From an uncultured Bacteroidia bacterium (GTDB taxonomy: Bacteria > Bacteroidota > Bacteroidia > Bacteroidales > Prolixibacteraceae): 64,000 nucleotides of DNA. Under the pieces are notes generated by a model that worked only from the letters and a program-made list of their open reading frames with translations, did no database searches and had not been told where the DNA came from. A program made the translations under genes and the position numbers. Shown piece after piece: positions 1-64,000 of this stretch. The stretch's first letter is position 1, and each line of letters starts with the position of its first letter. Where the stretch lies: assembly GCA_903923905.1 (NCBI GenBank), contig CAIXZH010000119.1, positions 1-64,000 on the forward strand, read 5' to 3'.

Positions 1-141
1 CCTGTATTTGTGCCCTATTTGTGCAGAATAAACCATTTTTTATTTCCGATTGACTTTCATGATTATCATTGTGAAGTTTTTCAAAAATAGGTAGGGTAGA
101 CCATGGTTATCCCTATTTCGGTATAAATCATTAATAGTGAA

Positions 142-1239
142 TTGAAAATGAAGAATTTGAACATTGGAGGTTATAAAATTTCCCTCCCTATTATTCAGGG
201 GGGAATGGGAGTTGGTATTTCTTTATCCGGTCTTGCCTCTGCTGTTGCCAATGAAGGTGGTGTGGGTGTTATTTCTCCTGCAGGGATTGGGTTTCTGTAC
301 AAGAAACATTCTCCTGACTACCTTGAAAATTGTATTTTCGGCCTTACGGAAGAGATACGGAAAACCAGGGAAAAGACCTCCGGAATCATTGGAGTCAATA
401 TTATGGTCGCGTTGTCCAATTATGTTGATTTGGTAAAAACATCGATAAAAGAGGGGGTGGATATCATATTCTCAGGAGCTGGTTTGCCTCTCGATTTACC
501 TAAGTACCTCACATCCGAATCCAAAACATGTCTTGTTCCGATTGTTTCATCAGCACGGGGAGCAGCTTTGATTTGCAATAAGTGGAAAGCCAACTACGAC
601 TACCTTCCTGATGCTATTGTTGTTGAGGGGCCCAAAGCGGGCGGGCATCTTGGCTTTAAAGTGGAACAGCTTGAAGATGAGAATTATAAACTCGAAAAAC
701 TTATCCCTGAAGTAATTGCAGTAGCGAATGAAATTGGCGAAAAATATGGATGTGTAATTCCGGTTATTGCTGCCGGCGGAATTTATACCGGTGAGGATAT
801 TGATAAATTTTTGGAAATGGGGGCTGCAGGGGTACAAATGGGCACCCGTTTTGTCACAACTGTGGAATGTGATGCCTCAGACAAATTCAAACAGGCATAC
901 ATTCACGCCCGTCAGGACGACGTAAGAATCATCAAGAGTCCGGTGGGTATGCCTGGAAGGGCAATTTCCAGCGAATTTCTGGACGAAGTTGAAGCCGGAA
1001 CCAAACAGCCTAAATTTTGTCCGGTAAATTGCATCAAAACCTGTGATATAAGTACTGCCCCTTATTGTATAATTGCCTCACTTTCAGCTGCTCTCAAAGG
1101 AAACTTTAAACATGGATATGCTTTTGCGGGAAGCAACGTCTGGCGCACCGATAAAATTATTACTGTCAAGGAATTATTTTCTTCCCTCGTTCAGGAACTT
1201 AATGAATATAGAAATAAGCTTAGCCTGGCATTAGCCTAA
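142..1239 (+). CDS. Nitronate monooxygenase / FabK-like FMN-dependent oxidoreductase
   Basis: Translation has IIQGGMGVGIS N-terminus, VVEGPKAGGHLG and AAGGIYTGEDI / GAAGVQMGTRF motifs typical of the NMO/2-nitropropane dioxygenase family. Confidence 0.85.
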   Translation: MKMKNLNIGGYKISLPIIQGGMGVGISLSGLASAVANEGGVGVISPAGIGFLYKKHSPDYLENCIFGLTEEIRKTREKTSGIIGVNIMVALSNYVDLVKTSIKEGVDIIFSGAGLPLDLPKYLTSESKTCLVPIVSSARGAALICNKWKANYDYLPDAIVVEGPKAGGHLGFKVEQLEDENYKLEKLIPEVIAVANEIGEKYGCVIPVIAAGGIYTGEDIDKFLEMGAAGVQMGTRFVTTVECDASDKFKQAYIHARQDDVRIIKSPVGMPGRAISSEFLDEVEAGTKQPKFCPVNCIKTCDISTAPYCIIASLSAALKGNFKHGYAFAGSNVWRTDKIITVKELFSSLVQELNEYRNKLSLALA

Positions 1240-1268
1240 TATATCTGATTTCTGAAATCACATAGAAA

Positions 1269-1300
1269 AGATGAGCAAGTTGAATTGTTCATCTTTTTTT
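1269..1300 (+). terminator. Rho-independent terminator after the NMO-like gene
   Basis: AGATGAGCAA/TTGTTCATCT stem (10 bp, one G-U) followed by a T tract. Confidence 0.7.
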
Positions 1301-1566
1301 TTATATTTTTGACCATTCCATTTGGTCTTTAAAAATCAGGGTATTATCAATCAAAATAGCCATTTTTGAGTAACACCAATCGGAACGAGTTTCTTCATCA
1401 GGCTATTGGCTTCACTAATCTTTGATCCCATTTAGCTATTAAAAGTAAATTAGAGCAAATGAAACCCTTATCTGCCAAAGCTTTGAAAAGAACGAAGTAT
1501 AATCCAATGAGGGTTCCATACGTACCAACAATCTAAATATTAACACTATAAATTAAATTTTTACGA

Positions 1567-3177
1567 ATGAATTATTTAAGTATGGTAAGTAAGAAAGTTC
1601 ATCTTTTGTTGACAATCTTAGTAGTCTTTCAGCTAATTGGTAAAGCCCAGGATGTTCAGACACAGGCTATTAAATATGGACGAGTTTTGAATTTGATTGA
1701 AAATTTTTATGTCGATACCACCAATATCAGTAAATTGACGGAACATGCAATAACTGAAGTCCTATCCTCGCTTGATCCCCATTCTGTCTATATCTCAAAG
1801 GATGAAGTCGCTGAGATGAATCAACCCCTGGAAGGTAATTTCGAAGGTATCGGAATCTCTTTCAATATCTATCACGATACACTTATGGTTATGACCACTA
1901 TCCCCGGGGGACCCTCCGAACTTGTCGGACTTAGACCCGGAGATCGGATTGTGAAAGTTAATGAGAAGAATATTATTGGTATTGGACTTAAAAATCAGGA
2001 TGTTTTTAAATTATTGAGGGGTGATAAAGGGACTAAAGTTAACCTCTCAATTCTGCGTAAAGGGGAAAAATCTACTCTTGAGTTTACTATCGTCCGCGAT
2101 AAAATCCCTATCTACAGCCTGGATGCATCTTTTATGTTGAATAAAGAGACGGCTTATATTAAACTTAATAAATTTGCTGCCACAACAATTGCCGAATATA
2201 AGGAGGCAATGACGGTTCTAAATAATAAAGCGAAAATCAGGAATCTGGTTTTGGATCTGCGCGGAAACGGCGGTGGATTCCTTGGGGCTGCCTATGATCT
2301 TGCGAATCAGTTTCTTGAAGAAAAAAAATTAATTGTTTACACTGAAGGTATCCATAGTTCTCGCAGAGATTATTACTCGACTACCCGGGGTGATTTTATT
2401 GATGGTAATCTGATTGTTTTAATTGATGAAGGTTCGGCATCAGCCTCTGAAATTGTTTCAGGAGCGATTCAGGACTGGGACAGAGGGGTACTTATAGGAC
2501 GCCGTTCGTTCGGTAAAGGGTTGGTTCAACAGCCATTCCCTCTCAGTGATGGCTCTTTAATCCGATTGACCACTGCCCATTATTATACTCCGGCAGGACG
2601 AAATATCCAGAAACCGTATAAAGATGACATTAAGAATTACAGGAATGAGTACTTTAAACGATATGAAAAAGGTGAAATGTTTAGTAAGGACAGCATCTCA
2701 TTTCCCGATTCCATGATGATGAAAACACTGGTTACCAAACGAAAAGTTTATGCCGGTGGCGGGATTATGCCCGATATCTTTGTTCCGATGGATACCTCAA
2801 TGTATTACCGGTATTTTAATAACCTGGTTAGAAAGAATGTATTATTCCCGTTTGTAGTTGGGTTTATCGATAAAAACAGAGACGACCTTAAAGTGAATTA
2901 TAAATCTTTTGAAGATTTCAAACATAATTTCCGTGTTAAAGATGACATGATGGAAGAATTGATTAAAGCAGGAGAGAAAGAAGGTATCAAAAGAGATGAT
3001 GAGAGTTTGAAAGTTTCAGGAGTTATTATCACAAGACAAATCAGAGCCCTGGTTGCCAGGGAGCTCTATGATTCGAGCTCTTATTATCAGGTAATGATCG
3101 AAGACGACAAGGAGGTTGGGAAAGCATTGGAAGTACTTTCTGATCAAAAAGGCTTTAACCATTATTTGAATAAATAG
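1567..3177 (+). CDS. S41 family C-terminal processing peptidase (PDZ + tail-specific protease)
   Basis: Signal peptide; PDZ (GGPSELVGLRPGDRIVKVN); GSASASEIVSGAIQDWDRGVLIGRRSFGKGLVQ with catalytic Ser/Lys. Confidence 0.93.
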   Translation: MNYLSMVSKKVHLLLTILVVFQLIGKAQDVQTQAIKYGRVLNLIENFYVDTTNISKLTEHAITEVLSSLDPHSVYISKDEVAEMNQPLEGNFEGIGISFNIYHDTLMVMTTIPGGPSELVGLRPGDRIVKVNEKNIIGIGLKNQDVFKLLRGDKGTKVNLSILRKGEKSTLEFTIVRDKIPIYSLDASFMLNKETAYIKLNKFAATTIAEYKEAMTVLNNKAKIRNLVLDLRGNGGGFLGAAYDLANQFLEEKKLIVYTEGIHSSRRDYYSTTRGDFIDGNLIVLIDEGSASASEIVSGAIQDWDRGVLIGRRSFGKGLVQQPFPLSDGSLIRLTTAHYYTPAGRNIQKPYKDDIKNYRNEYFKRYEKGEMFSKDSISFPDSMMMKTLVTKRKVYAGGGIMPDIFVPMDTSMYYRYFNNLVRKNVLFPFVVGFIDKNRDDLKVNYKSFEDFKHNFRVKDDMMEELIKAGEKEGIKRDDESLKVSGVIITRQIRALVARELYDSSSYYQVMIEDDKEVGKALEVLSDQKGFNHYLNK

Positions 3178-3224
3178 CCAGTCAAAATTTTTGTTTTCGG
3201 GCAGATTAGCCTAATTGATACTTT

Positions 3225-3836
3225 ATGGATTTATTTTTTGATTGGGCTTTTTCAAATAAAATCGAATTAGCAGGTACTATTTTTGGATTATTGTCGGTCT
3301 GGTTTTCGATCCGACAGAGTTTAATTACCTGGCCGACCGGAATACTTACCTCATTTTTATACTGTGTGGTATTTCTTGAGTCAAAGTTTTATGCAGGAAT
3401 GGTTCTGCAGCTATATTATTTATTAATCAGCATTTATGGTTGGTGGAACTGGACGCATGGTGGGCAATCCGATTCAGGCGATACTAAATTAATCGTAAGC
3501 AGATCCAGTAGAAATCTATGGATCAGGCTCTTTAGTTTAAATTTGCTATTTTTATTTTTAATCTATTTCTTGTTAAGGAGATATACCGATTCGCCTATTG
3601 CTTTCGGAGATGCATTTACCACTTCGCTAAGTATTATTGCAACCTGGATGTTGGCTCGTAAGAAAATAGAGCATTGGATCGTTTGGGTGTTTATTGACTT
3701 GGTCTCTGCATCTTTATATCTTTACCGAGGCCTTTATCTGACGGTTTTCCTTTTTTTGGTTTATACGGGAATGGCTGTGGTTGGATTTTATGAGTGGCAA
3801 AAGGAACTTAAAAAGGTGAGCCATGTTGAAGAATAG
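3225..3836 (+). CDS. pnuC: Nicotinamide mononucleotide/riboside transporter PnuC family
   Basis: Multi-TM, SVWFSIRQSLITWPTGI and YGWWNW motifs; overlaps downstream NadR-type kinase. Confidence 0.85.
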   Translation: MDLFFDWAFSNKIELAGTIFGLLSVWFSIRQSLITWPTGILTSFLYCVVFLESKFYAGMVLQLYYLLISIYGWWNWTHGGQSDSGDTKLIVSRSSRNLWIRLFSLNLLFLFLIYFLLRRYTDSPIAFGDAFTTSLSIIATWMLARKKIEHWIVWVFIDLVSASLYLYRGLYLTVFLFLVYTGMAVVGFYEWQKELKKVSHVEE

Positions 3837-4371
3837 CCTCATCCAGGTTGTGATTACCGGACCTGAATCGACTGGGAAAACAGCCCTGGCCAAGGCTCTT
3901 TCAGAAAAATGTGGTTCTCTTTGGATACCTGAGTACGCAAGGCAATATGTGGAGAATCTGGATCGTCATTACAACTTTGATGATGTAGTTGCCATCGCTG
4001 AACATCAAATTGTGGAGGAGGAAGCCTATGCCTCAGAGGTTAACCAGGGAGTTTTATTCTTTGATACCTGGTTAATCATAACAAAAGTATGGTTTGACCT
4101 GGTTTTTGGGAAATGTCCGGAGTGGATTACGGAGCATATCCAATCCTCAAAAATTGATCTGTTTTTGATTTGCGATACTGATTTGCCTTGGGTTGCAGAT
4201 GCCGTGAGGGAGAATGGCGGAGAAAAAAGGGAGCAGCTATTACGAATCTATTGCAATGAGATTAGATCCTTTGGCTTTCAGTATGAAATTATTACCGGGT
4301 TCGGGCCGGCCAGAATGGAGAATGCTTTAAAAGCGCTCTCAAAACACGGATTGAACCTAACCTCTGATTAG
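3823..4371 (+). CDS. NadR-type ribosylnicotinamide kinase-like ATPase
   Basis: P-loop GPESTGKT, PEYARQY, FFDTWLIITKVW; translationally overlaps pnuC. Confidence 0.82.
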   Translation: MLKNSLIQVVITGPESTGKTALAKALSEKCGSLWIPEYARQYVENLDRHYNFDDVVAIAEHQIVEEEAYASEVNQGVLFFDTWLIITKVWFDLVFGKCPEWITEHIQSSKIDLFLICDTDLPWVADAVRENGGEKREQLLRIYCNEIRSFGFQYEIITGFGPARMENALKALSKHGLNLTSD

Positions 4372-4433
4372 GTTGTTAATTACTTTGATCATTTGATGGA
4401 TGAAACTTTATTTAATTACAAAATCATATTGAG

Positions 4434-5369
4434 ATGAAAATTTCAGAAAGCATAATCGATTTAGTTGGTAGGACACCATTGGTAAGGTTAAACCGGATGA
4501 CCGAAGGTCTTGATTGTGAAATTATCGTAAAACTTGAATCACAAAACCCGGGAGGCTCAGTTAAAGACAGATTAGGCTTTGCAATGATAGATGATGCCGA
4601 AAAAAGAGGACTAATTAACAAGAATACGGTAATTATTGAGCCTACAAGCGGGAATACCGGAGTTGGTCTCGCTTTTGTTTGTGCCGCGAAAGGGTACAAG
4701 CTTAAAATTGTCATGCCAGATTCTGTAAGTGTTGAACGGAGAATGATTGTTCAGGCTTATGGTGGCGAGGTTATTCTTACTCCGGGGAAGGATGGGATGA
4801 AAGGAGCTATAGCGAAAGCTGAGGAGTTAAAATTGGGTAATCCCGGAAGCTTTATCCCAATGCAGTTTAATAATCCTGCAAATCCTGAAATGCACCGCCA
4901 GACAACGGCTCTGGAGATTTGGGAAGATACTGATGGCAAGGTGGATATATTCGTTGCAGGTTCTGGGACAGGAGGAACTATTACCGGAGTTTCAGAGGTG
5001 ATCAAAGCAAAAAAGGACTCTTTTTATTCTGTTGTGGTTGAACCAGAGGAATCTCCGGTACTGTCCGGAGGTAATCCTGGACCTCATAAGATCCAGGGAA
5101 TTGGTCCGGGTTTTATTCCACAGGTGATGAATACCTCTTCCTACGATGAAATTTTAACGGTTTCGGCATATGATTCTTTTGAGACTGCCCGAAAATTAGC
5201 TAGTTTGGAGGGGATTTTTTGTGGAATCTCTTCAGGCGGAAATGTATATGCAGCTCTTCAACTGGCCAAACGTCCGGAGAATAAAGGGAAAATGATTGTA
5301 ACCATTATATGTGATACCGGGGAGCGTTATCTGAGTACTCCCTTATTTGCCTATGATAATGAAAAATAA
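4434..5369 (+). CDS. cysK: Cysteine synthase A
   Basis: [56 protein letters not shown]. Confidence 0.95.
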
Positions 5370-6294
5370 AGAGCAAGTGGAAACTGAAAGATGGACAGCG
5401 GAGACCGTTAAATCACTGGTTGATGCCAGTTCGTTTGATATCCTGGTGCATAGGCACCGGACAGGAGAGTCTATGCCCTCTACCAAGAAATTAAAGGGAA
5501 TTGTTGACCGGGTACGTCAGATTATTTTTCCAGGCTATTTCGGAGAGATTAACCTGAAGTCGGATACTCTATCCTATTATGTGGGGGTTTTGGTGGATGA
5601 AGTCTATGAGTTGATTGCAGAACAGATATTCTCGGGTTTGTGCTTTATTTGTGAGGGTGAATCAGATCGTGATTTAGCAGGGAAACGGGTAACGGCTGAA
5701 AGAATTGCCTTTGAATTTGTGAATGGACTCTCAGAACTCCGACGGGTTCTCATAACGGATGTTAATGCTGCTTACCTTGGTGATCCGGCGGCTAATAGTG
5801 TCGGTGAGGTCATTTTCTGCTATCCGGCTATCCGGGCGATATCGAACTACAGGATCGCTCATAGCCTTTTTAAGTTAGGAGTTCCGCTGATCCCCCGAAT
5901 TATCACTGAAATGGCACATTCAGAAACGGGTATCGATATTAATCCGGAAGCTGTTATCGGCGATAATTTTACAATAGATCATGGAACAGGTGTCGTGATC
6001 GGATCTACGAGCATAATCGGAAATAATGTGAAACTCTTTCAGGGAGTAACTTTGGGAGCCAAGAGTTTCCCTTTAGATGAGAGCGGAAACCCGGTAAAAG
6101 GTATTCCCAGGCATCCTGTAGTGGAAGATAATGTGATCATCTATTCCAATGCTACCATACTGGGACGGATAACCATCGGACACGATTCGGTTATTGGCGG
6201 AAATATATGGGTTACCAGTGATCTTCCCCCATATTCCAGGGTTGTACAGACAAAGACGCGGAATGCCGACTTTTTTAATGGTGGAGGAATTTAA
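5359..6294 (+). CDS. cysE: Serine O-acetyltransferase (CysE family)
   Basis: Left-handed beta-helix repeats [44 protein letters not shown]. The track start is TTG at 5347; ATG at 5353 or 5359 is more likely. Confidence 0.88.
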
Positions 6295-6419
6295 TCCATT
6301 ATTTTAATCCGCATAATGAACTACTTTTGTCGTCACAAACTGATTAGCCTAGAGAAGATCAAGTTGTGCATTGCCAACGACTAAAGTTGTTTATATTCAG
6401 TAAAGTAAAAGTAGTATCT

Positions 6420-7580
6420 GTGAATAAGTTTAAAATAGTTGCCAAAACATTTGCCGGACTTGAAGAAGTTTTGGCAGGTGAAATCCGGGCATTAGGGGCA
6501 GAATCCGTATCTGTCGAACGACGGGCAGTCTCATTTATGGGCGATCAGACCCTGATGTACAAGGCTAATTTTCATCTTCGTACCGCATTGAAGATTTTAA
6601 AGCCAATTGCCGAATTTGAAGTGGGCAAACGCGATGAGCTTTATGAACAGACAAAAAAAATACCGTGGAGCAAATACCTGGCTCTTGGAAAATCGTTTGC
6701 TATCGATAGTACCGTTCAATCCGAAATGTTTGTCAACACAATGTACGCTTCCCTGAAGGTGAAGGATGCGATTGTCGATCAATTTCGTGAAGAAACCGGC
6801 AAACGCCCATCGGTAAATCCTGAAAATCCGGATGTCCGGATTAATGTTTACCTAATGGGGAATCATTGTATCCTTTCGCTCGACAGTTCAGGGGAATCAC
6901 TGCATAAAAGAGGATACCGGGTTGGACAAGGAGATGCCCCTCTGAATGAAGTCCTTGCAGCAGGGATGATCCTGTTGACCGGCTGGCATGGCGAAAAGGA
7001 TTTTTTGGATCCGATGTGCGGATCGGGAACGTTACTGATTGAAGCTGCATTGATTGCAAAAGGAATACCTCCTGGCATGTATCGCAAATCTTTTGGCTTT
7101 GAACAATGGCCAGATTTCAATGAAACCCTCTTTTCTGAAATCTGCAATGGCGATTACGAAAAAGAGACCAAATGCAAAATTTCCGGTTCCGATATTTCAA
7201 TAAAAGACATAGCCATTGCAAGAGCTAATATTAAAAGCGCAAGCTTGTCGAAGGTAATTGAGCTTTTGGTTGAAGATGTAATTGATCTTAAACCTACTTC
7301 ATCGAGTGGAATTATTATAACTAACCCCCCATATGGAGAACGGATGAAACCTCAGTCAATTGTGGAATTGTATGCTTCGATAGGGAATACCTTAAAAAAC
7401 AGATTTGCGGGTTTTGAGGCCTGGATCATCTCCAGTTCGCTGGACGGATTAAAGAGCATCGGATTGAAACCGGCTAAAAAAATAGAACTTTATAATGGAG
7501 CTCTGGCATGCAGTTACCGCTGTTTTGAGTTATTCAGGGGAACTCATAAGCAGGCGGTAATTATCAAAAAAGCTCAGTAG
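6420..7580 (+). CDS. THUMP domain class I SAM-dependent RNA methyltransferase (RlmL/RlmK N-terminal type)
   Basis: LEEVLAGEIRALGA THUMP start, DPMCGSGTLLIEAALIAKGIPPG, TNPPYGERM; GTG start proposed at 6420. Confidence 0.9.
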   Translation: MNKFKIVAKTFAGLEEVLAGEIRALGAESVSVERRAVSFMGDQTLMYKANFHLRTALKILKPIAEFEVGKRDELYEQTKKIPWSKYLALGKSFAIDSTVQSEMFVNTMYASLKVKDAIVDQFREETGKRPSVNPENPDVRINVYLMGNHCILSLDSSGESLHKRGYRVGQGDAPLNEVLAAGMILLTGWHGEKDFLDPMCGSGTLLIEAALIAKGIPPGMYRKSFGFEQWPDFNETLFSEICNGDYEKETKCKISGSDISIKDIAIARANIKSASLSKVIELLVEDVIDLKPTSSSGIIITNPPYGERMKPQSIVELYASIGNTLKNRFAGFEAWIISSSLDGLKSIGLKPAKKIELYNGALACSYRCFELFRGTHKQAVIIKKAQ

Positions 7581-7838
7581 GGTAATTCTGCAAACACCAT
7601 CCTCATCGCAAGGAGGGACGAAAGAATGCACGTTGAATTAAGCAATTAATAGAATACTGCAAGGTTTGAATAATCCTGGCATCAAACACAACATTCTATT
7701 TTAGCCATCACTTAATGACAATTTCGTCCATAACTATATCGAAGGCTGAATTAAAATCCTGATTGTATCTTTTTAAATTACAGATAACCAGTCGATAAGA
7801 CTAGTTCAGATTAACCATTATAAATTAACCATTATTCA

Positions 7839-9845
7839 TTATTTATAGGGTATTTCCTGCGGCTTACCTCCCAGAAAATCATCAAATCTTGCTTTGGGTT
7901 GTCCAAAAATATTAAAAATCACTGGAGTCGTATTGTGGGGTGCAATCGGAATCCAGCTAAACCTGATTTCAAGGACATTAAAAACAAGGGATTCGTTATA
8001 AATACGTATTCCTGCACCGATTCCCCCGATGAACTGATCATCCAGAATTTTGGAGAAATCGGTTGAAAGGCAGGCTGCATCTGCAAAAAAGTAGTGCGCT
8101 ACTCTGAATCCTGCTTTTTCCCATCCCCAGAATCGAACAGTTTCAACGTTTATTTTTAACCGCTTTGTCCCCTTGGTGTCCAGAGAGAAATAGTCCCGTA
8201 CACCATACTTCCGGTTAATCATCAAATATTCCTCCTGAAAGCGATTGATTCCGCTTAATAATTCCATGTTAACAAATAACCGATATGGATGTCGGTTAAT
8301 GTAAAGGAAATTTGAAAAATAGTTGGTGCTTAGCAATATGGCACCTTGTTGTACCTGCGAATTATTAAGGAACCCTCCTAACCCCACTTGCCATTTAAAG
8401 TAAGCTCCGCCATCTAAAATATTCGCCTGCGAATAGTTAAAATGGAAATATGGCCTTGTGACGTTTGGTTCAACGTCAAGACCTACAGCCATTTCTGCAT
8501 AATGGCCATACGGAATATCTTCTGTGATTCCATAGCCATAAACCTGATTATTTTTAAATAATTCGCGTTTGCTGAGTCCTATGGCTCCAAGGATAAAATC
8601 ATGATTTCTGAAAATAGTATTCGGGTATTGGATATATGCATTGTGATAATAATTCTGATGAGAATAGCGTCCTGTTAAGATGACATTTCCCAAGGATGAG
8701 TTACTGTTTTTATTTTTAAATCGCTGCCCATACCAAAGATCTGTATTAAAATAAGACACTGCCGTATCTAACATCGTGTAGGAATAGGGGGTTTGAAAAT
8801 AATCGGAATATGCCCTATCCAGTGAAATTCCCCCGGCCCAGTCCCCTTTTGATTCTATAAACCGTTTCTCAATAAATGTATTCCACTTATTTTTACGGTA
8901 ATCATTCGTATAGCCAATTCCCGTTCTAATAAACTTTCCATCAAGGTCACTGATCTGGTATCTGAATCTGCCCCCCCATTTGGGAATTTCAGTAGGAGTA
9001 TTTTCAACCATTGCCGAAAACTGGTGGCCAATTCCGAACATATTCTGATTGGTTACCTCCCAATCGGTGGAAGTTGCACTCAGATCTCCGCTTATTCCGT
9101 ATTCCAGTCGTTCTTTGATAATCACCCGAACATCTACGGTGTCTTCATTCAACGGGGAAGGAGCTAGAATAATTGCGACATCCTCGATATATGGCAGATC
9201 CCTGATAAATTTCTCGTTTTCTGCCATGAGCTGCGGATTAACCAGGTCTCCTGAATCGAAAAGTAGCTGACCCCGGAGTTTTCGCTCTGTTGTCTTTAGG
9301 TGCATCGCATTTCCCGTTTTTTCCAGCCATCCGGAAGCTTGCCTGAGCGTGTCCAGTAAGGTTGGCCCGAACACACCCAACTGCTGAATTCGGATATTCC
9401 CTATCTTTCTTCCGGCGAAGGGGGCAAAATAAAGTGAACTATTCACTGCCATCTGCCCTTTTGAAGGCTGATCACCTTTGATGATAATCGAGAAAAAATT
9501 TCTGGCAAGAAAGTTATTCTCCCCTTTGGTTTTTAAAGCTGATAAACCGTTTCTATTTAAGAGCTCAATATTTTTATCCGATGATTTTCGTATCGTATCA
9601 CCGCAATTATCCAATGTCTTTAATTGGACATAACGGCTGCTGATATAATCATTTTCTGCCCTTTCATGAGCCGAAAAGCTATCTGTTGGACTGGAATATA
9701 GTGATGCCAGGTGGATCTGATCAGGAATCGTCGGCAAAGAATTGTCCGTTCCGCCTGATTTTGTATTTGAAGCGAAGACAATATGGTTGAAAACCAATAT
9801 TATAACTATGACAAGAAATCGGTATTTAAACAATTTTATTTTCAA
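7839..9845 (-). CDS. BamA/TamA-like outer membrane protein with POTRA region
   Basis: Signal peptide, POTRA-like segment (FDSGDLVNPQLMAENEKFIRDLPYIEDVAI), long C-terminal beta-barrel. Confidence 0.75.
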   Translation of the reverse strand: MKIKLFKYRFLVIVIILVFNHIVFASNTKSGGTDNSLPTIPDQIHLASLYSSPTDSFSAHERAENDYISSRYVQLKTLDNCGDTIRKSSDKNIELLNRNGLSALKTKGENNFLARNFFSIIIKGDQPSKGQMAVNSSLYFAPFAGRKIGNIRIQQLGVFGPTLLDTLRQASGWLEKTGNAMHLKTTERKLRGQLLFDSGDLVNPQLMAENEKFIRDLPYIEDVAIILAPSPLNEDTVDVRVIIKERLEYGISGDLSATSTDWEVTNQNMFGIGHQFSAMVENTPTEIPKWGGRFRYQISDLDGKFIRTGIGYTNDYRKNKWNTFIEKRFIESKGDWAGGISLDRAYSDYFQTPYSYTMLDTAVSYFNTDLWYGQRFKNKNSNSSLGNVILTGRYSHQNYYHNAYIQYPNTIFRNHDFILGAIGLSKRELFKNNQVYGYGITEDIPYGHYAEMAVGLDVEPNVTRPYFHFNYSQANILDGGAYFKWQVGLGGFLNNSQVQQGAILLSTNYFSNFLYINRHPYRLFVNMELLSGINRFQEEYLMINRKYGVRDYFSLDTKGTKRLKINVETVRFWGWEKAGFRVAHYFFADAACLSTDFSKILDDQFIGGIGAGIRIYNESLVFNVLEIRFSWIPIAPHNTTPVIFNIFGQPKARFDDFLGGKPQEIPYK

Positions 9846-9992
9846 TCAGTATCCTAACATTGAATTTGCGGTGTGATTATACAAATTTTCCCGGTCAAAA
9901 TTATAATTTAATAAAAAAAATTCAGAACTAATGTGCTAATTTGGCCGTTATATAAATTGGCATTTAAATAAGAGCAGTATTTCAATTGATTT

Positions 9993-10688
9993 ATGAGAAA
10001 ACCGGGAGCTATAATTTTCGATATGGATGGTGTACTAATTGATAGCGAACCAATTCATATTGACATCGAGAAGAAAATATTTGATAAACTTGGAATTGCG
10101 GTGTCAGCTGAAGTACATCGAAACTACCTGGGAGTTGCAGGGGATTATATGTATCAGGACCTGAAAACGAGGTTTGGTTTACCTGGTTCTTTGAGTGAAC
10201 TTCTGCATTCTGATGATGCTTTCCGATGTGATTATTTTAGGCAGCTTGAAGGGTTAACCCTTAATGAAGGGGTGTTGAATTTTATCCTGGAGATCAAACA
10301 AGCGGGTTTAAAATTGGGTGTAGCCACCTCTTCATCCCCCGCCTTGGCAGCGATCCTGCTTGAAAGATGTGACATCTTTTCCTTTTTTGATGTCGTTGTT
10401 ACCACCTTTGAAGCAGGCAAGAGTAAACCATTTCCTGACGTTTATCTGTTGGCTGCGCAGAAAATTGGTGTTGAACCAGCCGATTGTATCGTTTTTGAGG
10501 ATTCCCCCAATGGTTTATCAGCTGCCCGGGGTGCAGGTATGTTTACCATTGCCGTTCAAACAAGCAGTGTTGATGTTCGGGACCTTTTAGCCGCAAATTC
10601 TTTAATCTGTTCATTTGAGGATACCTCTCTCCTGAAAATTACCAGGTTATTCTCAGGCAATCATTCTGCCGAATTAAGCATCAAATAA
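9993..10688 (+). CDS. HAD family phosphatase (beta-phosphoglucomutase-like)
   Basis: IFDMDGVLIDSEPIH, GVATSSSP, GKSKPFPDVYLLAA, VFEDSPNGLSAARGAGM. Confidence 0.92.
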   Translation: MRKPGAIIFDMDGVLIDSEPIHIDIEKKIFDKLGIAVSAEVHRNYLGVAGDYMYQDLKTRFGLPGSLSELLHSDDAFRCDYFRQLEGLTLNEGVLNFILEIKQAGLKLGVATSSSPALAAILLERCDIFSFFDVVVTTFEAGKSKPFPDVYLLAAQKIGVEPADCIVFEDSPNGLSAARGAGMFTIAVQTSSVDVRDLLAANSLICSFEDTSLLKITRLFSGNHSAELSIK

Positions 10689-10689
10689 T

Positions 10690-19146: not shown

Positions 19147-20340
19147 TTATTTAATTGCTTTTTTTAAAGCTGACCTCATTTTGGAGGCCAGTGTGTTTAA
19201 CTCCTCTTCACTCCAGTTTACCATAATCTGGGTCATCATCAGTCGTTGCATAATAGCATCCGATTGAGGGACCTGGAGGTTCTTATAGTCTGGTACATTA
19301 TTCATCTTCATCACCGGAAGATTGAAAATTGATTTTAACTCTTTCAAATGGCCCCATTGACGGTGATAGTGAAAATTATTCCGGTACCAATAGGATGCGC
19401 TGAGATCTTCTTTTTGAAATTCATCAAAAACCCTCGTTGCCTGATCTGCATCGGGGAGGAAAAAGGAAAGAAAGGTTGCAGAATCTCCCGCTTCGTCAGG
19501 CACGTGCCTCATCTGAATTTCGGGAAATTCCTTTAAAACTTGTTTTAGTATATTTTGATGACTCTTTTGTTTTTCAATCATATAGGGCAATTTGCGCAGC
19601 TGGGCAAGAACCACTGCAGCGCCAAGTTCTGATCCACGGAAATTATACCCGAGTATCGGATGTTGTTCTGCACCCCTTGCATTTCCGATGTGATCGTGTC
19701 CATGATCGGAATATTTATGAGCGCGGTCGTATAATTCATCATCATTGGTAGCAACCGCTCCACCTTCACCTGCAGTGATGATCTTGTAGTAATCGAATGA
19801 AAAGGCGGACATTTTGCCAAAATTTCCTAACATTTTTCCACGATAACTTCCACCGAGGGCAGGGGCAGCATCTTCAATCAGTATCAGGTTGTGTTTTTGA
19901 CAAACAGCCAGAATTTCATCCATTCTGCCCATTGATCCAAAAACCTGGACGATTAAAACAGCCTTAGTCCTTGGGGTGATTGCCTTCTCAATCCCTTCGG
20001 GACTTATACACAAAGTTTCATCAATTTCTGCAAAAACGGGAATTGCTCCGGCTAACAGAACTGCCTCGATAGGTGCAATAAAGGTATAGGGGGGAACAAT
20101 AACCTCGTCACCATATCCAATGCCACAACAAGCCAGCGAAAGTGAATCAGCTGCAGTTCCGCTGGCGCAGAAATGAGTGTGCTTAACTCCCAGGTAAGTG
20201 CTGAATTCTTGTTCGAAAGTCTTAGCTTTCCAAATTCCATTGCGTTGTGAATCATGTCCGTACCGAAATAACACTCCTGTTTCCAGTACATCCATAACCT
20301 CTTTTCGTTCCTCGTCCCCGAAAAGTTCAGTGCCTGCCAT
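19147..20340 (-). CDS. kdnA: DegT/DnrJ-type PLP aminotransferase, 8-amino-3,8-dideoxy-octulosonate transaminase (KdnA)-like
   Basis: MAGTELFGDEERKEVMDVLE, RYGHDSQRNGIWK, SFDYYKIITAGEGGAVATND, YSDHGHDHIGNARGAEQHPILGYNFR resemble recalled Shewanella KdnA. Confidence 0.82.
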   Translation of the reverse strand: MAGTELFGDEERKEVMDVLETGVLFRYGHDSQRNGIWKAKTFEQEFSTYLGVKHTHFCASGTAADSLSLACCGIGYGDEVIVPPYTFIAPIEAVLLAGAIPVFAEIDETLCISPEGIEKAITPRTKAVLIVQVFGSMGRMDEILAVCQKHNLILIEDAAPALGGSYRGKMLGNFGKMSAFSFDYYKIITAGEGGAVATNDDELYDRAHKYSDHGHDHIGNARGAEQHPILGYNFRGSELGAAVVLAQLRKLPYMIEKQKSHQNILKQVLKEFPEIQMRHVPDEAGDSATFLSFFLPDADQATRVFDEFQKEDLSASYWYRNNFHYHRQWGHLKELKSIFNLPVMKMNNVPDYKNLQVPQSDAIMQRLMMTQIMVNWSEEELNTLASKMRSALKKAIK

Positions 20341-20592
20341 ATCAAATCTTTTAAACTATAATAATTCAATTATTGAATTTCAAAAACAGAAGTTATGTCA
20401 GAGCGTGATATAGTCTCTTGCCTGAAATTCAGAGGTTAACCTATGACCAATTTCTCCTGTTCTTAAAAACCTGTAAAATTACATTTATTTTGAAAACAAA
20501 ACCTGAAAAATACCATTATTAAGCAGGATTGGTGCAAACAAGTGGAATGTTAATGCGATACGTACTGATCATTAGCATAATATTCTTCTGTT

Positions 20593-21492
20593 TTAAAGAA
20601 AAAATATGGCCATTCCTGAAACAGCTAAAAATGCACCGGCAATTTCTTTCCAGTTTAACCTTTCCCGAAATATTAAAACAGAAGGGATTAAGATAAAAAC
20701 AGGAACTGTTGCAATCAATGTTGAGGCAATTCCAACCGTGGTATATTGAAAGGCAAGCAGACTTAAGGAGACACCAAGAAATGGCCCGAAGAATGAGCCA
20801 ATAATCAGCGGTGTGATAGCTTTATTGTTTTTTAAAGAGTAACCGATTGAGCGCCATTCCTTAGCCAGGGTTATGATAACGATAAATCCCAGAATCCCGG
20901 TAATCACTCTGATCTCGGAAGAGGCAAAAGGATCGTAGTTTCCCATTCCCAATTTTGAAAATACGGCACCAACACCCTGACCTATTGCCCCTCCCAGAGC
21001 CAGAAGCAATCCTTTAACCGGATAATTCAACCTGGATTTATTAGTGTCGGATTCAGGACGTTTCAGAATTACGATTGCAATACCGGATAAGACCAGTAGC
21101 ATTCCCAGCCCATTTAACCAGGTAAGTTTTTCGTGAAGAATCAGAGCTCCGGCCAGAGCTGCCGTTGGGGGTGCCAGTGACATGATCAGCATCGACAATT
21201 TTGCTGACTGGTAGGAGTAGGACTTAAACAGACAATAATCTCCTGCAACAAAACCAACTAAACCTGATATCGACAGCCATTTCCATGCTTCCGGTGTAGC
21301 ATCTGAAGGTGTCCATAAACCACGCATTACTTTCGACCAGAGGAGAAACATTCCCATAGCCAGAACTAATCTGGCAATATTCACGGCAAGTGAACCAGCA
21401 CGGCGAGTGGCGAGGGAGAAAGATAATGCCGATGCAGTCCAGCATATTGCGGTAAATATTCCGGCTATTTCACCTAAATGACCTGTTTGCAT
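20593..21492 (-). CDS. EamA/DMT family transporter
   Basis: 10-TM tandem EamA repeats; the track start at 21627 adds a non-homologous extension, ATG at 21492 (MQTGHLGEIAGI) preferred. Confidence 0.85.
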   Translation of the reverse strand: MQTGHLGEIAGIFTAICWTASALSFSLATRRAGSLAVNIARLVLAMGMFLLWSKVMRGLWTPSDATPEAWKWLSISGLVGFVAGDYCLFKSYSYQSAKLSMLIMSLAPPTAALAGALILHEKLTWLNGLGMLLVLSGIAIVILKRPESDTNKSRLNYPVKGLLLALGGAIGQGVGAVFSKLGMGNYDPFASSEIRVITGILGFIVIITLAKEWRSIGYSLKNNKAITPLIIGSFFGPFLGVSLSLLAFQYTTVGIASTLIATVPVFILIPSVLIFRERLNWKEIAGAFLAVSGMAIFFL

Positions 21493-21583
21493 GCAATTTA
21501 TTGATTGGCGGCAAAAGTAACGATACCGTTTTGAATGTCCGCTGAAAAGAGGATAAATATTGGTTAGCCAGTGAATGCCGGAA

Positions 21584-21928
21584 TCATTTTCTCTTTTCCT
21601 TGTAGCTGTTGATGCCCAATATTCCATTAATCAACGAAACTAATATGCTGAAGATTATAGCTGTGAATAAACCGGATACTGAAAACCCACGGATAAAATG
21701 GTTTGCAATTAACACCATAATTCCATTTATAACTAATAAGAAAAGTCCCAGGGTTACGATTGTCACCGGGAATGTCAGGATAATCAGGATGGGTCTGACA
21801 ATAGAATTGAGCAGAGCAAGTACAACTGCAACCACAAAAGCTGCAAAGGGAGTTGAAATAACTACTCCCGGCAGGATGTATCCTACGATAATTATTGATA
21901 TTGTGCTGATAATTATACGGGTAAGCAT
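21584..21928 (-). CDS. Phage holin family (PF04020-type) 4-TM membrane protein
   Basis: VVALVLALLNSIVRPILIILTFPVTIVTLGLFLLVINGIMV type pattern. Confidence 0.82.
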   Translation of the reverse strand: MLTRIIISTISIIIVGYILPGVVISTPFAAFVVAVVLALLNSIVRPILIILTFPVTIVTLGLFLLVINGIMVLIANHFIRGFSVSGLFTAIIFSILVSLINGILGINSYKEKRK

Positions 21929-22063
21929 AATCGGGTTATTTTGGTGGATATCTCTCTGACTTCTTAAAGATATAACTATTTATTGATAAACCTCTATTGA
22001 AGATGACTTGATTTATATGGAAAAAAATACCAATTTTGGGGCTTCATAAATAATATTTTAAAT

Positions 22064-22897
22064 ATGCGTCTTATTGTTCAGTCAGAGGCAGTTGGAGTGG
22101 CTAAATGGTCTGCGTCCTATATTGTCCGGAGAATCAATGAATCGGGTAATTCAGCTTTAAAACCATTTGTGCTTGGTCTTCCAACGGGCAGCACTCCGCT
22201 TGGTACCTATGCCGAGTTGATACGGATTTACCGTGAGGGGAAGGTTTCCTTCAAAAATGTGGTCACCTTTAATATGGATGAATATGTAGGAATACCTAAA
22301 GACCATCCGCAGAGTTATTATACGTTTATGTGGGATAATTTTTTCAGTCATATTGATATCCCTGCTGAAAATGTCAATATTCTGAACGGGAATGCCTTGA
22401 ACTTAAAGGATGAGTGTGCTGATTATGAGGCAAGAATTAAAGCATTCGGGGGAATCGACCTATTTATGGGTGGTATTGGTGAAGATGGTCATATTGCTTT
22501 TAACGAACCCGGATCAAGCCTTTCATCACGTACCAGAGATAAAGCCCTTAACCAGGATACTATTTTGGTTAACAGCCGGTTTTTTGATAATGATGTGAAT
22601 AAAGTTCCAAAGTTTGCTCTTACCGTTGGAGTTGGAACAGTTATGGATTCCCGCGAAGTTCTTATTCTGGTTACCGGACATAATAAAGCCCGTGCTCTGC
22701 GGCAAGCTGTCGAAGAAGGGGTTAATCATATGTGGACCATTTCAGCCCTTCAGCTTCATCCTCATGGTTTGATTATTTGTGACGAGGCTTCAACCGTTGA
22801 ATTAAAAGTTGGAACCTACCGGTATTTTAAAGATATTGAGAAAGATAATCTCGATCCGGAATCTTTATGGAGCAGCGATAAATACCTGGGGTGGTAG
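22064..22897 (+). CDS. nagB: Glucosamine-6-phosphate deaminase
   Basis: [64 protein letters not shown]. Confidence 0.95.
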
Positions 22898-22911
22898 ATA
22901 GTTAGTAAGAA

Positions 22912-23053
22912 GGGAGAAGGCAGAAGGCAGAAGTAGAATTGCAGAAGTAGGGTGATTAAATGATAGAGACTGAGAGACTGAGCGCCAGACTGTGACTGTC
23001 TTCCAGATAATTACTTAGCCTCCCGTCGTTCCTTCTGCCTTCTGCCTTCTCCC
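22912..23053. repeat. 22-bp perfect inverted repeat GGGAGAAGGCAGAAGGCAGAAG / CTTCTGCCTTCTGCCTTCTCCC
   Basis: Left arm 22912-22933, right arm 23032-23053, between convergent nagB and araD-like genes. Confidence 0.95.
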
Positions 23054-23061
23054 CATTCTGC

Positions 23062-23721
23062 CTAACTGAAAAAATGGTGATCCAGCAGTATTTTTTCTAC
23101 CGGACTAACATTATTTAGCACTAAAGTCCGGTAAGCCATCCTGGCCACTTTTTCGATAACAACCGTATGATCGAAAGCGCTGCTTACATCTTTTCCCCAA
23201 CAGAAGGGTCCATGACCGTAGACAAGGACACCGGGGATCCGCATGGGATCAAGATTGCGTGACAGAAACGTATTCACTATCATTTTCCCTGTTTCCAATT
23301 CCAGATTGTTCTCTACCTGTTCAATAGTCAGCGGTAACGTACAAGGAATTTCTCCATTGAAAAAATTGGCATGAGTGATGCCAAGTGGAGGAATACCTCT
23401 TCCAGCCTGTGCCCAACAAGTTGCATATTCAGAATGGGAATGAAGAATTGCACCGATATGGGTGAAATTCTTATATAATTCAAGATGAGTATCGGTATCT
23501 GTAGATGGCTTAAGTGTCCCTTCCACGATATTTCCGTTCAGATCCATCACGACCATATCCGCAGGAATCATCTCTTCGTAAGAAACCCCGGATGGTTTAA
23601 TCACCACCAGACCCTTCTCCCGGTCAATTGTGCTGACATTCCCCCAGGTATAGATAACAAGACCTTGTTCCACGAGTTTTAAACTGGCCTTATAGACCTG
23701 ATGTTTCAGGTTTTCGAGCAT
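23062..23721 (-). CDS. araD: L-ribulose-5-phosphate 4-epimerase (class II aldolase family)
   Basis: GNVSTIDRE, IKPSGVSYEEM, STDTDTHLELYKNF, LHSHSEYATCWAQAGRGIPPLGITHANFF, YGHGPFCWG. Confidence 0.88.
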   Translation of the reverse strand: MLENLKHQVYKASLKLVEQGLVIYTWGNVSTIDREKGLVVIKPSGVSYEEMIPADMVVMDLNGNIVEGTLKPSTDTDTHLELYKNFTHIGAILHSHSEYATCWAQAGRGIPPLGITHANFFNGEIPCTLPLTIEQVENNLELETGKMIVNTFLSRNLDPMRIPGVLVYGHGPFCWGKDVSSAFDHTVVIEKVARMAYRTLVLNNVSPVEKILLDHHFFS

Positions 23722-23846
23722 GATTTTAGCAAATTTTTATTTTAATTAAATTCAGAACCTAAAGATCATAAATTTATTTCAAATTATTGCTAAAATGGTT
23801 AAAATTATTTCCAATTAATCGGATTCGATACAAATTTGTAACAATA

Positions 23847-23882
23847 ATAAAAGAGCCGGATTCTTTAATCCGGCTCTTTTAT
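23847..23882 (-). terminator. Terminator of the M13 peptidase gene
   Basis: AAAAGAGCCGGATT ctttAATCCGGCTCTTTT perfect 14-bp stem, ends beside stop codon. Confidence 0.85.
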
Positions 23883-23883
23883 A

Positions 23884-25923
23884 TTACCATATTTTAGCCC
23901 TTTTAGCCTCATCGAGGTACATCGGTTGCCCAGGCTTAATATTAAATGCTGCATAAAACTCGGGTAAATTTCTTAACGGACCAATCACCCGGTATTTTCC
24001 CAGAGAATGGGGATCTTCCTTAGTGCGACGTAAGATCTCTTTATCCCGGATATTATCTGCCCAAACATGGGCATAAGCGAGGTAAAACCGTTGGTCCGGC
24101 GTAAATCCGTCAATTGGATTGGTTTCTTTGCTTGCCAGTTTAAACGCCTGGTGTGAAATATTTAACCCGCCAAAATCAGCAATGTTTTCCCCTAAGCTCA
24201 ATTTGCCATCAGCATGAATTGAATCAATCACAATAAAACTGCTATACTGGTCGGCCAGTTCTTTGGTTTTTTCATCGAATAATTTGGAATCCTCAGGAGT
24301 CCACCATTCGGTAAGATTACCAACTTTATCGTATTTACGTCCCTGATCATCAAACCCATGTGTGAGCTCATGACCGATAACTACACCGATAGCGCCATAA
24401 TTCACTGCATCGTCACCATGAAGGAAAAAGAATGGTGGTTGAAGGATGGCAGCCGGGAATACGATTTCATTCATATCGGGAGCATAATAGGCATTCACGG
24501 TCTGAGGAGACATGAACCATTGGGTTTTATCTACCGGTTTATTAATTTTAGAGTAATTGAACGCTGTTTCAAATTGATTGGAACGAATCACATTCAGAAC
24601 ATAGGAATCGTCCACAATTTCAAGACCTGAATAGTCTCTCCACTTATCCGGGTATCCTATTTTTACATTGATAGCATGTAATTTTTCGAGTGCTTTTAAT
24701 TTGGTTTCAGGCCCCATCCATTCCAGATTTTTTATCCGTTCGCCGAGTGCAACGCGCAAATTTTCAACTAACTTAACCATTCTCTGCTTGGCTTCAGCAG
24801 GGAAGTATTTTGCTACATAAAGTTGACCAATAGCTTCGCTTAGGGCTCCGCTTGTCACTCCAAGTACCCTTTTCCACCGCGGTCTCATCTTTTCCACACC
24901 CGACATTGCTCTTCCAAAGAAGTCAAATTTCGCATTGACGAAATCATCCGAAAGATAGGATGCTGTGCTGTTGATCAGATTCCAACGCAGGTAAACTTTC
25001 CAGTCTTCAACCGGAACTTCCTTGATGACTGCGCTTACCTCTTTAATAAATAAAGGTTGGTTAAGATTAATTTCACCAGGATCGCCAACCCCCTGAGAAA
25101 CAAAATAGCGATTCCAGTTGAAAGAGGGGGATAGATCGATTAACTCCTTAGTAGTTATTTTATTATATGTTTTAATCGGATCGCGCTGTTCAAGCCGGGT
25201 CATTGAGGCTTTTGCCAGGCGGGTCTCGAGGCTCATGATGGTCTGTGCCGATTTTTTTGCCGTAGCTTCATCGTCACCCAGAAGTTTATGGAGTTTTTCG
25301 ATGTAAACCACATATTTTGTCCTTAGATCCTTGGAGCGCGCATCATCATTGATATAATAATCGCGGTCAGGCATTCCGATTCCACCCTGAGTTAGCTGAG
25401 CAATCACCATAGAACTGTTTTTGGCATCGGTTGAGCCATAAAATCCGAATAAAGGGGAAAAACCGTAGGTATGAAATCTGGCGATTTCAATTTCAACGTC
25501 TTCCATCGACTTTATCTTTTCAATTTCCTGGAAATAATGTTCTAATGGTTTGAGACCTTGTTGCTTTATCTTTAAGGAGTCCATCCCAAGATTAAAAAGG
25601 GTAGCTGTTTTATCAGCGATCGTCCCTTTTTCATTTTTCTTCGATGCTGTCTCCTTAACCAATCCATTTAATTGCTTTTCAGCTAGTTCTGCCAGTTTAT
25701 CAAAGGAGCCAAAGCGCGAGCGATCTGCTGGTAACGGATTTAGTTTTTTCCATCCACCATTGGCATAAGCGTCAAAATCGTGACCTGGATCGACTGATGT
25801 ATCCATATCTGCCAGACTAATTGCAGGAGTTGCCTTTTTTTGCGTAATATTGTTGCAGGCAATAAATATTCCAGTTGTCATAAGGCACAAGAATAATGTA
25901 ATTAATAATGATTTGTATTTCAT
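23884..25923 (-). CDS. M13 family zinc metallopeptidase (neprilysin/PepO-like), lipoprotein
   Basis: VIGHELTHGFDDQGRKYD zinc motif, ENIADFGG; lipobox GIFIACNN; preferred start 25923. Confidence 0.93.
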   Translation of the reverse strand: MKYKSLLITLFLCLMTTGIFIACNNITQKKATPAISLADMDTSVDPGHDFDAYANGGWKKLNPLPADRSRFGSFDKLAELAEKQLNGLVKETASKKNEKGTIADKTATLFNLGMDSLKIKQQGLKPLEHYFQEIEKIKSMEDVEIEIARFHTYGFSPLFGFYGSTDAKNSSMVIAQLTQGGIGMPDRDYYINDDARSKDLRTKYVVYIEKLHKLLGDDEATAKKSAQTIMSLETRLAKASMTRLEQRDPIKTYNKITTKELIDLSPSFNWNRYFVSQGVGDPGEINLNQPLFIKEVSAVIKEVPVEDWKVYLRWNLINSTASYLSDDFVNAKFDFFGRAMSGVEKMRPRWKRVLGVTSGALSEAIGQLYVAKYFPAEAKQRMVKLVENLRVALGERIKNLEWMGPETKLKALEKLHAINVKIGYPDKWRDYSGLEIVDDSYVLNVIRSNQFETAFNYSKINKPVDKTQWFMSPQTVNAYYAPDMNEIVFPAAILQPPFFFLHGDDAVNYGAIGVVIGHELTHGFDDQGRKYDKVGNLTEWWTPEDSKLFDEKTKELADQYSSFIVIDSIHADGKLSLGENIADFGGLNISHQAFKLASKETNPIDGFTPDQRFYLAYAHVWADNIRDKEILRRTKEDPHSLGKYRVIGPLRNLPEFYAAFNIKPGQPMYLDEAKRAKIW

Positions 25924-26075
25924 GACGGTAAGTATTTTTAGAATGCACAAAATTATCGTATTTGATTTAAATATATGTTAAGAACGATTCTTGATTACTC
26001 CTCGTTTACTGTTTTTTTTGTTTGACCTGGAGGATGATCATTTTCTTTATTTTAAAACAATATTCCACAATTTTT

Positions 26076-26585
26076 ATGCGTAAGAAAATTATTTTATCAG
26101 CCATTTTATTTGGATTATTTGGAACCTGTTTTGGCCAGCAAATTTCAACCTGGAACCAATGGAGCTGGTTAATCGGAGATTGGAAAGGGGAGGGGAGCGG
26201 ACAACCCGGACAGGGAGGCGGGACCTTCAGTTTTAAAGCCGACCTCGATCAAAAAATTCTTGTTCGGGAAAGTCACTCTGAATATCCGGCATTAGGAATT
26301 AAACCTGCAGTTATTCATGATGATCTGATGGTCGTTTATCCTGACTATTCAGGAAGTCCTGTAAAGGCAATTTATTTCGACAATGAAGGGCATACGATTA
26401 ATTATTCGGTTACCTATTCCGACAAGACTATCGTTTTGACAAGTGATAAAATCGGGAATATCCCGGTCTTTAGATTGACCTATATTCAATTGAACGATGA
26501 ATCGGTAGATACTAAATTTGAGATTTCGCAGGATGGGGTGAAATTTAATTCCTATATTGAGGGTAAAAGCAAAAAGATTAGGTAA
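26076..26585 (+). CDS. Secreted DUF1579-like protein of unknown function
   Basis: Signal peptide MRKKIILSAILFGLFGTCFGQ; WSWLIGDWKGEGSGQPGQGGGTFSF; start moved to ATG 26076. Confidence 0.55.
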   Translation: MRKKIILSAILFGLFGTCFGQQISTWNQWSWLIGDWKGEGSGQPGQGGGTFSFKADLDQKILVRESHSEYPALGIKPAVIHDDLMVVYPDYSGSPVKAIYFDNEGHTINYSVTYSDKTIVLTSDKIGNIPVFRLTYIQLNDESVDTKFEISQDGVKFNSYIEGKSKKIR

Positions 26586-26589
26586 TAAA

Positions 26590-26622
26590 AAACCCAGAAG
26601 GTTTCTGAAACTTTCTGGGTTT
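26590..26622. terminator. Bidirectional terminator between convergent genes
   Basis: AAACCCAGAAGGTTT ctg AAACTTTCTGGGTTT. Confidence 0.85.
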
Positions 26623-26643
26623 AAAATTAATTTCCAGGATCTA

Positions 26644-28020
26644 TCATTGCAACAACCCAATCTCATCAGGAGTGATTGGAATCCGATTGCCTAATATTCT
26701 GGCCCCGGTTTCAGTTACCAGAATATCGTCTTCAAGTCTGATCCCCCCAAAATCGAGGTAATCCTTTACCTTACTGAAGTTGATGAAGGTATTATTCGTT
26801 TTTTCCTTTTCCCATTGTTCAATTAATGCCGGGATAAAGTATATTCCCGGCTCATTGGTGATTACAAAATCTTTTTGCAATCTTCGGCCAAACCTCAGGT
26901 AAGCGGTCCCAAACTGGTTAATTGGGTGAATTTCATCGTCATAACCCACATGAATCTGCCCGTAATCCTCCATATCGTGAACATCAAGACCCATCATGTG
27001 TCCCAATCCATGCGGAAAGAACAAGGCATGAGCCCCATTGGCAACAGCTTCATGAACATCGCCTTTCATTAAGCCCAGCTCTTTTAATCCTGAAGCGATA
27101 ACTTCAGCTGCTTTAAGGTGAATACTTAAATAGGTTTCTCCGGGTTTGATCAGAGCTGTGGTCGTATTATTCGCCTTAAGTACAATATTATATATGTCAA
27201 GCTGCTTTTGGGTAAACTGACCACCTACGGGTATGGTCCGGGTAAAATCGGAAGCATAATGCATATTTGATTCAGCTCCGGCATCCACAATCATCAATCG
27301 CCCTTTTTCAAGTTTAAAAGAGTGATCGTGATTATGAAGGGTCTGCCCGTTTTGAGTAAGAATGGTTGGGAACGAGGTTCCACTTCCACCTGCATGTGCT
27401 ATCCCTTCAATGGTTCCTGCAATCTCCTGCTCCATCACTCCCGGTTTTGCCATCTTCATGGCGGTTACATGCATTTGATAACCTGTTTCGCATGCCTTTT
27501 CAATTTCGGAAATTTCTTCACGATCCTTGGCTGATCTCATCTCCACCATGATCCGGATAAGTTCCATTGAAGAATATGTGGAAAGTAACGATGCCTGAAT
27601 CCCGGTGATCTCCTGAAGCAGGAGTTTGTTTTCAGCCCGGTAAGGGGGAATAAAATGAATCCTATTATCCTTTAAGTGCGCGGAAGAATTGAAAAGTTCT
27701 TTAAATGGCAAAGTATTTTTGACACCAACAGAACCTGCTAAATCTTTAACCGATGGTTTTGTACCCATCCAGATGATATCTTCCATGGTGATGTCGTCAC
27801 CAAAAATGGTGTCATTGCCTGAATCAGCGTCAATTATTCCAAACAAACCCGGAATATCAAGACCGAAGAGATAAAGGAACGTACTGTCCTGCCTGAAATG
27901 ATAAGTATTGTCGGGATAATTCATCGGGGATTCTGTATTCCCCGGAATCAATACTACTCCGCTGCCCACTTTATCACGAAGCCTGTTTCGTCGTGCAATA
28001 TAAATCTGCTTTTCAAACAT
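26644..28020 (-). CDS. pepP: M24 family Xaa-Pro aminopeptidase (aminopeptidase P)
   Basis: VDAGAESNMHYASDFTRTIPVGG, HGLGHMMGLDVHD, NEPGIYF metal sites; AMP-N domain. Confidence 0.92.
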   Translation of the reverse strand: MFEKQIYIARRNRLRDKVGSGVVLIPGNTESPMNYPDNTYHFRQDSTFLYLFGLDIPGLFGIIDADSGNDTIFGDDITMEDIIWMGTKPSVKDLAGSVGVKNTLPFKELFNSSAHLKDNRIHFIPPYRAENKLLLQEITGIQASLLSTYSSMELIRIMVEMRSAKDREEISEIEKACETGYQMHVTAMKMAKPGVMEQEIAGTIEGIAHAGGSGTSFPTILTQNGQTLHNHDHSFKLEKGRLMIVDAGAESNMHYASDFTRTIPVGGQFTQKQLDIYNIVLKANNTTTALIKPGETYLSIHLKAAEVIASGLKELGLMKGDVHEAVANGAHALFFPHGLGHMMGLDVHDMEDYGQIHVGYDDEIHPINQFGTAYLRFGRRLQKDFVITNEPGIYFIPALIEQWEKEKTNNTFINFSKVKDYLDFGGIRLEDDILVTETGARILGNRIPITPDEIGLLQ

Positions 28021-28120
28021 ATCCGGGATTTTAGGTGATTTAGTTTTATTTGGTGTTCTCCATGAAAATTAGGTTTCCAATATTAATGGTTTATATATCC
28101 CTGAAGTAATCTGAAATAAA

Positions 28121-29569
28121 TTAACCGGTGATTTTAGCTGGCAATCCTGCTTTCATCACTTTTTTCTCATTTGCCGGCCTTGGAATAAACATATCGGCCC
28201 CGGTTAATCCAGCCTCCCTAATCGCTTTCAGGCAATATTCCATTCTTCCCAAATCGTTATTTGAACCATTATTTGTTCCGAAGGAGAATTTAACACCGGC
28301 TGCTTTCGCCCGCTGAATAAAGGTAATACTCGGGATTTTGAATCGCGCATTGATCTCAAGGGCAACATCATTGTCCTTAAGAACTTTAATCACCCGATCC
28401 ATCCGTTCAGGGGTCCATAGCCGGTCGTAATCAGCAGCCAGTTTCGCCGGGAGATAAGTCGGATTCGCATGAATATCCACAGGTTCCTGGCTAAGAATCG
28501 CTTCGATTTTGCTTACCAGCATATCCATAAATTGTTGTTCGTTATCAATGAATGTCTCTTCAGGAATCCAAAGCCTCATGCGGCGCCCTTTCAGGTCTGT
28601 CCAGGTCATGGCATCGGTAAAAATATAGTCGAAACGTGCAACTGCATGGGGCGAAAAGAGAGTCACCCATTCACGCCCTTCACATTGCATCGCCTTGAAA
28701 ACAGGCTCTTTACTTATGCTATTATAGTAGACATTTAAAGTTGAGTCATTGGTTACGGGAAATTTCAATCCGCAATTTGCCGCAACACCATAATTGCATC
28801 CGATTTGATGAGCATGGGTATAGGCCTGATCTATGGTAAGCCCCCCTTTCAGGTGAGTATGAAAGTCGATAAGCGGGAATTCCTGATCATTCAGCCGATC
28901 CACTATTTTGGTCAGGCTATCCTGTATTGCAGGGGAATTCTGTCCTTTTTGTTCTGACGTAAGGGGTTTTATTGTCATCTCTCCAAGCAATAATTCACCT
29001 ATACCATTGGATCTTCTGATTACGATTCTCCCTTCGCGCAGAACCCTTCCTGAAATATCACCTGCACGTTCCACATTGGCCGGCTCATCATATTCACAGA
29101 CCGTTTTGTCATTAACTAATACCTTGATATGGTTTGCTGTCACGTTAACTCCAAGGGTAAACCATTGATTGTCTGTCGCGGTCCTGACAAAGTTATTCCG
29201 GATCCTGGAAAGGCTCCCTGTTTTTTGGAGTTTCCCAATCCGGTAATCGCTGTTGTTAATCTTCACTTCATACCCGTCTGCATTGCTTGCGGCATCAGTT
29301 GCATCAAATATTAGGATACCCTCCGCACCTTGAGTAGTTTTAAGTTTTGCGGTCAGTTCAAAATTCCGAACATTGAATTGGGAGGTTATTGAGGATGATT
29401 GATTTTTAAGCAGTAATCCATCTTTTGTGATCTCCACATCATGCTGCAAACAAAATTTATCGATGTTTGAAGCATCAATTTTAGTGACCTCTCCTTGCCT
29501 CGGACCTGTCTGACAGGCATAAAACACCAATGTGATCAGGATCGTTGTAAAAATTCTAGTATGACTCAT
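28121..29569 (-). CDS. Lipoprotein: DUF1080 (3-keto-disaccharide hydrolase-like) domain fused to PHP-like metal hydrolase domain
   Basis: N-terminal LamG-like DUF1080 segment (EGILIFDATDAASNADGYEVKIN); C-terminal FPLIDFHTHLKGGLTIDQAYTHAHQIG, DIHANPTYLP. Confidence 0.7.
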   Translation of the reverse strand: MSHTRIFTTILITLVFYACQTGPRQGEVTKIDASNIDKFCLQHDVEITKDGLLLKNQSSSITSQFNVRNFELTAKLKTTQGAEGILIFDATDAASNADGYEVKINNSDYRIGKLQKTGSLSRIRNNFVRTATDNQWFTLGVNVTANHIKVLVNDKTVCEYDEPANVERAGDISGRVLREGRIVIRRSNGIGELLLGEMTIKPLTSEQKGQNSPAIQDSLTKIVDRLNDQEFPLIDFHTHLKGGLTIDQAYTHAHQIGCNYGVAANCGLKFPVTNDSTLNVYYNSISKEPVFKAMQCEGREWVTLFSPHAVARFDYIFTDAMTWTDLKGRRMRLWIPEETFIDNEQQFMDMLVSKIEAILSQEPVDIHANPTYLPAKLAADYDRLWTPERMDRVIKVLKDNDVALEINARFKIPSITFIQRAKAAGVKFSFGTNNGSNNDLGRMEYCLKAIREAGLTGADMFIPRPANEKKVMKAGLPAKITG

Positions 29570-29678
29570 ATCATATTGATTTTAGCCGTTTTAATTTGAA
29601 AGACGAATATACCAAGATTATTGTTTTAAATACCAGCTGCAGAAATAATTCTTGATGAATTTCAGAAAATGAAATACT

Positions 29679-30974
29679 TCAGCTCAGGAATTTTTTTCTG
29701 AGTGCTTCGATCTCTTCCTCTCCGATTGGCTTAAGTTCTCCGATCGGGACGCCCATGGTAAGCGATTTGGCACTGAATTCCGCAACTTCCAGACGGTCAA
29801 AAGTCTGAAGCAACTTGTCTCCGGTGATCAGAATGGAATCGTTTTCAACAATTACAGCAGGTGTATCTTTGGAGATCAGGTCGAGAATCGTATCCACACC
29901 TTTGAAATGACTTCCGAATGGTACGTTGGGGACATCCTGAAGGAAAATCCAGCTTTCGGGAATTGTCCGCACATCAAATTTATGACCCGTCACGCCGAAT
30001 GCCATCAGGTAAGGGGATTGAGTCAGAATGATCGAATTGATATGAGGATTGCGCCGGTAGATCTCCTGATGCAACCAGGTGGCCCGGCTTGGGATCTTCC
30101 CGGGTTCCCGTTTTCCATCCTTGATCTGGACAATATCCTCCAGCATGATATTCCATCGGAGAACATTGGTTGGTGTAATCATGAAATCATTGCCCCGCCA
30201 GCGCACAGAAACGGTGCCATATGAGCTAATCATTAACCCCTGGTCACAGGCGCGGCGAACAATACGCGTAATCTCCTCGCGACATGCCCGTTCATCAGAA
30301 GGATGAGTCACCACCTCCATTTCAGGCAGCAGTCTTGGAATCTGGGCTTCAAAAGCATCAATCTGCTCATCTGTCAATGATTTGACCTTCCCGATTGTCT
30401 TGGCATTGATGATCGTTTTGGCACAAAACTCCAGAGTTTCGAACCGCTGATAAACATCTTTCATATCCGTTCCCCCAACGACAGTCCCATGATTCTCCAT
30501 GATGACCGCATTATAATTTTGGGCAAAAACTGCAGCAATATTTGCACCCAGCTCTTCACTTCCCGGAATTGCATAAGGGGCATATCCAATGGGTCCGCAA
30601 ACATGCTTGGCCTGAGGAATTACATTGGTGTCAGGAATAACATGCGCAATACTGAATGAAACCAATGCAGGAGGATGGGCGTGGATAATTGCCTTTAAAT
30701 CTGGACGAATTTTATAGATTGCACGGTGAAAAGGGAATTCCGAGGAGGGCTTATGTTTCCCCAGGATCGTACCGTCAGCCTTGATGCAATTGATATCGTC
30801 AGGGCCTAAAGTGCCTTTGTCAATTCCCGAAGGGGTGATCCAGATATCATCCTGATCATCAATAATCGAGATATTTCCACCGGATGTGGTGGTCATTCCG
30901 TTGCGGTAGATTCTTCCGATGATCAATACAATCTGATCGCGCGGGTGCATGAGGTCAATATCGAGTAAATGCAT
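29679..30974 (-). CDS. Two-domain class II aldolase/adducin protein, second domain degenerate
   Basis: Domain 1: TSGGNIS, PSSEFPFHRAIY, IIHAHPPALV, MENHGTVVGG; domain 2: SYGTVSVRW, PSRATWLHQEIY, ILTQSPYLM, VENDSILITGD. Confidence 0.85.
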   Translation of the reverse strand: MHLLDIDLMHPRDQIVLIIGRIYRNGMTTTSGGNISIIDDQDDIWITPSGIDKGTLGPDDINCIKADGTILGKHKPSSEFPFHRAIYKIRPDLKAIIHAHPPALVSFSIAHVIPDTNVIPQAKHVCGPIGYAPYAIPGSEELGANIAAVFAQNYNAVIMENHGTVVGGTDMKDVYQRFETLEFCAKTIINAKTIGKVKSLTDEQIDAFEAQIPRLLPEMEVVTHPSDERACREEITRIVRRACDQGLMISSYGTVSVRWRGNDFMITPTNVLRWNIMLEDIVQIKDGKREPGKIPSRATWLHQEIYRRNPHINSIILTQSPYLMAFGVTGHKFDVRTIPESWIFLQDVPNVPFGSHFKGVDTILDLISKDTPAVIVENDSILITGDKLLQTFDRLEVAEFSAKSLTMGVPIGELKPIGEEEIEALRKKFLS

Positions 30975-30985
30975 AATTTAGTTTA

Positions 30986-32116
30986 TTAAGATTTTGCCAT
31001 TTGACGGCGGTAATTTTCAACCTCCCAGTTGTCAATAAATTCGATCTGGGCTTTATTCATAAATTTGGGCCCCCCGAAATTATCAGATAAAAAGCTGATT
31101 TTAAGAATGTTTGAATAAACCTCCAATACATTTAAAGCCGACTTAAGGTTTTCTTCAACGGTAATAACCCCTTTCCCTTCGAGAACAAGCACTTTAGGAA
31201 GATAGCCATTAGCTTTCACGTATCCGGAGATTAATTTTCCAGCTGATTCGATCAGCTCCTGATCATTGTTACACGCCGGCAGGAACAGGTAATACGCCTT
31301 GCAATAGACGATATCATCCGGAGTGAAGGCTGTATTTGCTTTCAGAAAAGTTGCTGAGTCTTTTGCAAAAAAGTGAATCAAACTGCTTTCTCTTGCTACA
31401 GCTGTAAATCCTTCGAATCCGGAATTTATCTGTCCGATGCGCCCGGTTATTGCTGATATAAAAGGTTTTTGCTCAGTTTCTGGCAGTGCTGTTCTGACTC
31501 TTTGATTAATTTTTTCCATGATTGAAGCATACAATTCATTAATCTTGGAAATTGAATCGGCTGCAACAAATACCCCATGGTTTTCGAGGAAAATGATCTT
31601 TGGCGCCTGGCTGAATTTTGCCGTAAATGCGGCTATTTCAGTTTCTACCTTTTTAAAAAGGATATACCCCGGATCGGTATAAGGTATAAAAAGAGAATGC
31701 TCCCCGAAGAGTTCAAGACAGGAACTGGCTGCGTTATTTGAACACATCACTGCATTTACCAGGGTTGGATGGGTGTGAACCACAAATGGATAATTGATAA
31801 TTTCATGCATTGATGTTTCAACGGATGGCCGGTTGTTCCCGGCAGAAACAATGGCATTTGCGAGATCTGCTTTCACTTCTGCCTCACGTAGGGCGGCATC
31901 CTGACTATATATTTTTGAGGAGACAATTTTAAGTTTGGCGCGCGACAGGCACACAAACCCGTTTTCGTCAATGGTCTCTAGGGCTGCTCCGCTGGCTTTA
32001 ATCCAAATGAAATTATCGTCTTTATAGGAGGTGTTTCCGCCACCCGCGATGACAAAACTTTTGTCACTTCCATAACGCCTTGATGCCGCGATTAACTCTG
32101 CAAATTTCTGATTCAT
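30986..32116 (-). CDS. Class II aldolase, similar to the aldolase half of bifunctional rhamnulose-1-phosphate aldolase/dehydrogenases
   Basis: RYGSDKSFVIAGGGNTSYKDDNFIWIKASG, SVETSMHEIINYPFVVHTHPTLVNAVMCS, FLENHGVFVAA. Confidence 0.8.
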   Translation of the reverse strand: MNQKFAELIAASRRYGSDKSFVIAGGGNTSYKDDNFIWIKASGAALETIDENGFVCLSRAKLKIVSSKIYSQDAALREAEVKADLANAIVSAGNNRPSVETSMHEIINYPFVVHTHPTLVNAVMCSNNAASSCLELFGEHSLFIPYTDPGYILFKKVETEIAAFTAKFSQAPKIIFLENHGVFVAADSISKINELYASIMEKINQRVRTALPETEQKPFISAITGRIGQINSGFEGFTAVARESSLIHFFAKDSATFLKANTAFTPDDIVYCKAYYLFLPACNNDQELIESAGKLISGYVKANGYLPKVLVLEGKGVITVEENLKSALNVLEVYSNILKISFLSDNFGGPKFMNKAQIEFIDNWEVENYRRQMAKS

Positions 32117-32120
32117 TGTC

Positions 32121-32177
32121 TTATTTCTACTTATTTCTACTTATTTCTACTTATTTCTACTTATTTCTACTTATTTC
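32121..32177. repeat. 10-bp tandem repeat (TTATTTCTAC)x5 plus partial copy
   Basis: Five exact copies 32121-32170, then TTATTTC; 4 bp upstream of the minus-strand start codon at 32116. Confidence 0.97.
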
Positions 32178-32295
32178 CCTTTTTAAAATCTCAATATTCA
32201 AAGATAGCCGAAAATAGGACTTGGTCCTTCGTCCTTAATGACATTTGATTTACATGATTTGTTATTACCTTTGCGGCTTAAACAGAGGTCAAACT

Positions 32296-32326
32296 CCGTG
32301 TGCTTGAACACCACGTAAAAAACAAG
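32296..32326 (+). promoter_or_regulatory. Candidate preQ1-I-type riboswitch aptamer upstream of queC
   Basis: H-type pseudoknot by eye: P1 CGUG(32297-32300)/CACG(32312-32315); P2 CUUG(32303-32306)/CAAG(32323-32326); L2 ends ACAC before P1'; A-rich L3 UAAAAAA. Confidence 0.65.
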
Positions 32327-32332
32327 TCTGAA

Positions 32333-32989
32333 ATGTCAAAAGCATTAGTAATCTATTCCGGTGGACAGGATTCAACCACCTGCCTTTTTTGGGCAAAGAC
32401 TCATTTTGATTCCGTTACCGCAATTGCTTTTAATTATGGGCAGCGACACGTATCCGAGCTGACGGCTGCAAAACAGATTGCAGATCAGGCAGGTGTTCCG
32501 CTGACTATTTTCAATCTGGACCTTCTTAGTTCTGTGTCTCATAATTCGTTAACCGATTCCAAAATGGAGGTCGAGACAGATCAGCCCGATCATCGTCCAC
32601 CAAATACATTGGTCGAAGGACGAAATATGCTCTTCCTCACCTACGCAGCTATTTTCGCGAAAGCAAATTTAATCGACAATTTGATCACCGGTGTTGGTCA
32701 GGCTGATTTCAGCGGGTATCCCGATTGCCGAAATGAATTTATTGTCTCGCTGAACCAAACACTTAATCTCTCTATGGATTTTGAATACCGGATTCATACG
32801 CCGCTGATGTGGCTCGACAAATCGGAGATCTGGAAATTGGCTGATGAACTTGGAGTGTTTGATCTGGTCAGGTTCCAGACGATAACCTGTTATCACGGAA
32901 TTCCGGGGGAAGGTTGCGGCACTTGTCCCTCCTGTAAATTGCGCCGGCGAGGTTTGTTAAACTATTTAAAATCAAAAGAAAATGGATGA
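32333..32989 (+). CDS. queC: 7-cyano-7-deazaguanine synthase
   Basis: [17 protein letters not shown]-loop, [28 protein letters not shown]; start at ATG 32333 preferred over called GTG 32300. Confidence 0.95.
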
Positions 32990-33452
32990 TTTGAAGAGTT
33001 TAGGGAAGTCTTCGGCCTATGAATTCAGTTACAATCCGAATATTTTGGAAACGTTCGAAAACCGGCATTCTGAAAACGATTACTGGGTAAAATTCAATTG
33101 TCCGGAATTTACTTCTTTATGTCCGATTACCGGTCAGCCCGATTTTGCAACTATCTATATCAGTTATATTCCTGATGTGAAAATGGTTGAAAGCAAAAGC
33201 CTGAAACTTTATCTTTTTAGTTTTCGCACCCATGGCGGTTTTCACGAAGATTGTGTGAATCTGATTATGAAAGATCTGATCCGGTTAATGGATCCCCGGT
33301 ACATTGAAGTTTGGGGGAAATTTACCCCTCGTGGAGGCATCAGCATCGATCCATATTGCAATTATGGTAAACCCGATACTAAGTTTGTATCAATGGCTGA
33401 ATATCGGATGACAAACCATGACCTTTATCCCGAAAAGGTGGATAACCGGTAG
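32982..33452 (+). CDS. queF: NADPH-dependent 7-cyano-7-deazaguanine reductase
   Basis: [48 protein letters not shown]; overlaps queC. Confidence 0.95.
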
Positions 33453-33610
33453 ATCAGCATGAAGACTGAATTTATTCTATCAACTTAATCTTATCATTTC
33501 TACCTGGGGAGATTGTGCCACAGGCACTAAATATGGGCAGAATGAGAATTGTCGAAGGGGTTTCGTACAGCACGAAATATTAAGCTTTAGCCTTGTTGCG
33601 ACCCATAATA

Positions 33611-33776
33611 AATCCCTCACGGGCAATGTCATTAAGTTAGTAAATTCCTTGGTGGTTCTAAGTGTCTTCGTGACTTTGTGGCAGGAAAAATAGCCACTAA
33701 GGCACTAAAACACGAAGGTCACAAAGAAAATAAATCGACATAATCCTTAACTTAATGACATTGCCCTCACGGGATT
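33611..33776. repeat. Palindromic intergenic (MITE-like) element
   Basis: 19-bp perfect inverted repeat GGGCAATGTCATTAAGTTA (33621-33639) / TAACTTAATGACATTGCCC (33748-33766), each beside CCCTCACGGG. Confidence 0.75.
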
Positions 33777-33794
33777 TTTAAATAGGTTTCTTGA

Positions 33795-33849
33795 CACTTA
33801 AATAATAAAAAAGGTGCCCTTTTGGAGCACCTTTTTTATTATTTAAGTG
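33795..33849. terminator. Bidirectional terminator between queF and eno
   Basis: 23-bp perfect inverted repeat CACTTAAATAATAAAAAAGGTGC / GCACCTTTTTTATTATTTAAGTG. Confidence 0.9.
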
Positions 33850-33854
33850 GATAA

Positions 33855-35177
<1,323 letters not shown>

Positions 35178-35457
35178 TTAAACATTAATATTGCTGTCAG
35201 GCTGACAGTGATTTACATAAAATAGATCAAAAATCTTTAAACCGGACAAAGATAATCAATCATAGCTTGATCTGGTCAAAAATAATCAGGTTACTGTTAA
35301 GAAGAGGTTAAATTTTCAGAAGAGATTCACTATGGAATTTTATAACTGGAAAATTTTGAAAATCAGAATACATAAAAGCCCCAGGAGGGATCCGGAGGCA
35401 TTTAATTAGGTATTCCAGATAATGAGTTATCTGTTATAATATCTGATGGATAAATCG

Positions 35458-36765
35458 CTACAATCTGTTATGCTCAAGTTTTTTCTGAATTTTTCTGATA
35501 GCTGATTCAATCGGTTTCTCGGGTTCTATGACATTGTATTCTCCCCAGAAAGCACGATCGGCAAATCCTGAAATCTTATCAGCCATAACGACATTGGGTT
35601 TTATGTATTCTCCCACTTTTACCGGTTTACTTCCCTTTATTTCCCAATCTGTAACAGCCATTTCAATGGTAGATTCATAGATTGTATTAAATAGTCGCTT
35701 GTTCCACTCAATTTTGAACGTGATCTGACCCCGAGAATAACTATAATACCATTTATCCCCTTTTTCGCGGTAATCGATGCGATAAGTTGCCATAGTGGGA
35801 TAAACCTTTGCACCAAATGGTTTCTTTTTGATAAACATTTCAGATGACATTACTTTATCTGTGACATTCAGATTGAACGTGGCACGGGTAATGGCCAAGC
35901 TCTCAGTATCAATAAACAGCTTGCCAAAATAGAGTGGCTGAGAAGCAGAAGGGCGCTGTTTAAATGAAAGTACATACATTAACCGATCATTTATTTTCGA
36001 GATATTCTCTATTTTAAATTCATAATTTCCCAGCATATCGTCCGTAAATACCATTTCAGGATTTTTCATGATGTCTTCATATAAGTTGGTGTAGGGCCCT
36101 CCCTGCAGTTTAAAAGTAAGGGTGTCTAATCTGGTATAGTCGGTGCTCTTTCTGGCTTTATAAATTTGAACCAAATCTGATTTTTCAGTAGTATAGGGTT
36201 GTTTGGATATTTCAACAACAGCTTCGGATAATGAAACATAGGTTTTTCTTTTTTTGATCGTTTCACGATAAAACGCTGTCATTGAAGTAGGATCACTGAA
36301 ATAGTTTTCGGCACGTTTGTTCATTACTGCACGAATCAATAGCTCCGGATCTTTAGGAAACACCCTGATCTCATTTATGGCAATGATCAGTAATTCAAGT
36401 TCTATTTTTGTTTTCTCTGGTTTAAATTGAGAAAGATTGACAATTTTATTCTTGTACCCAATAAAGGAAACGGTAACTTTCCCTTCAATAAGGTTTTTGG
36501 GAACTTTCAAAGAAAACTCTCCATCACTATTGGTGACTGTTGCAATATTAGTTCCTTCCAGTGATAAAGAAGCAAAGGCAAGTGGAGCTCTGGATTCCTG
36601 ATCGATGACCGAACCTTTATACTGCACATAGGTCAGCGTATCGGGCTGGTTGGATTTTGGAACAGCAGAAGTGGCAAGTGGAGCATTACAAAATCCCCCA
36701 ATGATCAGTATTACCGTTGACAACATCAACACTCTGCTTCCGAATCGAAATTTATGTGTTTTCAT
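35458..36765 (-). CDS. Carboxypeptidase-like regulatory domain outer-envelope protein
   Basis: Signal peptide; GSVIDQESRAPLAFASLSLEGTNIATVTNSDGEFSLKVP CarboxypepD_reg-like. Confidence 0.75.
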   Translation of the reverse strand: MKTHKFRFGSRVLMLSTVILIIGGFCNAPLATSAVPKSNQPDTLTYVQYKGSVIDQESRAPLAFASLSLEGTNIATVTNSDGEFSLKVPKNLIEGKVTVSFIGYKNKIVNLSQFKPEKTKIELELLIIAINEIRVFPKDPELLIRAVMNKRAENYFSDPTSMTAFYRETIKKRKTYVSLSEAVVEISKQPYTTEKSDLVQIYKARKSTDYTRLDTLTFKLQGGPYTNLYEDIMKNPEMVFTDDMLGNYEFKIENISKINDRLMYVLSFKQRPSASQPLYFGKLFIDTESLAITRATFNLNVTDKVMSSEMFIKKKPFGAKVYPTMATYRIDYREKGDKWYYSYSRGQITFKIEWNKRLFNTIYESTIEMAVTDWEIKGSKPVKVGEYIKPNVVMADKISGFADRAFWGEYNVIEPEKPIESAIRKIQKKLEHNRL

Positions 36766-36924
36766 GGCTTCAATATTTAAGATTAACTTTATACCTTAAA
36801 GACAGGTACCACCAAATAAACCCTTAATCAAAAACTTTTTTTTAAGTAAAATTCATTGCTATTTTGGTTATTGCTAATTTCACGATGATTTACAAATGAT
36901 ATTAAACAAATTTAATACTTTTAA

Positions 36925-38376
36925 ATGAAGCTATTTGTAGTCCTGATTTTAGGATTTATTTTCACCCTTGCCGCTCCTGCTCAGCCTGGATTACTGTTCA
37001 CTAGTCAAGTCCTGAAAAATGCAGGATATTCTGTCTATGCCATGGATGCAGAAAGTGGAGAAGTTTTGTATGAAACGCCGCAAGTCAGTCTGGTACCTGC
37101 TTCCGTAATGAAATTGATGACCACTGCTGCAGCACTGGAGATCCTGGGCCCTGGATTTCAATTTCATACCCAAATAGGATACTCGGGAAAAATTAATTCG
37201 AAAAGCGGTTCGCTTGACGGAGATCTGATCCTTAAAGGTGGCTGTGATCCGGCATTCTATTCCGAATATTTTCCCGAACATTACAAGGGGACCTTTGATT
37301 CCTGGGCAGAAGCTATTTTAAAGAAAGGAATTCATAGTATTCATGGAGCTTTGGTCCTCGATTTATCTCAATTGGGAGGGGCACCAGTTCCGGGTGGTTG
37401 GGTATGGGAAGATATTGGAAACTATTATGGAGCTGGAGTTTCAGCGCTTTCCTATTTGGACAATAATTACAAAATTCATTTTTCATCTGAAAAGGATGCT
37501 GGTAAGCCGGTTAAGATCAGGCGTATGGAGCCGGAAATCGGTGTGGATTTGACCAATAGGGTTTTGTCATCAACGGACAAACATGATCTTTCTGTAGTTT
37601 ATGGGGCCCCGGGTTCTTTTTCACAAATGGTTGAAGGGACTATTCCGGTGGGGAGTACCGATTTTGTAGTTAAGGCTGCGTTACCAGCTCCTCCCCAAAT
37701 CGCAGCGGATCAATTTGTTACCCTGATAAAAAAATACAGAATTACGATTTCAGGGAATATATGGAACTCCAATACTTCTAGTGCCCCATTTTTTAAACTG
37801 ATTGCTGAAAAAAGCTCACCCCAACTGAGCGAGCTGATAGTTCCGCTGAATCATGAAAGCATTAATCTATTTGCGGAACATTTATTACGCGAAATCGGCC
37901 GTGCAAGAAATGGATCGACTGATTTGCAAGTGAGTACAGAAGCATTAAAAGAGTTCTGGGCTGAAAAAAAGATCTTTACGGGAGGTTTTTACCCGACTGA
38001 CGGAAGCGGACTTTCCCGTTCCAATGGAGTTTGTACCCGCACTTTGGCCGAAGTTCTCCGTTACATGTATCTTGGTCCCAATCGGGAAGTTTTTTTCAAT
38101 TCTCTTCCGGTGGCGGGGCAAAGCGGAACGTTGCAATTTGCCTTCAAAGGGACAACCCTCGAAAATAATCTTCAGGCAAAAACCGGATCTATGACACGTG
38201 TCAGGAGTCTGGCAGGAATCTTCACCAATAAGGCAGGACGAAAGGTTATTTTTGCGATGATCACAAATAATTTTGAGGGCTCCCAGACTACAATAGGGTA
38301 TACTTTTGAAGCGTTTCTCAATGAATTGTTTGATACTGGTACACCTCCAACCAATTCAGGTAAGTCCAAGAAATAA
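36925..38376 (+). CDS. dacB: D-alanyl-D-alanine carboxypeptidase/endopeptidase (PBP4, S13)
   Basis: PASVMKLMTTAAALEILG (SxxK), DGSGLSRSN, AKTGSMTRV. Confidence 0.93.
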   Translation: MKLFVVLILGFIFTLAAPAQPGLLFTSQVLKNAGYSVYAMDAESGEVLYETPQVSLVPASVMKLMTTAAALEILGPGFQFHTQIGYSGKINSKSGSLDGDLILKGGCDPAFYSEYFPEHYKGTFDSWAEAILKKGIHSIHGALVLDLSQLGGAPVPGGWVWEDIGNYYGAGVSALSYLDNNYKIHFSSEKDAGKPVKIRRMEPEIGVDLTNRVLSSTDKHDLSVVYGAPGSFSQMVEGTIPVGSTDFVVKAALPAPPQIAADQFVTLIKKYRITISGNIWNSNTSSAPFFKLIAEKSSPQLSELIVPLNHESINLFAEHLLREIGRARNGSTDLQVSTEALKEFWAEKKIFTGGFYPTDGSGLSRSNGVCTRTLAEVLRYMYLGPNREVFFNSLPVAGQSGTLQFAFKGTTLENNLQAKTGSMTRVRSLAGIFTNKAGRKVIFAMITNNFEGSQTTIGYTFEAFLNELFDTGTPPTNSGKSKK

Positions 38377-38388
38377 AGTGATAAAAAC

Positions 38389-38416
38389 ATAAGTGCCCCA
38401 ATTACGGAGCACTTAT
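38389..38416. terminator. Bidirectional terminator
   Basis: ATAAGTGCCCC aattac GGAGCACTTAT near-perfect hairpin between convergent genes. Confidence 0.7.
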
Positions 38417-38455
38417 ATTCAGCTATTTTATAATTAATTATTCCAAAGGAATGAA

Positions 38456-39433
38456 TCAGTTTAAGGTTGCATAATACACATTACTCGAAGGAACGATTGT
38501 TTTGCTCATAAAAACGGTGTAAGGCATATAAAAATATCCGCCATTTCCCCATGAAGTACCCCATGAATTTTCGATTAAAAATGCTTTTAGGTTATCATCA
38601 TAACCAATAATTGGTACTGCATGTCCGCCAAGCAATCTTACTCCGGTCGCAAGTTTACCAGTACTTGTCAGCGGATTATAGGTGTAACTTGTTGTATTTA
38701 ATCCTTCAAAATAGGCATACTTGGTATTATCATATACATTAAATCCTAACATGACAGGGGTATTGCTTCTGAGAATGTTTTTAACTGCGGCAGTATCTCC
38801 TGAAATAATCATTGCATAACTTGTTTTCTTTTGGCCGATTACATAACTTAATCCTTCTGTCAATGCTGTACTGGTTGGGGCTGTCTTATAAGCCGTTGAT
38901 GTATTGCTGCTTGGATAAGTATAAGAAGTCTCTAAACAATCACCATATTTTTGAAGTGCCTGAGGTATATTCACCATTGATGCGCCATTATCGGCGGTTA
39001 TTCTTTGTTTCAGGATAAGAACACGCTCGCAGTAATAGACAAATGCCGGACTTAAAGTACTTGGCCAGGATTGATTTTTATAATAATAGAGAATCTCATC
39101 GGATTCTGCACCACAAAATGCTGTACATGAGCCAATTTGCCCCTGATCTCTTACCGGAGGAGAAACGAGTGTATATACTTTTGGGACTGAGGGAGGTGGA
39201 GTTACCCCTTTCTCAATCAGGCTTGAATTGAAAGCTTCCCTGGAATAAAGTGGCACATTCAGGATTTGATCAGGTGTGGTGGGCAAAAGACCATAGACGT
39301 GTGAACCTGTCCTGGTTATCGTGCCCGATTGCAGGTTCCCGGCACTGTTAATATCGGTTGTTTTGGAACAGCCAAATAATATGAACGTAATGAATGTAAT
39401 TGCAATTACAAAACGATTTGCTGAAGTTTTCAT
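38456..39433 (-). CDS. C1A papain-like cysteine peptidase, lipoprotein
   Basis: VRDQGQIGSCTAFCGAES, GGHAVPIIGYDD, LIENSWGTSWGNGGYF; lipobox; start 39433 preferred. Confidence 0.88.
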   Translation of the reverse strand: MKTSANRFVIAITFITFILFGCSKTTDINSAGNLQSGTITRTGSHVYGLLPTTPDQILNVPLYSREAFNSSLIEKGVTPPPSVPKVYTLVSPPVRDQGQIGSCTAFCGAESDEILYYYKNQSWPSTLSPAFVYYCERVLILKQRITADNGASMVNIPQALQKYGDCLETSYTYPSSNTSTAYKTAPTSTALTEGLSYVIGQKKTSYAMIISGDTAAVKNILRSNTPVMLGFNVYDNTKYAYFEGLNTTSYTYNPLTSTGKLATGVRLLGGHAVPIIGYDDNLKAFLIENSWGTSWGNGGYFYMPYTVFMSKTIVPSSNVYYATLN

Positions 39434-39705
39434 ACTGTTTTCTTTAGAGGTTAAAAAAGAAAGGACAACCATTATTAGGTGTTAATTCACTGATTATTAG
39501 CAATAAAATAAATATTGCTACCGTTTTTATACAATTTTTCCAGAGTTATCAAACCAGAATTATTTATTAAAACACAGTAGCTATCAGACCAAAAAGAATA
39601 AACAAAGATATATTAAGATGGTCAGATTTGTTCACTTTAAATAAAATAATTTTACGGCAGATATTATTTTGTTTTACATGGCTTAATATTTTAATCAGAA
39701 AAAAA

Positions 39706-39745
39706 CAGAACCTTCCTGATGTGAAATCACTTCAGGAAGGTTCTG
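39706..39745 (-). terminator. Terminator downstream of S9 peptidase
   Basis: CAGAACCTTCCTGA...TCAGGAAGGTTCTG 14-bp stem. Confidence 0.8.
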
Positions 39746-39768
39746 CCTAATTTTAGTTGTTCTCGCTT

Positions 39769-41925
39769 CTATTTCTTTGGCTGAAAATCGGGATGCCCAC
39801 ATTGCCACATCACAAATGCAAACTGATCGGCGAAATTGGCAAAGGTTACATTCTTATCTTCTGTGAAATGGCCATTGTCATAGTTTACTTTCATTAGAAC
39901 AGGTTTTCCCGAGGTGGTAGCATTTTGCAATGCAGCTGCGAATTTTCCTGGTTCCCAGGCCACTACACGTGGATCATTCCAACCTCCGACACAGATAACC
40001 GCCGGATATTTTGTACCTTTCTTAACGTGTTGCACTCCGTCCATTTCGTATAATGCCTTGCATTCGACACTATCCTTTACCGTTCCAAATTCGGGAATAT
40101 TTACAGGGCCGTTGGCACCGAATTCCATTCTCATAGCATTTGCGCATCCCACATTACAAATTGCCGCTGCGAATAAGTCTGGGCGCTCAGTTATGGATCT
40201 GGATATCAGTATTCCACCGGCACTGGTTCCTGTGCCGGCTAGTTTTTGCGGTGAGGTATAACCTTTTGCAACCAGGTATTCGGCACAACTAATAAAATCT
40301 TTCCATGTGTTGGGCTTGGTCGTTTTGTATCCTCCCTTATACCATTCTTCCCCCTTTTCGCTGCCTCCGCGTATATGAGGTATTGCGATTATAACACCTT
40401 TTACAGCGAGTGCATTTTCACGGGCACTAAAATAAGGTACTGCACTATAGCCATACGCCCCATAACCGTCGAGCAAACAGGCATTTTTACCATCCATTTT
40501 AATTCCTTTCCTGAAAATAATCGAAAGAGGAATTAAAGCCCCGTCATGCCCTTTTACCTCAACTTCCTGCACCATCAAATCTTTATATGCAGCCGGATAA
40601 ACAGCGGGTTTATTGAAACTGCTTGGTGTAAGGGCATCAGTGGCTGCATCATAATTGAATTCAGTATATGGTCTGTTCCAGGAAGTAATTCCGACATTGC
40701 AATTATTTGTTTTGGTATTTATACAGTACAACCCGATCGTACCGGAATAGGGTAGCTTCACGCTGGTTGTGACTCTTGTTTTGAGATTGTATTTTGACAA
40801 ATGGTTGTTAATGCCATCGCTGTGAACTATTAAGAGATAATCTTTTGAATTGATGAAATATTCCAGGGTCTTATCCTGTTTCTCGGCAGCAATAGTTATG
40901 GCTTTTGACCAGTCAGGGTGTTTGAGGTTGGTACTGATGAGCTTATAGTTTTTAGCGTTTTTATGAGTTATTGCAAATACATCGTCCCCTATCGCCGTGA
41001 ACCCGCGAACCAACATATCGGAAGCAGTACATAAAGGCTTCCATTGAATTTTTGTGGTGCCAAGTTGTTCAATCGGCACATAATATTGAATCAATTCCGG
41101 CTGAACACTTCCAACTCCCGAGAAGAGGTAATTTCTGGAGTCTTCACTTAAGAATACATAAGGATAGACACTTGGGGCAATTTTTAATTCGGGATAACTT
41201 CCATTGCTAAAAAAATCGGCATCATTGCTTGTCGCACTTCCCACGAAATGAAGTTTTGTTTTGGAATTCAGCCTTGACTCCGGATCTTTGTTGTCAGCAG
41301 ATTTTATCCACATATAGAAGAACCCTTTGTTGTCGAATGTCCAATTCATCACGCCTGCGGTGGGATAGATTGAATCGTTAAGGAATTTCTTAGTCTCAAC
41401 ATCCATTACCTTAATAGTGGAAACTTCAGCTCCTTGTTCAGAATATCCAATTGCAATTTTTTTACCGTCATAGCTGGGTATTGCCGATTCTAAAGTGAGG
41501 GTTTTGCCTTTTATGTAAGTTTTTGGGTCAAACAGGAGTGATTCCTTCCCATTTATCCCTTGTCTAAAGTAAAGCTTTCCCACATTTTCTCCGGGTAAGG
41601 TTTTACGATAAAAGATCCTGCCGTTTTCATAGATGATTGATCCTATTCTTGGTGGCTGAGCTTTGTCGAGCTTTTTCCATTCCGCAATCAGCTCATCTCT
41701 TCCATTTAATTTATTAAGAATGGAATTGGTATACTCCGCCTGTTGTTTAAACCAGGTTACCACTTCGGGTTTTTCAATCGATTCAAGCCATCGGTAGGGG
41801 TCATTATAAGTAACCCCAAAATAAGTGTCACTGGCATCTACAGTTTTGGTAACAGGCAAAGTTGGCTGCCCAAAAGATGCCAAATAAAGACTTAAAGTAA
41901 TTCCTAAAGTAATAATTTTCTTCAT
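39769..41925 (-). CDS. Prolyl oligopeptidase family serine peptidase (S9)
   Basis: DPYRWLE, GTGTSAGGILISRSI, GGWNDPRVVAWEPGKF, NYDNGHF. Confidence 0.92.
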   Translation of the reverse strand: MKKIITLGITLSLYLASFGQPTLPVTKTVDASDTYFGVTYNDPYRWLESIEKPEVVTWFKQQAEYTNSILNKLNGRDELIAEWKKLDKAQPPRIGSIIYENGRIFYRKTLPGENVGKLYFRQGINGKESLLFDPKTYIKGKTLTLESAIPSYDGKKIAIGYSEQGAEVSTIKVMDVETKKFLNDSIYPTAGVMNWTFDNKGFFYMWIKSADNKDPESRLNSKTKLHFVGSATSNDADFFSNGSYPELKIAPSVYPYVFLSEDSRNYLFSGVGSVQPELIQYYVPIEQLGTTKIQWKPLCTASDMLVRGFTAIGDDVFAITHKNAKNYKLISTNLKHPDWSKAITIAAEKQDKTLEYFINSKDYLLIVHSDGINNHLSKYNLKTRVTTSVKLPYSGTIGLYCINTKTNNCNVGITSWNRPYTEFNYDAATDALTPSSFNKPAVYPAAYKDLMVQEVEVKGHDGALIPLSIIFRKGIKMDGKNACLLDGYGAYGYSAVPYFSARENALAVKGVIIAIPHIRGGSEKGEEWYKGGYKTTKPNTWKDFISCAEYLVAKGYTSPQKLAGTGTSAGGILISRSITERPDLFAAAICNVGCANAMRMEFGANGPVNIPEFGTVKDSVECKALYEMDGVQHVKKGTKYPAVICVGGWNDPRVVAWEPGKFAAALQNATTSGKPVLMKVNYDNGHFTEDKNVTFANFADQFAFVMWQCGHPDFQPKK

Positions 41926-42472
41926 GGTAAATTAAGATTAAATTTAATTCAAACGGATAACTTATTTAGTTCCCTGCGTCGAAGGCATTATTTTAATTTG
42001 AACCAATCCCAACATACGGGAATTTAATTACCAGCTCATAATTAATCATATCTGCCGCTGAAACCCTTAATTAGTCAATTATAATATTCATAAACACTTA
42101 GTATAGAATAATTGTTTTAATTTTCAATAATTCTTCAGTCAATAAACTAAAGAACACTTTTACAGGGCTTTCCGGGGGTTTTAATATTTAATATCACTTC
42201 TTTACCCTGATTCAAAACCATTCTCAATTTCCCCGGATGGTTATCAAAAAACATCTTCAATTTAATTCATTAACCTTAAACATTAGTAAATCGTTAAAAT
42301 AAATATCGAATTGCATGAAATAATCTCAAATTGCTTACGATTTTATTTTGTTTTAATTATTTTATTTGTAGTTTTGCCGCGGAGTTTAGTCTGAAGCATA
42401 AACATAAACTATTTCTGCTGAACAAAAATTAAATTTCAATTGTTAAGTAATTATTTTTGCATTATAGTCAAA

Positions 42473-42547
42473 ATGAAAAATATATTTTCACATAGCCTTC
42501 TACTAGTTGTCATTCTAATTCTCGTCGATATCGACAGAGGAAGGTGA
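42473..42547 (+). CDS. Branched-chain amino acid leader peptide MKNIFSHSLLLVVILILVDIDRGR
   Basis: 24-codon ORF, absent from the ORF track, with Leu/Val/Ile run LLLVVILILVDI, followed by attenuator hairpins and the ilv-leu cluster. Confidence 0.82.
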   Translation: MKNIFSHSLLLVVILILVDIDRGR

Positions 42548-42571
42548 TCTATTTGTATGCTAAGACATATG

Positions 42572-42605
42572 AAAGCCTTTCTCGAAATGAGAAAGGCTTT
42601 TTTTT
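42572..42605 (+). terminator. Attenuator terminator of the ilv-leu operon
   Basis: AAAGCCTTTCTC gaaat GAGAAAGGCTTT perfect 12-bp stem + T8. Confidence 0.9.
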
Positions 42606-42631
42606 AAAATGAAATTTTAAGAACTTGAAAT

Positions 42632-44464
42632 ATGAAGTTTGAACTGAGAAGCGGAACAACAACGAGTGGACGCCGCATGGCCGGAGCCAGAAGTTTATGG
42701 AGAGCCAACGGGATGAAGGAGGAGCATTTTGGTAAACCCTTAATTGCTGTTGTCAACTCATTTACCCAATTTGTTCCTGGCCATGCACATCTTCACGAAA
42801 TAGGCCAAATGGTCAAGAAACTTATTGAAGAGGAAGGTTGCTTTGCTGCAGAATTTAATACCATTGCAATTGATGACGGTATCGCCATGGGGCACGACGG
42901 AATGTTATACTCACTTCCTTCGCGCGACCTGATCGCCGATAGCGTTGAATATATGATCAATGGTCATAAGGCGGATGCGATGATTTGCATCTCAAATTGC
43001 GATAAAATTACCCCGGGCATGCTGATGGCAGCCATGCGGTTAAATATTCCCTGCATCTTTGTATCCGGTGGGCCTATGGAAGCTGGCGTGGTTGCCGGGA
43101 AAAAATACGATCTGGTTGATGCAATGGTCATGGCTGCAGATCCTTCAGTAGATGAGAGTCTGCTCTCAAAAGTAGAGCAGGAGGCTTGTCCAACCTGTGG
43201 TTCGTGTTCGGGCATGTTTACCGCTAATTCAATGAACTGTCTGACTGAGGCGTTGGGACTCTCTCTTCCAGGAAATGGCACAGTTGTTGCGACCCACTTA
43301 AACCGGAAAAAACTGTTTGAGAAAGCCGCTAAACGATTGGTGGAGATCACCTTGGATTACTATGAAAATGGAAACGAACAGGTGTTACCACGAAGTATCG
43401 CTTCGAGAGCAGCCTTCATGAATGCGATGACCTTAGATATTGCCATGGGTGGATCAACGAATACGGTTTTGCATTTACTTGCTGTGGCACATGAGGCTGG
43501 CGTAGACTTTACCATGCAGGATATAGACGCCCTTTCCCGAAAGGTCCCCTGTATTTGCAAGGTCTCCCCAAGTTCACATTACCATATTCAGGATGTGAAC
43601 CGCGCCGGTGGAATTATGGGAATTCTGGGAGAACTTGAAAGGGGCGGATTATTAAACGCTTCAGTTTCACGGGTAACTGAATCAACACTTGGTCAGGCTA
43701 TTAAGACATGGGACATACTCCGCTCAACCGCTGATCAGGATGCCCGTCAATTGTATGCCTCCGCTCCGGGGAATTTAGGTCGCAACCTGATATTGGGATC
43801 CCAGGATACCTCCTATGCTGAATTGGACACGGATCGTCAGAAAGGTTGTATACGCGATATTGAACATGCCTATACCAAAGAGGGTGGACTTGCAATTCTG
43901 TATGGTAATATTGCCCGCCAGGGATGTATTGTAAAAACTGCCGGTGTAGATCCTTCCGTTTTCAGTTTTAAGGGTGTAGCCCGGGTTTTTGAGTCACAGG
44001 ATGATGCATGTGAAGGAATTCTCAAGCGTGAAGTTAAGGCGGGAGAAGTGGTGATTATCCGCTACGAAGGGCCCAAAGGCGGACCGGGAATGCAGGAGAT
44101 GCTATATCCGACATCCTACCTGAAGGCGTCAAAACTTGATAAGGTTTGCGCTTTATTAACAGATGGCCGTTTCTCAGGAGGAACCTCAGGCCTTTCAATA
44201 GGACATGTTTCACCCGAAGCTGCCGCTGGAGGTGAAATTGCACTGGTTGAAAACGGGGACCTGATCGAAATAGATATTCCACTACGAAGAATCGAACTGA
44301 TGATTTCGGATCAGGAACTTGGGTTCCGAAAAAAAGCGCAGGAATCACGCGGGAAGATGGCCTATCAACCAACGAACAGAAACAGGGTAATCAGTAAGGC
44401 TTTAAAAGCATATGCAAGCCTGGTTGCCTCTGCAGATAAGGGAGCAGTAAGAATTATTGACTAA
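42632..44464 (+). CDS. ilvD: Dihydroxy-acid dehydratase
   Basis: SCGACP-type Cys motifs ([57 protein letters not shown]). Confidence 0.97.
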
Positions 44465-44480
44465 TTTAATTATTTGACTT

Positions 44481-46223
44481 ATGACATCTTTAACAAACGA
44501 CCAAGTATTAGACCAGGAGTCGATTGAAATAACGGGTTCTGAAGCTGTTATCCGATCTTTGATCGCCGAAGGTGTTGATACCATCTTTGGCTATCCGGGT
44601 GGTGCAATTATGCCAGTATATGATGCCCTTTATGATTACCGGCATATCCTCAGACATGTGTTGACCCGTCACGAACAGGGTGCAGTCCATGCCGCGCAGG
44701 GCTATGCCCGGGTTTCAGGCAAGGTTGGTGTCTGTGTGGCAACCTCCGGACCAGGTGCAACGAACCTGATTACCGGGATTGCCGATGCACTGATTGATTC
44801 GACCCCTTTGGTTTGTATAACCGGGCAGGTGGTTTCGGGTTTACTCGGAACTGATGCATTCCAGGAATCTGATGTAATCGGAATTACCATGCCGGTAACC
44901 AAATGGAATTACCAGATTACCTGTGCCGAGGAAATACCAGAGGCTATTGCGCGGGCTTTTTACATTGCATTAAGTGGCCGTCCGGGACCAGTTGTTCTGG
45001 ATATAACCAAAGATGCCCAGTTTGCGAAATTAAAATACTCTTATGCCAAATGCAATAGGATCCGCTCTTATGTTCCTGAACATCCGGCTGATAAATTGCT
45101 GCTAAAGAAAGCATCCGATTTAATTAATAGTGCACAGAAGCCATTTCTGCTTTATGGCCAGGGTGTAATATTGTCAGGAGGCGAAAAGGAACTGATCAGC
45201 TTCCTTGAGAAAACCGGAATACCTGCCGCCGGGACTTTGCTTGGAATAGGTGCAATTCCTACAGACCATCCCCTGAATATGGGAATGTTGGGAATGCATG
45301 GAAATTACGGACCGAATATCAAGACAAACGAATGTGATGTATTGATTGCAGTTGGAATGCGGTTTGATGACCGGGTTACCGGAAGTACCAAAACTTACGC
45401 CAAGCAGGCAAAAATAATCCATATTGAAATTGATCCGGCAGAGATCGATAAAAATATTAAGACGGATGTTGCCCTGATCGGAGATGCAAAACATACCCTT
45501 AGATTACTCTCTACACTCGTAAATGAAAATAGGCATTCCGATTGGCTGGCAGAGTTTAAGGCGGCTGAAGTTATTGAAAAACAAAAGGTTATAAATAATG
45601 ATCTGGCTCCAAAAAAGCCTGGACTAACCATGGCCGAAGTAGTTCGGATGGTATCGGATCTTACTGACAATAAGGCTGTTGTAATTACGGATGTAGGCCA
45701 GAACCAAATGGCTGCTGCCCGCTATTCAAAATTTGAGTCATCACGGAGTTGGGTTACTTCCGGTGGCTTAGGAACCATGGGTTTTGGTTTACCGGCTGCA
45801 ATGGGTGCTAAATTTGGTGCCCCTGACCGTCAGGTTGTAGTCTTTACCGGTGATGGTGGCATGCAGATGACCATTCAGGAGCTTGGAACAATCGCACAGG
45901 AGAAACTAGCCGTAAAAATTGTTATTTTGAACAATCATTTTCTGGGAATGGTAAGGCAATGGCAGGAGCTCTTCTTTGAAAAACGTTATTCGTTTACCGA
46001 GATCCTAAGCCCTGATTTTGTAAAGGTTGCAGATGCCTACGGTATTCCCGGAAATGTTGTTCACCATCGAAATGAACTCGCTGGCGCTATGAAAAAAATG
46101 TTTGACTATGATGGCCCCTACCTTTTGGAGGTGATGATTGAGAAAGAAGACAATATCTTTCCAATGGTTCCGGCAGGAAAATCAGTTTCCGAAATCATAC
46201 TCAGTTCCGATGAACTGAAGTAA
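44481..46223 (+). CDS. ilvB: Acetolactate synthase large subunit
   Basis: [45 protein letters not shown]. Confidence 0.96.
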
Positions 46224-46258
46224 GCTTTCTATTTTGGAGAAATTTAAAACTTAAAAAG

Positions 46259-46825
46259 ATGAAACAGGAATATATTATCACAGCCTACAGCGAAAACCAT
46301 ATCGGTTTGCTGAACCGGATCACCATCATTTTCACCCGACGGAAGGTAAATATCGAAAGTCTGACCGTTTCTGAATCTGCCCTCAAGGGAATCAGTAAAT
46401 TTACCATTGTTGTCAACGAGGAAAAAGAAAAAGTGGTTAATATTGTCAAACAGATCGACAAACAGATTGAAGTTCTGAAAGCTTTTTATTATACCAACGA
46501 TGAGATGATTTTTCAGGAGATCGCCTTATACAAGGTTCCAACCTTAGCTTTAATGGAGAGTGACCAGATCGAAAAACTGATCAGGCAGCACAATGCAAGG
46601 ATACTTGAGATTACCCACGAATATACTGTAATCGAGAAGACCGGTCACAAAGAGGAAACACAGGAACTTTTTGAAGGACTTGCTCCATTTGGTGTCCTGC
46701 AGTTTATTCGGTCGGGAAGAGTGGCAATTACCCGTTCTCCAATCGAGAAATTGTCAGAGTTTCTCAAAGAGCGCGATGCCCTTTTCGAAAAACTGGAATT
46801 AAAGAAAGCATTAAGATCATTATAA
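46259..46825 (+). CDS. ilvN: Acetolactate synthase small subunit
   Basis: ACT domain ENHIGLLNRITIIFTRRKVNIESLTVS. Confidence 0.92.
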   Translation: MKQEYIITAYSENHIGLLNRITIIFTRRKVNIESLTVSESALKGISKFTIVVNEEKEKVVNIVKQIDKQIEVLKAFYYTNDEMIFQEIALYKVPTLALMESDQIEKLIRQHNARILEITHEYTVIEKTGHKEETQELFEGLAPFGVLQFIRSGRVAITRSPIEKLSEFLKERDALFEKLELKKALRSL

Positions 46826-46867
46826 ATATTGAATCACAGGGATTTGTAAATTAAACAAAAATTTAAA

Positions 46868-47914
46868 ATGGCAAGAATTAATTTTGGCGGAACAGATGAA
46901 AACGTTGTTACACGTGAAGAATTTCCATTGGCTAAAGCCCAGGATGTACTCAAAAACGAAACGATCGCAATTATAGGGTATGGTGTTCAGGGGCCTGGTC
47001 AATCATTGAATTTAAAAGATAACGGATTTAATGTCATTATCGGTCAGCGTAAAGGTTCCAAGACATGGGATAAAGCCGTTGCTGACGGTTGGGTTCCAGG
47101 AGAGACTCTTTTCGAAATAGAAGAGGCCTGCCAACGTGGTACCATCATTCAGTATCTACTTTCTGATGCAGGCCAGATTACCCTTTGGCCTACTATCAAG
47201 AAACATCTGACCACAGGAAAAGCACTTTATTTTTCTCATGGTTTTGGAATCACCTACAAGGAAAGAACTGGTATTATCCCACCGGCTGACGTTGATGTTA
47301 TCCTTGTGGCTCCTAAGGGATCGGGTACCAGCCTGCGCAGAATGTTTCTTCAGGGACGCGGCCTGAATTCGAGTTATGCCATCTTTCAGGATGCAACAGG
47401 ACATGCATTTGAAAGGGTTGTAGCTTTGGGAATCGGCGTTGGATCAGGTTATCTTTTTGAGACAGATTTTAAACGTGAGGTATTCTCCGATCTGACTGGT
47501 GAACGCGGAACGCTGATGGGTGCCATTCAGGGGATTTTTGCAGCTCAGTATGAAGTATTACGGAGCAACGGACATTCACCATCTGAAGCATTCAATGAAA
47601 CGGTAGAGGAACTGACCCAGAGTTTAATGCCTTTAGTGGCTGAAAACGGTATGGACTGGATGTATGCCAACTGTTCTACAACCGCTCAACGTGGAGCTCT
47701 TGATTGGTGGAAGAAATTCCGCGATGCCAGTAAACCGGTATTCGAGGAGTTGTACAAGGAGGTTGCAGCCGGAAACGAAGCGCAACGTTCAATTGATTCA
47801 AACAGCAAGGAAGATTATCGTGAGAAACTGGAGGTTGAACTGACTGAACTGCGCGAATCTGAAATGTGGAGGGCTGGAGCAACGGTGCGTAAATTGCGCC
47901 CCGAGAATAATTAA
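46868..47914 (+). CDS. ilvC: Ketol-acid reductoisomerase
   Basis: [65 protein letters not shown]. Confidence 0.96.
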
Positions 47915-47928
47915 AAAAACTTAGAATT

Positions 47929-49449
47929 ATGGATAATCGCGTATATATTTTCGATACAACACTACGGGACGGTGAACAGGTGCCCGGGTGCCAGTTGAAC
48001 ACTATCGAAAAGGTCGAAGTTGCAAAAGTTTTAGAGCAGTTGGGTGTTGATGTTATTGAAGCCGGGTTTCCCATCTCAAGTCCCGGTGACTTTAAGTCAG
48101 TGGTTGAAATCTCCAAGGCAGTAACCTGGCCGATCATTTGCGCGCTTACCCGTGCAGTTGAAAAAGATATAGATGTGGCTGCCGAATCGCTGAAATATGC
48201 GAAACGCGGTCGCATCCATACCGGTATCGGAACTTCTCCCTATCATATCCAGTACAAACTGAACTCCAACCCGGAGGAGATCCTGGCAAGAGCGGTAGCT
48301 GCAGTAAAGTATGCCAAGAAATATGTGGAAGATGTTGAATTTTACGCCGAAGATGCCGGTCGTTCGGACAATGTCTACCTGGCAAGAGTCATCGAAGCGG
48401 TCATCAAGGCCGGAGCAACCGTAGTGAACATTCCCGATACAACAGGTTATTGTTTACCAAGTGATTATGGAGCAAAGATCAGGTTTCTGATGGAAAATGT
48501 CTCAAATATTGACAAGGCGATCATTTCAACACACTGCCATAACGATTTGGGAATGGCTACTGCCAACTCAATCGCGGGGGTGATGAACGGTGCACGTCAG
48601 ATCGAAGTTACAATTAACGGAATAGGCGAACGTGCAGGTAACACAGCTCTCGAAGAGGTGGTCATGATCATGCGTTCACACAAGGAACTTGATTTGCATA
48701 CCAATATTAATGCAAAAAATATCTATAAGACCAGCCGTTTGGTTTCGAGCCTGATGAATATGCCGGTTCAGGCCAATAAAGCTATTGTGGGGCGCAATGC
48801 CTTCTCACACTCAAGCGGAATCCATCAGGATGGCGTGCTGAAGAACCGTGAGAATTACGAAATCATCGATCCGGTTGAAGTTGGAATCAGTGAATCTTCG
48901 ATAGTTTTAACCGCCAGAAGTGGTCGTGCCGCGTTGAAACACCGGTTGGATTTGCTGGGGATTACCCTTGAAAAGGAAAAACTGGACGAAGTTTATGAGG
49001 AGTTCCTGCTCTTAGCCGATAAAAAGAAAGACATCAAGGAAGATGACCTTTTAGTGTTGGTCGGCGAACGCGGAGGTTTGGGTGAACGCCGCATCAAACT
49101 CGACTTTTTGCAGGTCGTTACCGGAAAGAACCTTGTTCCGATGGCAACAGTAAGACTGGATATTGCAGGTGAGAAATTTTCTGCAACCGAATCCGGGAAT
49201 GGCCCTGTGGATGCAGCAATCACAGCCGTAAAAAGCATTATTCACCGTAAGGTAACCCTTCAGGAATTCCTGATCCAGGCTATCAATAAGGGGAGTGATG
49301 ATATCGGCAAGGTACATATGCAGGTAGAATATGACGAAAATATTTACAATGGTTTTGGTGCAAACACCGATATCATTACGGCTTCTGTTGAGGCATTTAT
49401 TGATGCAATTAATAAAATTGGCAATGCAGAAAAGGCTGCCGCTAAATGA
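47929..49449 (+). CDS. leuA: 2-isopropylmalate synthase
   Basis: [56 protein letters not shown], LeuA dimer domain. Confidence 0.95.
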
Positions 49450-49500
49450 ACAATAGCCAATTTAAAATTGTAATATTCAGTAATCTTAATAATTATCATT

Positions 49501-50898
49501 TTGGAACCAAAAACGCTTTTTGATAAAATCTGGGACGCACATGTTGTTAAACAGGTGAAGGATGGACCCGATGTATTGTATATTGACAGGCACTTTATTC
49601 ACGAAGTTACCAGTCCTGTCGCTTTCCTGGGTTTGAAAAACCGGGGGATGAAAGTTCTCCGGCCACAAAATACAATAGCTACTCCGGACCACAATGTGCC
49701 TACCATTGAGCAGCATCTTCCGATCAAAGAAGAACTTTCGCGTCTTCAGGTTGAGGCGCTTAAGGAAAATTGTGCTGAAAACGGGATCGAATTATACGGA
49801 CTGGATCACAAATATCATGGCATCGTCCACATCATTGGTCCTGAGTTAGGGATTACCCAGCCCGGAATGACCATTGTTTGCGGCGACAGCCACACCTCTA
49901 CCCATGGAGCTTTTGGTTCTATTGCCTTTGGTATTGGAACCAGCGAAGTGGAGATGGTTTTTGCCAGTCAGTGTATCCTTCAGCCCAAACCCAAAAAAAT
50001 GAGGATCTCAGTCGAAGGGGAATTAGGCAAGGATGTTACCGCAAAAGATATTGCCCTTTATGTGATTGCCCGGATTTCAACCTCAGGTGGTACAGGACAT
50101 TTCGTTGAATTTGCCGGTTCTGCTATCCGCAGTCTTACCATGGAAGGTCGTATGACACTTTGCAATATGAGCATCGAATGTGGTGCCCGCGGTGGTATGA
50201 TTGCACCTGATGAGACTACTTTTGCCTATATCCAGGGGAGAGAATTTGCACCTAAGGGAAGTGATTGGGATCAAAAACTGGCCCAATGGAAACAGTTGAA
50301 ATCAGATGACCATGCTAAATTTGATTCGGAATTCCAATTTGATGCTGCCAATATTGAACCGATGATCACTTATGGGACAAATCCCGGGATGGGAATTGGC
50401 GTAAGCGGTACAATTCCAACCGGGAAAAATCTTACCGGCTCTGATCTGATTACTTTTACCAAGTCGTTGGAGTATATGGGTCTGAACCCAGGGGACAAGA
50501 TTAAAGGTAAAAAGGTGGATTATGTTTTTATCGGAAGTTGCACCAACGGACGGATTGAGGATTTCAGACTTTTTGCAAATTTCGTAAAGGGGAAACAAAA
50601 AGCAGATTCTGTAACTGCCTGGATCGTTCCCGGCTCGAAGAAAGTTGAACAACAAATCAGGGAAGAAGGAATTGTTGAAATTCTGGAGGCTGCCGGGTTT
50701 ACCCTGCGTCAGCCGGGTTGCTCTGCCTGTCTGGCAATGAATGAGGACAAGATTCCTGAAGGAAAGTATGCAGTTTCCACTTCGAACCGAAACTTTGAAG
50801 GACGTCAGGGACCCGGTGCCCGCACGATGCTTGCAAGTCCCCTGATGGTTGCGGCAGCTGCCGTTACAGGAGTTGTCTCCGATCCTAGAGATTTTTGA
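49501..50898 (+). CDS. leuC: 3-isopropylmalate dehydratase large subunit (TTG start)
   Basis: [50 protein letters not shown]; no in-frame upstream ATG, TTG at 49501. Confidence 0.95.
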
Positions 50899-50926
50899 TT
50901 AATAACGATTTTCAAATTTAGAAGTA

Positions 50927-51514
50927 ATGTCTATAGAAAAATTCCAGAAACTGGTCAGCACTGTTGTTCCGCTTCCTATCGAGAATGTGGACACCGACCA
51001 GATCATCCCCGCACGGTTTCTTAAAGCTGTAGAGCGGAAAGGATTTGGAGATAACCTTTTCAGAGACTGGCGATACAAAAAGGATGGTACACCAAACCCC
51101 GATTTTGTGATGAACAATCCCAGCTTTTCGGGTCAGATTTTAGTGGGCGGAAAGAATTTTGGAAGTGGCTCGAGCCGCGAACATGCTGCCTGGGCAATAT
51201 ATGATGCCGGGTTCAGAGTGGTTGTTTCGAGCTTCTTTGCGGATATCTTCAAAAGTAATGTATTGAATTGCGGTTTATTACCGGTTCAGGTCTCTGATGA
51301 TTTTCTCACAGACATTTTCGAAACGGTTGAGGCTGACCCTAGAGCCCAATTTGAAGTTGATCTTGAATTGCAAACGATACGTAATCTTAAATCCGGAGTT
51401 AGTGTCAAATTTGATATTAATGCGTATAAAAAAGAGTGCCTGCTTAACGGCTATGATGACATCGATTTTTTGTTGAGTTTGAAAGAAGAGATCATCGCAT
51501 TTGAAAAGGCATAA
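50927..51514 (+). CDS. leuD: 3-isopropylmalate dehydratase small subunit
   Basis: [38 protein letters not shown]. Confidence 0.95.
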
Positions 51515-51532
51515 TGAACTTTAGGTTCGACC

Positions 51533-53074
51533 TTGGAAATTAACAAAGAGCATATGATTTATATAATGGATACCACCCTGAGAGATGGTGAACAAACCTC
51601 GGGAGTCTCCTTTTCCGAACTGGAAAAGCTAAATATTGCAAAAATTCTTCTCGAAGAGATTCGGATTGATTATTTAGAAGTAGCATCTGCTCGTGTTTCC
51701 GAAGGTGAATTGAGAGGCGCAAAAAAAGTACTGGATTGGGCTAAAGAGGCCGGTTTTCTTGATCGTATTGAGATCCTCGGTTTCGTTGATGGCACCAAAT
51801 CACTTGAATGGATCTCAAATGCCGGTGGAAAGGTGATGAATCTTCTCGCAAAAGGTTCATTGCGTCATGTCACCCAACAACTTAAGAAAACCCCGGAGGA
51901 ACATCTTTCCGGAATAAGGGGCTCGCTGCAACTGGCAGAAAGCATGGGGATCAGGGTAAATATTTACCTCGAGGACTGGTCGAACGGGATGCGGAATTCA
52001 CCCGAATATGTCCATTTTATGCTTGATGGACTTCGCAAGGAGAAGATCGGGCGCATTATGTTGCCCGATACACTTGGAATTCTAAATCCTCTGGAGACTT
52101 TCGAATTCTGCTCTTCTATGATTCGCAAATTTCCGGATCTTCAGTTTGATTTTCATGCTCATAATGATTATGACCTGGCAGTTGCCAATGTAGACGCAGC
52201 TATACGTGCAGGAATAAAAACGGTTCATACAACTGTCAACGGGTTGGGTGAGCGTGCAGGTAATGCCCCGCTTTCCAGTGTGATCGCATTACTTAACGAC
52301 CAACTCAGGCTTCCGAATTCCATCAATGAGCGGAAACTAAGTCTGATAAGCCGAATTGTTGAGAACTTCTCGGGGATCCGGATTTCCGGAAATAAACCCA
52401 TCATCGGCGAAAATGTCTTCACCCAATGCAGTGGGATCCATGCTGACGGCGATAATAAAGATAATCTCTACTATAACGATTTGCTTCCCGAGCGATTTGG
52501 AAGAATCCGGAAATACGCACTCGGAAAGACTTCAGGTAAGGCGAACATCGCCAAGAACCTTGAGGATATGGGAATACGCCTCGATCCGGAAGACCTGGTA
52601 AGGGTAACCAATAAAGTGATCGAACTGGCGGATATGAAAGAGTCGGTCACTTCTGATGACCTTCCTTATATCCTTTCTGATGTCTTAAAGAATGAAGCGG
52701 TAAACGAGAAGATCCGGCTGCGGAATTATGCGATCGTTCATTCACTGGGACTTCGGCCAATGGCGACGGTTGCCATTGAAGTGGATGGCCTGTTTTTTGA
52801 AGAGGCTGCCTCCGGTGATGGTCAGTATGATGCTTTTATGAATGCCCTAAAACAGATTTATCATAAACAAAACAAACAGTTTCCGACACTCGTTGACTAT
52901 GTGGTGACCATTCCTCCGGGCGGTAAAACTGACGCCCTTGTTGAGACCCTCATTACCTGGGATATGGGGCGCGAATTTAAGACACGCGGCCTCGATCCCG
53001 ACCAGACAGCCGCCGCTATCAAGGCAACTATGAAAATGTTGAACATTATCGAAAATGAGAATCAGCTCTTCTAG
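51533..53074 (+). CDS. Second LeuA-like synthase, citramalate/2-isopropylmalate synthase family
   Basis: [66 protein letters not shown] start at 51533 or ATG 51554. Confidence 0.85.
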   Translation: MEINKEHMIYIMDTTLRDGEQTSGVSFSELEKLNIAKILLEEIRIDYLEVASARVSEGELRGAKKVLDWAKEAGFLDRIEILGFVDGTKSLEWISNAGGKVMNLLAKGSLRHVTQQLKKTPEEHLSGIRGSLQLAESMGIRVNIYLEDWSNGMRNSPEYVHFMLDGLRKEKIGRIMLPDTLGILNPLETFEFCSSMIRKFPDLQFDFHAHNDYDLAVANVDAAIRAGIKTVHTTVNGLGERAGNAPLSSVIALLNDQLRLPNSINERKLSLISRIVENFSGIRISGNKPIIGENVFTQCSGIHADGDNKDNLYYNDLLPERFGRIRKYALGKTSGKANIAKNLEDMGIRLDPEDLVRVTNKVIELADMKESVTSDDLPYILSDVLKNEAVNEKIRLRNYAIVHSLGLRPMATVAIEVDGLFFEEAASGDGQYDAFMNALKQIYHKQNKQFPTLVDYVVTIPPGGKTDALVETLITWDMGREFKTRGLDPDQTAAAIKATMKMLNIIENENQLF

Positions 53075-53294
53075 GTATGGGCTGCTGGCAACTAGCGGCT
53101 TCCAATTCGCAAAATGAGAGTTTCAGTCATTTACGATTAATAATTTCCTTCGCTGAAAATGCAGATTGACAAGACAATAATTTAGAAATTAATTTTGAAA
53201 TTGAGAGATTGAAAAAGGAAAAACAAGAGACTAAAACGCACTAATTTGATAATCACTTTTTAAGTAATTGTCAGCATGGTAATTAGACCCTTTT

Positions 53295-53435
53295 TGCCCG
53301 TAGGGCATCAATTTCAATAGAAAAATAATTCAAAGAAATGCCATTGTCCGTTAGGAAATTAACAGATAAACGGTTAATTCCCTACGTGAAATTCATTTTC
53401 AGATTGTAATTTTCTAAAGAAATTGATTTCATACG
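53295..53435. repeat. MITE-like nested palindromic element
   Basis: Outer arms 53307-53324 / 53410-53427 (ATCAATTTC..TAGAAAA / TTTTCTA..GAAATTGAT); inner arms 53352-53363 / 53373-53384. Confidence 0.6.
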
Positions 53436-53645
53436 GAGAAATTTAAACTATTTCTTTGCGTTTTTGTAGCTTAATGGCTATTTTTCTCGCAACAAAGCCA
53501 CAAGGGTAGTCAAATTAGTTTGTTAATTTAATATTTTTTGCCTACGGCACAATCTTAAGAAAAAAAATACGTAAAATAAATTAAGAATAAAAATATTAAA
53601 CAGTTTATCAGACATAAAACGAAAATTATAAATATCAATCTAAGA

Positions 53646-54716
53646 ATGAAGCTTAACATTGCAGTATTGCCCGGCGATGGAATCGGGCCTGAAATCATGG
53701 AACAGGCGCTACGCGTCACCAAAGTAATTTGTCAGAAATTTGGCCACGAACTGGTTACCAAAACCGCACTGGTTGGGGCGGTGGCGATCGATCAGACCGG
53801 CAATCCCTATCCGGATGAAACGCACAACCTTTGTATGAACTCTGATGCGGTACTTTTCGGGGCGATTGGTCATCCAAGGTTTGATAATGATCCTTCGGCC
53901 AAAGTGCGTCCTGAACAGGGCTTACTATCGATGCGCAAAAAACTTGGTTTGTATGCCAATATCCGTCCGGTAATTATCTTTGAATCACTGTTGGATAAAT
54001 CCCCGTTAAAGCTAGAGCGGATTCAGGGTGTTGACTTTGTGGCGATCCGCGAACTGACCGGCGGGATCTATTTTGGTCAGCCACAAGGGCGGTCTGAAGA
54101 TGGTAATACGGCGTTCGATTCCTGTGTCTACACCCGTTTGGAAGTTGAACGAATCCTGGAACTTGGTTTCCAGTTTGCAATGAAACGTAATAAGAGGCTT
54201 ACCGTAGTCGATAAGGCCAACGTACTGGCAACTTCGCGTCTGTGGCGTCAGATTGCCAAAGAGATGGAACCACAGTATCCTGAAGTGGTTGTTGATTATA
54301 TGTTCGTTGATAATGCGGCGATGCAGATTATTCAATGGCCAAAGAAATTTGATGTGATGGTTACTGAAAATATGTTTGGTGATATCCTTACCGATGAGGC
54401 CAGTGTGATCTCAGGCTCAATGGGTCTTCTTCCATCCGCTTCCATCGGGATACACACCTCAGTATTTGAACCAATCCATGGCTCTTATCCTCAGGCAGCA
54501 GGGTTGAATATCGCCAACCCATGTGCCACCATCCTTTCTGCTGCCATGATGTTCGAATATGCCTTCTCCCTGATGGAAGAGGGGGCCATGATCAGAAAAG
54601 CAGTGGAAGCTTCAATTGTGGCCGGCGCTGTAACTGAAGACCTGTGCGATGATAAATCAAAGGCTCTCAGCACATCAGCAGTTGGTGACTGGATTATTGA
54701 ATATCTGAGCAAGTAA
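53646..54716 (+). CDS. leuB: 3-isopropylmalate dehydrogenase
   Basis: [58 protein letters not shown]. Confidence 0.97.
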
Positions 54717-54735
54717 TTGTAAAATAAGGCATTGT

Positions 54736-54782
54736 ATAAAAACAGAAGCGACAAGGCATTGCCTTGTCGCTTCTGTTTTTAT
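54736..54782 (+). terminator. Terminator of the ilv-leu cluster
   Basis: 22-bp perfect inverted repeat ATAAAAACAGAAGCGACAAGGC att GCCTTGTCGCTTCTGTTTTTAT. Confidence 0.92.
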
Positions 54783-54873
54783 AATCCCCTTTTCTGAAGA
54801 ATTCCTTGGATATCTTTTGGCGTAAAGGCCAGATTATTTCCCATTTTTTCGTATATTTGAATAAAAACACCAG

Positions 54874-56850
54874 ATGAGTGGGGTTTCTTCCTCAGATCAG
54901 GGTTTTATCAACAGGCTTACCGGGATTATTCTTGCTAATCTCGAAAATGAGCATTTTGCAGTCGATGAATTAGCACACGCTTCGGGGATGTCACGCGCGG
55001 CAATCTACCACCGGTTATTGGCGGTCTCCGGAAAATCAACCACTCAATTTATTCGCGAAGTACGTTTGCAACGGGCTATGGAAATGCTTCAACAGGAAGA
55101 TATAACTGCCTCCGAAGTTGCATACAAGGTTGGATTCGGCAGCCCCGCTTATTTTAACACCACTTTCCATGAATATTTTGGCTATCCGCCGGGAGAAGTT
55201 TTGAAAAATGGACAAAAAGAGCTGGAGGAAATCAACAATTCAACGGCTGATGAACCTGCGGTGATAGAGCTGGAGCCTGGACCTGAAAGCAAAAAAAAAT
55301 CTGGATGGAATATTTTAGTTCAGCAGGTGTATATTTATAGCGGGATCTGCCTCATGATCGTCATTGGACTAATCTGGCTTATGAATAGTTCAATTATTAA
55401 AAGCTCAAATACAATTGGATACAAGCAGTTAAAAAGCTCAGAAAAAACCATTTCAGTGTTGCCGTTTAAAAATATAAGCGGTGAGGCTGGCAATCAATAT
55501 TTTGCAGATGGTGTGACGGAAAACATTCTGAATAACCTCGTTCAGATCAACGGCCTAAAGGTAGTTGCTGCAGGCACTTTAATCGGACGAACCGAAGATC
55601 CATTGGATGTTCAGAAAATTGCGAAGAAATTGGGAGTGAATTTTCTGCTAACCGGCAGTGTGCAAAAAAATGGCGACAGAGTCCGGGTCATCGTCCAACT
55701 GATCGATACCAAAAACGATCAACACATTTGGTCGCATAAATACGACAGGCAATTCTCCGATATTTTTCTGATACAGAGCGATATCGTCAGACAGGTTGCC
55801 GACCAGCTTCAGGCTGTGCTTTCTTCCGAAGAAAAGGAAAAGATTTATAAAATTTCGACCAAAAACACAGAAGCATATAAACTATATTTAATGGGGCGTT
55901 TTTTCTGGAACAAGCGGACAGGAGATAAAACAGATGAAGGACTTAAAAAAAGTATGGATTATTTCAATAAAGCTATCGAGTTTGATCCGGATTATGCGCT
56001 GGCATGGTCCGGTCTTGCAGATGCATATAATTTCCTTACAGGTGGATGGTGCAAGCCATGGCAAAAGCAGGATGAGAAGGCCAAAGCGAAACAATATGCT
56101 TTAAGGGCTCTTGAACTGGACAAAAACTTAGCTGAAGCTCATACATCCTTAGGGTTTATATTAAGCTACCAGGAATGGAAGTGGGAGGAGGCTATTAAAG
56201 AACTGACCCTTGCTATTAAGTTAAATCCGAATTATTCTTTTGCCCATCAAATTTACGCCCAATTGTTGAATATTACAGGTGATTATAAAAAGGCAGGTGA
56301 AGAGATTAACCTTGCCCTGGAACTCGATCCTCTCAATTCGACAATGCATCGTATAAGTGGAGATTTATATTATAATGAGGGAAATTTTGAAAAATCATTG
56401 AAGGAGTTCCAGGAAGCTCAGGCCATTGAAAAGAATTATACGACTGCTTATTGGGGGAGTTTTTATGCCTGTTACAGGTTGGGAAATGGCGACAAGGCAT
56501 TGGATGAATTGCGGAATATATTATTAAGGGATACCTTGACTTCAAAATACGTTGATGTGGCAGATAAAATTTATACAAAATCTGGTCTTGATGGATTAAT
56601 CGCTTGGATGATTGAAATTTTTCCGGATAAGATAGATTTATATGCAATTGCCGGAAAAAAGGAAAAGGCTTTGACTTTAATTGAAGGTAAATTAAAAAAC
56701 GATTCCGGAGATGAATTAGTGCAACTTATTAATAGACTTAATTATGCATCCCTTCGTTCCGAACCAGGATTTAAGGCAGTAATAGAAAAACTGGGATTAA
56801 CTGAATATTATCTAAAACGGCTGAATGATCCGGGCTACATCGGGAATTAA
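54874..56850 (+). CDS. Membrane-bound AraC-type HTH / TolB-N-like (CyaB/FlgO-like) / TPR regulator
   Basis: HTH_18 (VDELAHASGMSRAAIYHRLL...EVAYKVGFGSPAYFNTTFHEYFGYPPGEV), one TM, TISVLPFKNISGEAGNQYFADGVTENI, TPR repeats. Confidence 0.88.
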   Translation: MSGVSSSDQGFINRLTGIILANLENEHFAVDELAHASGMSRAAIYHRLLAVSGKSTTQFIREVRLQRAMEMLQQEDITASEVAYKVGFGSPAYFNTTFHEYFGYPPGEVLKNGQKELEEINNSTADEPAVIELEPGPESKKKSGWNILVQQVYIYSGICLMIVIGLIWLMNSSIIKSSNTIGYKQLKSSEKTISVLPFKNISGEAGNQYFADGVTENILNNLVQINGLKVVAAGTLIGRTEDPLDVQKIAKKLGVNFLLTGSVQKNGDRVRVIVQLIDTKNDQHIWSHKYDRQFSDIFLIQSDIVRQVADQLQAVLSSEEKEKIYKISTKNTEAYKLYLMGRFFWNKRTGDKTDEGLKKSMDYFNKAIEFDPDYALAWSGLADAYNFLTGGWCKPWQKQDEKAKAKQYALRALELDKNLAEAHTSLGFILSYQEWKWEEAIKELTLAIKLNPNYSFAHQIYAQLLNITGDYKKAGEEINLALELDPLNSTMHRISGDLYYNEGNFEKSLKEFQEAQAIEKNYTTAYWGSFYACYRLGNGDKALDELRNILLRDTLTSKYVDVADKIYTKSGLDGLIAWMIEIFPDKIDLYAIAGKKEKALTLIEGKLKNDSGDELVQLINRLNYASLRSEPGFKAVIEKLGLTEYYLKRLNDPGYIGN

Positions 56851-56884
56851 TTGTGCTATGAAAAATTCAAATTAAACAACTGTC

Positions 56885-58808
56885 ATGAAAGGAACTAATC
56901 CCTCTGATCAGGTATTTGTTCAAAAACTCACTGAAATCATTCATGCCAATCTTGAGAATGAGAATTTTGGAGTTGATGAACTGGCCCGCGCATCGGGAAT
57001 GCCCCGTTCGTACATCTACCGGAGACTAATGGCGATCTCCGAAAAATCGACGACCCAGTTTATTCGCGAAGTCCGCTTGCAACGGGCCATGGAAATGCTT
57101 CAGCAGGAAGATACCACCGCTGCCGAAGTTGCCTATCGGGTGGGATTTAGCAGTCCTGCCTATTTCAGCACCTGTTTTCACGAATATTTTGGGTTTCCGC
57201 CCGGAGAAGTAAAAAACAGAAATATCAATGAATTGGAGGGAAACAACAGTATTATTGCAAGCGATGGGATTGATGAAGTCGAAAAACCGCTGCAAAAAAT
57301 CCAATCCGAAAAATATTCTTTTATACCGCCAGTGGCTTTCTGGCATTATTTTTCGTTTACCTTTTTTCAATAACCTGTCATTTGAAAATTTTACCATTCT
57401 CCCGGGAAACCGGTTAAAAACCGAAGATAAATCAATTGCCGTGCTGCCTTTTAAAAGCTTAAGCAGTGATCAGGAAAATCAGTATTTTTCTGAAGGAGTA
57501 ACCCGGAATATTTTATATAATCTGATTCAAATCAGTGAAATAAAAGTAATTAACAGCCCGGTAAAAGAATTGGAAGGGAATACGCTTAATCTTAAGAAAA
57601 TGGCGGGAAAACTGAATGTCCGGTTTTTTCTTTCCGGTAGTGTACAAAAATCGGGGGATCAGGTTTTGGTAATGGCACAACTTACCGATATCACTAAAAA
57701 TCAAATCATCTGGTCTGAAAAGTACCCCAGAAAACTGTCCGATATTTTTATGATTCAGCGCGATATAGCCAACCAGGTGGCAACAAATCTGCAGTCAGTT
57801 ATTGCGAAAAAAGAAAAGGAACAAATAGAAAATATACCTACCAGGAATAAAGAAGCCCATGCATATTATGTGATGGGGTATTATTTACTGGATAGGAGAG
57901 TTTGGAGAGAAAAGGAGATCAGTAGGTATATTACGCCTTTTAGAAATGCCATTGCTGCTGATCCGGAATATGCCGAAGCCTACGTGGGTCTGGCTGATGT
58001 TTATTTAACCTTCACTAGATCTCAATCTTACCCAAGACCGGAAGGCTATAGAAAGGCCAAAGAAAATGTTTCAAAAGCAATCGAACTTAATGGTAACCTG
58101 GCAGAAGCCCATACGATCCTGGGAGTAATTTTATACCGGTCAGAATGGAAATGGGAGGAAGCCCGAAAAGAGTTGGAACATGCCATTGAGCTGAATCCAA
58201 ATTATGCCCAGGCACACAGATACTATGCCGACTTAATGGATATACTACGCCAAAAGGAATTGGCACGACTCCACTGTTTTAAGGCAGCAGAACTGAATCC
58301 CATTTATCCATCCCTGATGCTTTGGAAAGCCGGCTATCTGGAAGAGGACGGCAAATTCAATGAAGCAATGGAAGAATACAAAAAATTTATTGAACTATAT
58401 CCTGAAAATTCTTCGGTTTACTGGTACTTGTTTGATTTTTACAGGAAAACCGAGGCAGAGCTAAAAGCAATTGAATCTCTGCAAAAGGCCTTTCAATTGG
58501 TTCCGGAAGACAGACCATTCGAGAATACCATAAAAGTGATTTACGACAAACATGGAATGAAAGGACTTGAAAAATGGCTAAATGAATATGGCATTAAAAA
58601 CGACGAAAAGGGGAGTTGGATGGGAACAGTCTGGTATTATAATAAAATAGGAGAGAAGGAAAAAGCCTTGAAGTGGCTGGAAAAAGCTTTTGAATGGAAA
58701 ATTCCGAACCTGCCGGGTATAAATACAGTATCAGAGCTTGATAGCCTGCGCAACGAACCCCGGTTTCAGGCATTGCTGGATAGTATGGGATTATCCAAAT
58801 ACAAGTAA
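56885..58808 (+). pseudogene. Tandem paralogue of the HTH/TolB-N/TPR regulator, split by an apparent frameshift
   Basis: HTH part in ORF 56885-57373, remainder in ORF 57228-58808 in another frame; T6 run at 57362-57367 sits where deletion of one T would join them. Confidence 0.8.
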
Positions 58809-58903
58809 ACTACCGAAAAGTCACATGGATCGCCAAAATTAATTCTTGTAAATTCTTCGTTCCATTCTTCCATCCTTTTCATCCTTTCCATCAAGCTCTT
58901 TTT

Positions 58904-58998
58904 CGTTTTTGAAATCCCTTTCCACGAAATTGAAAGTCGGTCATCGAAATTGAAAGCAACGGCATCGAAATCAAATGAAGTTCAATAAAATTGAAATC
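58904..58998. promoter_or_regulatory. Five phased repeats around CGAAATTGAAAG, 20-21 bp apart
   Basis: Repeat starts 58904, 58925, 58945, 58966, 58986; two of them are exact 12-mers. Confidence 0.6.
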
Positions 58999-59122
58999 TT
59001 TTGATAATGAGATTACTATGTCCTGCCTTGATTTATGTCCTTAATTTACAGGTAAGAAGGGAGGTTGCACAAATTAGCATTCGAGTAAGAATTTAAGTTT
59101 TAAACATTAAAAAATTAGAGCC

Positions 59123-59845
59123 ATGAAAACAAAAATTATTTTATTCATGTGTATGTTCAGCGCTGTCATCGCATTTGGGCAGAATCAAAAGTCAATTGAG
59201 GAGACCACCTGTACTCCGCCAAAATTTACAGGAATTAATAGCACTGTTCCCATTTTGTTGGAAGGGAAATTTCCCACAATCGAAAACTATCTTGGAAAAA
59301 AAGTGACCTATCCGGCAGTTGCCGTAAAGGAGTTGCTGCAGGGTACTGAAGTTGTGAAGTTTATTGTCACTACCAATGGGGAAGTGTCAAACATTGAGAT
59401 CGTTAACAGTGTTTCAAAGGAGATTGATGACGAAGTAACCGAAGCATTGATGACTACCAACGGGATGTGGAAGCCTGGTAATAATGACAGAACCCCTGTC
59501 GCTATGGAAAAAGAAATCTCTCTGGTATTCAGGCTGGAGGATTCACATCAAAGTTTTATTGATTTGGGTAAGAAATACTATTCACATGGAGCAGAAATGT
59601 TGTTTGCGAAGCAAAACCCTAAAAAAGCATTGAAATATTTTAACAAAGGTGTTGTTCTGTTCCCCTATGATAGATCGTTGTTAGCCTTAAGGGGGATAGC
59701 ACTTTTTGAAACCGGGGATAGAAACGGAGCCCTTCATGATTGGAACAGGGTTAAGAATCTGGGCGGATTTGAAGCAGATGGATATTCCGAAAATCTTATT
59801 TATATGAAAGGGTATGCTGAAATGAACCGGGTATTAGGGAAATAA
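59123..59845 (+). CDS. Secreted TonB C-terminal-domain protein with TPR-like C-terminus
   Basis: Signal peptide; YPAVAVKELLQGTEVVKFIVTTNGEVSNIEIVNSVSKEIDDEVTEALMTTNGMWKPG; C-terminal helical repeats. Confidence 0.78.
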   Translation: MKTKIILFMCMFSAVIAFGQNQKSIEETTCTPPKFTGINSTVPILLEGKFPTIENYLGKKVTYPAVAVKELLQGTEVVKFIVTTNGEVSNIEIVNSVSKEIDDEVTEALMTTNGMWKPGNNDRTPVAMEKEISLVFRLEDSHQSFIDLGKKYYSHGAEMLFAKQNPKKALKYFNKGVVLFPYDRSLLALRGIALFETGDRNGALHDWNRVKNLGGFEADGYSENLIYMKGYAEMNRVLGK

Positions 59846-59919
59846 CGTTAAACTTGAATTAATTTTTTTGAGTAGTGAACGGGTGAATATTCAGGTTATG
59901 GACTGCCACCCGTTTACTT

Positions 59920-60543
59920 TTAGCACTTAATCACCCGGGCTACCGCTCTTACCGGGGAACTGTCTGCTTCTATTTTTAGGGGGAAAGCATAAACCTCAAA
60001 GTTCGTTTCATTTAGCAGCTGCCCCAGGTTTGTAAGATTTTCCAGGATCAGAATATTATTTTTCAGCAGGATATCATGGATAGGGTAGGGGTGATGATCG
60101 GGTGAAGGCCAGTCCAGTCCGATTATTTTTACCCGCTGTGCCACTAAGAACAGGGCAAGCTCCTCATTGATATCAGGATATGTCAGGAAATATTCGGGAT
60201 TATCAATGTTTTGATCCAGACCTGAATAGAATAAGACTATACTTTCCGGAGAAATAATTTCATGGAATGCTTCCCTGAATTCAATCTTTGTTTCACCTCT
60301 TACATCAATGAATACCCCTTTCCCTATAAAATGATCTAAAGCAATTGTAGAAATAAATGGAGTAAAAGCAATTTTATGGAGTGGCCCATCGATGTGAGTA
60401 CCGACATGCATTTCAGTTGACAACCTGAAATTGGTAAATCTGTCTTCTTCAATTGTTCTGACCTGATCCAGCTGCACTGGCTCATCGCCCGGGAAAACGG
60501 GGGAATCCTTGCGAAGCGAATGGGTCAGGTCTATGAGTTTCAT
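59920..60543 (-). CDS. Cyclase family protein (kynurenine formamidase-like)
   Basis: IDLTHSLRKDSPVFPGDEPV, STEMHVGTHIDGPLHK, GLDWPSPDHHPYPIHDILLKNNILILENLTNL. Confidence 0.9.
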   Translation of the reverse strand: MKLIDLTHSLRKDSPVFPGDEPVQLDQVRTIEEDRFTNFRLSTEMHVGTHIDGPLHKIAFTPFISTIALDHFIGKGVFIDVRGETKIEFREAFHEIISPESIVLFYSGLDQNIDNPEYFLTYPDINEELALFLVAQRVKIIGLDWPSPDHHPYPIHDILLKNNILILENLTNLGQLLNETNFEVYAFPLKIEADSSPVRAVARVIKC

Positions 60544-60617
60544 GGGAAATGAAGGAATTAAGAATTAAGGAATTAAGAATGAAAGAACTAAGGAATAGTT
60601 AAATTTCATTCCTTCAT

Positions 60618-64000: not shown

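Follow-up and report, generated by a model that had tools for sequence, protein, structure and literature searches.

The DNA analysed here, a stretch of 64,000 nt from an uncultured member of the Prolixibacteraceae (hereafter the window), carries an eight-gene operon for branched-chain amino acid (BCAA) synthesis, in the order ilvD-ilvB-ilvN-ilvC-leuA-leuC-leuD-cimA. The first structural gene, ilvD, encodes dihydroxy-acid dehydratase (42632-44464, plus strand; NF009103, TIGR00110), and the seven others, up to a CimA-like gene, follow on the same strand at 44481-53074, as assigned by NCBIfam matches. For the CimA-like gene the best model is Leptospira CimA, with a score below the cut-off of that model. 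Given this gene set, the operon covers leucine and valine synthesis, with isoleucine probably made via citramalate. About 570 nt past the CimA-like gene lies leuB, again recognized by NCBIfam. The gap between the two (53075-53645) is AT-rich, no second attenuator was evident there on inspection by eye, and leuB may have its own promoter. On the other side of the operon, the upstream neighbour (39769-41925) is encoded on the minus strand. The region just before ilvD holds a short ORF and a hairpin, and these are the subject of what follows.

A short ORF dense in Leu, Val and Ile codons

The ORF, MKNIFSHSLLLVVILILVDIDRGR, occupies 42473-42547 of the plus strand and has 24 codons, starting with the ATG at 42473 and ending with the TGA at 42545-42547. 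All ten of its codons 9-18 (42497-42526), which read LLLVVILILV directly from the sequence, specify Leu, Val or Ile, and we refer to them as control codons. A BCAA-rich ORF of this length had been proposed in the original prediction; its coordinates are exact, and shuffling shows that it is more than a product of chance. In fact, of the window's 744 ATG-initiated ORFs with lengths of 12-36 codons, no other has ten such codons out of ten, and dinucleotide shuffles of 42400-42631 never produced its like in 20,000 attempts (nine out of ten was reached in 5). Low-GC sequence does yield some short ORFs rich in these residues, since six others in the window have at least 8/10, and one could thus imagine a chance ORF that happens to sit beside an ordinary terminator. 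The shuffles speak against such a coincidence, as do the conservation and covariation described below and the opposite orientation of the upstream neighbour, which leaves no plus-strand gene in need of a terminator; we give it practically no chance of being correct.

The choice of codons is also unusual. Four of the five Leu control codons are CTA or CTC, rare codons that together make up 15% of the Leu codons in the genes of the window (P = 0.002). Across the leaders of the family, CTC and CTA account for 58% of Leu codons and GTC for 56% of Val codons. This preference could come from constraints on base pairing, or it could make the leader sensitive to scarce tRNAs; either explanation would be possible.

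TAnnTTTG, which we take to be the -7 element of Bacteroidota promoters, recurs before the leaders. Of 114 leader ATGs, 73 have it in the preceding 60 nt, usually at a distance of 21-32 nt, against 4% in shuffled sequences. In the window, the matching element is TATTTTTG (42452-42459, plus strand), from which a transcript would be expected to start at about 42464-42467, some 8 nt before the leader ATG.

Two helices that exclude each other

Downstream of the ORF, the plus strand carries an intrinsic terminator at 42572-42605, identified by pairing, a terminator scan and compensatory changes. Its 12-bp stem pairs 42572-42583 with 42589-42600, and a tract of eight T residues follows at 42598-42605, confirming a hairpin and U-tract that had been placed here, ahead of ilvD, from the sequence alone. 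The scan found one terminator-like site, at these same coordinates; given a symmetrical stem flanked by T-rich tails on both sides, it was assigned to the minus strand. As the upstream neighbour lies on the minus strand, there is no adjacent plus-strand gene upstream whose transcript this hairpin would end. The RNA from 42460 to 42612 folds at -37.4 kcal/mol, compared with -25.8 kcal/mol for shuffled sequences (z = -3.4), and none of the 200 shuffles was as good; this is the folding check that the original prediction had called for.

That prediction had also laid out a textbook arrangement of four segments, at 42496-42500, 42537-42544, 42576-42583 and 42589-42596, and their sequences are as it described. 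With slightly extended arms, segment 1 (GCCUUCU, 42495-42501) can pair with 42539-42545 as a possible protector, segment 2 (GAGGAAGGU, 42537-42545) is the 5' arm of the antiterminator, and segment 3 (GCCUUUCUC, 42575-42583) is common to antiterminator and terminator. All three are on the plus strand; compensatory changes and a swap test define the second, and covariation in the alignment the third.

To what extent are these helices maintained by selection on pairing? In an alignment of 55 sequences, the terminator helix 3:4 is paired in 95% of cells and the antiterminator helix 2:3 in 95.9%. Changes on both sides of 3:4 were seen in 38 cells versus 9.3 in shuffles (0/500 shuffles as high) and extend to eight of the twelve stem pairs. 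For 2:3, there were 15 double changes versus 2.7 (again 0/500), and pairing became worse in every slid register; because the aligned sequences are related by descent, fewer independent events lie behind all these double changes than the counts suggest. Eight sequences carry a switched pair in both helices at once, in the columns of 42542, 42578 and 42594. A larger switch is seen in relatives whose terminator arm has changed from CCTTTCTC to CCATTCTC, where segment 2 switches correspondingly. When arms were swapped between the two classes, pairing of segment 2 of the CCATTCT class scored 21.5 when the arms were its own and 11.5 when they were the common CCTTTCTC arms, and in the converse test the CCTTTCTC class scored 19.4 with its own arms and 11.6 with those of the CCATTCT class. 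Antiterminator and terminator are thus mutually exclusive, and both covary.

The protector helix, which in the classical scheme keeps RNA that is not being translated in the terminated state, is another matter. It exists in the window sequence (-8.2 kcal/mol), and a good 1:2 helix is found in a few members of the genus. In the alignment of 55 sequences, which is least reliable around segment 1, no 1:2 covariation rose above that of the controls, and the pairing of leaders with segment 2 scored 12.3, little above the 11.3 of leaders with shuffled codons. We therefore take the conserved core to be three arms, 2-3-4. From the four-segment layout first drawn, the 2:3 and 3:4 pairings are upheld by covariation, and the 1:2 pairing, present here, is without comparative support.

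Where a ribosome would have to stall

The control codons stand at a nearly constant distance from the antiterminator: the last of them begins 18-22 nt before the GG core of segment 2 in 70 of the 86 distinct leaders compared. The position of the stop codon is variable and falls into two main groups, either upstream of the core inside UGAGAAAGG, or overlapping the core or just past it. The window leader is of the latter kind, which most leaders of its genus do not share.

To look at the consequences of this geometry, we folded the RNA with the nucleotides under a ribosome masked, assuming that the ribosome covers 13 nt past the first A-site base. On nascent RNA, a ribosome at any of codons 9-18 leaves 2:3 available, and a ribosome at codon 20 or at the stop codon does not. 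The run of control codons thus ends where stalling would stop working. At equilibrium, ribosome-free nascent RNA prefers 2:3, and the full-length RNA prefers 3:4 over 2:3 in every state. Because the terminator wins every full-length equilibrium state, the switch would have to operate kinetically, like that of comparable attenuators.

The leader across relatives

The original prediction had suggested a comparative search, and this search recovered leaders rich in Leu, Ile and Val, each with a terminator, before ilvD in 85 of 88 Prolixibacteraceae genomes, counting loci with 180 nt or more of sequence ahead of ilvD; the peptide is usually not the one seen in the window. Many loci in other Bacteroidales families have them too, including those of the Bacteroides, Alistipes and Tannerella types. 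The peptides differ between genera (e.g. MKLFSTYILVVLVVILGFSGKG and MLSKVTNIILIVIIILIDSM), so that it is the codon content that is kept rather than the peptide. Within the genus, gaps inside the ORF are whole codons.

These patterns bear on the possibility that the ORF encodes a small hydrophobic, perhaps membrane-bound, protein with a function of its own, its transcript being ended by the terminator or passing it at a constant partial rate. The peptide does have a hydrophobic stretch, and the variant control codons within the genus are enriched for synonymous changes (9 of 13, versus 32% expected; P = 0.007). Between genera, however, the peptide is free to vary as long as the share of Leu, Ile and Val, the spacing from segment 2 and the antiterminator itself are conserved, and a fixed terminator would leave the 2:3 covariation unexplained. 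Moreover, loci of Desulfobulbaceae and related bacteria, whose IlvD is ~70% identical, have no comparable leader (at most 5/10 Leu/Ile/Val codons). A small protein is therefore a very unlikely account of the ORF.

Outside the Bacteroidales but in the same class, IlvD is of a distant type with about 35% identity, and a leader is present at only some loci; in sampling across the phylum, most matches were to another IlvD type. Four loci of the same class with a distant IlvD (L189, L192, L193 and L194) carry Leu/Ile/Val-rich leaders, e.g. MQISIIITSVIVVNVYSTYASGMV, with terminators. These leaders suggest that such control arose there independently or goes back further in time.

A proposed mechanism

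The conserved ORF, the exclusive and covarying helices, their spacing from the control codons and the operon that they precede all point the same way. So do the synonymous bias of the variant control codons within the genus and the presence of His and Trp leaders in the same genome. The promoter element, the whole-codon gaps and the synonymous bias are indirect signs of transcription and translation of the leader. We infer that the leader is transcribed, translated and able to stall ribosomes, and that the element is very probably a ribosome-mediated transcription attenuator regulated by the charging of Leu, Val and Ile tRNAs. RNA polymerase would start at about 42465 and a ribosome would then translate the leader peptide. 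When BCAAs are plentiful, this ribosome would get to the stop codon (42545) and cover segment 2, allowing 3:4 to form and to stop transcription at the U-tract. With BCAAs scarce, it would stall within codons 9-18, leaving segment 2 free to pair with segment 3; with 2:3 formed there would be no terminator, and the genes from ilvD to cimA would be transcribed. A mixed Leu/Val/Ile leader fits an operon making all three amino acids. Leader-peptide attenuation of the ilv/leu operon, as first proposed for this locus, is thus strongly supported by the conserved leaders, the covarying terminator and antiterminator, and the geometry of the stall codons.

Could another ligand operate the same terminator? 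A metabolite riboswitch or a protein-binding leader, T-box-like or PyrR-like, would also use two alternative structures, and a weak PyrR match was found below threshold (27.7 bits, with a cut-off of 54). At gathering scores, no Rfam family matches in the window. Between the ORF and the terminator there is no conserved block resembling an aptamer, the spacer being variable in length and sequence, and the run of Leu, Val and Ile codons would be left without explanation. We consider such a device extremely improbable and retain ribosome-mediated attenuation. At relaxed scores, Rfam returned Phe_leader and Thr_leader besides PyrR, all far below cut-off, and we read these matches as a generic resemblance between hairpins.

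Probable attenuators in series

In 15 relatives, two BCAA leader-terminator units stand in series upstream of ilvD. At 12 of these 15 loci (L019, L020, L021, L028, L141, L143, L147, L149, L155, L160, L165 and L169), the upstream unit has arms of the CCATTCT type and the downstream unit arms of the CCTTTCT type. No promoter element was found between the units at any of the 15 loci, and the units pair better with their own arms than across (17.5 versus 10.0). Loci of the Marinifilum/Labilibaculum type (L068, L069 and L078) have two Leu/Ile/Val leaders in series with other arm sequences and weakly defined antiterminators. At L017, L132 and L134, the intact unit is preceded by a CCATTCTC hairpin whose T-run is interrupted and which has no leader ORF, possibly a decayed upstream attenuator.

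The genome from which the window comes also has leaders of other kinds. Ahead of trpE (L215:1130-1450, on contig 115) it encodes two successive Trp leader peptides, MHTFKSIWLWWGNTFLC and MKQNSQNILVWRWQEYYLQT, and a terminator comes after each. Counting the other loci of the genus (L216-L229), 13 of the 15 trp loci have both units, with hardly any variation in the first peptide. Before hisG (L214, reverse strand), there is a His leader, MTKLSIYTGHHLHHLP, that contains four His codons, along with a region resembling a terminator, GGCCTTTTTT.

On these grounds, we envision that Bacteroidales may use a three-arm form of attenuation, without a protector helix and often with the stop codon inside the antiterminator, that can be stacked on one transcript as two units whose arms do not pair with each other (CCATTCTC then CCTTTCTC). 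Such stacking would gate ilv/leu, and through the Trp leaders also trp, by starvation in several stages, a proposal that in our judgement stands about an even chance of being right. Tandem attenuators are known from mgtCBR of Salmonella (PMC3641672), and among the papers searched we found no description of amino-acid leader units in series in Bacteroidota.

Relation to known systems

The ilvD leader provides a concrete and testable regulatory element for BCAA synthesis in Bacteroidales, one that is matched by no Rfam family and is too short for ordinary gene calls. Bacteroidales are a major gut and environmental order in which the control of amino-acid synthesis is little described, and the series arrangement in relatives raises the question of multi-stage attenuation. 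Comparative predictions of amino-acid attenuators were reportedly made by Vitreschak and colleagues in 2004, who are said to mention Bacteroidetes/Chlorobi, and by Lopatovskaya and colleagues in 2010.

Within the phylum, the Bacteroid-trp RNA (RF01692; Weinberg 2010, PMC2864571) has been catalogued as a cis-regulatory RNA of Bacteroidetes, and its name ties it to trp genes; like our element it leads an amino-acid operon, though a different one. Its covariance model has no match in the genome studied here (E <= 0.001) and none in the window. In Flavobacterium psychrophilum, leader peptides at operons for amino-acid biosynthesis are proposed from mapped transcripts on what are called 'strong clues' (PMC9723704); these are elements of the same kind in the same phylum, from a different order and with no ilv element named in the main text. 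In Bacteroides thetaiotaomicron, long 5' UTRs contain short ORFs resembling leader peptides (PMC7366714). The original prediction could cite no such attenuation as characterized in this lineage. For the ilv element this stands as far as the papers searched go, none of which describes a Bacteroidales ilvD leader; for the phylum it has to be qualified, as precedents exist (PMC2864571, PMC9723704).

The mechanism itself is already known, and with Bacteroidota precedents at hand the ilvD leader adds another case.

Ribosome-mediated attenuation is the classical mode of control by leader peptides in enterobacteria, at ilvGMEDA, ilvBN and leuABCD. The window element shares with these a BCAA-rich leader ORF, competing antiterminator and terminator, the same pathway and rare Leu control codons, and has no evident sequence relationship with them. 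It differs in that a single leader of mixed codons precedes an operon combining ilv, leu and cimA genes, in its unsupported 1:2 protector, in a stop codon that often lies within the antiterminator arm UGAGAAAGG and in its promoter of the Bacteroidota type.
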